Positions 1 to 64,000 of a DNA stretch of 64,000 nt are shown here, one piece after another. The position numbers and the translations under genes were made by a program. Numbering within the stretch: the first letter of the stretch is position 1; each line of letters opens with the position of its first letter. The notes beneath the pieces were generated by a model. The model worked only from the letters and a program-made list of their open reading frames with translations, was not told where the DNA came from and ran no database searches. The DNA comes from Chitinispirillaceae bacterium. Its GTDB lineage: Bacteria; Fibrobacterota; Chitinivibrionia; Chitinivibrionales; Chitinispirillaceae. The DNA is taken from NCBI GenBank assembly GCA_016929415.1, contig JAFGIW010000045.1:1-64000 (forward strand). The letters run 5' to 3'.

Positions 1-999
1 ATCGGTTTTTCGAGCGTCGCCGGCAAGGGATCGACCTTCTGGTTTTCCGTTGAACTCACCAGGTGTCCGCCCCCGGCACCGCCGTCAAGCGCTCCGGCAC
101 AGTCGCTCGAAGGGATGAATATTCTGATTGCCGATCCGAGTCCGTCGGGACGGAGGATCATCGTCCACTATCTTGAGGCGATGGGGTGCAATTGCCGTGA
201 ATTCGAGCATGGGGAGGATATTCTGATGGACCTCGCGTATTCAACCGCCCCCCCGGTCAGGTATGACGCGATGATTATCGCCATGCAGCAGGTTGGTGAA
301 ACGGGATACCAGCTGGCAGCCAGGATCAGGGATGACGACCTGGTCCGGTCGATCCCCCTCGTCATGGTGACCGCAACAGGGAAGCGGGGCGACGCGCAGA
401 AGATGAAAGAGATCGGTGTGGCCGGCTACCTGACACGGCCGCTCAAGCAGCACGAGCTCATCGACTGCATGCGGATGATACGCAGAGGAGCAGCGGCGGG
501 TGCGGCGGAAGCCCCCGCCCGGCGGCCGCTCATCACTCGTCATACGATCGCGGAGGAGATGGCCGGCAAGAAATTCCGCATACTCGTTGCGGAAGACAAT
601 GCGGTTAACCGGAAATCAATAAAGAAATATCTTGACAAAGCCGGGTATACCTGCGAGGTCGCCGAAAACGGCGTTGACGCATTGGACTCATTCGGCCGCA
701 GGGCGTATGATTTCATTTTCATGGATTGCCAGATGCCGATCGTGAGCGGCTGCGATGCGGCACGGTCGATCCGCGACAAGGAGGCGCAGCGTGCCGGGCG
801 GCCGCCAGTCCCGATCTGCGGAATGATCGCGGGTCCTTCGAAGAACGAGCGGGAGCAGTGCGTCGCGGCGGGGATGGATGACTGCATTGTAAAGCCGTTC
901 AGCCGGGCCGATCTCGTCGCCATGGTGGAAAAGTGGGAAAGAAAGGCGTTGAAACCGGGACGGACAGCGTCACCGGGCATGGACGAAAATCGGGTTTGA
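1..999 (+). CDS. Hybrid sensor histidine kinase, C-terminal part (end of HATPase, then two receiver domains); 5' truncated by window
   Basis: Frame +1 is open from base 1: 'IGFSSVAGKGSTFWFSVEL' is a typical HATPase C-terminus. It is followed in frame by two REC domains; the second has an intact phosphoacceptor ('YDFIFMDCQMP'), the first does not ('YDAMIIAMQQ'). Confidence 0.9.
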   Translation: MGFSSVAGKGSTFWFSVELTRCPPPAPPSSAPAQSLEGMNILIADPSPSGRRIIVHYLEAMGCNCREFEHGEDILMDLAYSTAPPVRYDAMIIAMQQVGETGYQLAARIRDDDLVRSIPLVMVTATGKRGDAQKMKEIGVAGYLTRPLKQHELIDCMRMIRRGAAAGAAEAPARRPLITRHTIAEEMAGKKFRILVAEDNAVNRKSIKKYLDKAGYTCEVAENGVDALDSFGRRAYDFIFMDCQMPIVSGCDAARSIRDKEAQRAGRPPVPICGMIAGPSKNEREQCVAAGMDDCIVKPFSRADLVAMVEKWERKALKPGRTASPGMDENRV

Positions 1000-1209
1000 T
1001 TAGAACCACAGGTCGTTCCATGCAATCGCTTCCGTATTCGCATAGCCGGTATCCATAAACGGGTTTCCCCGGAGACGGATGCCGCCTGCGTGCAGGAAAA
1101 GGTCGTGCGGATCATCTGCCAGCCATCCTCGGTTGTCCAGTACGACGCGTTGAAACGGCGTCGCCGGCCCGTTTCCCTGTTTACGGGTCGCAGCAATTAC
1201 CGGGGTAAA
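1000..1209 (-). pseudogene. Possible C-terminal gene remnant (no ATG/GTG/TTG start found)
   Basis: Stop-to-stop reading on the minus strand gives FTPVIAATRKQGNGPATPFQRVVLDNRGWLADDPHDLFLHAGGIRLRGNPFMDTGYANTEAIAWNDLWF*, a protein-like composition in otherwise non-coding DNA. Confidence 0.3.
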
Positions 1210-1252
1210 TTATATTGCAGAATCATCAATTGAATGGAATAATTGTAGTATC

Positions 1253-2329
1253 ATGACCTCTCGGGACCATCTTTTCTCAATCGAGCATATAAAAGCGAGC
1301 GCTTTTCATGCCTCGCCCGGACTCACCGAGCAGGCGCTCCATTGTCTGGAGCTGGTTTGTGAGCTTTCGGAGGAGCGGCTGGCCTATCAGTTCAAAGGGG
1401 GAAATTCGCTTCTGCTCATTCTCGATACGCCGCAACGGTTCTCCATCGATGCAGATATCGCGACCGACTGCACGAGTGCTGAAATCGAGGAGGTCCTCAC
1501 ACGGATTGTCGACCGGTTCAAGGTATTCACCCGCTGGGAAAAACGGCAGCCCAAAACAAAACCGTGGATCCCGCTCGCGAGTTATCGTTGTTACTTCCGG
1601 TCAAAGGTCGCCGATTCTCCTGATGTCAATATCATGCTTGATGCGCAGCTCCATGCAAGCCCGTACCGGTGTGAAAGGCGGCCGGTCGCCTGCGGCAGGC
1701 TTTTTCAAAGCGGGGTGAGCGTCGAGGTGCCGCTTCCCGGAAGCATCGTCGGCGACAAGCTCCTCACCCTGGGGCCCCGTACGCTCGGGATTCCTGTGGG
1801 TAAAGGGAAGGCCGCCCAGCGCCTGAAGCATTTTTTCGATGTTTCACGGCTTCTTGAGATGCGCCCGCCGCTGCGGGAGATCCGCGAAAGTTTCGCCAGC
1901 TGCCTGATGTTTGAATGCCGACTTCAGGGAAGAACGTTCACCCCGGACGCCGTGGTGCGCGACACGCTGGAGAGCTGCTGGCCGGTGGTCCGTTACCCCG
2001 AACCGCCGGTGACGGGTGAAGACGGTTCGGTGCTTGCGGAGCACATACGCGGCCTTGCACCGTTCGCCGCCCATCTTTTCAGAGCCGGCTATTCCTGGAC
2101 CGATCTGCAGTACGATATGGCGCGTGCCGCCTGCTGTATTGCCGCGGCCGGGTCGGATAACGTTACCGATGAGCAATTCGCACGCGTTTTTATTGAGGAC
2201 GATCATCAACCATCGCCGTTCACCGGTACGGTGTTGCCGGAAAACGGACGGGCGCGACGGTATTGGGACCAAATTGCGGCATGGGAGGAGACGGCGTATA
2301 TCGTCCGGTGGGGAGGCATGCAGCCGTGA
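1253..2329 (+). CDS. Nucleotidyltransferase AbiEii/AbiGii toxin-family (DUF1814-like) protein
   Basis: Motif 'YQFKGGNSLLLILDTPQRFSIDADI' (GG[NT]S...RFSxDxD) followed by 'K...RLKHFFDVSRLLE', typical of AbiEii-type nucleotidyltransferases. Confidence 0.75.
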   Translation: MTSRDHLFSIEHIKASAFHASPGLTEQALHCLELVCELSEERLAYQFKGGNSLLLILDTPQRFSIDADIATDCTSAEIEEVLTRIVDRFKVFTRWEKRQPKTKPWIPLASYRCYFRSKVADSPDVNIMLDAQLHASPYRCERRPVACGRLFQSGVSVEVPLPGSIVGDKLLTLGPRTLGIPVGKGKAAQRLKHFFDVSRLLEMRPPLREIRESFASCLMFECRLQGRTFTPDAVVRDTLESCWPVVRYPEPPVTGEDGSVLAEHIRGLAPFAAHLFRAGYSWTDLQYDMARAACCIAAAGSDNVTDEQFARVFIEDDHQPSPFTGTVLPENGRARRYWDQIAAWEETAYIVRWGGMQP

Positions 2330-2499
2330 CCGGGCAACGGAATATGTCGCTGCTGCAGGCGGCTGCGGTAACCCGTAAAAACATGGGCACCTCCTGTTTA
2401 AGCGATGACGACCTGCTGCTTTTCGCCTATGACGAGATTTCCCGTACGACAACGTATGAGGAGCAATCATACCGCGCCGATCGACCATGCAGCGATTAA
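2326..2499 (+). CDS. Small hypothetical protein (57 aa, GTG start)
   Basis: GTGA overlap with the upstream stop and 13-bp overlap with the downstream GT9 start suggest translational coupling. 'CLSDDDLLLFAYDEIS' is protein-like; no family recognised. Confidence 0.45.
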   Translation: MTGQRNMSLLQAAAVTRKNMGTSCLSDDDLLLFAYDEISRTTTYEEQSYRADRPCSD

Positions 2500-3977
2500 T
2501 CGTCATGCTCCCCAACAACCTCGGCGATGTCATCATGGCATTGCCGTTGCTCGAAGCGATCAAGGCCTCCCGGCCGGCGACCCGCATTTCGTTTTTTGTC
2601 GAGGAGGGCTATGAAGGCGGCCTTCTGGGAAGCCGGTACTGCGACAGCATCCTGCGATTCCCCCGTAAGGCGATCAAGGCATCGGGCACCTCACCGGCAT
2701 GGCGCGAGGGATATGCGCGCCTGCGGTCGATTATTGACGAAATAAAATCCGGCGGATGCGATGCAGTAGTCAATCTGTCGCAGCACCCCTACCTGTCGTA
2801 TATCGCGACATTGCTCGATGCTCCCCGCACCGCGGGCCGGCGGTTTCTCCGTGAAGGCAACCATGCGCTTCCCGACGAGTGGAGCCAGTACCTGTACGTG
2901 GTCCCGTTCGCCCGCCGTTACAATGCGCTTCATGCGACCGACGTCTATTGCAGGATCGCCGCGGTAACGGCGGGGCACGGCGGTACGGCGATAACGATCT
3001 GCCCGGATGAAAGGGAGCGGGCGGCGCATTACCTTGCCGCGCGGAGCTGTACGCCGGGAGAACCGATTGCCCTTTTGCAGCCCGGGGCTGCGTGGGTTTC
3101 AAAACGGTGGCCGCGCGACGCCTTTATCGCGCTTGGAAAGCGCCTCGTCGGTGACGGTTACCATATCGTGGTGACGGGCGCGGCATCGGAGCGTCCGGGA
3201 GCGTCGGCGGTAGCCGGTGCCATCGGCAGCCGCTGCCTGCTGACCGCCGGCGAGTTGTCGTTCCGGGAGACCATGGCGCTGCTGCCTTTTACCCGGTTTG
3301 TCGTGTGCGGCGATACGGCGATCATGCACGCGGCCGCGGGTCTCGGAGTCAGGGTGTATGCACTCTTCGGCCCTACCAATCCGGTTGAGACCGGGCCGTA
3401 CGGGAGCGGACATGTCGTTTTCGCCGGGCAATGTCCGCAACGTCCCTGTTTTGCTACCGATTGTGCAACGCGGAATTGCCTGCGGTCGATTGATCCCGAT
3501 ACGGTCTACGGATGCATCCGAGGTGCAACGGCGGTGTGCGGACAGTGTGATATCTTAACAACCGGATTCTCCGGTGGGGTGTTTCATCTCGATTCGAGGG
3601 GCGGACCGACGCACCCCTATTACGACAGGGCGGGTGCCGCGATGACCCGCAGGGCATTCGAGCCGGATATTAATCAGGGCGAGGCAATCGCCGCTTCGCC
3701 GGATCATCTCCGTTCCCGTCGATTTACCAACCGGTGCAGGGAGATGGAGCGAACACTGGAGGCGTTTCTTCACGACCGCAATCCCGGCATGCTGCGTATG
3801 TTCGAGGAGCAGCGTACTGCGGTCGCATCAGGTGAAGGAATCACTGCATTCTGGACCGCACTGCTCAATATCCGCCTCAACAGCGTGCCGTTGCTCGACC
3901 CGGTGGCCGGAGTTCGCGGAAGTATCGAGGCATGCCGTCATACCGCTGAACAGATCGCCCGTTCCATTGCATCATGA
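2487..3977 (+). CDS. Glycosyltransferase family 9 (heptosyltransferase-like)
   Basis: 'MLPNNLGDVIMALPLLEAIKASRP', 'LLQPGAAWVSKRWP', 'VVCGDTAIMHAAAGLGVRVYALFGPTNPVETGPYG' match GT9 motifs. Confidence 0.88.
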   Translation: MQRLIVMLPNNLGDVIMALPLLEAIKASRPATRISFFVEEGYEGGLLGSRYCDSILRFPRKAIKASGTSPAWREGYARLRSIIDEIKSGGCDAVVNLSQHPYLSYIATLLDAPRTAGRRFLREGNHALPDEWSQYLYVVPFARRYNALHATDVYCRIAAVTAGHGGTAITICPDERERAAHYLAARSCTPGEPIALLQPGAAWVSKRWPRDAFIALGKRLVGDGYHIVVTGAASERPGASAVAGAIGSRCLLTAGELSFRETMALLPFTRFVVCGDTAIMHAAAGLGVRVYALFGPTNPVETGPYGSGHVVFAGQCPQRPCFATDCATRNCLRSIDPDTVYGCIRGATAVCGQCDILTTGFSGGVFHLDSRGGPTHPYYDRAGAAMTRRAFEPDINQGEAIAASPDHLRSRRFTNRCREMERTLEAFLHDRNPGMLRMFEEQRTAVASGEGITAFWTALLNIRLNSVPLLDPVAGVRGSIEACRHTAEQIARSIAS

Positions 3978-4603
3978 GATGTCCCCTCTGTGAATCAGAA
4001 TGCTGCCGGGGAGCCGGTGGAGACCGTAGACGGTTCTTTTTCCTCTGCGGCGACTGCGGGTTGATCTTTGTTCCGAATGCATTTCATCTTTCCCTGGAAC
4101 AGGAGCGGCGTCGGTACGACCTGCACGATAATACTGAAACCAATACGGGGTATGTACGGTTTCTTACTCAGGTTGCGGATATCGTCGAGACGGTATGCCT
4201 GTCGCCGGGCCGCATCCTCGACTACGGTTGCGGTAGAGATGCCGTGCTCACAACACTGCTGCGACACCGCGGCAGGGCGTGCGATCCCTACGACCCGCTC
4301 TACGATTATGCGCCTCCGGCAGGAGGGGCACGCTACGACGCCGTCATACTGTGTGAAGTGATCGAGCACTGCAGGGACGTGCAGTGCTCGCTGCGGGAAA
4401 TCAGGGAACTGCTGGATGAACGCGGGATCGTCGTGGTGAGGACGCAGGTCTACCCCGCCGTCCGTGAGCTGTCGCGCTGGTGGTACGCGCATGATATGAC
4501 GCATGTAAATTTTTTCTCGCGGCCCGCGCTTGAATTCGCCGCGGCGCTCCTGGGGCGGACGCTGGAAGCGACCGCGGCGGGGGATATTTTTGTGATGCGC
4601 TGA
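3974..4603 (+). CDS. Class I SAM-dependent methyltransferase with N-terminal CxxC zinc-ribbon
   Basis: N-terminal CPLCxx...CGDCG; 'RILDYGCGRDAVLTTLL' SAM motif I; 'YDAVILCEVIEHC' motif. ATGA overlap with the upstream gene. Confidence 0.82.
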   Translation: MRCPLCESECCRGAGGDRRRFFFLCGDCGLIFVPNAFHLSLEQERRRYDLHDNTETNTGYVRFLTQVADIVETVCLSPGRILDYGCGRDAVLTTLLRHRGRACDPYDPLYDYAPPAGGARYDAVILCEVIEHCRDVQCSLREIRELLDERGIVVVRTQVYPAVRELSRWWYAHDMTHVNFFSRPALEFAAALLGRTLEATAAGDIFVMR

Positions 4604-4659
4604 GGCGCGCCGGGTTCCGCCCCGGCAGGCGGGCAAAGGGCGGCCCGCAGCAGCCCGTC

Positions 4660-5415
4660 TTATTTCTTCGGCTTCGCCGCTGCCGCCGCCGCGGGCAGAT
4701 TGCTCTCTGCGAACTGCCAGTTGGCCAGGTTGTTGATGAAGGCATCGACATAGTCGGCTTTGCGTTCCTGGTAATCGAGATAATAGGAATGCTCCCACGT
4801 GTCGATGGCGAGAAGCGGCATTTGATTGAGCATCAGCGGCGACTCATGATAGGAGGTATAGGTCGCCGCGACTTTACCCTTATCGAGCACCAGCCAGGCC
4901 CAGCCGCTTCCGAAGGTCATTGCCGCCTCTTTGAATTTCGTCTTGAAAGTATCAACACTGCCGAAAGCTTCGGTGACAGCCTTTTTCAATCGGGGAGGCA
5001 TCTCGCCGCCACCCTTCGGTTTCATGCTCTTCCAGTAGAAATCGTGGTTCCATGCCATGACCGCCATCAGGTGGAGCGTCTCGATCATGGTGATGCCGCC
5101 GTAAGTATCCTTGATGATTTTTTCGAGTGTGGCGTTCTGATAGTCGGTACCCTTTACACGCGCAATAACTTCCTCCATGTATTTACGGTGGTGTCTGTCA
5201 TGATGGATGTGCAACGTTTTCGCGGAGAGGTAGGGTTCCAATGCGTTTTCAGGGTAGGGAAGTACCGGGAACAGCAGAGGAATGGCTTTTTCCGCCGCAG
5301 CTGCCGGACGGTAAAGGCCTGCAAGCGCCGCTGCTGCAACCGCCGCTCCGGCGGTTGCAGTCTTGATAAACTGTCGACGTGACGAGATCGCTTCGTGATT
5401 CCTGTTGAAGTACAT
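4660..5415 (-). CDS. Superoxide dismutase (Fe/Mn type) with predicted Tat signal peptide
   Basis: 'LHIHHDRHHRKYMEEV', 'AWNHDFYWKSM', 'DTWEHSYYLDYQERKADYVDAF' are Fe/Mn-SOD motifs. N-terminus 'SSRRQFIKTATAGAAVAAAALAGLYRPAAA' is a twin-arginine signal. Start chosen at the ATG preceded by GAAAGGAAC. Confidence 0.92.
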   Translation of the reverse strand: MYFNRNHEAISSRRQFIKTATAGAAVAAAALAGLYRPAAAAEKAIPLLFPVLPYPENALEPYLSAKTLHIHHDRHHRKYMEEVIARVKGTDYQNATLEKIIKDTYGGITMIETLHLMAVMAWNHDFYWKSMKPKGGGEMPPRLKKAVTEAFGSVDTFKTKFKEAAMTFGSGWAWLVLDKGKVAATYTSYHESPLMLNQMPLLAIDTWEHSYYLDYQERKADYVDAFINNLANWQFAESNLPAAAAAAKPKK

Positions 5416-5781
5416 AGTGCGGTTCCTTTCGGAAGAAGTGTGAGAGCGTAATTGAAGACTAATATACACATTACGGCCGATCGGTGCAATTGAAAACAGG
5501 CCTTATATCCATGGGCATGGAACAACAAACACTCATGAAAAAGAGGTACAGTTTTGTATTATTCCGTTGTTGGGCATACCGGTTGAATTTTAAAACATTA
5601 CATTGGGAAGAACGGCCGTTAAACGCTTAAATGATTGACTCCTGTATCCGGATGGGGTACAATTATAAAGTTCTTCTCTACCGGTTTTTTTCAATGCAAA
5701 TCTAACCAGTTAACGGGCGGGTTGATTTTAAATGCGAGACTATACTGTTCTGTCGCATGCACCGGGGACCGACAACATCAT

Positions 5782-5804
5782 GACATCCCTCCCCTGTGGA
5801 TGTC
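5782..5804. promoter_or_regulatory. Inverted repeat GACATCC-N9-GGATGTC upstream of the giant surface-protein gene
   Basis: Perfect 7-bp arms, 9-nt spacer, immediately upstream of the Crp-like site. Confidence 0.45.
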
Positions 5805-5811
5805 GGAGATT

Positions 5812-5827
5812 TGTGACGGACATCACA
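5812..5827. promoter_or_regulatory. Crp/Fnr-family type operator TGTGACGGACATCACA
   Basis: Exact TGTGA-N6-TCACA dyad in intergenic DNA 85 bp upstream of the first ATG of the 2536-aa ORF (163 bp upstream of the likely start at 5991). Confidence 0.6.
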
Positions 5828-5990
5828 TTCTTTTAAACCGGTATGAGGGATAATTAAAAGGTTGTGTCCATTACGTGGTTTTCCATATTTCGGACTCTTG
5901 TAGGAATGTGCCATGCCTGAAGAAAATGTAAAGTGCGGTTCAACGGTCGAGAGCAGACGGACAGTGCCGGCCTGTATAAGTCAATTATCC

Positions 5991-8900
5991 ATGAAAAAGA
6001 GTCACTATTTTTTTCTGGTATGGGTGATTCTGTTGACTTTTATCGGATACCCCGCCGACTATTCCTGGGACAATTCCACTTTATCAGGCATCCAGACCGG
6101 CAACGGCATCTGGGGAATCAACAACTACTGGACTATTAACGGCATCACTCTGGTCTCCTGGCCGGGAGCGGGAGCCAGCGCCACGTTCGCCGGCAGCGAC
6201 GGTACCTACGCCATTACCGTCAGCGGCACGCAGAATGTGGACAGCATCACCTTTAAAAGCGACGGCTATACTCTTGCCACCGGCACCCTTGATTTCGGCA
6301 CCACGTCGGGCATTTGCGTGGACTCGAACAAGACCGCCGCAATCGGTTCAGTGATAAACGGAACAGGCGGGCTCTCCAAATACGGCCCCGGCACGCTCAT
6401 TATCTCCGGGACCAGTACGTTCACCGGTCCGACCGAAATCAACGGGGGGACGCTGATAGTCAACGGCAGCATCGCCGCCGGAAGTGCGGTTACCGTGAAT
6501 TCCAATGCGATCCTTGGTGGTGAGGGAACCGTAAACGGCGTTGTCACCGTTTCCGCCGGCGGCAGCCTGGCCCCCGGTTTCAGCGGGGCGGGAAAGTTAA
6601 CGACAGGCAATCTTTCACTCGGCGGTTCGTCGCTCATGAAGTACGAACTCGGCACCCTGTCGGACACCATCGCCGTCAACGGCAATCTCACTCTCGACGC
6701 AACAGTCGACATCGAGGCGGCGGCGGGTTTCGGCCCGGGAACGTATACGCTCCTCACCTATGTCGGAACATTGACATTGGTAAATGATGGGCTGACCATC
6801 GGTTCGACACCGGGAGGCTATGACTATACGATCACCGCAACCGCCGGTGAGGTGCGGGTTACCGTAACGCCGTTGACGGTGAAGCAATGGATCGGCGGAG
6901 CCGGAGATAATCGGTGGAACACCGCAGCCAACTGGAGCGGGGGAACCGTGCCGGTTTCGTCGGATTCGGTGGTCTTTTTATGGTCAGCCTATCCCTGCAG
7001 CCTTGACGTCGATGATACGGTGGAATGTCTGATGTTCGAGCCGGATTATGCGCAGGCGTTTTATTTTGACGGCAACAAACTGACCATTTCGAGGCGACTT
7101 TCGATCAATATTTCGGAAACAGTTATCGGCAACGGATCGGATACCATCTGCTTCGACGGCACCGGATCGCGGGAGTTTCGATCGAAAACGGGGATATTGC
7201 TTCCGACCGTTCATCAGAAAGGAACAGGGACGACGACGGTGGTAACGGAAGGATTTAGAGCGAGTAATCTGTATGTTACCGCTGGTGAATTCAATTTCGG
7301 GGAGGGGCTGGAAAGTACGGTTGACGGACTTCTGAAGGTTGATGGCGGATCGCTTAATATTAACACCAGTATGCTCTTGGCAGTGGGCGACGTTGATTTC
7401 AGTGGTGCCACAGCATTATTAGAAAGTAGCGGCGGGGCTCTTGTATTTCAGGGCGGGATGCAATTATTTATTCCGGGAAATGAGATCCCAAGTCCTCATA
7501 TTGTTAAAAACTCGTCAACAACGTTAACGGTAGCAGGAAACCGATTAATTACCGGCCGCCTCCAGATTATGTCGGGGCAGGTTACAATGGATACCGCGCT
7601 TTTCGCCGATACCGTGTATTTGTCGACCTCCCTTGAGGCATTACAACTTGATACAGCGGAAGGCAATATCGATACGATCAATTCGTTGCAAGGGTATGGT
7701 ACGATAAACTTCGGCAAGACGGACCTGCATATCTCGAAGTCGGTTGATTTGAATGGATTCAATAGCGTCGGGGGAACGGGCAATCTCACGTTTATCAATG
7801 CCGACGTGATCGATTTTACCCCGAAGACAGGATTTTCCTTCCAGAAAATAGAAATGTCGGGATCCGGAACAGTAAGGGTCAACAATCTTCTGAAAAGCAC
7901 AGAGATGTTTATTCATGAGGGAACCTGGGATTGGTACAACTCTGGAATAGATACGGTTACGGATACTATCGGTATCTCCGGCGGGACGATGAAACTGTCA
8001 ACTTCCATGGTCTATGCAAAAAAAGTAACAGGCAGTGGAGGCACCCTGCGGTTTAATACCGGTACTTTAACCATTTTCGGCGATACCGGCCGGGTGCAGC
8101 TCAGTGCACTTTCCACTGTTTTTCCGGATACCGGTTTATTGATTTTCAATGGTACCGGTGTATCGACTTTCGAATTTCAGCAGAATCCGGCACAGGTGTA
8201 TCCTGTCATCAGAATTGAAGGAAATTCGGCAGATACGGTACGCATGATGTCTAATTTAAATGCGAAGTGTTTACGCCAGATAAGCAGTACGCTCAAATGG
8301 GGGAGCGGATTATTGCATACTGTTGATACCCTCGATGGTATTGGCGGGGCAATGGATTTCGGCAGTTCGATTGTAACGGTTACTGTGGGCAAAGCAAATT
8401 TGAGCAGCCTGTCCGGTATCATATCCGGGACCGGCGAGATTTCTTTTTCCGGAACTGCCGGTACCCAGGTCCTCACGCCGCCGTCTGCGCTCTCCTGCCC
8501 TATTATCAATAAAGCAGGGACAGGAACCGTGCAGTTAAGCTCCAATAATCTGACCTGCAAGGGGTTGTCGATAAGTGAGGGAACATTCGATTTCGCCGGC
8601 AAGAATGCAACAATCAACGGTGATTTGACTGTTGTGAACGGATCACCCGCGACATTTAACGGGCTCGACGGCGTAACGGTATCGGTATCCGGCAACGCTT
8701 CGCTTGCCGGACAGAGCGGCAACCAGCTCAACCTCGATCCTTCAACAGTATTGAATCTGAACGTCACCGGCACCCTTGAAGCTGATTACGCGACAATTGC
8801 CAATTGTAACGCAGACGGTGCGACCGGCCAGGCAACCGCAACCTGCGTCGATAATGGCGGCAATACCAACTGGTACTTCATCCCGCCTGATGTCACTCCA

Positions 8901-11900
8901 CCCACCGATGGTGCGATAGTAATAGTTGACAACAGTGGCTTTACCGCGGACATCGACCCGCCACTCACCGTAGGCGCCACCGACGCCGACAGCATGCGAC
9001 TGGGGCTTGCGGCCGATACTGCATTGGCAACGTGGAGGGAGTATGCAACAAGTGACAGCATCAACATCTCGTCGGGCGGCGAGGGCGGTAGACGAATCTT
9101 CGTCCAGTTTAAAGACTTTGCGGGGAACCGCAGCGCTTGGGTCTCGGACAGCACGACGTACGATGCGACCGCTCCGGGCGGCAGCATCACGATCCACGAT
9201 AGTAACGATTTCACCGCCGACCCTGAGCCGGCACTCACCATCACCGCCACCGGTGCCGACAGTATGCGGCTGGGTCTTGCGGACGATACCGCTTCGTCAA
9301 CCTGGAAGGCCGTTGTATCGCCGGACAGCCTTGTAATCTCATCGGGCGGTGATGGAGGAAAACGTATCTTCGTCCAGTTCAAGGATCTCGCGGGGAACCG
9401 TTCCGTGTGGGCCTCGGACAGCACGACCTACGATACGACCGCTCCGGGCGGCAGCATCGTTATTACCGACAATAGCGGCTTCACCGCCGACCCCGACCCG
9501 CGGCTTGCCATCACTGCCGCCGGCGCCGACAGCATGCGGCTGGGGCTTGCGGCCGACACTGCCTCGGCATCATGGAAGGCCTATTCGTCAGTCGACAGCA
9601 TCGTTATTTCTTCGGGCGGCGAGGGCGGAAAACGTATCTTTGTTCAGTTCCGGGATTCCATTGGCAACCGCTCGGCATGGATGTCCGATTCGATAACCTT
9701 TGACAATCAGCTTCCCGTCACGACGATTGCGACCGGCGGGACGTTCAATTACCTGACCTGGCCGGGTTTCGTCAACGGTTCTGCAACCGATAATCTTTCG
9801 GGAATCGATACGGTGGTTGTCACTGTCGTCAGGCAGAGCGACGGTACCTATTGGAACGGGAACGGGGCTTCCTGGCAGAGTTTTGCGTATCAGAATTGCA
9901 TTACCACCACCGGCGCATGGCAGATCAGTCTGCCTCCGGGCGCGCTCAATGACGGCAGCTATACGATTGCGGCAAAGAGTAGTGACCGCGCCGGCAACAG
10001 TGAGTCACCAGGTGCGATTGCTTCGTTTGCCTGGTACTGCAGGCCGGCAGCCCGTTTTTCAGCTGAGCCGACGCAGGGTATGGTGCCATTGACAGTCGAT
10101 TTCATCGACAGCTCGACCGGTGGTGTGGGATCACGACAGTGGGATTTCGGTGACGGAGCGACAGATACCGCACGCCATGTCATTCATATCTACCAGATAG
10201 CGGGAGCGTTCACGGTTTCGTTGAAGGTGCACGGGACGGGGGGAAGCGATACGTTAACAAAAGACAGTCTTTTACGGGTGGGCTATCCGCCGCCGGTGGT
10301 TCGATTTTCATCGGCGCCGAATCAGGGAGCCGCACCGTTGCAGGTACAGATGACCGATTCGTCAACAGGTTCAATCATCGGGCGTTTGTGGACATTCGGT
10401 GACGGCGGGACCGATTCGGCGCAGAACCCGCACCACATCTATACCGAAGCTGGCACGTATCAGGTCACATTGAAGGTATGGGGGCCGGGAGGCGCCGACA
10501 GTGCTTCCGCGACGCCGATTACGGCCTCGGATACCACAAAACCACTGCCGCTTGTCGGCCTGAATGCTGTCGCGTTGAATTGTTCGACGATGGTGCTTAC
10601 CTGGAATCAATCGTCGAGCACTGACGCCGATAGCGTGTCGATCAACGTATCGTATACGGGTTTCGCGGCATCACCGCTTAACGGCGACCGTATTACACGG
10701 TTACCCCACACGAAGACGGCCGATACCCTGCGCGGCCTGCCGCCCGATGGAGTCGTGGCGTTCATACGGACGTTCGTGCGTGATCGGGCGGGCAACTGGT
10801 CCGACACGGGGACCACCTCATTGGTATCTGTCAAACTATCCGACGGCAGGGCGCCCTCATATTCACTTTCCGTCAGCCTGCAATCGGTACGGGATAGCGT
10901 TGTGTTGATCGGGTTGACCGTTGACGGTTCGGCGGAACCCGGCATCATGACGGTGATCGGTTCCGGAAGGACGAAGCTGCAGGCCGCCGATTCGGTGCGC
11001 ACGATACGGTATGCGGATACCGTGATAACGACGGCTCCGCAGTTCGAACCCGGCTGGTTTTTCGCGGCGAGTGCCGTGCAGGATTCGGCAGGCAACCGCT
11101 CGGCATTACGGTACGACAGTGTTGCTGTTGCAAATACCCCGCCGCGTATTTCAATTGTTGCGGATACGCTGCTGCGGGAAGATACAGTCTGGAATGCACA
11201 GGTTACGGTCGGCGATTTCAACGGCGACTCCGTCAGGGTGTCGATCGTCGACGGGCCGAAATCGGTGATCCTCAGCGGCCTGCTGCTGAGCTGGACACCC
11301 GATGATGCGGATATCGGGAAATCGGTCATTGTACTTGTTGCCGAAGATATCCGCGAGGGGAAAAGCTACGATACCGTAACGGTGACGGTTTCCAACCGGG
11401 AGGAGCCGCCGGTGATCTCGGTCGAAGGCGATACGATGGCGTATGAAGATCTGCCGTGGGCGGCGCACTTAGTTGTCGCTGATCCCGACCAGGATGAAAA
11501 GCATTCGATACTTTTCGAAAGGAAACCGACATGGGTGATAATTGACAACGACACGCTTACCGGAACTCCTGCCGAAGAGCACGTTGGCACCGATACCCTG
11601 CGCTGTGTGGTGAGCGACCGGAGCGGTTTACGGGACACGCTGGAACTGGTGCTGAAGGTCAGAAATGTCAATGATACCCCGGCGGTGGTGTCGAATTCGC
11701 TGCCCGGTACGATATTCGAAAAGCAGACTGCCTCCGGCTTCATCATTATTGCCGATCCCGACCGTTTCGATACGCTTGCGGTTTTCTGGGAAGAACCATG
11801 CGCCTGGCTCTCTGCCGGAGCACCGTTGCGTGATACGGTCTCGCGGCAGTGGAGCATCACCCTTCGTGCATCGCCGCAGCAGAAGGATACCGGCATGGCG

Positions 11901-13523
11901 GCGTTTGTTCTACGCTTCACCGATCGGGAGGGCGCTGTGGCGGTTCTGCGCGATACGGTTATGGTGCTTGACGCCGACGATCCTCCCACGCCGCCGAAGA
12001 TCAGACGAGAGGTTGTCGCAGGAGCGGTCAGATATACCGTGACCGCTTCGGACGACCGCGACACGGAATTGATTTACGCGGTAAGGCTGCGGTCGCTTGA
12101 TGATACGTCATGGTCCCGGTCGGACCGGTCGTCACCGGGCGATTTCAGATTCTATCCGCTTGTCGACGGACAATACCGGTTCGAAGCAACGGCGATAGAC
12201 CGTGCCGGGCTCGAGACAATGCCTGTATTCGATACGCTGCTCGTTGCGGGCGCTTCGCGCTGTATAACAAGTGATACTGCATGGGAAATGTTTTCAGTGC
12301 CGGTCCGGTATGAAACCGGCCGGTTGCCGAACACAAAGTACCTGCTTCACTGGGACGAATCGATTTCGGAGCGGCAGATCTACCATTATTACCTGCAGAA
12401 GCATGAAATCGACGTGCTCGAACCGGGAAAAGGTTACTGGCGGAAAGGTACCGGGAAGCGTGATACAATCGAGATTACGCGGGAGCGGATGACGGTGCAG
12501 CCGGTCAAGGTCGCCCTGACGCGGACGGCGTCGGGATGGAACCAGATTGCCTCCCCGTGTCCGTATCCGGTGGTGTGGAGGGGAAAAAGCTCGGTGCTTT
12601 GGAAGTGGAATCCTCTTGTCAATGATTTTGAAGAGATTGACAGCATCCTTGAGCCATGGTTCGGCTACTGGGTGCAAAGCGATCTTACCGACAGCGTCAT
12701 GATCGATACCGTCCCGGTTTTGGAGGGGAAACCGCTTGCAAAGAGAAAAAAGACATGGTTCAGCGGGAACAGGAACTGGGTGCTGCAGGCCGTCCTGACG
12801 ACCGACGGAGGAATGGATGCCGAAAACCGTTTCGGGATACATCCTGATGCAAAAGACGGCTATGATCGGCTCGACAGGCCCGAACCGCCCCGGCCGGCAG
12901 ACCTCCCCGCACTGTTCTTTCCGCATACCGACTGGAAACGGGGACTGACAAAGTATGCCTCCGATTTCCGCAGGGAGTGGGCACCGGTCAATATTTTCGA
13001 AATAGGTATTACCGGTTCGGTGCGGCCGGGTGCGGCGAAAATAAGGTTCAACGGTTTTGAAAAGGGAATGCCGCTCTATCTTTTCATGACTGCGGGGGAT
13101 ACCATCATCAGTATTGATCCGGAAACCGAAGTAACCATACCTGAAGGCACTGCCGACAGCTACCGGACGCTGTTCGTAGTTGACAATCCCGCCGCACTGC
13201 AGCTGCTGCCGCTCCGGTTCAGCATGGGCAACGCCTATCCGAATCCGTTCTGTCCATCGACACGGATCAAATATGTATTGCCGTACCGCTGGCTGAACGA
13301 CGGCAAGATGGTAATGCAGGAGTATGTCGTATCCATAGATATATACGATTTGATGGGCCGTAAAATCCGCAATCTGCTCAACCGTAAAATGCCGCCCGGT
13401 TCCTATGAGGTGTTCTGGGACGGGAAAAACGGAAGCGGCCGGATCGCTGCATCGGGGCATTACTATTGCCGGTTGACGGCGGACAAGTTTGAAAGCGTAA
13501 AAAATCTTACGGTGGTACGGTAA
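5991..13523 (+). CDS. Giant secreted surface protein: autotransporter-type beta-strand repeats, three 90-aa tandem repeats, two PKD domains, Ig/cadherin-like region, FlgD/T9SS-like C-terminal domain
   Basis: Signal peptide 'MKKSHYFFLVWVILLTFIGYPADYS'; PATR-like 'GGLSKYGPGTLIISGTSTFTGPTEINGGTLIVNG'; PKD 'RQWDFGDGATD...HIYQIAGAFTVSLKV' and 'RLWTFGDGGTD...HIYTEAGTYQVTLKV'; tail 'GNAYPNPFCPSTRIKYVLP...DIYDLMGRKIRNLL...GSYEVFWDGKNGSGRIAASGHYYCRL'. Confidence 0.88.
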   Translation: MKKSHYFFLVWVILLTFIGYPADYSWDNSTLSGIQTGNGIWGINNYWTINGITLVSWPGAGASATFAGSDGTYAITVSGTQNVDSITFKSDGYTLATGTLDFGTTSGICVDSNKTAAIGSVINGTGGLSKYGPGTLIISGTSTFTGPTEINGGTLIVNGSIAAGSAVTVNSNAILGGEGTVNGVVTVSAGGSLAPGFSGAGKLTTGNLSLGGSSLMKYELGTLSDTIAVNGNLTLDATVDIEAAAGFGPGTYTLLTYVGTLTLVNDGLTIGSTPGGYDYTITATAGEVRVTVTPLTVKQWIGGAGDNRWNTAANWSGGTVPVSSDSVVFLWSAYPCSLDVDDTVECLMFEPDYAQAFYFDGNKLTISRRLSINISETVIGNGSDTICFDGTGSREFRSKTGILLPTVHQKGTGTTTVVTEGFRASNLYVTAGEFNFGEGLESTVDGLLKVDGGSLNINTSMLLAVGDVDFSGATALLESSGGALVFQGGMQLFIPGNEIPSPHIVKNSSTTLTVAGNRLITGRLQIMSGQVTMDTALFADTVYLSTSLEALQLDTAEGNIDTINSLQGYGTINFGKTDLHISKSVDLNGFNSVGGTGNLTFINADVIDFTPKTGFSFQKIEMSGSGTVRVNNLLKSTEMFIHEGTWDWYNSGIDTVTDTIGISGGTMKLSTSMVYAKKVTGSGGTLRFNTGTLTIFGDTGRVQLSALSTVFPDTGLLIFNGTGVSTFEFQQNPAQVYPVIRIEGNSADTVRMMSNLNAKCLRQISSTLKWGSGLLHTVDTLDGIGGAMDFGSSIVTVTVGKANLSSLSGIISGTGEISFSGTAGTQVLTPPSALSCPIINKAGTGTVQLSSNNLTCKGLSISEGTFDFAGKNATINGDLTVVNGSPATFNGLDGVTVSVSGNASLAGQSGNQLNLDPSTVLNLNVTGTLEADYATIANCNADGATGQATATCVDNGGNTNWYFIPPDVTPPTDGAIVIVDNSGFTADIDPPLTVGATDADSMRLGLAADTALATWREYATSDSINISSGGEGGRRIFVQFKDFAGNRSAWVSDSTTYDATAPGGSITIHDSNDFTADPEPALTITATGADSMRLGLADDTASSTWKAVVSPDSLVISSGGDGGKRIFVQFKDLAGNRSVWASDSTTYDTTAPGGSIVITDNSGFTADPDPRLAITAAGADSMRLGLAADTASASWKAYSSVDSIVISSGGEGGKRIFVQFRDSIGNRSAWMSDSITFDNQLPVTTIATGGTFNYLTWPGFVNGSATDNLSGIDTVVVTVVRQSDGTYWNGNGASWQSFAYQNCITTTGAWQISLPPGALNDGSYTIAAKSSDRAGNSESPGAIASFAWYCRPAARFSAEPTQGMVPLTVDFIDSSTGGVGSRQWDFGDGATDTARHVIHIYQIAGAFTVSLKVHGTGGSDTLTKDSLLRVGYPPPVVRFSSAPNQGAAPLQVQMTDSSTGSIIGRLWTFGDGGTDSAQNPHHIYTEAGTYQVTLKVWGPGGADSASATPITASDTTKPLPLVGLNAVALNCSTMVLTWNQSSSTDADSVSINVSYTGFAASPLNGDRITRLPHTKTADTLRGLPPDGVVAFIRTFVRDRAGNWSDTGTTSLVSVKLSDGRAPSYSLSVSLQSVRDSVVLIGLTVDGSAEPGIMTVIGSGRTKLQAADSVRTIRYADTVITTAPQFEPGWFFAASAVQDSAGNRSALRYDSVAVANTPPRISIVADTLLREDTVWNAQVTVGDFNGDSVRVSIVDGPKSVILSGLLLSWTPDDADIGKSVIVLVAEDIREGKSYDTVTVTVSNREEPPVISVEGDTMAYEDLPWAAHLVVADPDQDEKHSILFERKPTWVIIDNDTLTGTPAEEHVGTDTLRCVVSDRSGLRDTLELVLKVRNVNDTPAVVSNSLPGTIFEKQTASGFIIIADPDRFDTLAVFWEEPCAWLSAGAPLRDTVSRQWSITLRASPQQKDTGMAAFVLRFTDREGAVAVLRDTVMVLDADDPPTPPKIRREVVAGAVRYTVTASDDRDTELIYAVRLRSLDDTSWSRSDRSSPGDFRFYPLVDGQYRFEATAIDRAGLETMPVFDTLLVAGASRCITSDTAWEMFSVPVRYETGRLPNTKYLLHWDESISERQIYHYYLQKHEIDVLEPGKGYWRKGTGKRDTIEITRERMTVQPVKVALTRTASGWNQIASPCPYPVVWRGKSSVLWKWNPLVNDFEEIDSILEPWFGYWVQSDLTDSVMIDTVPVLEGKPLAKRKKTWFSGNRNWVLQAVLTTDGGMDAENRFGIHPDAKDGYDRLDRPEPPRPADLPALFFPHTDWKRGLTKYASDFRREWAPVNIFEIGITGSVRPGAAKIRFNGFEKGMPLYLFMTAGDTIISIDPETEVTIPEGTADSYRTLFVVDNPAALQLLPLRFSMGNAYPNPFCPSTRIKYVLPYRWLNDGKMVMQEYVVSIDIYDLMGRKIRNLLNRKMPPGSYEVFWDGKNGSGRIAASGHYYCRLTADKFESVKNLTVVR
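8911..9720 (+). repeat. Three in-frame tandem repeats, 270 bp (90 aa) each
   Basis: 'GSI.I.DNSGFTADPDP.L.ITA.GADSMRLGLA.DTAS.TWK......DSI.ISSGGEGGKRIFVQFKD.AGNRSAW.SDSTTYDTTAPG' occurs three times; e.g. 'gcagcatc' at 9181 and 9451 is exactly 270 bp apart. Confidence 0.85.
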
Positions 13524-13545
13524 CGTACATCGAAAGGCGTGTGGA

Positions 13546-15432
13546 ATGAAAAAAACGACCGTTGTCTGTATCGGTATTTGTTTACTGAATGGATTTGCCG
13601 TCGCGGCGGAGGCGGCCGCGCGCATCACCAAGTTGGTCGGGAGGATCGATGTGCGGGCCAAAACCTCAGCGGCATGGCGGCCGGCGAGGATCGGTATGAC
13701 GGTCGGGGAGAACTGGGATGTCAGATCGTATATGGAATCCGAGGCCGAGGTGGCCTTTGAAACCGGGACCACACTCAGGATTGTCGAGAACAGCGTCGTC
13801 ACGCTCTCCCGCCTCACAACCGACGCAGGAACGAAATCGTCACAATCAACCGTCAAGGTGATGACGGGCAAGGTCTGGGCAAATGTCAAAAAATTGACTT
13901 CAACCCAGTCGGAATTCGAATTCGAAACGCCGACAGCCGTCGCTTCAATCCGAGGAACGCGCCTCGGGATCGAGGTCGGGAAGCGGCGCACCATAATCGA
14001 TGTCTATGAAGGCATCGTCGCCGTACGCCGGAAGGGTGAAAAGGAATCGGTCAACGCGTTGACGAATATGCGGGTCATCGTCGACCGGGATGAGAAGGAG
14101 TTGACGGTTGTCGATTTCAAGGAGATCCGCCGCGTTGACGGGCAACAGGGCGGCGGTGTGCCGCAGGATCCCTTCGCGGCAGAAGGCGCTCCATTCGACA
14201 GCAGTGCACCTCCTCCCGCCGATTCGGCACGGTTTCCTGCCGGAAGTGATACGGTGATAACGGACACGGCGGGGCAGCAGGGCTCTCACGGCGACCCGGA
14301 AGGAATGCGGCGACGGACCCTGTCGGTTACCGCACCTGCAGAGGGTGCGCGGATCTCCGAGCCGTTGATCCAGATAACGGGAAATACCTTACCCGATGCG
14401 AAAATATTTATCAATGATCTCCAGACGGCGGTCGGCCGTGACGGGGCATTCAGTTTCCGTTTCCCGGTTCCGGACGAGCCGAATACCTATATCATAGAAA
14501 TTCGTGCCGAATACAAGGGCAGGGAGCAGGTACTGCATCGAAGCGTCGTTTATGCCCCCCGGGAGGATAAGTTGCTGCTTGAGTGTTCCGCGCCGGTCGA
14601 CGGACAGTTGATAAAAACCCGTACGATACGGGTAAACGGTAAAACGACGAAACGGGCCGCGGTGACCGCCAACGGCGTTCCCATGAATGTTGCGGCAAAC
14701 GGGATTTTCAATGGAGAGTTGACCGTTTCGGAAAAGGATATCGGTGATTTCCAGCTTGAAATCGTCGCTCGCAGTCAGGGTGAAGAGCGGTCGAAGACCA
14801 TCAATCTTGAAATTGACGGAACATCGCCGCAGGTAAATACAAGCGTTCCACTCTGCCTCTTTTCACTGCAGGGACAACAGGCGACCAATCAACGCGCGGT
14901 ACCGCTCCAGGTGCTTGACCGCACCCCCGGCGAAGAATTGACAATTAAAACTACCAACAACGGCTCCGTCGAGAGGATCGTTTCGGAACCCGGACGTACC
15001 GAACAGCTTCTGCTGAACGAAGGTACGAACGATTATTCAATCCAGGTTATCGACCGTGCGGGAAACAGCTCGCCGGTGATCAGAGGCAGACTCTATTATC
15101 TTCCGGGGCCCATCATTATTCTGCTCCATGAGCCATCGTCGAATCCCATGGTGTATGAAGGACTGCCGCCGGCACTTCACCCTGGAAACCGGGGTGTTGA
15201 AGAATCGATTGACGTCGAAGTGGAGATCGATGACGGAATCGGGAGCGTCCCGCAGTCGATACGCTACTGCCGGGTGACCGGTAATGGAAAGACGGTCCTG
15301 CTGCGGAACAACAATGATTATATTTATGTCGGAAAAGTTAACGTACGACGCGGCACCAACCAGTTCACCATCCAGGTCGAAGACCTGAGCGGAAGGCTGG
15401 AGACGCTGCGGTTCGAGGTGATTTTACGGTGA
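13546..15432 (+). CDS. FecR-domain exported protein
   Basis: Signal peptide, then 'ITKLVGRIDVRAKTSAAWRPARIGMTVGENWDVRSYMESEAEVAFETGTTLRIVENSVVTL...FETPTAVASIRGTRLGIEV' (FecR domain); Ig-like repeats downstream. Confidence 0.8.
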   Translation: MKKTTVVCIGICLLNGFAVAAEAAARITKLVGRIDVRAKTSAAWRPARIGMTVGENWDVRSYMESEAEVAFETGTTLRIVENSVVTLSRLTTDAGTKSSQSTVKVMTGKVWANVKKLTSTQSEFEFETPTAVASIRGTRLGIEVGKRRTIIDVYEGIVAVRRKGEKESVNALTNMRVIVDRDEKELTVVDFKEIRRVDGQQGGGVPQDPFAAEGAPFDSSAPPPADSARFPAGSDTVITDTAGQQGSHGDPEGMRRRTLSVTAPAEGARISEPLIQITGNTLPDAKIFINDLQTAVGRDGAFSFRFPVPDEPNTYIIEIRAEYKGREQVLHRSVVYAPREDKLLLECSAPVDGQLIKTRTIRVNGKTTKRAAVTANGVPMNVAANGIFNGELTVSEKDIGDFQLEIVARSQGEERSKTINLEIDGTSPQVNTSVPLCLFSLQGQQATNQRAVPLQVLDRTPGEELTIKTTNNGSVERIVSEPGRTEQLLLNEGTNDYSIQVIDRAGNSSPVIRGRLYYLPGPIIILLHEPSSNPMVYEGLPPALHPGNRGVEESIDVEVEIDDGIGSVPQSIRYCRVTGNGKTVLLRNNNDYIYVGKVNVRRGTNQFTIQVEDLSGRLETLRFEVILR

Positions 15433-15473
15433 ACCGCCGGGCGTCGATGGACAATTGGTGCCACTTTCTGCCG

Positions 15474-16253
15474 CTACCCGACCACCTTTTTACCGGCCTC
15501 CCAGAAGCGGTCAAGCTCTTCAAGGGAAGCCTTTTTGATATCGATACCGGCTTTGGTGCACGCGTCTTCAATATAGCGGAACCTCCGTGAAAATTTGTTG
15601 TTCGCCGCGCGGAGCGCCTCTTCCGCGCAGATGCCTTTATGGCGCGCAACATTAACCAATGCAAAAAGGATATCCCCCAGTTCCTCCAGGACGTGTGCAT
15701 TGTCGCCCGATGCAAGCGCTTGTCTGAATTCTCCGAACTCCTCCTCGACTTTATCGAGTGCGGGGCCGCTGTCGTGCCAGTCGAACCCGACGCGGGCGAC
15801 GCGGCGCTGGATTTTTTCGGCGCGCAGGAGAGCCGGAAGCGCGACGGGTATGTCGTCGACCAGGGAGCGGCGGTGCTCCTTGCCCTTCTCGGCCTGCTTG
15901 ATTTGCTCCCAGTTGTTGATGACGTCGCGCGATGAAGAGACCTCGACGGTGCCGAAGACATGGGGGTGGCGCCGGATGATTTTTTCGCTGATGCCGCGGG
16001 CGACATCCTCGATCGTGAACGTTCCCGCCTCTTTTCCCATCTGTGAATGAAGCACGACCTGCAGCAGCAGGTCGCCGAGCTCCTCCTCCATTTTATGCGG
16101 GTTGTTCTCGTCGACCGCTTCAAAAAATTCGTAGGCCTCATCGAGAAGGCAGGGGAGAAGCGAGGCATGGGTCTGCTCGCGGTCCCAGGGGCAGCCCCCC
16201 GGGGCGCGCAGCCGGGCGATGAGGTCGATCAAACGATGCAAGTCACTGTTCAT
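15474..16253 (-). CDS. mazG: Nucleoside triphosphate pyrophosphohydrolase MazG
   Basis: 'LRAPGGCPWDREQTHASL...LLDEAYEFFEAVDENNPHKMEEELGDLLLQVVLHSQM...RRHPHVFG' and second MazG repeat 'VEEEFGEFRQAL...EELGDILFALVNVARH'. Confidence 0.95.
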   Translation of the reverse strand: MNSDLHRLIDLIARLRAPGGCPWDREQTHASLLPCLLDEAYEFFEAVDENNPHKMEEELGDLLLQVVLHSQMGKEAGTFTIEDVARGISEKIIRRHPHVFGTVEVSSSRDVINNWEQIKQAEKGKEHRRSLVDDIPVALPALLRAEKIQRRVARVGFDWHDSGPALDKVEEEFGEFRQALASGDNAHVLEELGDILFALVNVARHKGICAEEALRAANNKFSRRFRYIEDACTKAGIDIKKASLEELDRFWEAGKKVVG

Positions 16254-16288
16254 GGAACCTCACGGAAAAGTGTCCGGGTAACTGCCGG

Positions 16289-16897
16289 TTATTCATTCCA
16301 GACCCCCTTGCCTTGACGAATAAGAGCCGGTGCGCCGCCGGTAAGGTCGACGATGGTGGAGCCGAAAGGATCATCGAGAGGCCCGATATCGAGCATGACG
16401 TCGACTTCATTGAGCACTGCGGGGCGTACCTCGTCGGGATTCCCGCGTGAGCCGCCGGGAAGGTTGATCGAGGTGTTGGCCAGCGGTTCGTGAAGCGATA
16501 CGACCAGATCGAGCACCGTCCGGCAGTTCGGTATGCGCACGCCGACGGTCTTCCGCCTGGGGCAGATTTTTTTCGGGACGAGGTTCGTCGCCGGCAGAAT
16601 GAAGGTAAAGGGACCGGGGAGGTACCGCTTCATCAGTTTGAAATGGGCATTTGACAATATAACGTACTGAGACATCTGGGAAAAATCGCTGCAGATAAAT
16701 GAGAAAAGTCGTTTATCGTCCTTATGAAGCAACCGTCCGACTCGTTCGATGCCCTTGGCATTGCCGAGGCACGCACCCATGCCGTACACGGTATCGGTAG
16801 GGTAGACCGCGATGCCGCCTTCATCTTTGCAGATGCGGGCAGTTGATTCGATAAGGCGCCGCTGCGGGTTCACCGGATGGACGTTGTAAATAATCAT
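16289..16897 (-). CDS. Sua5/YciO/YrdC family (threonylcarbamoyl-AMP synthase-like)
   Basis: 'GGIAVYPTDTVYGMGACLGNAKGIERVGRLLHKD', 'LPGPFTFILPAT', 'KTVGVRIPNC', 'ANTSINLPGGSR', 'GSTIVDLTGGAPALIRQGKG'. Start ATG overlaps upstream stop (ATGA). Confidence 0.9.
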   Translation of the reverse strand: MIIYNVHPVNPQRRLIESTARICKDEGGIAVYPTDTVYGMGACLGNAKGIERVGRLLHKDDKRLFSFICSDFSQMSQYVILSNAHFKLMKRYLPGPFTFILPATNLVPKKICPRRKTVGVRIPNCRTVLDLVVSLHEPLANTSINLPGGSRGNPDEVRPAVLNEVDVMLDIGPLDDPFGSTIVDLTGGAPALIRQGKGVWNE

Positions 16898-17883
16898 GGA
16901 GTCGTCGTTCGCGTCGATGGGGCCGATTCGTCGGGAAACCGGGCGAGCGCCTGCAGGTGTGCCTCGACGGCAATCGCGAGTCCGAGGGGATTGTATCCGC
17001 CTTCCAACACCGAAACGATACGGCCGTTGCACATTTGCTGCGCGATTTTCATGAGGAGTTTCGTTATGGGGTGGAAGACCTCTTCACTCAGGTCGAAATT
17101 GCCGAGCGGGTCGCACGCAAGACTGTCGAAACCGGCGGAAATCAGTACCAGATCAGGTGAAAAGGAGATTTTCTCCAGATGGTCGGCGAGCACGTGGAAC
17201 GTGAATAATAAATCGGCATCCTCCACCGGACCGAAAGGGTATTCGGGTTTCGGCAGCGGGTAATTGAACGTGTAGCCTTCGGCAGCCCCACTGCCGGTCC
17301 GTGTCGGCAGGCCGGTTCCCGGATAGGCTCCGAGACGGTGTGTTGAAAAATAAAAAACCGAGGGATCGTCATAAAAGTACGATTCGGTGCCGTTGCCGTG
17401 GTGATAATCCCAGTCGACGATCAGCACTTTTATCGCGTGATATTTTTTCTGCGCGTAGCGGGCTGCAATGGCGACATTGTTCAGAAAGCAGAACCCTTCG
17501 CCCTGATTGATCCCGTCATGGTGCGCGTCGTTGTGGGCATGATGCCCGGGCGGTCTGACCGCACAGAACGCATTGGCGATTCTTTCTGTAAAGACAGCGT
17601 CCACGGCGCCGGTTACCGCAGCCACCGCATCGCCGGCCGCCCTGCCGGTGGCCGGTATCGCGAGCACTTCATCGATGTGGCTGCCGGTATGCACCGCGCT
17701 GATCAGCGGAAGGTGCAGGTTTCTGTCAAAGGATGTGGATATCCATTCAATACGACCGGCGACGGCCGACGACCGGATACGCTCATTGATCGCGATCAAC
17801 CGTTCGGCCGATTCAGGATGTCCCGGTTCAAGTTCATGCTGCAGGAAGGATTCATTGAAAAAATAGCCTGTTTTAAGTTTCAT
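16894..17883 (-). CDS. Histone deacetylase / acetylpolyamine amidohydrolase family protein
   Basis: 'RPPGHHA', 'GFCFLNNVAIAARYA', 'VLIVDWDYHHGNGTESYFYDDPSVFYFSTH', 'LISAGFDSLACDPLG', 'VLEGGYN'. Confidence 0.93.
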   Translation of the reverse strand: MKLKTGYFFNESFLQHELEPGHPESAERLIAINERIRSSAVAGRIEWISTSFDRNLHLPLISAVHTGSHIDEVLAIPATGRAAGDAVAAVTGAVDAVFTERIANAFCAVRPPGHHAHNDAHHDGINQGEGFCFLNNVAIAARYAQKKYHAIKVLIVDWDYHHGNGTESYFYDDPSVFYFSTHRLGAYPGTGLPTRTGSGAAEGYTFNYPLPKPEYPFGPVEDADLLFTFHVLADHLEKISFSPDLVLISAGFDSLACDPLGNFDLSEEVFHPITKLLMKIAQQMCNGRIVSVLEGGYNPLGLAIAVEAHLQALARFPDESAPSTRTTTP

Positions 17884-17992
17884 AACGACCAGAAAATAAT
17901 TTCCGACTGCCCTTCGGTGGTATGCATTGACATCGATTTCCCGCTGAGGTATCATTTAAGAATTCTGCAGGGAAACGATAACAGGAGAAGAT

Positions 17993-18334
17993 GTGATGGA
18001 TACACGCGATTCACTCGAAGTGACGGTGAGGGGGGACCAGGAGGCTCCGCTGATCGAATTGAGCGGAAAAGTGGCCGACGCGGAGGTAAAAAAATTCCAG
18101 CGCAAAATCGACCAGCTTTACAAGAAGAAATACGCCACGATTTTCGTTGATGTGAGCAAGGCAAATTTTATGGACAGTCACGGGCTGGGGACGATCGTCT
18201 ATTACCATACGCTGATGCAGAAAGAGAAACGAAGACTCGTTATCGTCAACACCAATACCGATGAGAGTTCATACCTCAACCGGCTTTTTTCGCTGACGAA
18301 TCTTGACAAAGTGCTCAATTTACAGAAGGCGTAG
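17993..18334 (+). CDS. STAS-domain protein (anti-sigma factor antagonist-like)
   Basis: 'YATIFVDVSKANFMDSHGLGTIVYYHTLMQKEKRRLVIVN' matches the STAS phosphoserine loop (DSxGLG). Confidence 0.85.
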   Translation: MMDTRDSLEVTVRGDQEAPLIELSGKVADAEVKKFQRKIDQLYKKKYATIFVDVSKANFMDSHGLGTIVYYHTLMQKEKRRLVIVNTNTDESSYLNRLFSLTNLDKVLNLQKA

Positions 18335-19583
18335 CGTCGCCCGCCGGTTGCGGCGCGTGCCCGCGAAGCGCCCCGGCGATCCGGTCAAGCGCAACGGAAA
18401 CCTGCTTTGGGTTGTTGAATGCGCTGATGCGGACATACCCTTCGCCGCATTTTCCGAATCCCGCGCCGGGGGTGCACACCACGCCCGCCCCGTGCAGCAG
18501 CAGATCGAAGAATTCCCACGAGTCCATTTTCGCATCGATCCAGATGTAGGGGGCGTTGGTGCCGCCGGTACAGGCATATCCCAACTCCGTCAAGCGGCCG
18601 CGGATCATGGTGGCGTTTGACATATAAAAATTTGTGATTTCCCTCACCTGCCGCGGTCCGTCGCCGAGGTAAATCGCCTCGGCCGCCCGCTGGACCGGGT
18701 AGGAGACGCCGTTGAATTTCGTCGTATGGCGGCGGTTCCAGAACTGGTGCAGCGGATGGGCTTTCCCTGCCGCATCATATATCATACAGTTCTTTGGCAC
18801 TACCGTATAGGCGCACCGCGTTCCGGTAAACCCCGCGGTTTTCGAATAACTGCGGAATTCGACCGCCACCTCACGTGCACCCTCGATTTCGAAAATGCTC
18901 TGCGGCAGCGATTCGTCGCGGATGAAGGCGGCATACGCCGCATCGAAGAGAATCAGAGCCTTCTCCCGGCGGGCATAATCGACCCATTGACCAAGCTGTG
19001 CCTTTGTCGCGACCGCGCCGGTGGGGTTGTTCGGGTAGCAGAGGTAGACAAGGTCGACATGCACATCCGGTACTCCCGGCACGAAACCGTTCGCTTTTGT
19101 GCCGTCGAGGTAGACCAGTCCCTGATAACGACCATTTGTAAAATTCTCAGTCCGCCCTGCCATCACGTTGGTATCGACATAGACCGGGTAGACCGGGTCG
19201 GGAAGGGCGATCGTTATATCATTTGAAAAAAGCTCCTGGAAATTGCCCGTGTCGCATTTCGCACCGTCGCTGATGAACACCTCGTCGGCGTCAATTCCGG
19301 CGCCGCGCGCCCCGAAGTCATGCTCCGCGACTTTTTCCCGCAGGAAGCCATACCCCTGATCCGGACCATACCCGCGGAAGGTTGCATCATTTGCCATTTC
19401 ATCAACCGCCTTATGAAACGCCTTAATACAGACTTTCGGCAAAGCCCGGGTGACATCGCCGATTCCCAGTTTGATGATCTCCCGGTCGGGATACTGCTGC
19501 TGAAACGCCGCCACCCGTTTGGCAATGTCGGCAAAGAGGTAGGAGGATTTCAGTTTAAGGTAGTTTTCGTTGAGACGGATCAT
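18315..19583 (-). CDS. dapL: LL-diaminopimelate aminotransferase
   Basis: 'LKSSYLFADIAKRVAAFQQQYPDREIIKLGIGDVTRALP', 'DEVFISDGAKCDTGNFQELF', 'YLCYPNNPTGAVATKAQL', 'FRSYSKTAGFTGTRCAYTVVP', 'NRRHTTKFNGVSYPVQRAAEAIY'. Confidence 0.95.
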   Translation of the reverse strand: MIRLNENYLKLKSSYLFADIAKRVAAFQQQYPDREIIKLGIGDVTRALPKVCIKAFHKAVDEMANDATFRGYGPDQGYGFLREKVAEHDFGARGAGIDADEVFISDGAKCDTGNFQELFSNDITIALPDPVYPVYVDTNVMAGRTENFTNGRYQGLVYLDGTKANGFVPGVPDVHVDLVYLCYPNNPTGAVATKAQLGQWVDYARREKALILFDAAYAAFIRDESLPQSIFEIEGAREVAVEFRSYSKTAGFTGTRCAYTVVPKNCMIYDAAGKAHPLHQFWNRRHTTKFNGVSYPVQRAAEAIYLGDGPRQVREITNFYMSNATMIRGRLTELGYACTGGTNAPYIWIDAKMDSWEFFDLLLHGAGVVCTPGAGFGKCGEGYVRISAFNNPKQVSVALDRIAGALRGHAPQPAGDATPSVN

Positions 19584-19678
19584 GGCTGCTCCAGGAAAAG
19601 TTGAAAAAATGTCTATGAATGATACTAGATGGGGGGGGTGGTGGTCAAGGTCCATCCGGGGAGGGGGGTAGTGAAGTA

Positions 19679-19709
19679 ACGAGGCAAAACGTCTCCCGTT
19701 TTGCCTCGT
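19679..19709. terminator. Strong perfect hairpin ACGAGGCAAAACG-TCTCC-CGTTTTGCCTCGT (13-bp arms)
   Basis: Perfect inverted repeat in the divergent dapL/ftsH intergenic region; no clear T-tract, so the terminator role is uncertain. Confidence 0.45.
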
Positions 19710-19793
19710 TTCAATTCATGAAATGCTAGAAAAAGAAATGAGAGCTTCTTTACCGCTGTACGTTTCTTCCCCCGGTCGGTTACCGCCTGTTTA

Positions 19794-19816
19794 CGGTCCC
19801 CCGTACCGGGGGACCG
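19794..19816. repeat. Perfect palindromic hairpin CGGTCCCCCG-TAC-CGGGGGACCG (10-bp arms)
   Basis: Exact inverted repeat, 3-nt loop, upstream of ftsH. Confidence 0.6.
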
Positions 19817-20006
19817 ACGAAGAGTGGATTGTCGAGGGGGTAGTGGGCTGTACATAAGCGGTTGGTTGGCACCACTGCAGGCTGCACCCCATGTCGAAAT
19901 TCGGGGTGGCTTCGAGATCGAGAATCAGCGTTCCGATTTTTTTTCGCCTCACGAGGAATAGTATTTTTTCCCCAGTGATGCATTTCCCCTTTCAAGGAGC
20001 TGACTG

Positions 20007-21983
<1,977 letters not shown>

Positions 21984-22180
21984 TCACTGCCGATAAAAAA
22001 ATGTTGATCTATCCGCATGTTGATGTGTTATGTGAAGGCAGGGGATTAAAGGCGGTGGTCTCTGTCCCCTGAAACGAAGTGGAAAACCCGGCCGGCGCCG
22101 TGATGAAATCCTCCCGCGAAACGTCATCATGCCGTTAAGCTCGCGCCTGTTGGGTTTTCTACCGACCCCGCTCCCCCCGC

Positions 22181-24067
22181 TCACGGCTTTCCCTGCAGAG
22201 CGTCGTTGACCGCCTGCGCCAGTTGCGCCGACACGTAGGGCTTATGGATAATGCCGAGAATCCCTTCACTCAACATTACCTGCTGTTCCTCTTCGATCCT
22301 GTAGCCGGTCGAGATGAGCGCCTTGACATCCGGCTTAATTTTCTTCATCTTTCGGAAACACTCGATGCCGCTCATGCCGGGCATTTTCATATCCAGAATT
22401 ATAAGATCGAAACCGGCGGATTCCGTTGAAAAGAGGGAAAGCGCCTCCTCTCCGTCGGTGCAGGTGGTGACGGTGTGGCCCAGCCATGAGAGCATTTCCC
22501 TTACCGCGTCGCGCAGGAAGTTCTCATCGTCCACGAGCAGAATATGCCCTTTTCCCGAGTAGTGCCGTACCGGCTGGCGGACGGCGGCGGGCGATGTTTG
22601 TTCGACAAGCGGAAAATAGAGCGTGAAGACCGTCCCTTCGTTCACCTCGCTTCGCACGTCGATAAATCCGTTATGGCTTTTCATTGTTCCATACACGCTG
22701 GCAAGCCCGAGCCCGGTGCCCTGACCGATGTCCTTGGTGGTGAAAAACGGCTCGAAAAGATGGGCGAGCGTCTCCTTGTCCATGCCGCAACCGGTATCGG
22801 CCACCGCGACGGTCAGATACTTCCCCGGTGCGATGGTGAAATCCTTGCGATGGGCGAACGAGCGGTCGATGTCTACCGTCGCGGACCGGAAGGTCAGTGT
22901 TCCGCCGGCGGGCATGGCGTCGCGCGAGTTAAGCGCGAGGTTCATGATCGCATTCTGGAACTGGATGACGTCGCCGTAGATAAAGGACGGGGCGGCGCCG
23001 TTGGCGTATGAGATATTGATCGTTTTGTCAAGTGTATGGCTGAGCAGGTCGATGATTTCGACCAGCGCTTCATGCGCGTCGAAATCCACCATGTTCAGTT
23101 TGTTTTTACGGGCGAAAATCAGGAGCTTTTTCGTCAGTTCCGAGGCCCGTTTGGCCGCGGAGAGGATCATGTGCGCGTATTTTTTCAGACGGTCGTCTTC
23201 GGTATACCGGTTCATGATAAGATCGGCGTACCCCGAAATCGCGCCGAGGATGTTGTTGTAATCGTGGGCGATCCCGCCGGCAAGCTGGCCGATGGCTTCC
23301 ATCTTGTAAACAACACGGAACTGTTCTTCAAGGCGTTTCTTGTCCGTCTCGGCCGTTTTCTGTGGTGTGACATCACGTAAATAAAAGAGCATCATGGGAC
23401 GGTCGCCGGACATGATGATCGGGGCGCGGCGGATTTCGGCGGTAAACTGGTCGCCGTTGGTTTTCTTCAGAATGCACTCGAAATCGCGGATGGTGCGTTC
23501 GCGGCCGGGGGTGCTGAAAATCATCCGCAGAGTGTTGTCGGTCTGATCGGCAAGAAAATCGTGGAAATTCTTGCCGGCGATCGACGATGAGGCTTCGTAA
23601 CTGAACAAGGTGAGCGTCTGGGGGTTGTTGAGAATGATTGTTCCGTCCGGATCGGTGCAGACAATAGCGTCCGGTGCGGTTTCGAAGAGGTCGCGGTACT
23701 GCTTTTCGCGTTCGGCCAGTCGCTCCTCGGTCTTTTTTCGTTCAATGATTTCCCCATTGAGTTGTGCTTTTTGGTCGAATGACTGCGCGACGAGCTCGGC
23801 AAGAAGCCCGAATCTGCTCTTTGAGCCGCGAAGCCGCTGCAACGGGGCGGCGTCTTCATTTTTAAGCGCGCGCTGGATCTGCAGCAACGGTTGTTCGAGT
23901 GAATAATAAAGAAACGGGATGAGAAATCCGAGAAGAACGAGCAGTGAGATGGCACCCGATAGAAATGAGGGCCCCATCCGGTACGAAAGGAAAAGGAAGA
24001 AAGAGAGCCACAATGATGTAAAAAGTAGAAGATACAGTGCAATACGAAAATGAATCCGTATCCGCAT
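22181..24067 (-). CDS. Membrane-bound PAS hybrid histidine kinase with C-terminal receiver
   Basis: Two N-terminal TM segments; PAS 'YRDLFETAPDAIVCTDPDGTIILNN'; H-box 'AIGQLAGGIAHDYNNILGAISGYADLI'; HATPase 'VADTGCGMDKETLAHLFEPFFTTKDIGQGTGLGLASVYG'; REC 'FDLIILDMKMPGMSG'. Confidence 0.95.
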   Translation of the reverse strand: MRIRIHFRIALYLLLFTSLWLSFFLFLSYRMGPSFLSGAISLLVLLGFLIPFLYYSLEQPLLQIQRALKNEDAAPLQRLRGSKSRFGLLAELVAQSFDQKAQLNGEIIERKKTEERLAEREKQYRDLFETAPDAIVCTDPDGTIILNNPQTLTLFSYEASSSIAGKNFHDFLADQTDNTLRMIFSTPGRERTIRDFECILKKTNGDQFTAEIRRAPIIMSGDRPMMLFYLRDVTPQKTAETDKKRLEEQFRVVYKMEAIGQLAGGIAHDYNNILGAISGYADLIMNRYTEDDRLKKYAHMILSAAKRASELTKKLLIFARKNKLNMVDFDAHEALVEIIDLLSHTLDKTINISYANGAAPSFIYGDVIQFQNAIMNLALNSRDAMPAGGTLTFRSATVDIDRSFAHRKDFTIAPGKYLTVAVADTGCGMDKETLAHLFEPFFTTKDIGQGTGLGLASVYGTMKSHNGFIDVRSEVNEGTVFTLYFPLVEQTSPAAVRQPVRHYSGKGHILLVDDENFLRDAVREMLSWLGHTVTTCTDGEEALSLFSTESAGFDLIILDMKMPGMSGIECFRKMKKIKPDVKALISTGYRIEEEQQVMLSEGILGIIHKPYVSAQLAQAVNDALQGKP

Positions 24068-24267
24068 GGTGCTTCCTTTGAAGTGTGCCCGTCTTCACCG
24101 CTTCGTTTATCAAGGTATCATTACCGGAGGCCGGGAAGCAAGCGATTGAATTGTGATCGGGCATATTGTGTGGAACAGCGACGGTAGCAGCGATTGAATT
24201 CCGGCCAGGGCAACAGCCGTGAAATTTCATTTCCTCCCTATGACCGGGGAAGTGCTGATACCGGCGG

Positions 24268-25017
24268 TCAGATCGTCCCGAGCACCTTCCGTTCCACCCA
24301 GCCGCTGACGCCGTTCGGCAGGCTTACCAGTGCCCAGTCGTTCATGGTTTTCCTGATACGGAACTTCGTTCCTTCGTGCGCGGTGAAGAGCACGGTGGAG
24401 CCCTCGGGTTCGTTTTTCGCATCGATGGAGGGAACGACGACGATCGCGTAGGCGATCTTTTCCGACTCGTAAATTTTTACGCCGATTGATCCGCCCAGAA
24501 ACGATAACAGCAGTCCGAAAAGGATCGAGAGGTAGACAAGCCAGAGCCGCAGATTGCGGGAAGCGAAGAAGCTCCAGCCGATACAGAACGAGATGATGCT
24601 CAGGAGTGCAAGCGCGATCCAGAGTTGCTGTTTCAGCGGGACCAGTATATGCAATTTCCACAGGACCGTATCGAGGAACCCGCGCTCCGGTTCGGACACG
24701 CGGTCGACGATGTTAGACTGGATGAAACGAATGTTGGCGGCAATGTCGGGGTCGTTCGGGTTGAGGCGAGATGCCTGTTCGTACGCGAGACGGGCCGGTC
24801 CCATCTTTTTCAGACGGTACAGTACATTGCCGTAATTGTAAAGGACGGCGGCATTTTCCATGCCGGATTCAATGATTCGTTCATAATATGCCGCCGCGCT
24901 GTCGAAGCGACCGTCGGCATAGGCGCGGTTGGCCTGCTCGAACCAGTGTTCGACCGGCGCGCCCCGCGCGGCGCTCAGACAGAGCAGCGTAAACAGGAAA
25001 AGGCTGTTTGTTTTCAT
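24268..25017 (-). CDS. BatE-like TPR + SH3-type protein
   Basis: Signal peptide; TPR 'AVLYNYGNVLYRLKKMGPARLAYEQASRLNPNDPDIAANIRF'; two TM segments; C-terminal SH3-like 'HEGTKFRIRKTMNDWALVSLPNGVSGWV'. Located in the Bat cluster. Confidence 0.78.
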   Translation of the reverse strand: MKTNSLFLFTLLCLSAARGAPVEHWFEQANRAYADGRFDSAAAYYERIIESGMENAAVLYNYGNVLYRLKKMGPARLAYEQASRLNPNDPDIAANIRFIQSNIVDRVSEPERGFLDTVLWKLHILVPLKQQLWIALALLSIISFCIGWSFFASRNLRLWLVYLSILFGLLLSFLGGSIGVKIYESEKIAYAIVVVPSIDAKNEPEGSTVLFTAHEGTKFRIRKTMNDWALVSLPNGVSGWVERKVLGTI

Positions 25018-26849
25018 CGCTGTTTCTCCTTCTTTGCACCTTTTTCAAGACCGGTCAGAAATGTCGAGGTCTGATTGATGATAGATGATCGCGAGGCATC
25101 GTTGAGCGCCATCCCCCCGAACCGGTAACCGTCGATCTGTTCGATGAACCGGGCAAGTTCGGCGACGGTCTTCTCATCATTCGTCGAACGCAGCAGCTCG
25201 TCTTTCAGCTCATCGAGGGTGCGGCCGATTGCGGGGAAGCCGAATTTCTGTGAAATATATACCTCGATCGTTGCGGCGAGGCGGCCGAGAAAGTCGTTCG
25301 GTGTGAGCGTCGATGCCTGCTTTTTGATCGTCGTGATCTGTCGCAGCGCCGATGCGAGCGCCCGGTTACGCAATTGTAGAGCTGAATTGTGTTCCCGGTG
25401 CGTCGATTGAAAACGGTAGAGCAGTGAAAGAATGAGAAATATGAACGGCAATGGAAACAGCAGATAAAAAACCGGCTCGCGATACGGATAGCGTGACTGG
25501 TGTTTCAGCGCGACTGTCGTTTTGATATACCGTATGTCGCGGCCGACTTCGCGAATCTCCTCCTGGGTAAGATAACGGGTCTGTTCCTTTTTACCGCCTT
25601 TACCTTTGGTGACCGTGAGGGTGATCGGGTCCGATGCGGCGCTTTTATAGGACGCCGTTTTCGGGTCGAAATAGTGGAAGACGATCGGGTTGAGGATGAG
25701 GGGACCTTCATTTTTGGGGACAAGAAGATATTTATAAAGTTTACGCGTTGAAAGTCCTGTTTCGCCGGTGTCCACGGCTACCTGTTTTTCGGGGGTAAAC
25801 AGTTCGTAGTCGTCCCGCCGGGGGACGGTGATATCACCGATATTTCCGGGCCTGGTGTTTCCCTTGAGCGCCACTTTCAGGGTGACCGATTCACCTGCGG
25901 GAACTTCGAGCGGGTCTGCGGAGGCTTGGAGGAAAAACGATCCGACGGCGCCGTTGAAACCCGCCGGTGGGGGCGGAAGGGGTTTGACCTCAATGGACAG
26001 TGGTACGGTGAACGCTGTTTTGGGAATTGCCTGCACTCCGCCGCCGAAAAAGTCGCCGCTGAAGAAGTCGTCGAAAAAAGGATTGACGGCCCGTCGCCGC
26101 GAGCGGCGCAGTTCCTGGTATTCGAAGGGGATCGCGGGAATGGAATACGTCCCGGCCGTCAGGGGGAAAAGCAGGAAACGCAGGGAGTAGACGTTGTATA
26201 TTTCGCCGTCGATGCGTTCCGAACCGGAGGTAATCTGGTTGGTAAAGAGACGCGTCAGTGCGAAATCGTTCCCGAATGCCTGATCGATTTTTTCCAGCGC
26301 GCCGTTGAAACCGTTGCGAACGTCACTTGATCCCTGTGCCTGGGCGCGCTGCGCGATCCTGAAGGTCAGCAGCGACTGCTCCCCTGAGTAAAGCGAACGT
26401 TTCGCAAGGGTGAGGAACGCCCGCACGTCGGGATTACTGACCGGTTTGTTCGTGACGGTAAAGGCAAGCGGTTCGGTCTGATACGGGGTGCCGTCGATCG
26501 TCACCGACAATGCCGGAAAGGTAAATGAGCCGGTCTGCCTCGGTGCGATGTAATAGTAGAACTGGGTCGTGATCTCATTTTTCTGAATGGCTTTGCCGTT
26601 AATAATTTGAATGGAGGATGACGACGACTGCTGGCTGTGGGTTTTAAGTACGGTAAATGCGCCGCCGGATGCGACCTGCGGGATGGCGAGGTCGGGGATC
26701 CGCCTGTTGGTCACGAGTGTCGCCACGACCGCCGCCTGCTCTCCCATGGCGATTTTCGTCCGTTCCGTGGATGCCGAAAAGCGGACCTGTCCGATCAGGG
26801 AGCCGGGAATGCAGAGCGAGAGCAGCAGCCATCGAACGGAGTTATTCAC
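25014..26849 (-). CDS. BatD-like (oxygen-tolerance family) protein
   Basis: 'VRFSASTERTKIAMGEQAAVVATL', 'TQFYYYIAPRQTGSFTFPALSVTIDGTPYQTEPLAFTV', C-terminal TM. GTG start (26849) preceded by GGAG. Located in the Bat cluster. Confidence 0.82.
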   Translation of the reverse strand: MNNSVRWLLLSLCIPGSLIGQVRFSASTERTKIAMGEQAAVVATLVTNRRIPDLAIPQVASGGAFTVLKTHSQQSSSSSIQIINGKAIQKNEITTQFYYYIAPRQTGSFTFPALSVTIDGTPYQTEPLAFTVTNKPVSNPDVRAFLTLAKRSLYSGEQSLLTFRIAQRAQAQGSSDVRNGFNGALEKIDQAFGNDFALTRLFTNQITSGSERIDGEIYNVYSLRFLLFPLTAGTYSIPAIPFEYQELRRSRRRAVNPFFDDFFSGDFFGGGVQAIPKTAFTVPLSIEVKPLPPPPAGFNGAVGSFFLQASADPLEVPAGESVTLKVALKGNTRPGNIGDITVPRRDDYELFTPEKQVAVDTGETGLSTRKLYKYLLVPKNEGPLILNPIVFHYFDPKTASYKSAASDPITLTVTKGKGGKKEQTRYLTQEEIREVGRDIRYIKTTVALKHQSRYPYREPVFYLLFPLPFIFLILSLLYRFQSTHREHNSALQLRNRALASALRQITTIKKQASTLTPNDFLGRLAATIEVYISQKFGFPAIGRTLDELKDELLRSTNDEKTVAELARFIEQIDGYRFGGMALNDASRSSIINQTSTFLTGLEKGAKKEKQR

Positions 26850-27627
26850 GGTAATGCTCCTTGATCCAGGCGACGGTTGTATCAATCACCGCGGTGACAT
26901 CCGAAACGCGTGAATAGTTATGATCCGCTCCCGTCAGGAGGTGGTATTCGGCGGCGATGGAGGCTTCCTTCGCCATGGCGGCATACCGGTACGATTCGTC
27001 AACCGAGACCGAGGGGTCCCGGTCGCCGTGAATGAGCAGCATTTTCCCGGAGAACGAGGAGACCAGCTCCTGTACCGGATCGAACCCCAGCAGACGGTCG
27101 AGGAACATGAGGCTCATTTCGTGGGGGCCGTTTTCATAGAATCCGCGGCGGTTGGTGCCCGCATCGAGAAGCGCCTTGCGTTGCCGTATCAGTCCCCGCG
27201 GGTCGCCGACCGGTGAGAGCAGAATAAGGCCGTCGGCCTCGGTTGACTTGGCGCAGCGTGCGGCGATCATGCCGCCGAAACTGTGGCCGAAAAGAATGAG
27301 ACGGGCGGGGGCGAGGCGCTTGCGCACATCGGCTGCTACCGCCCTGAGGTCGCGCATCATGGTTTCGGTGTGCATTTCGCTGAAGAGGCCTTCGCTTTCG
27401 CCGGCGCCGCAGAAGTCAAAGCGCACCGACGCGATGCCTGCGTCGGCGAGTGTGCGTGAGAGCTTGACGAAAAGATATCCTGGACCGAAACGGTGTCCCG
27501 TGAAACCATGGCAGAAGATAACGCAGGGAGCGTGCGGCAGGCCGGCGGAATGCAGTGAGCCGCGCAGCCGCAGCCCGTTATCGATCAGGCATTCAAACGT
27601 CGAGAAACAGTCGTCGCGTGCATTCAT
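26842..27627 (-). CDS. Alpha/beta hydrolase
   Basis: 'PCVIFCHGFTGHRFGPGYLFVKLSRTLADAGIASVRFDFCGAGESEG', nucleophile elbow 'LILFGHSFGGMIA', 'MLLIHGDRDPSV', 'LLTGADHNYS'. Confidence 0.88.
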   Translation of the reverse strand: MNARDDCFSTFECLIDNGLRLRGSLHSAGLPHAPCVIFCHGFTGHRFGPGYLFVKLSRTLADAGIASVRFDFCGAGESEGLFSEMHTETMMRDLRAVAADVRKRLAPARLILFGHSFGGMIAARCAKSTEADGLILLSPVGDPRGLIRQRKALLDAGTNRRGFYENGPHEMSLMFLDRLLGFDPVQELVSSFSGKMLLIHGDRDPSVSVDESYRYAAMAKEASIAAEYHLLTGADHNYSRVSDVTAVIDTTVAWIKEHYRE

Positions 27628-27629
27628 GG

Positions 27630-28433
27630 TTACCAGTCCCTTTCGGGCTGCTGCTGCTTCCCGATGCCTTTTTTCGGCGGTTTATTCAGGGAGTCGGCAT
27701 CATCGGCATAGAGTTCGATGATCCGCTTCGCCTCCTCTTTTTTCATGTCGTCGGTGTCCTTTTCCTGATCCGGCTGCTGTTGCTGCTGCTTTTGTTGCTC
27801 TTTTTCGTTTTGTTGCTGTTGCTGTTGCTGTTGCTGCTTATCTTTTTCCTGCTGCTGTTCCTCTTTATCTTTCTGCTGCTGATCTTTGTTCTGCGGTTGT
27901 TGCTTGTCGTCTTTATTCTGCTTGTCCTGCTTGTTTTGCTGTTGCTGCTGTTCCATCTGTTTTATATGCTGGTGTGCAAGCTGGAGGTTCCATTTCGCGT
28001 CATAATCGGAAGGCTGCAGATCGAGCGATTGAATGTACTGTTCAAGGGCGCTTTTATACTGCTCCTGTGCTTTCATGTCCCCCTGCCGCTGAAGAGCCTC
28101 GCCTTTACGGAACAGGATATTTCCCATGTTGTAATGAGCGATTGCCCGCTCTTTCTTTTCCTTTACCGACAGCGCCCCCTCATAACTCTTTTCAGCACTC
28201 TCGAGGTCGCCGAGCCGATAGAGTGCCGATCCTTTGTTCATTTTCAGCTTCGGATCGGCAGGGGAGAGCAGCAAAGCGTCTTCGTAAAGCTTGAGCGCCT
28301 CTTCAAACTTCCCCTGCTTATAGAGACGGTTGGCCGCCTCGGTTTTTGAATATACCTCATCGGCATTGATCAGGGTTATCGTTGACAGGATGAGGAGCGG
28401 CAGCAGTCGTAAGAGCGCGGCGGGTGATTTCAT
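27630..28433 (-). CDS. BatC-like TPR protein with Q-rich C-terminal tract
   Basis: TPRs 'ANRLYKQGKFEEALKLYEDALLLSPADPKLKMNKGSALYRLGDLESAEKSYEGAL', followed by long Q/K/D-rich low complexity. Located between Bat VWA genes and BatD. Confidence 0.78.
   Translation of the reverse strand: MKSPAALLRLLPLLILSTITLINADEVYSKTEAANRLYKQGKFEEALKLYEDALLLSPADPKLKMNKGSALYRLGDLESAEKSYEGALSVKEKKERAIAHYNMGNILFRKGEALQRQGDMKAQEQYKSALEQYIQSLDLQPSDYDAKWNLQLAHQHIKQMEQQQQQNKQDKQNKDDKQQPQNKDQQQKDKEEQQQEKDKQQQQQQQQQNEKEQQKQQQQQPDQEKDTDDMKKEEAKRIIELYADDADSLNKPPKKGIGKQQQPERDW
27772..27958. repeat. Glutamine-codon microsatellite ((TTGCTG)n-like on + strand)
   Basis: 'gttgctgttgctgttgctgttgctgc' and related CAG/CAA runs encode Q9 and Q5 tracts on the minus strand. 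Confidence 0.85.
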
Positions 28434-29456
28434 CTATTCGAACCGTCCTTTCCAGACCTTTTGACGGCGGATGCGTTCGGGGAGGAAAAATTCGATAAGA
28501 AGCAGCAGGATCGCCACGATCAGGGGAAACTGATACCGTTCCTCATAGGTGGTGATCTTGCTGGCGCCGAGGTCTTTTTTTTCCATGGAAGCGATCGCGC
28601 CGATGATACGCGACAATTCAAGGCTCGAACCGGCGTGGAAATATGTGCCCTTCCCCTCCTTGGCGATCATGTCGAGGATGGCCGGATTGAGTTTCGTCAT
28701 GACAAGGTTGCCCGATTTGTCTTTCTTGTAAACAATATTGTCGTTGCCGCGTATGACCGGAATGGGGACGCCGCTTTCGGAACCCACGCCGATCGTATAA
28801 ATGATGATGCCCTCCTGCGCGGCCTTTTTCGCCGCGGCAAGCGCGTCACCTTCCTGGTCTTCACCGTCGGTAAGTAAAATGAGCACCTTGTGCTTGCGCG
28901 ACTGGCTGCGGAACGCCTCGGTCGACCGGGCGATGGCATTGGCAAGCGCGGTGCCCTGACGTTCGACCCATCCGGTCGAGACCGCGTCGAGAAACATTTT
29001 CGCAGCCCCGTAGTCGAGGGTGAGAGGGCACTGGACGAAGCTCTCTCCCGCGAAGACTACAAGGCCGATCCGGTCTCCTTTGAGAAGGTCGATCAGCTTG
29101 GCGATCTCGTGTTTGGCACGGTCGATGCGGCTGGGGGTGATGTCCTCGGCGAGCATGCTTTGAGAAATGTCAAGTGCAACGATGAGGTCGATGCCCTTCC
29201 GTTGCACCATCTCCATCTTGACGCCGAAACGGGGGCGCACGAGAGCGATCACCAGAAAGAAGAAGAAGAGGCAGAAAAACGTCCATTTGACGATCTGACG
29301 CGAAAGATCGGACGAAAGGGTGAGTTTACCGATAAGATCAAGCGAGGCGAAGCGCCGCAGCGCCGCTTTGCGCCGCTGGTACGCCCAGATGAAGAAGCCG
29401 ATCATCACCGGAAGGAGCAGCCAGAAGAGAAAATATTCGGGATTGCCGAATTTCAC
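28434..29456 (-). CDS. BatB-like VWA-domain membrane protein
   Basis: 'GIDLIVALDISQSMLAEDITPSRIDRAKHEIAKLIDLLKGDRIGLVVFAGESFVQCPLTLDYGAAKMFLDAV'; MIDAS DxSxS; TM at both ends. Confidence 0.9.
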   Translation of the reverse strand: MKFGNPEYFLFWLLLPVMIGFFIWAYQRRKAALRRFASLDLIGKLTLSSDLSRQIVKWTFFCLFFFFLVIALVRPRFGVKMEMVQRKGIDLIVALDISQSMLAEDITPSRIDRAKHEIAKLIDLLKGDRIGLVVFAGESFVQCPLTLDYGAAKMFLDAVSTGWVERQGTALANAIARSTEAFRSQSRKHKVLILLTDGEDQEGDALAAAKKAAQEGIIIYTIGVGSESGVPIPVIRGNDNIVYKKDKSGNLVMTKLNPAILDMIAKEGKGTYFHAGSSLELSRIIGAIASMEKKDLGASKITTYEERYQFPLIVAILLLLIEFFLPERIRRQKVWKGRFE

Positions 29457-29466
29457 CGCACCCTCC

Positions 29467-30471
29467 TCATGGAATCCTCCTGAATCGAGTATGCTGGAGG
29501 AGCAGTTCGGCCATCAGGAGCAGAAAACCCGCCCAGAGCCACGGATAGAACTTCTCCTCAAACGACGTATAGATGGTGGTTTTTATCTCGGTTTTTTCCA
29601 TTTTATCGATCTGGCTGTAAATGTCGGCGAGTTTTTCGGCACTTTGCGCGCGGAAAAATGTCCCGCCGGTGGTTTCGGCGATGTTGCGGAGCGTCTTTTC
29701 GTCGAGGTCGGAATCCATCATTTGCACCTGCTGTTTTGTTTCCCCGGTAAAGGGATTCCGCACCAGTACCGGCATGGGGACCTTGCCCTCTTTACCTACG
29801 CCGATCGTATGAATTTTCAGCCCGAGTTCCGCAGCGGCCTTTGCGGCGGTGAGCGGAGGAATGTCGCCCGCATTGTTCGCGCCGTCGGTAAGCAGGATGA
29901 TCACCTTGCTTTTCGCCGGCGATCCCTTGAGACGGTTCGCCGCGGTGGCGATCGCCGTGCCGATCGCCGTCTGATAACTGAAATCGGTAAAGGTGATATC
30001 GTCGATAAACCGGTCAAGAACGTTGTAGTCGAGGGTGAGCGGACATTTGGTGAAACTGCGCGCACCGAAGACGACCAGCCCGATCCGATCGGATGAACGC
30101 TTGCGGATAAAATCCCGTATGGTTTTTTTCGCGACGGCCAGGCGGTTGTCGGGCTGGAAATCGAGGGCGCGCATGCTTTCGCTAATATCAAGCACCAGCA
30201 TGATATCGACCCCTTCGGTTGAGACCTCCTCGTCGGAATGTCCCTGCTGCGGCCGGGCGAGCGCGACCACGAGCAGCCCGAAGCCGAGGAGCCGAAGGAA
30301 CAGGAGCAGGTGCCGCGCGCGGATGAACAGCGACGGGGGTGCTGTTTTTACTGCGGCAAGGTCGGAAAAACGGATCGCCGGTCTGAATCGCCGTTCGCGA
30401 CGTATATAGACAAGAACCATCGGGACCCACAGCACTAGCAGCAGGAGCAGCCAGGGATCTTTGAACCTCAT
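29467..30471 (-). CDS. BatA-like VWA-domain membrane protein
   Basis: 'GVDIMLVLDISESMRALDFQPDNRLAVAKKTIRDFIRKRSSDRIGLVVFGARSFTKCPLTLDYNVLDRFIDDI'. Confidence 0.9.
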   Translation of the reverse strand: MRFKDPWLLLLLVLWVPMVLVYIRRERRFRPAIRFSDLAAVKTAPPSLFIRARHLLLFLRLLGFGLLVVALARPQQGHSDEEVSTEGVDIMLVLDISESMRALDFQPDNRLAVAKKTIRDFIRKRSSDRIGLVVFGARSFTKCPLTLDYNVLDRFIDDITFTDFSYQTAIGTAIATAANRLKGSPAKSKVIILLTDGANNAGDIPPLTAAKAAAELGLKIHTIGVGKEGKVPMPVLVRNPFTGETKQQVQMMDSDLDEKTLRNIAETTGGTFFRAQSAEKLADIYSQIDKMEKTEIKTTIYTSFEEKFYPWLWAGFLLLMAELLLQHTRFRRIP

Positions 30472-31493
30472 GTTCGCGCTCCTTTTTCCGGTTGGGCAGG
30501 TGCCGCCGCGGGTTGTCCGGTTGCCGGCTGCAGATCCGCGGCACCCGTTATCGTGCCGTCCGGCGTTTGCGTCCCCTGCTCAACCGGTTTTGTTACTTCG
30601 AGGAAATCCCGAACCTCACGCTCAAAGCGTTCGAGGGTCGGCGTATCGGGTATCTGGCGGGCGAATTTCACCGGATCGGTGGTCCGAAAAAACCATTCGA
30701 TTGCCGCCCGCAGTTTCTTCGGCAGATCCGCGGCACCCGTCCAGGCGACCAGCTCTTCAGTGGTGAATTCCACCGCATTGCACTTGAAGCGCCGGCCGAT
30801 GTACCTTTTGAAAATTTCGGAGAGTTCGAACACATACTCCCTGACAAGCCCGCGCTGCAGATATTTTTTTACGCCGAGGTTTGAAAGCGCTTCGATCGCC
30901 TCCTCATACGGCGGAACCGGGGGCGGGGGGGGCGGCGTTTTACGGAGGCGCCGGTTGAGCCATATGCCGCCGAAGGTCACAAACCCGGCAAGGGCCAGTG
31001 TACCGATCAGCCACAGCCACCACATCGGCGCCTTCCCGGCGGAAAGCGGCGGTTTAAGCCCCATGATATCGACAGTGTCGCTCGGCAGGACCGAGATGAT
31101 CTGAAGCGGTATCGCTTCGGTCCGTAAAGTGTCGACGGCGCCGCCGGTTTCGAGGATAAAGGAGAGCTCCGGGATCGTACACGGGTCGGGGGTGTAGGAG
31201 GTGATGATATATTCATACGCGCAACTGTCCGATTTTCCCCTTTCGGTTTTATGCAGGTTCCACTCCTTGACGACGATAGTGCCGAAATTGGATTCCGTGG
31301 CGGGAGGAGTAATGGTCGTGCCTTTCCCGACAATCGCGCTCACCGTGAACCGTACCCGGTCGCCGACGGATAATTTACGGGTGCCGATCGATGTGGTCAG
31401 GAGTGAGGCCGGAACCGCTGCGGCGCTCACCATGGCAAGCATCAGTGCGGCTTTCAAGGAGAAACCCGGAACTATATCGTTTCCCTTATGCAT
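30468..31493 (-). CDS. Bat-operon membrane protein (BatD/DUF4381-like: N-terminal exported domain, one TM, poly-proline, cytoplasmic C-terminus)
   Basis: N-terminal exported beta domain, TM 'MWWLWLIGTLALAGFVTFGGIWL', 'PPPPPPVPPYEEAIEAL', 'RGLVREYVFELSEIFKRYIGRRFKCNAVEFTTEELV'. Overlaps BatA by 4 bp. Confidence 0.65.
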   Translation of the reverse strand: MHKGNDIVPGFSLKAALMLAMVSAAAVPASLLTTSIGTRKLSVGDRVRFTVSAIVGKGTTITPPATESNFGTIVVKEWNLHKTERGKSDSCAYEYIITSYTPDPCTIPELSFILETGGAVDTLRTEAIPLQIISVLPSDTVDIMGLKPPLSAGKAPMWWLWLIGTLALAGFVTFGGIWLNRRLRKTPPPPPPVPPYEEAIEALSNLGVKKYLQRGLVREYVFELSEIFKRYIGRRFKCNAVEFTTEELVAWTGAADLPKKLRAAIEWFFRTTDPVKFARQIPDTPTLERFEREVRDFLEVTKPVEQGTQTPDGTITGAADLQPATGQPAAAPAQPEKGART

Positions 31494-32100
31494 GAATGTT
31501 TCCGATAACGATAATAGCCAGCTGAACAAGCCCGACGATAAATCCGAGGACTCCGCCGAACACCTCAATCGCCTTGAGCTCTTTTGCCGCGATGGCGTAA
31601 ATGATCGATTCGAGACGGGTCAGATCAAATCCGTCGATTTTCTGCCTGATAATGGTGCGGAAATCGATCTTTTTTTCAACCGCTTCGAACAGCGAATCGA
31701 TCAGGCCGGGAATCTCCTTCTGCAGTTCATCCATAAGCATGTCGGTCAGCCTGCCCGAAATTTCAGGCGTCATGAGAATTGACAAAAACGTATTCGCGGC
31801 AAGCTTCTCTTCGATAAAATCTTCAATCCTTTTCTTGATGACGCGACCCGTCTGGAGGTGAAAATCCTGCGACTGGAGGATTTCACGGATGTCCCGGTGC
31901 GAAATAAGCTCTTTCTCGATCGTTGCGGCGATCTTTATCGCCAGATCCGTTTTGCGCTTTGGAATGAGCCCGATAAACCGGATTCCGAAAAAACGGACCT
32001 CTTTGCGCGGCCTGAAGATCATTTTAACTGCAATGTGATTCGTGATCCAGCCGATCAGCGCCGTAATGACCGGTATCGAGCAATAAATCAGAATTTGCAT
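31486..32100 (-). CDS. DUF445 family membrane protein
   Basis: 'ALIGWITNHIAVKMIFRPRKEVRFFGIRFIGLIPKRKTDLAIKIAATIEKELIS' and C-terminal 'FGGVLGFIVGLVQLAIIVI' are DUF445-like. Confidence 0.8.
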   Translation of the reverse strand: MQILIYCSIPVITALIGWITNHIAVKMIFRPRKEVRFFGIRFIGLIPKRKTDLAIKIAATIEKELISHRDIREILQSQDFHLQTGRVIKKRIEDFIEEKLAANTFLSILMTPEISGRLTDMLMDELQKEIPGLIDSLFEAVEKKIDFRTIIRQKIDGFDLTRLESIIYAIAAKELKAIEVFGGVLGFIVGLVQLAIIVIGNIHA

Positions 32101-32170
32101 GGGAAGTGAGTACGATCAGGTTAAATTGTTTATTTAAACAGGGCCGGTCCGAAAATTGCCCGATTCCGCA

Positions 32171-32234
32171 CCCTGAGCCTGTCGAAGGGTGCATTTTACG
32201 CTGATTTTGGCATGGTCGCCTTCAACCGGCTCAG
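32171..32234. repeat. REP-like imperfect inverted repeat (CCCTGAGCCTGTCGAAGGG ... CCTTCAACCGGCTCAG)
   Basis: Arms at 32171-32189 and 32219-32234 are imperfect reverse complements; CCTGAGCCTGTCGAAGG resembles a repeat motif common in many bacterial genomes. Confidence 0.55.
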
Positions 32235-32466
32235 AATAAATTCGGCTTACCATACATTAGGGACATTCCGGACAGATACTGATTTATTATTGATTGAGGT
32301 GTGAAAAATAACCAATTTCCATCTTATTTTCAATATTTTCCGGCTTACTTGTAGTCAGTGCAATGCAGCGGAATTATTTTATACCTCTCCCCTGAGCGGG
32401 ATAGGGGGGATCGGATGATTGCATTGTCCGCAGAGTTCCTTCTGCATCACCGGTTGCCGAGGTCAA

Positions 32467-33345
32467 ATGGATCTGAATAAATTATCAATTGTTGCAGGAG
32501 CCGTAATACTTTTCTCCCGGATCGCGTTATCAAATTCCGGATGGGATCGGTTCCGCACGAATTTTTCAATCCTTCCTGAAGCGAGTTTCGACAGTGATTT
32601 CCGGTTATTCGCCTTTCAAAAAAATGATGATTTCCGTGAAAAGTATTCCTGTGAAACGAATTTTAACCTTGACCTCGCCTTTTTAGGCGTCAAAGAAAAG
32701 TTTTTCTGGATGTTCAGATCGGAGATCAGAAGCGGATGCGGTGATTCTTACAGCGGGATGGTGTTACACCCCTATGATATATCTTTCGGGCTCATCCCGA
32801 CACTCGAATATCGGTTTAAGCGGATCCATGTTGCCGCCGGACTGGACCATCGCTGTTTTCATAGGATCGACTATGATCCTCCGGAATCGACTATCTACTG
32901 GAATAAAGTTTTAGTAAGCCTGAATTCGCCGCACCGCAGGGAGCATCCGTATGTCGGGCGTTTTATCGACAGCCCCTCATGGAGCGGTTTTAACCGTCTG
33001 ATATGGAGTTTCACCTGGGGGTATTATTTAACGGAATTTTTCGGTTTGGTAGAAACGACGAAACTTATGACCCCCAAACGCCCCCATTACCTTCACGATT
33101 TTCAACTGACCGCCCGCTATGGGCTTGTACGGTGGAGGTGGGGGGCGGTGACAATGACCGGCGCCTCGCTGTTCGGTGTCAAGCACAGCGGCGACGGTAC
33201 CTACTGGGCTCAGGAAACCGGGGCGGAGGTGCTTTTCGCTCTGCGCCCTTTCGACTCCTCGCTGTTTGTTAATTATATTTTTGATGAAGGCCGCTTTAAC
33301 AGTAAAGACCGTCTGCTGGAATTCGGTGTCCGGGTCGTCAAATAA
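32467..33345 (+). CDS. Exported hypothetical protein, probable outer-membrane beta-barrel
   Basis: Signal-like N-terminus 'MDLNKLSIVAGAVILFSRIALSNSG'; alternating aromatic strands, e.g. 'RLIWSFTWGYYLTEFFGLVETTKL', ending 'DRLLEFGVRVVK'. Confidence 0.5.
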   Translation: MDLNKLSIVAGAVILFSRIALSNSGWDRFRTNFSILPEASFDSDFRLFAFQKNDDFREKYSCETNFNLDLAFLGVKEKFFWMFRSEIRSGCGDSYSGMVLHPYDISFGLIPTLEYRFKRIHVAAGLDHRCFHRIDYDPPESTIYWNKVLVSLNSPHRREHPYVGRFIDSPSWSGFNRLIWSFTWGYYLTEFFGLVETTKLMTPKRPHYLHDFQLTARYGLVRWRWGAVTMTGASLFGVKHSGDGTYWAQETGAEVLFALRPFDSSLFVNYIFDEGRFNSKDRLLEFGVRVVK

Positions 33346-33406
33346 TCGGCAGGGTTTACGCTGACGGGAAGGGGCTCAACCGTTTTTTTCAACCAATCGG
33401 AGAATA

Positions 33407-33886
33407 ATGTCTCTGCATAATTTTTCTTGGGTTATCCCCGGCAAGCTTGCCGGAAGCGATCTGCCCGGCGGCGGTTCGCCGGCACTACGTCCGTTACGGG
33501 ATGATGTGGAGTATCTTGTCCATGAAGGGGTGAGGATACTGGTGTCGCTGGTGCGGCCTGAGGGTCCGGTTGAAAGAGTATGTGAAGCTTCAGGGATGCA
33601 GTGGCGCTATTTCCCCATTCCCGACTTCAGTGTCCCGGACGTGAACGGATCGTTCCCGAATCTGGTGGATGAATGCATACGTTTATTTACTTCCGGTTCC
33701 CCGGTCTGCATTCATTGTCAAGCCGGGATCGGACGGACGGGACTGGTGCTCTCCTGCATCGTCGGCGCTTACCTGCAGCTCGACGGCAGACAGGCGGTTT
33801 CAACGGTGCAGGCGATCCGTACCGCGGTGGAGACCGAGGAACAGCGCCGGTTCGTCGTCTCGTTTTTAAAAGCCTATGAATCCTGA
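33407..33886 (+). CDS. Dual-specificity / tyrosine protein phosphatase
   Basis: 'VCIHCQAGIGRTGLVLSCIVGAYL' (HCxxGxxRTG signature). Confidence 0.85.
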   Translation: MSLHNFSWVIPGKLAGSDLPGGGSPALRPLRDDVEYLVHEGVRILVSLVRPEGPVERVCEASGMQWRYFPIPDFSVPDVNGSFPNLVDECIRLFTSGSPVCIHCQAGIGRTGLVLSCIVGAYLQLDGRQAVSTVQAIRTAVETEEQRRFVVSFLKAYES

Positions 33887-35042
33887 ATTCAACGTACGGT
33901 CGTTTCTTCTCGCCGATGAAGAGAAGCTGAGCCCTTTTGCAAAGAAGAGCAGCGAGTCGCTCGGCCGGCGTTTTCCCATGAAGCGCGATCCGTTCCGGCT
34001 TGAATTCGCCCGCGACGAAACCCGCATCCTGCACTCGCCTCCGTTCCGCCGGCTCAAGCATAAAACGCAGGTCTTCCTTTCCCCGCATAACGACCATATC
34101 TGCACACGCATGGAACATGTGCTCCATGTGTCGAGCATCGCGTCGGTGATCGGCCGCTGCATCAATCTCAACATCGACCTGATCAATGCGATTGCAAAGG
34201 GACACGATCTCGGACATCCTCCTTTCGGGCATGCCGGTGAGCGGGTGCTTGATGAACTGCTCCGCACGCGTGGAGTGGCCGAAGGATTCAAGCACGAGGT
34301 GCACGGCGTGCGCGTGGTTGATCAGCTTACCAACTACGGAGCGGGGCTGAATCTGACCTACGAGGTACGCGACGGCATCATCACCCACTGCGGGGAGCGG
34401 TTCGAGCGGACGGTGCGGCCCGACCGTGCGCGCAATCTGTTGCTGCTCGACGGGATCATCGACCGGTGTTACTATCCGTCAACGCTCGAAGGGTGTCTTG
34501 TACGACTTGTCGACCGTATCGCCTACCTCGGGCGCGACCTCGAAGACGCCATCAAGGCGGGGCTCATCAGAAAGAGTGATATTCCGGCGGATATCGTCAG
34601 AAATCTCGGCGCGGAAAACGGCAAGATCATCGGCTGCTTCGTCAACGATACCATCGCGTCGAGCGTCGGCAGGGACGCGATCGAAATGAGCGAAGAGGTG
34701 TTTGTCTGGATGAACATGCTCAAAGAGTTCAACTACCATCATATTTATTTACATCCCGAAGTCGAACGCAAGAGCGGCAAGGCGGCGGGCATCATCGCGA
34801 TTCTGTTTCAGGAACTGGAAAAAATACTCGAAAAATCACAGCGGGGTGATAATAACGGCTATGTAGCGGCGCTGGTGCGCGAAGCGCCGCTTACGGAGAT
34901 CTTTTTCCATTTTATCAAGAATACCAATTACAACGCAACAACCCCGTCGTGGCGTATGGTGACCGATTATATCGCCGGTATGACCGACCTCTTCGCCGAG
35001 CGCACCTTTATGCAGCTTTTTATGCCGTCGTCGGTGATTTGA
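33876..35042 (+). CDS. dgt: Deoxyguanosinetriphosphate triphosphohydrolase-like (dGTPase, HD domain)
   Basis: 'RDETRILHSPPFRRLKHKTQVFLSPHNDHICTRMEHVLHVSSIA', 'IAKGHDLGHPPFGHAGERVLDEL', 'VRLVDRIAYLGRDLEDAI'. Confidence 0.92.
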   Translation: MNPEFNVRSFLLADEEKLSPFAKKSSESLGRRFPMKRDPFRLEFARDETRILHSPPFRRLKHKTQVFLSPHNDHICTRMEHVLHVSSIASVIGRCINLNIDLINAIAKGHDLGHPPFGHAGERVLDELLRTRGVAEGFKHEVHGVRVVDQLTNYGAGLNLTYEVRDGIITHCGERFERTVRPDRARNLLLLDGIIDRCYYPSTLEGCLVRLVDRIAYLGRDLEDAIKAGLIRKSDIPADIVRNLGAENGKIIGCFVNDTIASSVGRDAIEMSEEVFVWMNMLKEFNYHHIYLHPEVERKSGKAAGIIAILFQELEKILEKSQRGDNNGYVAALVREAPLTEIFFHFIKNTNYNATTPSWRMVTDYIAGMTDLFAERTFMQLFMPSSVI

Positions 35043-35081
35043 CGATCCGTCACGTAACCGGTCCGTTGCAAGGAGAGCACG

Positions 35082-35345
35082 ATGTCCCGATACCATTCCC
35101 GACGACGTCATCCTTATAAATCGCTTAATCAGGGGTTTTTACACGACCTCTTCGAAACTATCTGGGGGCCGCCGCATGAGGCTTGTCCGAAGTGCAAAAG
35201 TGAGAAGACCGAATACTATGACCCCTTTTTCTTTGCTCCGTTGCGTACCTTATCGGGTAAAAGGAGGATTAAATGCAATAAATGCGGTTTTATCTGGCGT
35301 CCTTCCCGGACAAGGCGCTCATTGTTTCGGAAATTCAATCCATAG
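35082..35345 (+). CDS. Small zinc-ribbon hypothetical protein
   Basis: Two CxxC pairs (CPKCKSEK...CNKCGFIW), SD-like aggagag upstream. Confidence 0.55.
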   Translation: MSRYHSRRRHPYKSLNQGFLHDLFETIWGPPHEACPKCKSEKTEYYDPFFFAPLRTLSGKRRIKCNKCGFIWRPSRTRRSLFRKFNP

Positions 35346-35470
35346 GGCACTATTTTTTTTCAGCTGGCTGAAAGTTTCATCCTGAAAGCGAGGATAAATT
35401 GTGCTATATTATTAGATGCCTGCCTACAATGTGGGGGAGTTAAAATTTTTCAGGGGGTTTCTACAGAGCC

Positions 35471-38400
35471 ATGAATCGACGATCACTATTTCTGACGTTG
35501 CTCAGCACAGCTCTTTTTTTCAACGGGATTGCCGCTCCCCATAACGGGGAACAATTCGAACTGAGTCAACCCGACGGCTCGACGGTGCCGGTAGTGGTAT
35601 GGGGTGATGAATTCTATCAGCGGGTCGAGACTCCCGACGGATTTACACTTATACGCAATAATGAAACCGGATGGATCTGTTACGCCAAGCTCGCTCCCGA
35701 CTCTTCGGAGCTTATCCCGACCGACCGGACGTACCAGACCGGGAAGGGGTTGGCAAAATCGATTGGTTCATCTTATGAGAACCTGCAGCAACATGTTCAA
35801 TTGTCGAGAAACGCACGTCTCATCGAACACCGGCAGGTACGGCAGCGGCTGCTGGGTGAAGATCGCGGAACAGGAGGGGCGCAACTTTTTCCCGCATCTC
35901 CCTCATCAATAGGGGATTCCTCGGGGATTATGCCGCTTCAGGGGGCCAAACCGGTAACCGGCAGTTTTACCGGCCTGACGATCCTCATCGATTTCTCCGA
36001 TAAACAGGCCTCCGTTCCTATTGATTCGATCAAGGATTTCGTCAATAAACGGGGGTATACGGGTTTTAAAAACAACGGATCGGTGCGCGATTTCTATTAC
36101 GATGTTTCCGGCGGAAAGGTCGATTATCAGAACATCGTTGTCGGCTACTATCGTGCCGCTAAAGAGAAGTCTTACTATGACAGCCGAAGCGCATCATTCG
36201 GAGATCGGGCCCAGGAATTGATTCTTGAAGCCCTCAACTGGTTGAAAAAAGACGGGTTCGATTTTTCGGTGCTTTCAACCTATGCTTCTGCCAGTTCCAC
36301 TTCGCGTAAAAACATCAGGGCTATCAACATATTATACGCCGGTTCGCCGTCTCAGGGCTGGTCCGAAGGGCTGTGGCCGCATCAAGGCAGGCTGAGCAGC
36401 AGTATTTCATTAAGCGGCGTTTACGCCGCCAAGTATCAGATGTCGAATATCGGATCGTCGCTCAAACTCGGTACGTTCTGCCATGAAAACGGCCATATGC
36501 TCTTCAGCTGGCCCGATCTTTACGATTACGGCGGAGAATCCGGCGGAGTCGGGGTTTATTGCCTAATGTGCAATACCGGAACGACCAATCCGATTCCCCC
36601 CTGTGTGTATCTGCGGGATTATGCAGGATGGGTGGTGGCCACCGATGTTACCAATATGGCCCTGGGGACCGTTTTAACTCAGCTTCCAGCAGATATTAGC
36701 ACAACATTCATGTTCCGGAATAAATCAAATGAAAAGGAGATGTTTTATATTGAAGCCAGACGCCGCGCAGGCCGCTATAAAACCCTCCCCGATTCCGGGT
36801 TTATGATATGGCATGTCGACCAGAACGGTTCCAATGATAATGAACGCGGGACATCCACGTCACATTATCTGGTGGCGCTCGAGCAGGCGGATAATGCCTT
36901 CCACCTCGAAAACGGCAGCAACAGCGGAAAAGCGGGCGATCTTTTTCGTAAAGGGTACAAGGACCGTTTCAGCGATACCACCAAACCAGACGCCCACTGG
37001 TGGAGCGGCTCGAATTCGGGCATGAAGATATTCAATATGAGCGGTGTCGCCGATACCATGAGCTTCAGCATCGGTGAAATCGCCGGGACGCTGTATACGA
37101 TCTTTGCCTCGGCAGGCGAGCACGGCAGTCTCAATCCGTCGGGTAAGATATCTGCGGTGGCGGGCAGTACGCTTAAATTCGCGATACGGCCCGACAGCGG
37201 CTATCAAATCGATGCGATTACCATGGATGATGCGACAGTCGCCATCGTGGATACAGTGCTTCTGGATAAAATAAGCGGGGACCATACCATTAAGGTGGTG
37301 TTCGGACCCAAGGGGGCGTTGAGTGTCGTTTTTCCGGAGGAAGGCGATGTTCTTTACGCGGGAGACTCGGCGGCGATCACTTGGCGCACCCGCGGGGTCA
37401 CGGTGCAGGGGATCGATGTGTCGTACAGCATCGATGGCGGAAAAACATTCTCGGCGGTCAAATCCGGCCTTCCGGCGACCGACTCCGTTCTCCGGTGGGT
37501 TGTTCCGGTGGTCGAGAGCGACAGCTGCATTTTCAAGGTCGCCGATACCGACGGGAACCCCTCGGCGAGGTCGGGACTATTCGTCATCAAGAAAAAGCCG
37601 TCGATTGCAGTCGCCGCCGATCAGCTTACGCTCACCGTCGAGTGCGGCACAAGCACGCAGCAGACCTTTTCGATTGAGAACAAGGGGACCGGCGACCTCC
37701 GCCTGAGCGCGACCACCGCGCTGCAGGTCGATAAGATTATAATTAATGAGCTTTCAGTCGGTGCCGATGCCGACGCGCCCGACGCCATCGAGCTGCTCAA
37801 CGACGGCGTCGATATCGACCTGTCCGGATGGCAACTGCTCTGGGATGACAATAAATCGACATCGGGAAGCTATACGTTTCCGAACGGATTTGTTTTTAAA
37901 GGGGGAACGACGTTCGTGATCGATGACGTTCAGAATGATACGACCGCCGTTTCGGTGTATATGGGATCGAATGTCCAGTGGCTTTTCAGCGACTCGCTCG
38001 CTTTGGCGGTGACGCTTCTCGACGCCGCCGGCCGGGGGGTTGATTTTGTCAAGTCATCCCACAGCCCAATTATGTCGCCGGAAGGAACGGCCTGGTTGGG
38101 AAGCGGCATCGAACTCTGCAGCGCCTATGTCGCGCGTGTCGGTTCGACTGACCGGGACTCGGCAGTCGACTGGAGCTGTACCGCCGCAGGATCACTCAAG
38201 CGGCTCAATGCGGCGCAGAAAGCTCCGTCGGTTCCTCCTCTTCTGGTAACAGCGCCGCTTACTGCGACGGCGGCAGGCGGCAACAAGGTGTCCCTGACCA
38301 TCACCATCGACGCAACCGGCATGCAGGCCGGTGACTATACCGACATGCTGGTAATCTACCATAACGATCCCGATACCGTCTCTCCGGTGCGCATTCCCTG

Positions 38401-38779
38401 TATTATCAAGGTAACCACACAGTCAAAGGTGATAACCACACGGTCGAGGAGTGACCATCTGCAGGCATCCGGCGTGTCCTTTATCGCCGCCCCCAACCCG
38501 GTTCCTCCGGGGGAGAGGGTGTTCTTTCACTATCAACCTGCGGGCGACGAGCGCAGCGGGCACCTGATGATCTACAATAGCGTTGGTGATTGTATATATA
38601 CCGATGAGATTAATTTTTCCAGGGTGAATGTTTTCAACAAACAACCCCTGCGCTTCTCCTGGTTGCCGATGAGCAACAGCGGGAAAGCGTACCGGCGGGG
38701 CACCTGCCTTGCGCGGCTGATCGTGAAGCGAGGGGACGGATCGCGGGTTCTTTTCTCTACAAAGATCGGGCTGAGATAG
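35471..38779 (+). CDS. M6-family metalloprotease domain protein with lamin-tail domain and sorting-like C-terminus
   Basis: Signal peptide; 'GTFCHENGHMLFSWPDLYDYGGESGGVGVYCLMC' (HExGH, M6 type); LTD 'KIIINELSVGADADAPDAIELLNDGVDIDLSGWQL'. Confidence 0.87.
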   Translation: MNRRSLFLTLLSTALFFNGIAAPHNGEQFELSQPDGSTVPVVVWGDEFYQRVETPDGFTLIRNNETGWICYAKLAPDSSELIPTDRTYQTGKGLAKSIGSSYENLQQHVQLSRNARLIEHRQVRQRLLGEDRGTGGAQLFPASPSSIGDSSGIMPLQGAKPVTGSFTGLTILIDFSDKQASVPIDSIKDFVNKRGYTGFKNNGSVRDFYYDVSGGKVDYQNIVVGYYRAAKEKSYYDSRSASFGDRAQELILEALNWLKKDGFDFSVLSTYASASSTSRKNIRAINILYAGSPSQGWSEGLWPHQGRLSSSISLSGVYAAKYQMSNIGSSLKLGTFCHENGHMLFSWPDLYDYGGESGGVGVYCLMCNTGTTNPIPPCVYLRDYAGWVVATDVTNMALGTVLTQLPADISTTFMFRNKSNEKEMFYIEARRRAGRYKTLPDSGFMIWHVDQNGSNDNERGTSTSHYLVALEQADNAFHLENGSNSGKAGDLFRKGYKDRFSDTTKPDAHWWSGSNSGMKIFNMSGVADTMSFSIGEIAGTLYTIFASAGEHGSLNPSGKISAVAGSTLKFAIRPDSGYQIDAITMDDATVAIVDTVLLDKISGDHTIKVVFGPKGALSVVFPEEGDVLYAGDSAAITWRTRGVTVQGIDVSYSIDGGKTFSAVKSGLPATDSVLRWVVPVVESDSCIFKVADTDGNPSARSGLFVIKKKPSIAVAADQLTLTVECGTSTQQTFSIENKGTGDLRLSATTALQVDKIIINELSVGADADAPDAIELLNDGVDIDLSGWQLLWDDNKSTSGSYTFPNGFVFKGGTTFVIDDVQNDTTAVSVYMGSNVQWLFSDSLALAVTLLDAAGRGVDFVKSSHSPIMSPEGTAWLGSGIELCSAYVARVGSTDRDSAVDWSCTAAGSLKRLNAAQKAPSVPPLLVTAPLTATAAGGNKVSLTITIDATGMQAGDYTDMLVIYHNDPDTVSPVRIPCIIKVTTQSKVITTRSRSDHLQASGVSFIAAPNPVPPGERVFFHYQPAGDERSGHLMIYNSVGDCIYTDEINFSRVNVFNKQPLRFSWLPMSNSGKAYRRGTCLARLIVKRGDGSRVLFSTKIGLR

Positions 38780-38862
38780 CGCTTCTCTGCTGCGGGAAGC
38801 CTTAGAAACCTCTCCTGCCGGGTAGTGCTCCGAGGATCGCGCAGGTGTTTGCCGTCCGATAA

Positions 38863-39702
38863 TTATTCGTCGCTGCCGTTTTTTGTCCGGCTTACGGGAA
38901 AAAGGTTCACGGTAATCTGAATCGCCTGTTCCTGCATATCGTCCATGCGTGCGATTTCCATCAGATCGCGCTGCAATTCACGTATCTTCAATTTGTAAAG
39001 CTCGACGGTTTTTGTCGACACGGAAAGTGTAGTTGAGTTCGATAGCCGGTTTTTTATAGGGACGTTGTCATATGCCCTGATAGCCATCCGCAGCATCTCC
39101 AGTTGAAAACGCTCGATCTGGAACGACTGGAGTGGGGCCGGGCGCCCCAGAATCAGATTGTTTGTTTGATGATAAAGCCCTTTTTCATCCCGTTCAAGAA
39201 ACCCGAGCCTTTTCAGCAGCACAATGGATTCCTTTGCCTCACGAGCTGAAACGGGAGGGATAAGAAATGAGCCCAAACGTGCGAAATCATCCTGGAAATT
39301 TACTAATGTCGCAACCTCCCGTATAACACTGTGATACCATTTTGAATAATATTCATAACGGTCGGCTTCAATATTCTGAATATCAATGGGACGCCTGATT
39401 TCAATGAGCCTGCTGTAATAATGTGTCTTCTCGTTGATCGTTTTTGCCTGATTGAAAAAGGCCAGGTTTTCAAAATATTCAGCCTCTTCAGGGGAATGGC
39501 CGATCGCCTGAGAGATTTTCAGTACACTGCTCTCCGTTAAATTCCGCTTGTTTTCTATGACATAATAGAGAAATGAGGGGGTATTGACCCCGGCCTTTTT
39601 AGAAAAATACCGGTAAGAAAAATTCTTTTTAAGAGCTTTTTGCTCATCATAGTAATTTTTCAGGTATGTTCTGAAGTCCTGATATTCGAAGATATTCGGC
39701 AT
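38863..39702 (-). CDS. TIGR02147-family protein (Fibrobacter-type paralogous family, XRE-like N-terminus)
   Basis: 'MPNIFEYQDFRTYLKNYYDEQKALKKNFSYRYFSKKAGVNTPSFLYYVIENKRNLTESSVLKISQAIGHSPEEAEYFENLAFFNQAKT'. Confidence 0.85.
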   Translation of the reverse strand: MPNIFEYQDFRTYLKNYYDEQKALKKNFSYRYFSKKAGVNTPSFLYYVIENKRNLTESSVLKISQAIGHSPEEAEYFENLAFFNQAKTINEKTHYYSRLIEIRRPIDIQNIEADRYEYYSKWYHSVIREVATLVNFQDDFARLGSFLIPPVSAREAKESIVLLKRLGFLERDEKGLYHQTNNLILGRPAPLQSFQIERFQLEMLRMAIRAYDNVPIKNRLSNSTTLSVSTKTVELYKLKIRELQRDLMEIARMDDMQEQAIQITVNLFPVSRTKNGSDE

Positions 39703-39812
39703 TTTTGTTCTCTATAAAAAAAGAATCAATTCAAAAATTGTAGCTTATATGATCTAACAATAGCATAAAATTGCGGAAAATGAATAAAATCTATATTAAA
39801 ATGGTAAAAACA

Positions 39813-39830
39813 TGTTCTCTTAAGCGAACA
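39813..39830. promoter_or_regulatory. Palindromic operator candidate TGTTCTCTTAAGCGAACA
   Basis: 18-bp dyad centred on CTTAAG with one mismatched pair, in AT-rich DNA 111 bp upstream of the TIGR02147 start. Confidence 0.4.
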
Positions 39831-40081
39831 ATAGTGGGCAAATATTAAATATATAAAAATTTTAACCATCGTTGAGCCGGCAGTCCATAAGTTCCATCAC
39901 TGAAGAAACTTATTTGATTTCTTATTCAATCATCACCACGCAATCCCCCACCGGAAATTAGTGCACAGTACATCGGACCCACAACGGGTTTAATGGCTGG
40001 CAGATATTGCTTCCAAGCCGGGTATTTTAATAAATTTCAAAGGGCCGCTGAATAATTCTTTTTTATAATTATGAAGAACCC

Positions 40082-40885
40082 ATGAAGAAATTCCCTGCTA
40101 TCGTTCTTTCAATTCTGCTGTTCCTGTGCATATGCTCGTGCATTTTGTTTATCGTCGTTTTCATAACTACCCGTGACGTGGACCTCGGCGCGATGATGCC
40201 CCGTTCATTATCCCGCGCGAAAGCTGCTGCCGGCCCCGAGAATCCGATCCGGATCCCGGACCGGTTCAAACCACCCGTTGTCGAGTCGTCGATTGATTCA
40301 CCGGCAGTCGCCACCATCGCCGAGCCGGTATCGATAGCCCCGCATACTCCGAAATATATAAGCAAATACAGATGCCGTGACAAGATGGATTCCGATGATA
40401 TGATACTGCTCATTTTAGGAAAGAATCTATTCTGTAAAAAAAGCCAGTGGTCGAGACCGTGGAACAATCCGGGTGGTAGGGGTATCCGTTCAGGAGCGGA
40501 CGGCCTGATTTTCGGTGATTCGGTCGTTGCCGATTCGTTCACCAATATTATGTGGCAGCGTTATTCGACCTCGCCGTCATTGCCCTACGGGCAGATCGAT
40601 GACGCCATAAACCGCCTGAATACCCGCAAGTGGCGGGGATTCTACAACTGGAGACCGCCGACGATCGAGGAGATCATGGTGCTCCTAGTCCCCAAACGAA
40701 ACCGTCACGGCCTTTTTCTCCCCGCCGGCTGGAACTGCAATGTAAAAGACATCTGGAGCTGCAATCCCGCATGTGACTCCCTTTCCACGCAATGGATCTG
40801 GGTGGCACGCATGGGCATGGGCCGCTGCAACTACGGGCACCCTGATATCCCGCGCGCCTTGCTGGCGGTGCGGAAGATGCGGTGA
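40082..40885 (+). CDS. Membrane-anchored protein with Lcl C-terminal/DUF1566-like domain
   Basis: N-terminal TM 'IVLSILLFLCICSCILFIVVFI'; 'TNIMWQRYSTSPSLPYGQIDDAINRLNTRKWRGFYNWRPPTIEEIMVLL' matches the DUF1566 pattern. Confidence 0.6.
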   Translation: MKKFPAIVLSILLFLCICSCILFIVVFITTRDVDLGAMMPRSLSRAKAAAGPENPIRIPDRFKPPVVESSIDSPAVATIAEPVSIAPHTPKYISKYRCRDKMDSDDMILLILGKNLFCKKSQWSRPWNNPGGRGIRSGADGLIFGDSVVADSFTNIMWQRYSTSPSLPYGQIDDAINRLNTRKWRGFYNWRPPTIEEIMVLLVPKRNRHGLFLPAGWNCNVKDIWSCNPACDSLSTQWIWVARMGMGRCNYGHPDIPRALLAVRKMR

Positions 40886-40936
40886 GGGGGGGGGCGCTGA
40901 GAAGACCGCCGCTGATTGTTTTTTTTGTTTCCTATG

Positions 40937-42298
40937 TCAATGACACATAACGCTGCCGTAAGAGACGGTACACCCGTCTCTTATCACCCGATATAGGAAC
41001 ATGCCGCGTCTGGCGTCAGTAATCTCAACTTGGTTCCCGGCAATTTCCCTTCGCACAACGCACCGTCGTCCCTGCAGATCGAAGACATGCAATGCGGCAT
41101 TGGCCAGGTCGTTGCCCCCGAAGTCGAATTTGACAACTCCATCCGGGCCGCGGATCGCCGAAACCCGGATTGGAGCAACTCCCGCAGGGATGTTATGCCG
41201 CACTAGTGCGGTCGGGATATCGTACCGGTACACCCCCGAGTCGGTTGCGGCCCAGAGGATTCTTCCTTGAAACTGTTCGAGGCAACGGGGCGTTCCGGGT
41301 AATCCGGACAGCAATGTCCACACACAATCTTCATACGGCATGCACTGGCCGTAAACACCGTGCGGGGTCGCGGCAACGAGCATGGTCCATTTTCCACCGC
41401 TGAAATTCCAGGATGCAAAGGGGACGATTGACAAAACAGGCTCGCCACGATTAGGCGCCGGCAGGAATGAGTGAAATACCCCGTTTTTAAATAGCTGGAT
41501 ACCGCTGTCCACGGTCGCGACCACCACCAGTGTTTCGTTCTGCGATGAGGATTCGATGACTGATGAAAATTCGATGATTGACGTTACATCGATTTTTTTT
41601 AGCGGCGCCAGCTCGGAACCGCCTTTCAGAAGCATGGCGGTGTCGCGCGCTCCGGTTTCGGAAAAGCTCATGTAATCCCCGTATCCTCCGGCATAAAGCG
41701 TAAATTCCGTTGGGGAGAACATCAGCGATGCGCACCTGATGCCGAAGGGGTTCTGCGGGCAGGTCATTACTTTGAGCGAATCGATTGCCTTGTTGCAGAG
41801 CAGCCCCGTAGCCACGCCGTTGACGTTTCCGACATACACCTTGTCGGTGCAGCCGCCGTCCAAGCCGGTGCAGGTTAAAGCGGTTGGTTTCGGCCATTTT
41901 ACCAGAAGGGAAAAACCGTAGCAGGTCCCCGGTTCGCCGATGGCAGTGACCTTGCCGAGATAGACTCCGTCGGAGTCGGAACCGTTTCCCGCCACGGCGA
42001 GCAGATTCCCGGTTGATGCGGTGGTGATGGAGTAGACAGGCAGGCCCAGCGGTTTTGACGTAAAGCCCCCGTTTTCCCACCATGTTCCGTATTCGAACCA
42101 CCATATTCCTTTGTCTGTTCCCACCATTATTGCATTTTCTTCGGAGTTGGGAAGATGGTAGAGGGTGTTGATTTTCTCACCTTTAAGGCCCACGTATTTC
42201 CACGATGATGCTGCGTTCAGGGTGAAGCACGGCAGAACGGCAGTGAGGAACACTTCTAGTGTCAATAAATATCGGTGACTCATCGATATATTCTCCAT
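40937..42298 (-). CDS. Exported beta-propeller-like protein with sorting-like C-terminus
   Basis: Signal peptide; repeating WD-like strands ('TLYHLPNSEENAIMVGTDKGIWWFEYGTWW', 'RILWAATDSGVYRYD'); tail 'ALHVFDLQGRRCVVRREIAGNQVEITDARRGMFLYRVI'. Confidence 0.6.
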   Translation of the reverse strand: MENISMSHRYLLTLEVFLTAVLPCFTLNAASSWKYVGLKGEKINTLYHLPNSEENAIMVGTDKGIWWFEYGTWWENGGFTSKPLGLPVYSITTASTGNLLAVAGNGSDSDGVYLGKVTAIGEPGTCYGFSLLVKWPKPTALTCTGLDGGCTDKVYVGNVNGVATGLLCNKAIDSLKVMTCPQNPFGIRCASLMFSPTEFTLYAGGYGDYMSFSETGARDTAMLLKGGSELAPLKKIDVTSIIEFSSVIESSSQNETLVVVATVDSGIQLFKNGVFHSFLPAPNRGEPVLSIVPFASWNFSGGKWTMLVAATPHGVYGQCMPYEDCVWTLLSGLPGTPRCLEQFQGRILWAATDSGVYRYDIPTALVRHNIPAGVAPIRVSAIRGPDGVVKFDFGGNDLANAALHVFDLQGRRCVVRREIAGNQVEITDARRGMFLYRVIRDGCTVSYGSVMCH

Positions 42299-42313
42299 TT
42301 TCCCGTTACGTTA

Positions 42314-42934
42314 CTATGGAACCGTTATCGTCACCGTGTCCTGAACACCCGGATCGATCGTGATGTCCCGTTCCGTTACAATCGGAACCCCATTGTCGGT
42401 CGGTAACGGCGTTGAAGCGCGCAGGTCGATTTTATAGGTTCCTTTTGGAACGAGGTGGATCGATGGTGACGTACCCGATGCGGTTGTATAATAAAAGGGC
42501 GAACCCCGGATCATCAGCTCAACCTTTGTTTCCGTTGCTTCCATCGGCTGGTTGAGGACGATCGTGCCTGTCCCCGTCAACGTGACGGCGCCGACCGTCG
42601 TATCGGCGGGAAGATCCGGGACATGGACGCCTTGACGTTTAAGCGTATCCCAGACGAACAGATTGTAACGGTTTTCCCTCGGCGGATCGAAATGGAATGC
42701 TCCGCTGGCGTCGACAAACGTCGTTCCCGCCACGCCTATGCCCGAATCGGGACGAAAGTCGACCGAATAGATCGCCGCGATGACCTGCGGTCCTTCCCCC
42801 TGCCAATCGGGAGCGCGCGCGACCATCCCCGAGATCCCGTTGGTCGTTTCGGTGCCGCCTCCCGCCAGTCGGCCGGTGCAATGAAGCAACGCAAGGGGAA
42901 GACCGGCGAGTATTACAAACGAGATCCTCCTCAT
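42314..42934 (-). CDS. Lipoprotein (GGGTETTNG type)
   Basis: Lipobox-like 'AGLPLALLHCTGRLAGGGTETTNGISGMV'; ATGA overlap with the upstream TIGR02147 gene. Confidence 0.7.
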   Translation of the reverse strand: MRRISFVILAGLPLALLHCTGRLAGGGTETTNGISGMVARAPDWQGEGPQVIAAIYSVDFRPDSGIGVAGTTFVDASGAFHFDPPRENRYNLFVWDTLKRQGVHVPDLPADTTVGAVTLTGTGTIVLNQPMEATETKVELMIRGSPFYYTTASGTSPSIHLVPKGTYKIDLRASTPLPTDNGVPIVTERDITIDPGVQDTVTITVP

Positions 42935-43764
42935 TGCCGATCTCCCCGGTGCGATTGCGAAACAGGAAACAGATGGATATTCAAATGGTAGATTCGGTCG
43001 GCAAAGTTATCGGCCCGCGCGATTTCAAGCACTTCCTTGCGGAACTGTTTCGCCCGTTCGCTGATGGCTTCGAGCGACTTTGACGATATGCTCAGTGTGC
43101 AGGTCGAAATGTCCCGCTGCTCTTTCGGGGTCGTCCGTATGGTCCTGCCGGCGAGGTCGGCCATGGCGATTTGGAACTGTTCGATTGCCACGGATTTCCA
43201 TGCTTCGCCGGTGCTGATGACCGCATCGGTTTGTTCGTAGCAGCCGTCGGGATTCTTTGTGATAAGACCGAGCTTCTCAAGAACGGCGATTGCTTTCTTT
43301 GCCTCACTTTCCTTGATGGCGGGAATCACCATCGAAGCCAGTTCCTTGAAATCGCCGTAGAACGGATAGAAATTGAGCAGATCTCGAATGACGACATAAT
43401 ACCAGGTACTGAAAAGCTCGTACTGCTCCGGAACGAGGTTTTTACCGCCGGTCTGTTTCATAGAGATGAGCTGTTCGAAGAAATATTTCTTCGCTTCATG
43501 CGTTACGGCCTGGTTGAATTGCACGAGAACTTCAAAATAATGTGTTTCCTGCTTCGTCATCTTGAAGAGCCGGGCAAAGGCAATGGCGCTTTTCATGGAA
43601 ATGTTCGTTTTTCCCTGGAGGATCTTCGTAAAAAAACCTGCGGAGGAGAAACCGACCTTTCCGCCGATATAACGGTAAGAGAAGAGCGAATTGGCTGATT
43701 TGCGTTCCTGATAGATATCCTGCAGGTATTTCCGGTAATCGAAATAGTCATAGATGGAAATCAT
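42931..43764 (-). CDS. TIGR02147-family protein
   Basis: 'MISIYDYFDYRKYLQDIYQERKSANSLFSYRYIGGKVGFSSAGFFTKILQGKTNISMKSAIAFARLFKMTKQETHYFEVLVQFNQAVTHEAKKYFFEQL'; paralogous to 38863..39702. Confidence 0.86.
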   Translation of the reverse strand: MISIYDYFDYRKYLQDIYQERKSANSLFSYRYIGGKVGFSSAGFFTKILQGKTNISMKSAIAFARLFKMTKQETHYFEVLVQFNQAVTHEAKKYFFEQLISMKQTGGKNLVPEQYELFSTWYYVVIRDLLNFYPFYGDFKELASMVIPAIKESEAKKAIAVLEKLGLITKNPDGCYEQTDAVISTGEAWKSVAIEQFQIAMADLAGRTIRTTPKEQRDISTCTLSISSKSLEAISERAKQFRKEVLEIARADNFADRIYHLNIHLFPVSQSHRGDRQ

Positions 43765-44062
43765 GATGCAAAACCCTCATCAATTAATATATCGTTGCGA
43801 TACCGGATAGAAAAGGGAGAAATTGAAATAAGTGTTTCCTGGCATGAAACGGGTCGGGGGGGGCGCCGTACCGGGCGGAGCGCTGCATTAAGCCAGCCGA
43901 AATATCGAACTTTGGCGGCCCCGCTCCGGGTTGACCCCGGGTTGAAATAAAGCAATATCTATCGGTTTCAAGTTTTTTTCATTGCAAGCACCATCGAGAA
44001 CCTCACCGGCCGGGCGCATCAGATCGATATGGCGACGTCACCATGAGGAAAAGAGTATTTAT

Positions 44063-45901
44063 TTAATACGCATCCAGCGCAGAATCCACCGCATCCAGCA
44101 ACTCCTTCACCTCGAACGGCTTCGGGATCATCCCCCGAAATCCATAGGTACGGAAATCGGACATGACCGGATCGTTGGAGTAGCCGCTTATCACAATTGC
44201 ACGCGCGTTGGGATCGATCGAGAGGAGTTTGGCGACGGTTTCCCTGCCGCACTCTCCTCCCGCAATGGTAAGATCCATGATAACAAGATTGAATTTCCGT
44301 CCCTCCTGTGCAGCCGCGATATAGGCGGCAAGCGTGTCGGGCCCGTTACCCGCCTCAGCGACCTCGATACCTTCCGCTTTTAAAAGTTTCGCTATTACCA
44401 TCCGCACCGCCTGATCGTCATCCATGACCAGCACCCGCACGCCCTTCCGGCGCTTTACCGGTTCCTTCACGGCTTCCGGATGCGGCATCGTCATGGTGCT
44501 GCACGGAAGGTAGAAGGTAAATGAGGCGCCTTTGCGTCCGTCCGAATCGGCGTGGATATGACCGCCGTGCTTTCTGATAATGGAATGCGCGGCAGCAAGC
44601 CCGAGTCCGCTACCCTGCTTTTTAGTGGTGAAATAGGGGTCGAATATTTTCTGAAGATTGCTGCGGGGTATGCCCACGCCGGTGTCGGTGACCGTTACGC
44701 GAACGTACGTTCCCGGGTCAAGCGATAGGCCGTATTTTCCGTCCAGTACGGCATTTTCAGCCGATATACGCGCCTCCCCGCCCTCGGGCATCGCCTGCTT
44801 TGCATTGATAAGGAGGTTGGTGAGCACCTGTTCGATCTGTCCTCTGTCAATATCCACCGGGTTCAGGCCGGGCTCGATTTCGATGGCGCTCGCCACGTTC
44901 GATCCGCTGAGACAGAACCGCGCGCAGTACTCGACAAGCTCGCCGAGCGCGGTGACTTCCTTGACCGGCGCTCCTCCCGACGAAAACGTGAGGAACTGGC
45001 CGGTAAGCCGCCGCGCGCGAAACGCGGCCGCTTCGGCATTCTCCAGCGCCTCGAATGCGGCAGTGCGGTCCGTGTCTGCTCTTTTTGCGATGGAAATGTT
45101 GCCGATGATGCCCGTGAGGATGTTGTTGAAATCGTGCGCCAGTCCGCCCGCGAGCGTACCCAGCGATTCCAGTTTCTGCAGGCGAAACGCCTCGGCCGAT
45201 TCCGCATAAGCGGTTTTTGCCGAAATGATGTTTGCAAGTTCGAACAGCATGTTGCGTTCACGTTCTTTCCATTCGCGCCTTTCGTTACGATCGGCGAATA
45301 CGATTAATCCGTAAGGGATGTCGTGAGGTCCGCAGGACGCGGCAAGAAATACACCTGTCCCGCTCTCCCGCATAAGCCGCGCCAGTTCTTCACCGCCCGC
45401 ACGTTCAATGTCGCTTCGACGCAGTTCCACCCATTCCTTTCCGGCATAGGATGCCCACAGTGAACGCGGTATACTCATCCCTAATACCGACACCTCGCCG
45501 TCCGGTATCCATTCACGCGTGCAAACAGCGTCCTGCGAAACGCTCTCTATCGCAAAGTAACACGCACCCGTCGCATGCACCTGCGGCCCGACGGCATCGA
45601 GCAGCTCCAGGACAAGCGCTTCCATGCTTCCCGGTCCCACTACCGCCCGCTTCCATATTTCGGCCCGAAGACGGCCGAACTTTTCATCTTCATCCACCTC
45701 CTGCCGGGCCTCGGCCAGATCGTCCATCAGCAGCTCAAGCCCGTACAACACCTCGGTGAATTCATCGTCGGGGAGCGCCGACGTATCGAGGCGTTTCGAA
45801 AAGTCGCTCACCGAGATGTGCGCAAGCATTTCCACCACCCGGTCGAGGTTTCGGCGAACAAAAGCACGGTATTTTTCTTCTCCGTTCGACCCGGTTGCCA
45901 T
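44063..45901 (-). CDS. Cytoplasmic GAF-like hybrid histidine kinase with C-terminal receiver
   Basis: 'SLGTLAGGLAHDFNNILTGIIGNI', 'VTDTGVGIPRSNLQKIFDPYFTTKKQGSGLGLAAAHSII', REC 'FNLVIMDLTIAGGECG'. ATG at 45901 preferred over the longer ORF because it avoids overlap with the upstream gene. Confidence 0.92.
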   Translation of the reverse strand: MATGSNGEEKYRAFVRRNLDRVVEMLAHISVSDFSKRLDTSALPDDEFTEVLYGLELLMDDLAEARQEVDEDEKFGRLRAEIWKRAVVGPGSMEALVLELLDAVGPQVHATGACYFAIESVSQDAVCTREWIPDGEVSVLGMSIPRSLWASYAGKEWVELRRSDIERAGGEELARLMRESGTGVFLAASCGPHDIPYGLIVFADRNERREWKERERNMLFELANIISAKTAYAESAEAFRLQKLESLGTLAGGLAHDFNNILTGIIGNISIAKRADTDRTAAFEALENAEAAAFRARRLTGQFLTFSSGGAPVKEVTALGELVEYCARFCLSGSNVASAIEIEPGLNPVDIDRGQIEQVLTNLLINAKQAMPEGGEARISAENAVLDGKYGLSLDPGTYVRVTVTDTGVGIPRSNLQKIFDPYFTTKKQGSGLGLAAAHSIIRKHGGHIHADSDGRKGASFTFYLPCSTMTMPHPEAVKEPVKRRKGVRVLVMDDDQAVRMVIAKLLKAEGIEVAEAGNGPDTLAAYIAAAQEGRKFNLVIMDLTIAGGECGRETVAKLLSIDPNARAIVISGYSNDPVMSDFRTYGFRGMIPKPFEVKELLDAVDSALDAY

Positions 45902-45968
45902 GGTCAGCCTTTCCGCACGGGCCCGTGCGACACCGCTTCGCCGTACATCCGGAAGCGGTCGTTTCTGT

Positions 45969-46337
45969 TCATCCGGCAAGCCATGCCCGTGCATCCACCT
46001 CACGTGTAAACGCCTGTATCCGGCCATTCCCTTCGGCCACGGACATGAAACGTATCATCACCCGTATGAACGGATTACAGCCCCATACCGCCATCCGGTT
46101 GACGCCACGCCTGCGGAAGGTCTTGATGGAAAGGCTGCGGGTACGCGCGTTGGTCTTGCACAGACACCTGCCGTCAACCAGAAACCGCAGATCGGCGGGA
46201 TTGCGGAGTCGCGCCACGCAATCCTCGATTTCTTTGGTCAGCGTGCCGAACTCCTCCTCGTCCATCTCACCCTCTATTCGCTGAACGACAAGCTGCGCCT
46301 TTTCGTCGAGATACACCGCCCACTTACAATTTTCCAT
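45969..46337 (-). CDS. Small protein, possibly STAS/SpoIIAA-like fold
   Basis: 'QRIEGEMDEEEFGTLTKEIEDCVARLRNPADLRFLVDGRCLCKTNARTRSLSIKTFRRRGVNRMAVWGCNPFIRVMIRFM', upstream of and co-directional with the kinase. Confidence 0.5.
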   Translation of the reverse strand: MENCKWAVYLDEKAQLVVQRIEGEMDEEEFGTLTKEIEDCVARLRNPADLRFLVDGRCLCKTNARTRSLSIKTFRRRGVNRMAVWGCNPFIRVMIRFMSVAEGNGRIQAFTREVDARAWLAG

Positions 46338-46700
46338 TTTTACCCGCCTGTGACGGAGTGAGGATACGGGAAAGAAAATATTAATTGCCGACAGAGAAGG
46401 GGGCTTTTGAGTGCGGGATCAACGCCCATCAAAATCAGTTCTTGTATAACTGCCGTCAAGATCCTGATAATATTCCATACTCAAATATGGCGCAATTTTT
46501 CCAGCCGCTCCGCGGGCCTGCCGATCACATGGACACGCTCGTCGTTCTCAAGCGGTATGCCCGCGACGCCTGAACCCGTTTTTCCCATGGCACCGGTAAT
46601 TAATGGTAATCATACGCCACCTCCTGAAAATGAATACACCGGCATGTAGTTTGCAAACCTTAATAAAAATGGGAAGGAGTATTTCATTACGGAAAACAGA

Positions 46701-46835
46701 ATGATTCTCAAAGTCATAAAAAGCAAACCGACCATCGAAGGCGCGGGTGTTCATCTCAATCGCGTATTCGGATTCACCGAAACGGGGAGGTTGTATGAAC
46801 TGGCGAGTATTGCAAACAGTAATTCTGCGTTTTAA
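46701..46835 (+). pseudogene. Truncated pirin N-terminal remnant (44 aa)
   Basis: MILKVIKSKPTIEGAGVHLNRVFGFTETGRLYELASIANSNSAF*: 'VIKSKPTIEGAGVHLxRxFGF' is the pirin N-terminus; the rest of the ~230-290 aa family is absent. Confidence 0.6.
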
Positions 46836-47030
46836 TCACACTTTCCACAGGAGCCGATACTATGCTTGAAAAAGGAGAGCAGCGCCGGATTTTTGGCTTG
46901 TAAGTTCACACGGAGATACGGTCAGGTTAGATTTCGCCGGGAAGAGTTTTGACGCAGACTATTATGAGACCATTAATAAATCGCGGAGAGCAAACGATGT
47001 TCTTGTGTTAGAATAATATATCTTGAATTT

Positions 47031-48113
47031 TTATTCGATTACCATATATTCGAGAATGCCGGGTATGCCGACATCGCTTTTATAAAATTTAACTTCCGCG
47101 CGGTAATAGTATACCGTCGGCGCACCGATTACCAGTTTAATAATTGTGCCGAGAATAGGTCCAAGCTCGTCTATGAAGGAGTAACGGCACAGCGGCTCGC
47201 GTGGTATGACAATGAACGAACTGTCATGAGCCGACACTTTCCGCAGAAACGGCATTTTGTATTTCCTTTTCCGTGCGTCGATTTCAAGTTGAATACCCCT
47301 TATCGAAACAGGCTCCCGATCGGGACTTTTCCATATCCATCCCGTGATTGGAGCCTTTTCTTTCGGGGGAGGAAGCCGTATGTTCGCATTGAAACCATGA
47401 TGTGCATCGTATCCGCGGAACGTGAGCCAACCCCGACAGATATCGGACGGAAAGGAGGTCGAACGGGAACTTTCAAGCATTGCAAATGCATCCAGCTGCC
47501 GGGAGGCAATGTCCTTTCGTTTCAATTTTACCCGCGCGGGCATCCAGCGTATCGGAATCATGTACCTGAAAAACCGGCCTTTTACGGTTATTTCAGCATC
47601 GGGCGGGACTACTGCCTCAGGCGTACTTTCGAACAGAACCTCAACCAGCATTTTGTCGTCACCCGCGGTAACCCTTGTCTCGCCGTTTTGCACCGATATC
47701 TCATTCGGTCCGATTCGAAGCGCGTGTTCATCAGGATCGGACACATAACTCCACTCGGCTTTACCGTACTTTTTATTCCAGATTTCAGGCCTGTTCGCTC
47801 CGGAAAGGAAGATGATTTTGCAGGCCCCGTTCCGGTCGCTGATACCGAGATTGGTCAGTATGAACTGGACCTGAATCAATGAACTGTCGTTAAACACCGC
47901 CGTGAGCGTGTGGATTTGAGTAAAGCTTTTACTCTTGACAAATTGTGGTTCGAGCACATCAACGGACGGCCGTACCAGGGATGGGTTTAACAGCATGCAT
48001 AAAATGGGGAAGTAAAGAAATGCGAATGGCGATGCGAGTGAACTTTTATTGAAATTGCCGTGACGCGGGAGCATTCCGAAGAGATATTTATGGTTTGAAT
48101 TGATGGTGTTCAT
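47031..48113 (-). CDS. Hypothetical protein (exported or membrane N-terminus)
   Basis: Continuous ORF with protein-like composition ('FILTNLGISDRNGACKIIFLSGANRPEIWNKKYGKAEWSYVSDPDEHALRIGPNEISVQNGETRV'); hydrophobic stretch 'FAFLYFPILCMLLNPSLV'. Divergent from the methyltransferase. Confidence 0.6.
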   Translation of the reverse strand: MNTINSNHKYLFGMLPRHGNFNKSSLASPFAFLYFPILCMLLNPSLVRPSVDVLEPQFVKSKSFTQIHTLTAVFNDSSLIQVQFILTNLGISDRNGACKIIFLSGANRPEIWNKKYGKAEWSYVSDPDEHALRIGPNEISVQNGETRVTAGDDKMLVEVLFESTPEAVVPPDAEITVKGRFFRYMIPIRWMPARVKLKRKDIASRQLDAFAMLESSRSTSFPSDICRGWLTFRGYDAHHGFNANIRLPPPKEKAPITGWIWKSPDREPVSIRGIQLEIDARKRKYKMPFLRKVSAHDSSFIVIPREPLCRYSFIDELGPILGTIIKLVIGAPTVYYYRAEVKFYKSDVGIPGILEYMVIE

Positions 48114-48174
48114 GGGTTGTGATGGCCGAGCGCGTAGGGCTACGGGTTGGTCGGGGGTGGAGTGTTGGGAACGG

Positions 48175-48230
48175 TGGGCAAGTGTGAACTGCCCATTTCC
48201 CGAAACCACTTGTCGAAGTTCTGGGCAAGT
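48175..48230. promoter_or_regulatory. Three TGGGCA half-sites upstream of the methyltransferase (one dyad, one direct copy)
   Basis: TGGGCA-agtgtgaac-TGCCCA at 48175-48195 and TGGGCAAGT repeated at 48175 and 48222. Confidence 0.4.
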
Positions 48231-48292
48231 TGTACATTATTACAGAAGGATACATCATTGCAGAATCCATGTCTCTTTCTGGGGAATCCCAA

Positions 48293-51190
48293 ATGAAAAA
48301 TAGCAGGTTGGTAATCGAAACAACAACGAAAAAGAAGAAGGCGCTTGACTACGCGCTGAAGGACCGCGGGACGACTTTGACCGAGTGGTTCAATGACAAA
48401 GTGGCTGAAATAGCGGTTGAATATGAGGTGCAGGATTCGACCGCTGCAACCGAGCTGGAAACCTTGTCCGAGCTCGAAAGCAGCTCCGAGATACTGCGTA
48501 GACTGAAGGCCATAGACTGGGATTTCACGGATTCTGATACAACATTCCTTACGCACGGGATTCACCCATACCCGGCAAGATTCATTCCTCAGATTCCGAA
48601 CACCCTAATACGTATGCTGTCGCTCCGCGGAGAGACCGTATGGGACCCATTCGGAGGCTGTGGCACAACGGCCTTGGAGGCAATACGCCTCGGACGAAAT
48701 GCTCTAAGTACAGACCTGAACCCGATTGCCGCTTTGATTGGAAAGGCAAAGTGCACTACGATTTCTGCGGATGATTACGATGAGATTGAAAGGCTCGCGG
48801 ACAGGATAAGACTAATAGTCAGCTCACAAGAAGGACTAGACGAACTGCATGCCAACTCCGCGCAATATGAGGACTATATTCCGCGCATCCCAAATATCGA
48901 GAAGTGGTTTCATCACAATGCAGTAGCGGAGCTTTCCTATCTTCTGCATGCCTTCAGTGGAATCAAGAGTGAAGAGTTCAAGAACGTGGTCCGTGCGGCT
49001 CTTTCGAACATCATTGTAAAGGTTTCGTTCCAGGACAGTGAGACAAGGTATGTAAGCAAATCCCGGCAGGTCGAGAAAGGGGCTACCCTCAGACTATTTG
49101 CTGCCCAACTACTTGCAACAGCGATGAAGATTCGTAATCTTTCAAGCAGCCTTCGTTTCCGCCATGCATCCTTCGAGACCGTGGATCTTCGGAAGACAGA
49201 TAGCATAGGCACTGGTACATACGACCTTGTAGTAACGTCTCCACCATACCCGAACGCCACGGATTATCACCTTTACCACAGGTTCAGGCTATTCTGGCTC
49301 GGATTTGACCCCGCGAAAATGGCCTCGGCAGAAATTGGTAGCCACCTAAGACACCAGAAGCAAAACACAGGTATGGACGAATACCTTGATGAGATTGAGA
49401 GCAGTTTGCGGATAATCCATAAGGGGATTCGTCCGGGCAGAATTGCCGTGCTTGTTCTGGGTGACGGCGTCTTTCATGGGAAGACCTTTGATACAGCGGA
49501 CGCTGTGCGCAATCGGGCGGAGGGTGTAGGGTTTGAAGCGATTGGCATTGTACCAAGGAAAGTCCACTCGACCAAACGCTCATTTATAAATGCGGCACGC
49601 AGACTGAGAGAAGAGAAACTCCTGATTCTTCGGAAGCCCCGGGAAACCGTCCGATTCACATTGCTTAACCCTCCTTATCGGCTTTGGCCCTATGAAGATG
49701 TGCTCAGAAAAAAAGAACTCGGAAGGATGGTGCAAGATGCGGAAATCCGCCAAAACAACGGAACTACATCATTGGTCGCCGACACGCTAGACATAGAGAA
49801 TTTAAGACGGCTGACATTTACGCACGGGTACTGGGCCAGCGAATACACGCGAGAGTCTACTTGGCAGGCAGTACTTGAAAACGGCGATGCGTTCAAAAAC
49901 AATGGAAGGAAGAAAGATCCCAAATACGTTACTCACGGTATTCACGAGTATAAGGGGAAGTTCTATCCACAACTGGCAAAAGCGCTGTTCAACATTGGGG
50001 AAGCGAAGCTTGGGGGTACAGTGCTCGACCCGTTTTGCGGTAGTGGCACAGTTCTGCTTGAAGCCGTGCTGAACGGAATGCACGGATATGGCCTTGACTT
50101 GAATCCACTTGCTGTCAAGATTGCGCGTGCAAAGGCCGGAATTCTCTCTCTGGACCCGACTTTGGTCGACAAGGAGCTTTCTCGCATGATAGGGGAATGC
50201 CAGAAGCTCAAGCCGTCCAAGGACCACATGGTGGTATTCCTTGAAGAAATCGTGTCCGAGCTACATTCTTGGTTTCCGGAACCAGTTCTGGCGAAAATGG
50301 CACCAATACTTGAATACATTCGGCAGCTCGGGGAGCCCCTCCTCCAGGATTTCTTTGAAGTATGTCTTAGCAGCATCGTAAGACAATGCTCACAACAAGA
50401 ACCGAGAGATCTAAGAATCCGGAGAAGGAAGACGCCAATAGATGATGCTCCAGTGTTCGACCTGTATGTCCGAAAGCTAGTAGAGCAAAGAGAGAGACTT
50501 AGAAGATTCGCAAAAAGCCAATCCCGTTGTCCATTCAGTCTTGGACAAGCCATACCCATGCTCGGAGATTCTCGACACGATGTGGATTTGAGACGGGTTG
50601 GTCTTGAAGGCGAGGAGGTCGATTTAGTGGTCACCAGCCCCCCTTACGCCACAGCTCTACCATATATTGACACTGACCGCCTAAGTATGCTCCTGCTCTT
50701 CGGGATGAAATCTGTGGAACGAGCTGGAATTGAAAAAAGCCTAGTTGGTTCAAGAGAAATCGGCAAGCGGGAGAGGTTTGAGCTTGAAAAGATGTTCGAG
50801 GCGCAGGGGGAAAGGGGCCTTGTTTCCAAAGAGGCACAAAACACAATAGACAGAGTACTCAAGCTCAACAGAAAAGGGAATGCCGGATTTCGTAAGCAGA
50901 ACATGGCGGCTTTGCTCTACCGCTATTTCACAGACATGACCAAGGTAATGAAGAATCTGGATGCGGTCGTGAAGCGGGGCGGGTCACTGTTCTTTGTCAT
51001 CGGTGACAACAAGACGACTGCGGGAAAGGAACTCGTTTCCATTCGCAGCGGACAAGTGCTGCAGGAGACTGGGCGTTGGCTGGGCTGGAAAGTCGAGGAG
51101 GTTATCTCGATTACGGTAACGCAAGAGAACAGACTTCACAACAAGAACGGCATCACAGAAAACGAGATAATCTGGTTTCAAAAGCCATAG
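48293..51190 (+). CDS. DNA methyltransferase with two fused beta-class (probably N4-cytosine) MTase domains and an RHH-like N-terminus
   Basis: Two SAM motifs ('VWDPFGGCGTTALEAIRLGRNALSTDLNP', 'VLDPFCGSGTVLLEAVLNGMHGYGLDLNP') and two catalytic TSPPY motifs (49235-49249 and 50633-50647). N-terminus 'RLVIETTTKKKKALDYALKDRGTTLTEWFNDKVAEIA' resembles ribbon-helix-helix. Confidence 0.9.
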   Translation: MKNSRLVIETTTKKKKALDYALKDRGTTLTEWFNDKVAEIAVEYEVQDSTAATELETLSELESSSEILRRLKAIDWDFTDSDTTFLTHGIHPYPARFIPQIPNTLIRMLSLRGETVWDPFGGCGTTALEAIRLGRNALSTDLNPIAALIGKAKCTTISADDYDEIERLADRIRLIVSSQEGLDELHANSAQYEDYIPRIPNIEKWFHHNAVAELSYLLHAFSGIKSEEFKNVVRAALSNIIVKVSFQDSETRYVSKSRQVEKGATLRLFAAQLLATAMKIRNLSSSLRFRHASFETVDLRKTDSIGTGTYDLVVTSPPYPNATDYHLYHRFRLFWLGFDPAKMASAEIGSHLRHQKQNTGMDEYLDEIESSLRIIHKGIRPGRIAVLVLGDGVFHGKTFDTADAVRNRAEGVGFEAIGIVPRKVHSTKRSFINAARRLREEKLLILRKPRETVRFTLLNPPYRLWPYEDVLRKKELGRMVQDAEIRQNNGTTSLVADTLDIENLRRLTFTHGYWASEYTRESTWQAVLENGDAFKNNGRKKDPKYVTHGIHEYKGKFYPQLAKALFNIGEAKLGGTVLDPFCGSGTVLLEAVLNGMHGYGLDLNPLAVKIARAKAGILSLDPTLVDKELSRMIGECQKLKPSKDHMVVFLEEIVSELHSWFPEPVLAKMAPILEYIRQLGEPLLQDFFEVCLSSIVRQCSQQEPRDLRIRRRKTPIDDAPVFDLYVRKLVEQRERLRRFAKSQSRCPFSLGQAIPMLGDSRHDVDLRRVGLEGEEVDLVVTSPPYATALPYIDTDRLSMLLLFGMKSVERAGIEKSLVGSREIGKRERFELEKMFEAQGERGLVSKEAQNTIDRVLKLNRKGNAGFRKQNMAALLYRYFTDMTKVMKNLDAVVKRGGSLFFVIGDNKTTAGKELVSIRSGQVLQETGRWLGWKVEEVISITVTQENRLHNKNGITENEIIWFQKP

Positions 51191-52420
51191 TCAGAGCCAC
51201 CCGAATTTCCTTGGTTGCGCTTTTCCACCAGATGGCAGAGTCTGGTTGCAGACTGCGAGGTACTCGTCATATTCTTGGCTGCCCGGTGCGAATACATCTA
51301 TGTCATAGTCATATGACGCTGTTGAGTCTGGCTGCCGCATGACGAGGATAGAGTAATTTGGGGCGTTTCTGATAACATCTTGTGGTACTGTGATTCTGAT
51401 TTCGTGTTTGAGCGAGTAGTACACCGTATTCAATCCGAATGCACCATGCCCTGCACATACGTTTCCTGCGGAATCATACACACTAATATTCACCACTGGG
51501 TCTGGGGTGCGCTGAAAGTAAGGGGTGTTCTTGTCAAATTTAGGCTTTGTCCTTCCTTTGAAGGGGTAGCCAAAAAACTGAGGATTCTGGTTGACTGCTA
51601 TTTTACTGAGTAATATCTCTCCATTGTGATGAGGAAATACTTGTATCACAAGTGTCCGCGAGTAGCTTAATGTGGATTCTGCGGCCTTTGTGGTCTTGCG
51701 CTTTCCCTTCTTTGCCGCAGCCTTCGGCGTTGCCTTTTTCGCTGACTCTTCTTTCGGTATTGGGCTGGGCGGGATCAATTTGATATGAGGGAATTTCCCA
51801 AGAGGCTGCCACTCCGCCGTACGCGTCTTGCCATGGTTGGCCGTTTCACCTTGGCGGTTCTTTGTTTCGTCAGCCAATCGGCCCTTCTCTGATAATTCCA
51901 GAAGTGTTTCCGCGTTGAGGTAGAAAGAACACCTCTGTGCATCGTCCCAAATGGCCCTAATATCAGCGACCAGTCTTTCGTTTTCTGGGACACTGCCCTT
52001 TAGCTGCGTGAAGGTTTCGAAGTTAGTTTCCAACCCGCCTATGGTGAGGTTATTCGACCCTATAAATGCGTTGAAATCGTTTGCGCCGTCAAAGAGATAG
52101 ACCTTCGGATGGAACGTTATGTTCATTCTGCTCTCTGAACCTGCTATGCGGCATGTATCGAAATTCTCAAGTGCAAAACGAAGAGCCTGTTCACTTGTTC
52201 CCTTGGCATCTATCCCGATTATTGCCTCAATAGTCTTTCCCTTTCTTCGCCAATCTTGAAACGCCTTCTTCAATCGAACAAGCGGGCCCAGTTTCGCAAA
52301 GGCCACAATCATCCGCAGTGATTCGTAGGCATCTTGTGACAGACAGTCTGCGATTATACGCATCAAGCGAGACGTTCCTGTGGGTTGGTCCGTAGGTTTA
52401 AGAAATGAAATATGTGCCAT
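51191..52420 (-). CDS. PLD-family (HKD) restriction endonuclease-like protein
   Basis: 'FHPKVYLFDGANDFNAFIGSNNLTIGGL' (HxKx4D, motif at 52088-52111); K/A-rich linker (51671-51757); separate ~150-aa C-terminal domain. Convergent with, and 1 bp from, the MTase stop. Confidence 0.8.
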   Translation of the reverse strand: MAHISFLKPTDQPTGTSRLMRIIADCLSQDAYESLRMIVAFAKLGPLVRLKKAFQDWRRKGKTIEAIIGIDAKGTSEQALRFALENFDTCRIAGSESRMNITFHPKVYLFDGANDFNAFIGSNNLTIGGLETNFETFTQLKGSVPENERLVADIRAIWDDAQRCSFYLNAETLLELSEKGRLADETKNRQGETANHGKTRTAEWQPLGKFPHIKLIPPSPIPKEESAKKATPKAAAKKGKRKTTKAAESTLSYSRTLVIQVFPHHNGEILLSKIAVNQNPQFFGYPFKGRTKPKFDKNTPYFQRTPDPVVNISVYDSAGNVCAGHGAFGLNTVYYSLKHEIRITVPQDVIRNAPNYSILVMRQPDSTASYDYDIDVFAPGSQEYDEYLAVCNQTLPSGGKAQPRKFGWL

Positions 52421-52979
52421 TGCTCGAATTCCTTCAGTATGGGCGCCGGGTTTCCAACAAAATACAATACACCTTCAAATTTCTCTGAATTTTGTCATCC
52501 AGCCAGCAATTACCACCAACGTAAACATTTCCCTTATGCCCCTCACACATCCACCATCCCATAGGCACAATATCAGCCTGTTTTACCTACAAGCTGTACA
52601 TCAGAAGGGCTGTGTTTTCATACTATCTTCCTCCGGCCGTATCCTTTTTTCAAACAAATGTATGGTTTATCATCTTCGGCATTGTGTCTTATTCCAGTTT
52701 CTCCATGGGGATGAACAAGAATATTCCGGTAGTGGAAAAAGTCCGGTTGATTTTCAGAGAGGGTAAAGGGATTGCGAATTTCGATCACGGTGTTCCCGCC
52801 ATGGTTGATGGTGGAATAAGGGATGGTAATAATATAGCTCGGGAATGAGTCGGGAGCAATCAAACCAAGCCCCTTCCACCATAAGTGGGGGACCACTGAG
52901 CGGAGTAGCGGCGTCTTCGCCAACGGCGGGGATAGGGGCATGAAGTGTAAAAAAGCCCGTTTTTTTCCTCGACTAGAAG

Positions 52980-53138
52980 GCACTTCACGATCTCGAACCC
53001 GCGCACACGTGGATCATAGCCCCTGTCGATGCAACCTACCCGCTTTCACCGGATATCACTGTTACCTCATTAACCGGCATTCCCGACGAACCGTTATTCG
53101 GGGAATTGAAGGATCCCGCAGCACTACGGAGGCTGTAA
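52980..53138 (+). pseudogene. C-terminal protein remnant
   Basis: Open frame ALHDLEPAHTWIIAPVDATYPLSPDITVTSLTGIPDEPLFGELKDPAALRRL* directly after an in-frame TAG; protein-like, family not recognised, no start codon. Confidence 0.35.
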
Positions 53139-53202
53139 AATACAGCCGGATCAGCCGCGGAAGCTAACCCTACAGGGATTGCGCTCGCTGGTGGATTCAG
53201 GT

Positions 53203-54654
53203 TTAATCCATTCCTTTACGCTTCACACTCCAGTTGGAATGCTTGCAGAGGTGACAGTCGGCACCGTAGAACCACGAACGATACTCCTCATCACCCATAA
53301 GATGATAACGGAACCAGGCAATCGCGGCCTGAACCACATCGTGCGGATTGGTCTTATCTGACAGCATCATTTCAAATCCCCAGTTGCCGTGATCCGCGCT
53401 AAGACATTTACCAAAGAAAACCGGCACGCCGCTGGTTCCGTTGTAGGCGTCCGTAGGATGATCTTCACAACGCGCACCGCTGTACGTATCCTTGCCGCCG
53501 CATATGATGAAGGCCGGTCCTTTCTGATTTGGTGATCCGACCGCACCGCTTATGGATACCGATGTCTTGATAAGCGGGTTCTGGCCGGCTTCACTGGCGC
53601 CATAGCCACCCTGAGAATGACCCGACGCACCGATTTTGTCGGTATCGATTTTCTGATACAGAACATTTGACGAATTATTATTCTGTTTTACCACCCATTC
53701 CGCGACCTGGACCATCTTATTCCTGAACTGGTTTCCTGAATTCCCCCCATCCTGGACATTTCCGGCGGTGCTGGCGATAACCACAAAACCATGTGAGGCC
53801 ATCATGTTAAGTACAGTGGTGTAATTGGATGGACTCCCCCCGGCGCCATGACCCCAGGATATGACTGGATAAAGACAGCCGGTAACCATATCTTTAGGCC
53901 GATATAAAACCGCTCCCTCAACGTTTTCGGAAACAGTTTCGAACGGTCCCTTTTTGGATACATCCGTGGTTGCCCACTTTCCTCCGTTACATGGTCCATT
54001 ACTCTCTTTCTGTAATGTAATTTCCATGTTTTCAATCTGGTAACCGTTAATATCAACTGTTTTGGTGACGTACCCATCTTTCCTTACTTTCAGTTTATCC
54101 CCGTCCTGCTGTGCCTGTTTTGTCAGCAAGGTTCCATTTTTGCCGGAAGGAATGTTGCCGGAAAAATTGAGGTAGAATGCAGGTCCGATGGAGATTAATT
54201 TGCGATTGGTTGAAATATTTCCGATGGTTATAGACAGCATATAGAATCCGGGGCTGAGTACAGGAAGGGTGACATGATGAGTCTGTGCCGTCAGATTATT
54301 CATCGGGATATGCATAACTCTTTGTCCACCTCCATTATAGAGAGAAAACGCTCCTTTTTCCGCATAGCGTGAGAGGGTAAAATAGAGTGATGTTCCCCGG
54401 ATTCCCATCCGGACATCATTTTTTAAATGCAGATTGGAGGGAGCAAGGATGGCAGTGGTGGTGACGAGTTTGAATGCCCCATCAGCTTCGGTAGTGTCGA
54501 CCATTGTCGAATCACTCACCAGGCTTACTATTGCGCCCGCGAGCGGATCTTTGCCGTCAGTAACGGTTCCGGTAATTGAAATATCGGGTTTGGATGCGAA
54601 AAGGACCGTAGCTGCCAGTGCTACAATACTTAACCAATTATGTACAACCATCAC
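53203..54654 (-). CDS. Secreted alpha/beta hydrolase (PETase/cutinase/chlorophyllase-like) with N-terminal CarboxypepD-reg-like domain and internal sorting-like module
   Basis: 'DISITGTVTDGKDPLAGAIVSLV'; 'YPVISWGHGAGGSPSNYTTVLNMMASHGFVVIASTAGN'; 'IGASGHSQGGYGASEAG'; 'ADHGNWGFE'. Confidence 0.82.
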   Translation of the reverse strand: MMVVHNWLSIVALAATVLFASKPDISITGTVTDGKDPLAGAIVSLVSDSTMVDTTEADGAFKLVTTTAILAPSNLHLKNDVRMGIRGTSLYFTLSRYAEKGAFSLYNGGGQRVMHIPMNNLTAQTHHVTLPVLSPGFYMLSITIGNISTNRKLISIGPAFYLNFSGNIPSGKNGTLLTKQAQQDGDKLKVRKDGYVTKTVDINGYQIENMEITLQKESNGPCNGGKWATTDVSKKGPFETVSENVEGAVLYRPKDMVTGCLYPVISWGHGAGGSPSNYTTVLNMMASHGFVVIASTAGNVQDGGNSGNQFRNKMVQVAEWVVKQNNNSSNVLYQKIDTDKIGASGHSQGGYGASEAGQNPLIKTSVSISGAVGSPNQKGPAFIICGGKDTYSGARCEDHPTDAYNGTSGVPVFFGKCLSADHGNWGFEMMLSDKTNPHDVVQAAIAWFRYHLMGDEEYRSWFYGADCHLCKHSNWSVKRKGMD

Positions 54655-55806
54655 GATTCCCCCTTTTAATGAATTTAACAGTGGAGTTTTTGCCGAAATG
54701 ACTATATATCCATAATATAGTTAAGAACGAGGGGGTATATTGAAGCAGTACCATTCCGGTGGAAACAAGAGCTTCACCATGATAGAGGCGAATAAGCAGG
54801 GGCTGCGGTGCGACGGATGCGAGGTGCAGCGAAGAAACGGCTCCAACTTCACGGAGGCAGCGGCCGGAAAGGGAATAGAGTGCGACGCGGTCGTAGGGAA
54901 CCGCGGCGGAAATGAAGAGGATGGAGTGACAAAGTCTATAGCGGACGTAAAAAAACACGGGTGTTGAACCGGAATCGGTTTTGTTCCGCGTCATTTCAGT
55001 ATGAATATTGACTGAAGCTATGCTCCTGCACACTCGTGCTCCGGCGGTCAGGAAACCGCCGCCTACGAACAGGGTCGAGTCTGAAATTGCCAACGCGTTC
55101 ACGACGCCGTTGGTTCCCAGGCCAAGCCTGTTCCATGCGGTGCCGTCCCAGTAGAGCAGATGGTCTACCAATTTTCCGTTGACCAGAGCTCCGGTGCCGC
55201 CGCCGGCGAAAATCGTTCCATTATTGGCGCAGGCAAGCACGCAGGTATAGTAGAGTCCTGGTGATCCGAGCGATGTCCATTGGGTTCCGTTCCATTTTGT
55301 TACGTTGCGTCTGTCGCCCGCATAAATAGTGCCGTTTCTATCATATGCCAGGCATCTTACTACGTCGGGTGCTTGTCCGATCGCGCTCCAGTCGCTGCCG
55401 TCCCACTTTGCTATGTTCTTTACTTCTGCACCGCCCGCAGCGCTGAACACACCGCCGGCAAAAATATTCCCGAGCCGGTCACCGACAAGAGAGAATACCG
55501 TGTCCCTTGGATCGTACATTCCCGCCTTGAGCCGGCTCCAGGTAACACCGTCCTTGCGATATAGGCGGCCGAAGCATTGCCGGCCTGAGTGAAATCTCCG
55601 GCTATATATAACTGACCGTTATGAAAGAGGAGCGTGAAAATAGGGCCGTTCGTCCCTACTATGCCTCCGCTGTTCAGGACTTCCCAATCCTCATCCGTGC
55701 ATAATTGGCTTAAAGGAATAGAAGCCGCTGCAGCCGCACTGAAGTTTGACAGTGCGAAAGAAACAGGCACAATACAAAACCGGATTATTTGCCGGAAATC
55801 AGCCAT
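54638..55806 (-). pseudogene. Frameshifted exported repeat (galactose-oxidase/propeller-like) protein
   Basis: 55420..55806 gives signal peptide + 'FTLLFHNGQLYIAGDFTQAGNASAAYIA', then the pattern continues only in another frame ('KDGVTWSRLKAGMYDPRDTVFSLVGDRLGNIFAGGVFSAAGGAEVKNIAKWDGSDW...'). The break is near 55550-55562. Confidence 0.65.
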
Positions 55807-56005
55807 ACAACGGGTTCCTGCCTGGGGAAGGGACGAAACGACCGATTGCAGTTTTATTATATAAATCGAAACGATTTTATTCTTACTCCATGACTTTATT
55901 ATTTGAATTTCGATATTGGCATCATTGAGACAATTGTCATGCCGTTTCGCATGATTCGACTATCAAACACGGATCACGCCGAGGAACATCCCGCCCACTT
56001 CAGGC

Positions 56006-57070
56006 TCACTCTTTTACATGCATCTCAAATGTGATGATGGAAGAGTCGCTGGACGACACTTTCGCAGTGAATGCGTAGGAAACAATCGCTTTTTGGGAAA
56101 GAGCGGCTTTAAAAGGTTCAACGTTTCTTTCAGGAATGACGATTCTCAGTTTGTAATAGTCACCGTTATGTTCAAGGATTTTATCCAGGCGGCCCCCAAA
56201 GGAACCGGCGAGACCTGATATCATTCCGATCCTGTTCGATACCGCCGGCTGATGGTCGGATCCGTCAGTTCGTGATGAACGGTCTGACCCGTCATGCGAT
56301 GAGGTGCGTGAAGAACGGATGCCCGAACCCGCATTTCTGCCGCCGGTTCTCTGTACAACCCCGTTGTTTACGGGTTCGTAGAATATCGTTGTCTTGTCAA
56401 GGTCACCGATTTCGTCGTGAATCACTTCGTCTCGGATATCGGAGACATCGCTTCTGGCGACTGCGTGCGGAGAGGGGAGCGATGCGGCAGGGGGACGGTT
56501 CCTTTTCCCCGAAATCGTTTCGGACAGCCGGTATGGCGACGTGGGGGAAGGCCCCGTTTCCCGATGCAGTGCCGAAGCATCATTTTCCGCATGCCGTCTC
56601 ATCGAGGAACTTTTGTCAAGTTTTTTTGTGTAAGGTATGACAGCGGCATCAGGTTGCCGCTTTTCAGCATGAACGGTAAGGCTTTGTTCGGATTCGATAC
56701 GATTGGCGGAATGGTTGCCGCGCGCCCCTTCGGGCGCAACTCCGGAAATGGGGTGATCCCCATCTTTTTTCCACTGTCTTTCGTACAGGATATGATAGCG
56801 CTCAACGGAAAAAAAGATAATCATGACGATAGCGGAAAACTCAATCGGAAGTTTCAGGCGGTACGGCCGGAACAGCAGATTGAACAGCTTCCTGCTTATC
56901 AACATGCGATTACGCGCATTCGCAAAGAGCCTTGTCGAGGACAATGCCGCATCGATCTCCTTATCGGTGCCGGATGCGACAGGCCGCAACGAATGATCCC
57001 TGTCGGATAATCGATCATGGTCCTTTCCGGCAGGCGGCAATGATTTGCCCTTGAAACCGCGGTCACTCAT
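56006..57070 (-). CDS. Hypothetical single-TM protein
   Basis: Long ORF; 'KEIDAALSSTRLFANARNRMLISRKLFNLLFRPYRLKLPIEFSAIVMIIFFSVERY' resembles an anti-sigma-like juxtamembrane segment; C-terminal 'YYKLRIVIPERNVEPFKAALSQKAIVSYAFTAKVSSSDSSIITFEMHV'. Confidence 0.5.
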   Translation of the reverse strand: MSDRGFKGKSLPPAGKDHDRLSDRDHSLRPVASGTDKEIDAALSSTRLFANARNRMLISRKLFNLLFRPYRLKLPIEFSAIVMIIFFSVERYHILYERQWKKDGDHPISGVAPEGARGNHSANRIESEQSLTVHAEKRQPDAAVIPYTKKLDKSSSMRRHAENDASALHRETGPSPTSPYRLSETISGKRNRPPAASLPSPHAVARSDVSDIRDEVIHDEIGDLDKTTIFYEPVNNGVVQRTGGRNAGSGIRSSRTSSHDGSDRSSRTDGSDHQPAVSNRIGMISGLAGSFGGRLDKILEHNGDYYKLRIVIPERNVEPFKAALSQKAIVSYAFTAKVSSSDSSIITFEMHVKE

Positions 57071-57435
57071 ATACGGACATCCTCAACATGTATCGTGATG
57101 TAAAGTAAGTTGAAAAATAAGACCGTGAGCACGGCACATTAACCGTATCGCCTCTATTGCGGACGGCCCATAGAGTTTAAAATGGAACCCCCCACCCCGG
57201 ATGGCTGTTCCCCGCAACCGGCCGTAAGGTCATGGCATTCGTCCGACCCTTTGGAATTATATCATTTGGACAGGTGACGATACACTGTCTTGCCGTATGG
57301 TCGTAATTCAACAGTTTGATTTTAGATATGAAGAAAGGCGCCCATAATAGTAGTATTAATTTTATCGGCGGGAACCCATCACTAATGAGGAATCCAGGTT
57401 TAGTTTAAACCACATCAAATCCCAAGAGAGGCGTT

Positions 57436-60066
57436 ATGCAATCCAACATTACAAAGATCCTTCAACCGGCATTCATCGCCATCCTTTTTTGCACGGTCTT
57501 CCCCCTCCACGCCACCAGACTCGCCGAGGTGGGCGTGATCGACAAAGACTACCTCATGGTACATTTCCTTGACGGCGAGGTGACCTTCCGGGATGACGGT
57601 AAGGGAGAGTATGCGTTTGCATCTTTTGCTCATGAGGTTGGAATGGATACAGTGCATACGTATGGTTTGCCGCTCAACACGTCGAACGCCGTCACTGTCG
57701 CAAACTGGACGATTAAATCGGAGCAGGACGCCAATTATAATACTGCCGGAAAAAATCCGACTAATTGTTTTCGCAAGTCAAAACTCAACGGCATGGCCGA
57801 GAAGGAGTGGGTAAACAGCGATTTCCGCTATGAATACACCATGGAGCATTTCATTTTCCTCCAGCTGCCTTTTTCAATGGTGCAGGGAAACAGCTATACA
57901 CTCGAAATCAACGCCTCCACGGGCAGCGATCAGACCTCGGCAGCCGTCACCTTCGATATTTTTAAATGCCGGTCCGAGGCGGTGCATGCTAATCTCATAG
58001 GGTATCCCGCTTCGTCGCCGAGCAAAGCGGTCGACCTTTACTGCTGGATGGGCGACGGAGGCGTGCGGGACTATAAGAGCTTCGAAGGGAAGGATGTCTT
58101 TATTTGCAATGTGGATACGGAAGAGGAACAGAAGGTCGGCACGGTCGCTTTTTGGAAATCAAGCGCCGCCGAGGCATCGGGGTATAACTTAATCGGATCC
58201 CCCGTCTGGAATGCCGATTTCCCCGGATTTACCCAGGAGGGCACGTACCGGATCGCCATTGACGGCGTGGGGTGCAGTCAGGATTTCGTGCTTGCCGACG
58301 ATGTTTACCATGATCCGTTCAAAGTATCGGTGCTGGGCTTCTTTTATATGCGCATCGGTCAGGACAGCAGCGGGGGAATCCGACCCGTACCGAGACGTCC
58401 GCTCTGGCTCCCGGGCAAGGATCCTTCGGGAACGAAGGTGTATCTCACCACCATGCACCCGTTTCACACGCAGTGGGGTTCCTTTTCAAGCGGCGATGTG
58501 TGGGACCGGCCGGAAGACTGGGCGTCGTTCCGTAGAAGCGGCAACCCCACCAACCCCCATGCCTGGGGCGGCCATTCCGATGCGCTCGACTGGGATCGCC
58601 ACCTCGGCCATATATCGATCATCTATGATATGCTTCTTCCCTTTGTATTGACGAAAGGGGCGATTTCGGATGACGATCTCGGCATTGCGGAAAGCGGCAA
58701 CGGAATTCCCGACATTCTCGATGAAGCGCGCTATGAGGTCGATTTCTGGCTCCGGTCGCGCGACGGTCGGGGGTATTCGCACGGTCTTACCAATCCCGAC
58801 GACAACGATGCCTTGTATCAGGCGGGAACTTCGGCCATTGCCGCATGGGCGAATGCGCTCAACTGCGCCATGCTGGCCGACTGCTTCAGAATTGCCGGGA
58901 AGAGCGCCCTGATGAACGAATACCGCGACTCGGCGATCGCGGCGTACGGGTATGCGGCGGGATTGCCGGCCGATGAACAGTTGCTTGATGCGAAACACGG
59001 AATCGGCGACATGACCATCAGAGGGAAAGACCTGAAAATGTCGGCCGCCGCGTTTCTTTACAATGTCACGGGGGACACGAAATACGAGGATGCGGTTAAC
59101 GGCGAAAGCGTGGCGAAAAGCGCGAGCGCCGCTCTTGCGGATCTTAACAATTTCAACCAGCTCTGGGGAACCGCCGGTTACCTGCTGACCCCGCAGACCG
59201 TCCATTATGCCGACCTGGCTGCCGACATGAAGGCGTCGATCATTTATCAGGCGAAGGACAAGGAAGCGAAGTACGGCAGCTTGCGGCCTTCCCGCCGGTC
59301 AACCGATAACGCAACCGGTTATTTCCAGACCGAACAGAATGTCCAGCGGACCATGATCGCCCATGCGGTAACCGACAATCAGGCCGACAGGGAGCTTTTT
59401 TATAAAGCCATGGTGCTGGAGGCCGACTGGGGACTGGGACGCAATCCGCTCAACATCATCCAGATGACCACCGCATCGACGAGCCTGCAGGCAAAGCGGA
59501 GCGTCGAGAATATCTATACTTCCGGGTATAACGACGGGACGCCCGGTCTGCACCCCGGCCACACGCCCTATATGAATGTTGACGACTGGGATAACAACAT
59601 GGTAATGGGAAAACCGTCATGGCTGTATAAGAAGGGCTATCCCGCCGATTTCAGCACCTGGCCGAAGGCGGAGGCGTATTTCAACACCCGGTACGTCTGG
59701 GCCCATTCGGAATTCACTCCCCAGCAGACCATGCGGGGGAAGACGGCCCTCTACGGATATTTATACGGCATCGGGGCGCGGCATTCCGGTATAGTCCGCC
59801 GGTCCGGGTGGAAGAAACCGGAGGATGCGCCGAGAATGGTCAAATTGACTATCGGCTCTGCCGCAGTGCGGGTACCGGCAGGGGACAACTGCTCCATCCG
59901 TGTTCTCGATCTTTCGGGAAGGGTCGTCTGGTCGGGGGTGCGTTCCCTGACAGCGCACACGGCGTTTCTTCCCGCGGCGGTTACGGGGAGAAGCGGGGTG
60001 CTGCTGCTGGAAATAGGCACCGCCACGGGGGAGAAGGTCAGATTGCCGATGCTTTTTTTAAAATGA
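57436..60066 (+). CDS. Glycoside hydrolase family 9 (endoglucanase-like), secreted, with sorting-like C-terminus
   Basis: Signal peptide; N-terminal Ig-like; 'GGHSDALDWDRHLGHISIIYDMLLPF', 'ESGNGIPDILDEARYEVDFWL', 'AAFLYNVTGDTKYEDAV', 'EADWGLGRNPLNIIQMTT', C-terminal catalytic block. Confidence 0.87.
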   Translation: MQSNITKILQPAFIAILFCTVFPLHATRLAEVGVIDKDYLMVHFLDGEVTFRDDGKGEYAFASFAHEVGMDTVHTYGLPLNTSNAVTVANWTIKSEQDANYNTAGKNPTNCFRKSKLNGMAEKEWVNSDFRYEYTMEHFIFLQLPFSMVQGNSYTLEINASTGSDQTSAAVTFDIFKCRSEAVHANLIGYPASSPSKAVDLYCWMGDGGVRDYKSFEGKDVFICNVDTEEEQKVGTVAFWKSSAAEASGYNLIGSPVWNADFPGFTQEGTYRIAIDGVGCSQDFVLADDVYHDPFKVSVLGFFYMRIGQDSSGGIRPVPRRPLWLPGKDPSGTKVYLTTMHPFHTQWGSFSSGDVWDRPEDWASFRRSGNPTNPHAWGGHSDALDWDRHLGHISIIYDMLLPFVLTKGAISDDDLGIAESGNGIPDILDEARYEVDFWLRSRDGRGYSHGLTNPDDNDALYQAGTSAIAAWANALNCAMLADCFRIAGKSALMNEYRDSAIAAYGYAAGLPADEQLLDAKHGIGDMTIRGKDLKMSAAAFLYNVTGDTKYEDAVNGESVAKSASAALADLNNFNQLWGTAGYLLTPQTVHYADLAADMKASIIYQAKDKEAKYGSLRPSRRSTDNATGYFQTEQNVQRTMIAHAVTDNQADRELFYKAMVLEADWGLGRNPLNIIQMTTASTSLQAKRSVENIYTSGYNDGTPGLHPGHTPYMNVDDWDNNMVMGKPSWLYKKGYPADFSTWPKAEAYFNTRYVWAHSEFTPQQTMRGKTALYGYLYGIGARHSGIVRRSGWKKPEDAPRMVKLTIGSAAVRVPAGDNCSIRVLDLSGRVVWSGVRSLTAHTAFLPAAVTGRSGVLLLEIGTATGEKVRLPMLFLK

Positions 60067-60167
60067 ATTATAATGCCATTCAACATTCCCCTTGAGTACG
60101 GCGGGGAGGGGTATCGTCGGACCGAAAAGCAATCAGAAACGCCGAGGATAATTTGCCGCAATGAGGA

Positions 60168-62357
60168 TCAATGCATAATGGTCAGACGCGATTGTACGCG
60201 GATCTTCCGGTTCACATCGGAAATTTGTGCAATATAGGCGCCGGAGGGGAGTGTTGACGGTAGTGCAATCCGTGCCGCGGGCGGGTTCCGTCGCACGAAA
60301 ACGGCCCTTCCGTGCAGGTCGATGAGCGCAAAAGTTACATAAGGGGAAATTGCGGGAGGCAGCAATATGCCCGTACGGGTGGCGCGGATTGCAGGAATGC
60401 TTTTCCCGGCCGTTTCACGGTTTTTGGTGACCGAAATGCCGAGAAGCCGCGTCATTGCTCCGAATGCATTGACTTTTCCCGCCCCCCATTTGTTCGAGCG
60501 TTCAGTGAGCGCCCCGGTAAAAACGTCTTTTGTCGCGGTTTCGTAAAAGAGTGTCTTTATTTCCTCGGGTGTCAGTGTCGGATCAGCCTGCAGCATGAGG
60601 GCAACGATGCCGGACACGATGGGTGCGGCCATTGAGGTTCCGGTATCCGCTCCGTAACGGGAAACCGTCGTCGAGGTATCGGGCCAGAGCGCCACTTCGG
60701 TCCGGTCGCGTGCGGCGTTCCTGCTGACCGCGGCGACGACCGACCAGGCCGGAGCCGTTATATCGGGTTTGATTCTGCCGTCGACGGTGGGGCCGACGCC
60801 GGATGAGATGAAAATTTCACCGACACTGCATTCGTGGGTGAAGACGTTCCCGTCCCAGAGGGGGACCACCCTTCGGCCGGTATAACCGCCGACGGTAATG
60901 TTGCGCTTTGCCGTGCCGCCGATTTCGTTGACTGTGTAAAGAGAGTCGCCGCCGTCGAAACCTGGCAGGCCGGCGCTGACAAACGATCGTTTCGCCACGT
61001 TCCAGCCGTGGATGACCGTGGCCGAGGTCGCCGACGGATTGGTGATCCTGATGCCGAACATCAGGTGCGGATTCGTTGCGGCGGTGTACACCACCATGTG
61101 CGTTTTCCTGTTGTAGGCGTTCGACCGCTCCACGCCGTACTGCATGAAGAAAGTGTCGATCCGGCCGGAGAGCGAGTCGTTCCAGAAAATGGTGTCTTCG
61201 CTGTACAGCCGCGTCCTGGAGGTGGTAAAGCTGTCGCCGCTCTCCCGGTAGGCAAGCGTCCTGACGTCCATGAGCAGGAAACGGCCGGAAAAGTTCTTTC
61301 CCTGTTCCCCCCAGAAATCGCCGCCGCCGTTGGAGAAAACCTTCCCGGAGGACGAATCGACGGAGTGCTGCGCCCAGGTGCTCTTCGATGCCTGCGGAGC
61401 GAGCGAACAGAGAATATGCCCATAGAAAATGCCGTCGTTTCCCGCGGCACCGACGATGATCCTTCCCGGGCCGCTCAGCGAGTCGATCGTCCGGTCGACG
61501 AGCGACGTTCCGTCGTGCGGGCCGCGCGCAATGCCGATGCTCATATTGATGACGCAGGGAAGTTTGAGCGAATCGGCGACCGCGCAGATCCAACTCAGGC
61601 CGTCGACAATCTCAGCCTCTCCGCCGTAGCGCACCCCGATGATCATCGCATCGACGGCCGCGCCGTAGTAGCCGCTCGCCCGGTCGGAACCCGCCATGGT
61701 GCTTGACGTATGAGTGCCGTGGCTGCCCTCGCCCAGTCCGAAGGCGGTGTCGGCGAGAAGGGCGCCGCGGAACTTGATGGTGCCGTAGCCGAAACGGTTC
61801 AGCTTCGCTCCGGTCGAATCGTGCTGGTCCCATATCGCGAGAAATCTGGTCTGCCCGCCGCTGTCGAGAAACGCCGGGTGCCGGGTGTCGAAATCCGTGT
61901 CGAGGATCCCGGCGATCACGCCCTTTCCGGTATACGGGGAGTGGAGCGCGTCCGGCACGGTCCCGTGCACCTCGTTGATGCGGCACTGAATGCGGACGCT
62001 GTCCATGAGGGGCCGCGGCCGGCGGGAAACCGAACAGGACTCCACTCCCGGCAGCGCAGCGATCTTTTCGACTGCCTCTGAACCGCAGGAGATGAAAACG
62101 ATGGAGCCCTGTTGCCGCAGAATTCTGCCGCCGCAATTGATGGCGGCCTGTTGATCGAAAGACGGACCAACCCTCAATGTCGCCCGCACGACAGTGTGCC
62201 GGTTGATGCGTTCGGGACTCAGACGGGAACTATAGATGTCCATCGAGGCGGGGGCGGACCGTTTCCCGACACTGAAGGTGCCGACACAGCGGGCCCGGCG
62301 GGCCTCGGGGGAGGCGAAGAAGAGGAGAAAAATCAAAACAACGCTGCGAAGGATCAT
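60168..62357 (-). CDS. S8 family subtilisin-like serine protease with sorting-like C-terminus
   Basis: Catalytic blocks 'GVIAGILDTDFDTRHPAF', 'GSHGTHTSSTMAG', 'GTSMAAPIVSGIVALMLQ'; signal peptide 'MILRSVVLIFLLFFASPEA'. Confidence 0.93.
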   Translation of the reverse strand: MILRSVVLIFLLFFASPEARRARCVGTFSVGKRSAPASMDIYSSRLSPERINRHTVVRATLRVGPSFDQQAAINCGGRILRQQGSIVFISCGSEAVEKIAALPGVESCSVSRRPRPLMDSVRIQCRINEVHGTVPDALHSPYTGKGVIAGILDTDFDTRHPAFLDSGGQTRFLAIWDQHDSTGAKLNRFGYGTIKFRGALLADTAFGLGEGSHGTHTSSTMAGSDRASGYYGAAVDAMIIGVRYGGEAEIVDGLSWICAVADSLKLPCVINMSIGIARGPHDGTSLVDRTIDSLSGPGRIIVGAAGNDGIFYGHILCSLAPQASKSTWAQHSVDSSSGKVFSNGGGDFWGEQGKNFSGRFLLMDVRTLAYRESGDSFTTSRTRLYSEDTIFWNDSLSGRIDTFFMQYGVERSNAYNRKTHMVVYTAATNPHLMFGIRITNPSATSATVIHGWNVAKRSFVSAGLPGFDGGDSLYTVNEIGGTAKRNITVGGYTGRRVVPLWDGNVFTHECSVGEIFISSGVGPTVDGRIKPDITAPAWSVVAAVSRNAARDRTEVALWPDTSTTVSRYGADTGTSMAAPIVSGIVALMLQADPTLTPEEIKTLFYETATKDVFTGALTERSNKWGAGKVNAFGAMTRLLGISVTKNRETAGKSIPAIRATRTGILLPPAISPYVTFALIDLHGRAVFVRRNPPAARIALPSTLPSGAYIAQISDVNRKIRVQSRLTIMH

Positions 62358-62635
62358 CGGGAACCTGTTGGTGAAGTTGCAATAGTTGTGATGTTGAAAG
62401 GAGCCTTCCATAATAAGAATATACTCTTCATCGGGGCGTAGCAACTATTAATAGGAAAATGGGGTGATAATGTTTTTACGGGGAATGGGTGATCCGTCTC
62501 GTGAAAGAGAGTTTCAACAGCCAATAAGGTTGCAGGAAATGGCGCTTTCGCATATTAGAACTTATATTTAATATCAGACTACAATATACTTGCGTCGTTA
62601 TTCTGTATTCGTGTAGTTTATCATTCAATAAAAGC

Positions 62636-62650
62636 GGCGATTTTATCGCC
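62636..62650. promoter_or_regulatory. 5'-leader hairpin GGCGAT-TTT-ATCGCC
   Basis: Perfect 6-bp arms ~45 bp upstream of the 62695 start. Confidence 0.35.
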
Positions 62651-62694
62651 TGGATGAGGCAGGGAAATTAATAAACCTTTCAAGGAGTGGTGGT

Positions 62695-63726
62695 ATGATG
62701 ATGGCTGCTTTTCGTGTGGTGGTGTGCTGTTTTGGCTGTGTTTTCTATGCTCTGGCTTCAAGTCCGGAAGAAATCCTGGCAAAGGATGCGGTTCTTGATG
62801 ATTTTCTCAATCAGTATGGGGATAAGGGGAAGCAGAACGCCCTCGGAGCAGCAAAGGGAGTGATCGAAAATGGTGAGGGAAAGGCATATATGGGCGATGG
62901 GTACTGGTTTGCTTACTGTGATAATATTGGTTCCACTCTTGAAAACGGCGAGGGAGTTGCCATTGGTGAATCCAATTTTGATGAGGCGATCGACGGTACC
63001 AATTTTTATCTGCATCTTAAACTGAAAGAGAAGGATACCACGGACAAATCTTTTGTCGGCTTTGGATGCAACTTATTGAAAGAGGGTACCTATTGTGATT
63101 TAAGCATAATGTCTGCGGTCACCGTGGAAGCAAAGGGTACAGGGACCGTTAGAATAAATTTTATCACGAAAAATTATGTAGATGAAAACCAGGAGTGGGG
63201 TTATTATGGTGGGGACGTGGCATTGGCATCAGGGGATTTTAAACCTATTTCCGTATCGAAGGCTGAAATTGAGCCTATGCCATATTCTTGGGCATCTCCG
63301 GATGAGAATGATGAGACGTGGGCCGCTGTGGGAAGCAAAGCGGTAACTAAAATCCAATTCGACCTGGCGCCAGGCAAATCGGCTGAAATTTATATTAAAA
63401 AAATCACCTTCACCGGCATGAAGTACAGCGATTTCGGTTTCATCCCCTCGTCGGTAGCCTTTAATAACGGCACGGAGAATCTCCGCAACATCCTGACCGT
63501 CAACAACTCGCAGGTCACCTACTCCCTCGCCCGGCCGCAGAACCTCTCCATCGGCCTTTTCAACGCGATGGGAAGCAGGGTCGCAACGCTCTTCAGCGGC
63601 AGCGCCGAGGCGGGCAGCCATGTGCTTCCGATGAACCTGCGGGGCAATGCGGCGAACGGCAATTATTTCATCGTGCTGACCGGAGAACAGACCTCCGCTG
63701 CGCGGCCGGTTAGGATAGTCAAGTAG
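62695..63726 (+). CDS. Secreted CBM-like (jelly-roll) protein with sorting-like C-terminus
   Basis: Signal peptide; 'DAVLDDFLNQYGDKGKQNALG...YMGDGYWFAYCDN' resembles Fibrobacter-type CBM11/CIA30 folds; tail 'LRNILTVNNSQVTYSLARPQNLSIGLFNAMGSRVATLFSGSAEAGSHVLPMNL...GNYFIVLTG'. Confidence 0.65.
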   Translation: MMMAAFRVVVCCFGCVFYALASSPEEILAKDAVLDDFLNQYGDKGKQNALGAAKGVIENGEGKAYMGDGYWFAYCDNIGSTLENGEGVAIGESNFDEAIDGTNFYLHLKLKEKDTTDKSFVGFGCNLLKEGTYCDLSIMSAVTVEAKGTGTVRINFITKNYVDENQEWGYYGGDVALASGDFKPISVSKAEIEPMPYSWASPDENDETWAAVGSKAVTKIQFDLAPGKSAEIYIKKITFTGMKYSDFGFIPSSVAFNNGTENLRNILTVNNSQVTYSLARPQNLSIGLFNAMGSRVATLFSGSAEAGSHVLPMNLRGNAANGNYFIVLTGEQTSAARPVRIVK

Positions 63727-63751
63727 CATTTATTTGATAGTCGGAAGTTCA

Positions 63752-63796
63752 GGGCCCGGCGTCGGAGTGGGTAGATCACGCGGGCCCTTTTTTATT
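63752..63796 (+). terminator. Rho-independent terminator (AGGGCCCG ... CGGGCCCT TTTTT)
   Basis: 8-bp perfect GC-rich arms with T-run, 25 bp after the 63726 stop. Confidence 0.7.
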
Positions 63797-63800
63797 TTAC

Positions 63801-63822
63801 CGGCAGGGGTTCGCCTGCCGGG
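63801..63822. repeat. Hairpin CCGGCAGG-GGTTCG-CCTGCCGG
   Basis: Perfect 8-bp arms immediately after the terminator. Confidence 0.6.
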
Positions 63823-63898
63823 AGCATTGTCAATCTGCGGGGATAATTCTTCACGTCTCTTCCCCGCTATTCACCCCCACCGCCTCCGCATTTCAGAT

Positions 63899-64000
63899 TT
63901 ACCGTGAACCCTCACCGAACAGGTCGTTGAAGACCTTGGGCACCTCGAATGATTTGATGGGTGCCTGCCAGTTGCATTTGAGGCAGAGCAGCGAGCCGCT
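63899..64000 (-). CDS. 3' end of an unidentified CDS (truncated by window)
   Basis: Open minus-strand frame from 64000: SGSLLCLKCNWQAPIKSFEVPKVFNDLFGEGSR*. Confidence 0.5.
   Translation of the reverse strand, partial: SGSLLCLKCNWQAPIKSFEVPKVFNDLFGEGSR

What the first reader, a model, noticed from the sequence alone, without database searches (positions are those of the whole stretch)
48175..52420. Compact two-gene R-M island: tandem-fused N4C-type methyltransferase convergent with a single-HKD PLD nuclease
Seen: one polypeptide carries two complete beta-class MTase modules (two DPFxGxGT SAM motifs, two TSPPY motifs). Its stop at 51190 abuts the stop (51191) of a convergent gene encoding an HxKx4D...GSNNLT PLD nuclease, a K/A-rich linker and a separate C-terminal domain. 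Established: the BfiI/NgoFVII type pairs a metal-independent PLD catalytic domain with a C-terminal B3-like DNA-binding domain, and BfiI uses two N4C MTases because its site is asymmetric. Inference: this is a rearranged BfiI-type system in which both strand-specific MTases are fused, predicting an asymmetric recognition site.
Basis: partly seen in the sequence, partly recalled or inferred. Interest (0 to 1): 0.8.

Follow-up and report, generated by a model that had tools for sequence, protein, structure and literature searches.

The report
BfiI-like restriction system with fused methyltransferases
This is a compact bacterial DNA-defence cassette of the BfiI kind, a DNA cutter convergent with its protective enzymes, in which the two protective enzymes that relatives make separately are joined into one protein; it is a new variant of a known kind, not a new kind of system.

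Summary
One 965-986 aa ORF (+) carries two complete SAM-methyltransferase modules, and its stop abuts that of a convergent 409 aa PLD nuclease. The reading as a BfiI-type restriction-modification system is mostly supported. Relatives of the methyltransferase include separate M1 and M2 genes next to true BfiI nucleases (Pfam BfiI_DBD, E about 1e-70). A family profile of the window's nuclease hits solved BfiI in both the PLD and the C-terminal DNA-binding domain, and Foldseek of the predicted model ranks BfiI first. Thirteen cassettes from many phyla carry M1+M2+PLD with M1 and M2 separate; only the window's are fused, with no linker and no ATG or GTG where M2 should begin. One related cassette has swapped its PLD domain but kept the C-terminal domain with its methyltransferases, marking that domain as the target recogniser. 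Corrections: motif I precedes motif IV, so the modules are not beta-class; the 'D' of HKD is not conserved (signature HxK...SxN...NxE); tail-to-tail order is common in this family, not a rearrangement. Fused methyltransferase pairs for asymmetric sites are known elsewhere (AlwI, FokI, MhoVII). Target site, 4mC and metal independence are untested.

The parts
48293..51190 (+). Fused DNA methyltransferase gene M1-M2 (965 aa from ATG 48293; the ORF can be read from TTG 48230, 986 aa)
   Evidence: GGGGAA lies upstream of ATG 48293
48293..48490 (+). N-terminal extension of the fused methyltransferase (helical, unassigned). BfiI-type and co-directional relatives have nothing here; several convergent relatives carry a MerR-type HTH
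   Evidence: RHH-like by eye only, no HMM support
48494..49637 (+). M1 module: motif I DPFGGCGT at 48644-48667, motif IV TSPPY at 49235-49249
   Evidence: (PDLC03364, residues 85-469)
49638..49663 (+). M1/M2 junction: no linker, open frame, no ATG or GTG in frame where M2 of relatives starts (TTG 49661 only)
49658..51190 (+). M2 module: motif I DPFCGSGT at 50027-50050, motif IV TSPPY at 50633-50647
   Evidence: (PDLC03377, residues 477-986)
51188..51193 (.). Abutting convergent stop codons of the methyltransferase and nuclease genes
   Evidence: homologous cassettes overlap by 4-10 nt
51191..52420 (-). PLD-family restriction endonuclease gene, 409 aa
51926..52369 (-). PLD catalytic domain (residues 18-165): H104, K106, S122, N124, N133, E135 present, as in all 18 nucleases compared, BfiI-type included
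51668..51856 (-). Low-confidence K/A-rich linker (residues 189-251)
51194..51667 (-). C-terminal B3-like (BfiI-type) DNA-binding domain (residues 252-409)
   Evidence: family profile against PDB 3zi5 E 2.7e-5 and 2c1l; Foldseek 3zi5 E 4.5e-5, TM 0.61 of target; hhalign with the BfiI-type family E 4.9e-14 overall

Best explanation
It is a BfiI-like Type IIS restriction-modification cassette. The PLD nuclease probably works as a homodimer: two N-terminal HxK domains form one active site, and each C-terminal B3-like domain reads one copy of a short, probably asymmetric site, so DNA is cut a few bases away. The single methyltransferase polypeptide carries two different modules, the fused equivalents of M1 and M2, each predicted to modify one strand of that site at N4 of cytosine, so both strands are protected by one protein. 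Shown here: gene structure, homology of all functional domains to BfiI-type cassettes, intact catalytic motifs, and the fusion. Inferred: dimerisation, metal independence, cutting position, 4mC and asymmetry of the site.
For: M1 and M2 halves align full length with separate M1 and M2 genes that sit beside nucleases carrying Pfam BfiI_DBD at E 2e-70 to 5e-75. The Rhizobium anhuiense plasmid has the same layout with M1 and M2 as two genes. The nuclease family profile hits BfiI 2c1l (E 5.7e-15, both domains) and the DNA-bound BfiI C-terminal domain 3zi5 (E 2.7e-5); Foldseek ranks BfiI first (E 4.4e-13) and 3zi5 sixth. The catalytic signature is conserved in 18 of 18. All ten genome loci whose nuclease shares the C-terminal domain lie beside an M1 or M2 homologue. 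In L147 the PLD domain is replaced (25-32% identity) while the C-terminal domain (62-66%) and M2 (52-63%) stay conserved, as expected if the C-terminal domain and the methyltransferases share one specificity. BfiI has two methylases acting on opposite strands (PMC4267653).
Against: The window nuclease alone does not match Pfam BfiI_DBD and is only 22-40% identical to relatives in the C-terminal domain. Its AF2 model has mean pLDDT 60 and parts of the C-terminal domain are below 50. No activity, site or methylome is known. The window's lineage is a long branch of unresolved position.
Confidence: 0.84

Rival explanations
1. The fusion is a sequencing or assembly indel, or is translated as two proteins by re-initiation, and the organism has separate M1 and M2 as in all relatives.
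For: Every other cassette found has separate genes, often overlapping by about 4 nt, so one indel could join them. The genome is a draft of 227 contigs, 90.8% complete. A TTG lies at 49661, near the expected M2 start.
Against: Frame 0 is open across the whole junction and has no ATG or GTG where M2 should start; the other frames stop nearby and offer no plausible M2 start upstream of the TTG. Homology runs to within a few residues of the junction on both sides.
Confidence: 0.12
2. It is a CglI/NgoAVII-type ATP-dependent system, in which the PLD-B3 protein needs a helicase partner.
For: Same nuclease architecture; NgoAVII R protein 4rct is matched by profile and by fold. Pfam RE_NgoFVII is just above its cut-off.
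Against: That system has a 5mC methyltransferase and a DEAD/Z1 ATPase gene (PMC4267653). No such gene lies beside the cassette in the window, and the partner here is a pair of TSPPY methyltransferases. BfiI scores much better than NgoAVII.
Confidence: 0.04
3. The nuclease is a stand-alone PLD defence nuclease that only happens to lie next to a solitary fused methyltransferase.
For: PLD nucleases also occur in DISARM and other systems, and weak DrmC and PbeA profile hits exist.
Against: The pairing recurs across many phyla, chiefly with nucleases that share this C-terminal domain.
Confidence: 0.03

Closest known systems
BfiI / BmrI Type IIS R-M (ACTGGG 5/4)
   Same: PLD HxK catalytic domain plus C-terminal B3-like DNA-binding domain; two methyltransferases homologous to M1 and M2 of BfiI-type loci; no helicase
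   Different: M1 and M2 fused into one chain; nuclease too divergent for Pfam BfiI_DBD, so a different site is likely; convergent instead of the M1-M2-R order of three of the four BfiI-type loci seen here
Unnamed convergent M1-M2/PLD cassettes (R. anhuiense pRA_T24_3 L002; L048, L049, L050, L053, L055, L147)
   Same: Same domains, same tail-to-tail layout, stops mostly overlapping
   Different: Separate M1 and M2; most have a MerR-type HTH at the N-terminus of M1; methyltransferases 30-38% identical to the window's
AlwI, FokI and MhoVII fused methyltransferase pairs
   Same: Two methyltransferases in one chain, one for each strand of an asymmetric site (PMC4081073, PMC12898733)
   Different: MhoVII is shown to be N6-adenine (FokI and AlwI too, from general knowledge), and none is paired with a PLD nuclease; here both modules carry TSPPY and are N4C-like
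CglI / NgoAVII
   Same: PLD-B3 nuclease
   Different: 5mC methyltransferase and an obligatory ATPase partner, absent here

Membership tests
BfiI-like Type IIS R-M | PLD HxK nuclease domain, one motif per chain | tested here: met
BfiI-like Type IIS R-M | C-terminal B3-like DNA-binding domain | tested here: met
   family profile and fold match 3zi5/2c1l; single-sequence Pfam BfiI_DBD not reached
BfiI-like Type IIS R-M | Two methyltransferases of the M1/M2 families | tested here: met
   both motif sets intact
BfiI-like Type IIS R-M | No ATPase or helicase subunit | tested here: met
   neighbouring ORFs 47031-48209 and 53203-57070
BfiI-like Type IIS R-M | Asymmetric site cut outside it | not testable with these tools
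   needs methylome or cleavage data
BfiI-like Type IIS R-M | Metal-independent cleavage | not testable with these tools
   needs biochemistry
BfiI isoschizomer (Pfam BfiI_DBD, ACTGGG) | BfiI_DBD above gathering score | tested here: not met
   no match, whereas L039, L040, L041, L065 match at E about 1e-70
Beta-class N4C/N6A methyltransferases | Motif IV before motif I | tested here: not met
   I at 139 and 600, IV at 336 and 802; the modules' N-terminal motif I aligns with the C-terminal motif I of beta-class structures
CglI/NgoAVII | ATPase N-protein and 5mC methyltransferase in the cassette | tested here: not met
Fused double methyltransferase (AlwI/FokI/MhoVII-like) | Two complete methyltransferase modules in one open frame | tested here: met

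The most novel reading that the evidence does not exclude
The first fused N4-cytosine M1-M2 enzyme of the BfiI family, and a living example of the tandem-fusion intermediate proposed for circular permutation of DNA methyltransferases (the proposal is from general knowledge): joining two I-to-IV modules puts motif IV of M1 in front of motif I of M2, which is the beta-class order, and the beta-type Pfam model in fact bridges residues 332-632 across the junction.
Probability: 0.25. Interest if true: 0.55.

Novelty: new variant of a known kind. Interest (0 to 1): 0.4.

Why it matters
Few PLD restriction enzymes have been characterised; BfiI/BmrI and the NgoAVII/CglI group are the main studied ones. 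The set collected here is a broad family of M1+M2+PLD cassettes with divergent B3-like readers, likely with different sites and metal-independent cutting. One member has exchanged its catalytic domain while keeping its reader with the methyltransferases, a natural example of modular Type IIS design. The fused methyltransferase gives a single-gene modification partner and a case for studying how motif-permuted methyltransferases could arise.

Tried and rejected
Single-sequence searches of genome and viral collections with the window proteins found nothing; alignments were needed. No match to the nuclease in phages. A joint alignment of M1 and M2 rows with the fused protein collapsed M2 onto M1, so the modules were aligned apart. 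A ribbon-helix-helix N-terminus was suspected by eye, but Pfam, NCBIfam and PDB sequence searches gave no support, so it is left unassigned. Promoter and terminator scans gave no more than shuffled sequence. The tree does not resolve whether the window is nearest to BfiI proper or to either of the other two clades (bootstrap 48). A wider survey of other phyla by genome handle was not possible.

Full report
Observation. The window holds an ORF on + at 48230..51190 (986 aa from TTG; ATG 48293 with an upstream GGGGAA is the likelier start, 965 aa) and a convergent ORF on - at 51191..52420 (409 aa), so the two stop codons abut. Pfam finds N6_N4_Mtase (E 9e-30) in the first. Two separate PADLOC Type II methyltransferase models cover residues 85-469 (E 4e-81) and 477-986 (E 1.5e-89) almost end to end, that is, one model per half. 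Motif I (DPFGGCGT, DPFCGSGT) is at residues 139 and 600, and motif IV (TSPPY) at 336 and 802. The nuclease hits RE_NgoFVII just above its curated cut-off and PLDc_2 just below.

Correction on class. In both halves, and in M1 and M2 of every relative in which both motifs were found, motif I precedes motif IV by about 180-205 residues. In beta-class enzymes the order is IV then I (established knowledge). Profiles of M1 and M2 match the C-terminal motif I region of beta-class structures with their own N-terminal part. So the modules are permuted relative to beta-class. One side effect is that the best stretch of the beta-type Pfam model runs from motif IV of M1 to motif I of M2 (332-632).

Relatives of the methyltransferase. 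In its own phylum one other genome (G004) has M1 and M2 as adjacent separate genes, followed by a 360 aa PLD protein. Methylobacterium indicum and Roseibium aggregatum plasmids have the same M1-M2-PLD order. All three PLD proteins match Pfam BfiI_DBD at E 2e-70 to 5e-75. A viral-collection contig (L065) has M1-M2 with a convergent BfiI-type nuclease. The methyltransferase halves are therefore of the BfiI M1/M2 families, at about 30-32% identity to the BfiI-type loci and 30-38% to the other cassettes.

Relatives of the nuclease. The Rhizobium anhuiense plasmid pRA_T24_3 carries the same layout as the window: a 409 aa PLD protein tail-to-tail with two separate methyltransferases, 33% and 35% identical to the window's halves. 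An alignment of the two nucleases found 17 loci in bacterial genomes. Every one of the ten whose nuclease shares the C-terminal domain has M1 and/or M2 beside it: L048, L049, L050, L053, L054, L055, L057, L058, L060, L061. L057 is cut by the contig end and L061 has M1 only. Of the seven without it, only L051 has an M1-like neighbour, and several of these are cut by contig ends. Some cassettes are convergent (L002, L048, L049, L050, L053, L055, L147), with stops overlapping by 4-10 nt in all but L048; others are co-directional (L054, L057, L058, L060). Tail-to-tail order is therefore common here. In no case are M1 and M2 fused: thirteen complete separate pairs were seen (L002, L039, L040, L041, L048, L049, L050, L053, L054, L055, L058, L060, L065); L146 closely resembles L053 and is not counted. 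The window is the only fused case found, within the limits of these collections.

C-terminal domain. The window nuclease alone does not reach Pfam BfiI_DBD. The family profile hits BfiI 2c1l with E 5.7e-15 through both the PLD region (i-Evalue 3e-7) and the C-terminal region (1.7e-4), and the DNA-bound C-terminal domain 3zi5 with 2.7e-5. A profile-profile comparison with the BfiI-type family aligns both regions (E 4.9e-14). The AF2 model is of modest quality (mean pLDDT 60.5), but Foldseek ranks BfiI first (4.4e-13) and 3zi5 sixth (4.5e-5, TM 0.61 of target).

What the C-terminal domain does. In L147 the PLD domain is only 25-32% identical to those of its convergent relatives, while the C-terminal domain is 62-66% and M2 52-63% identical. 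This is what one expects if the C-terminal domain and the methyltransferases share one target.

Active site. H104, K106, S122, N124, N133 and E135 are present in all 18 nucleases compared, including BfiI-type ones.

Fusion. Frame 0 is open across the junction. Homology to M1 ends and homology to M2 begins within a few residues, and there is no ATG or GTG where M2 should start, only TTG 49661. The assembly is a draft (227 contigs, 90.8% complete), so an indel cannot be excluded. In one chain the two modules would modify both strands of an asymmetric site. BfiI has two methylases for opposite strands (PMC4267653), and joined pairs are known for AlwI and some Type IIT systems (PMC4081073), for FokI and for MhoVII (PMC12898733).

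N-terminus. Residues 22-88 have no counterpart in BfiI-type or co-directional M1. Several convergent relatives have a MerR-type HTH there (Pfam E 1e-7 to 1e-9). The window's extension is helical in the model but matched no family. Autoregulation of the methyltransferase gene is a possibility only.

Verdict. A BfiI-like R-M cassette with a fused M1-M2 methyltransferase and a divergent PLD-B3 nuclease: a new variant of a known kind.

Noticed in passing
L147 5683-9016: Natural domain swap: PLD domain replaced, C-terminal reader and methyltransferases conserved.
   Followed up: partly
window 48234-48265: Direct repeat ACATTATTACAGAA / ACATCATTGCAGAA, period 18, just upstream of ATG 48293; a possible operator or chance.
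   Followed up: no
L002, L049, L050, L053, L055 (M1 N-termini): MerR-type HTH fused to M1 in convergent cassettes, absent in co-directional ones; suggests autoregulation where M and R are transcribed separately. Pfam was run on L049, L053 and L055 only; L002 and L050 by sequence likeness.
   Followed up: partly
L061 4280-8041: Cassette with M1 and PLD but an unrelated 368 aa ORF (5481-6587) in place of M2; M1 lacks the usual C-terminal end.
   Followed up: no
L065 4743-8538: Viral-collection contig with M1-M2 and a convergent BfiI-type nuclease.
   Followed up: partly
window 38863-39702 and 42931-43764: Two DUF4423 proteins on the same strand a few kb apart.
   Followed up: no
window 47031-48209: 392 aa ORF divergent from the methyltransferase with no Pfam family above cut-off.
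   Followed up: no
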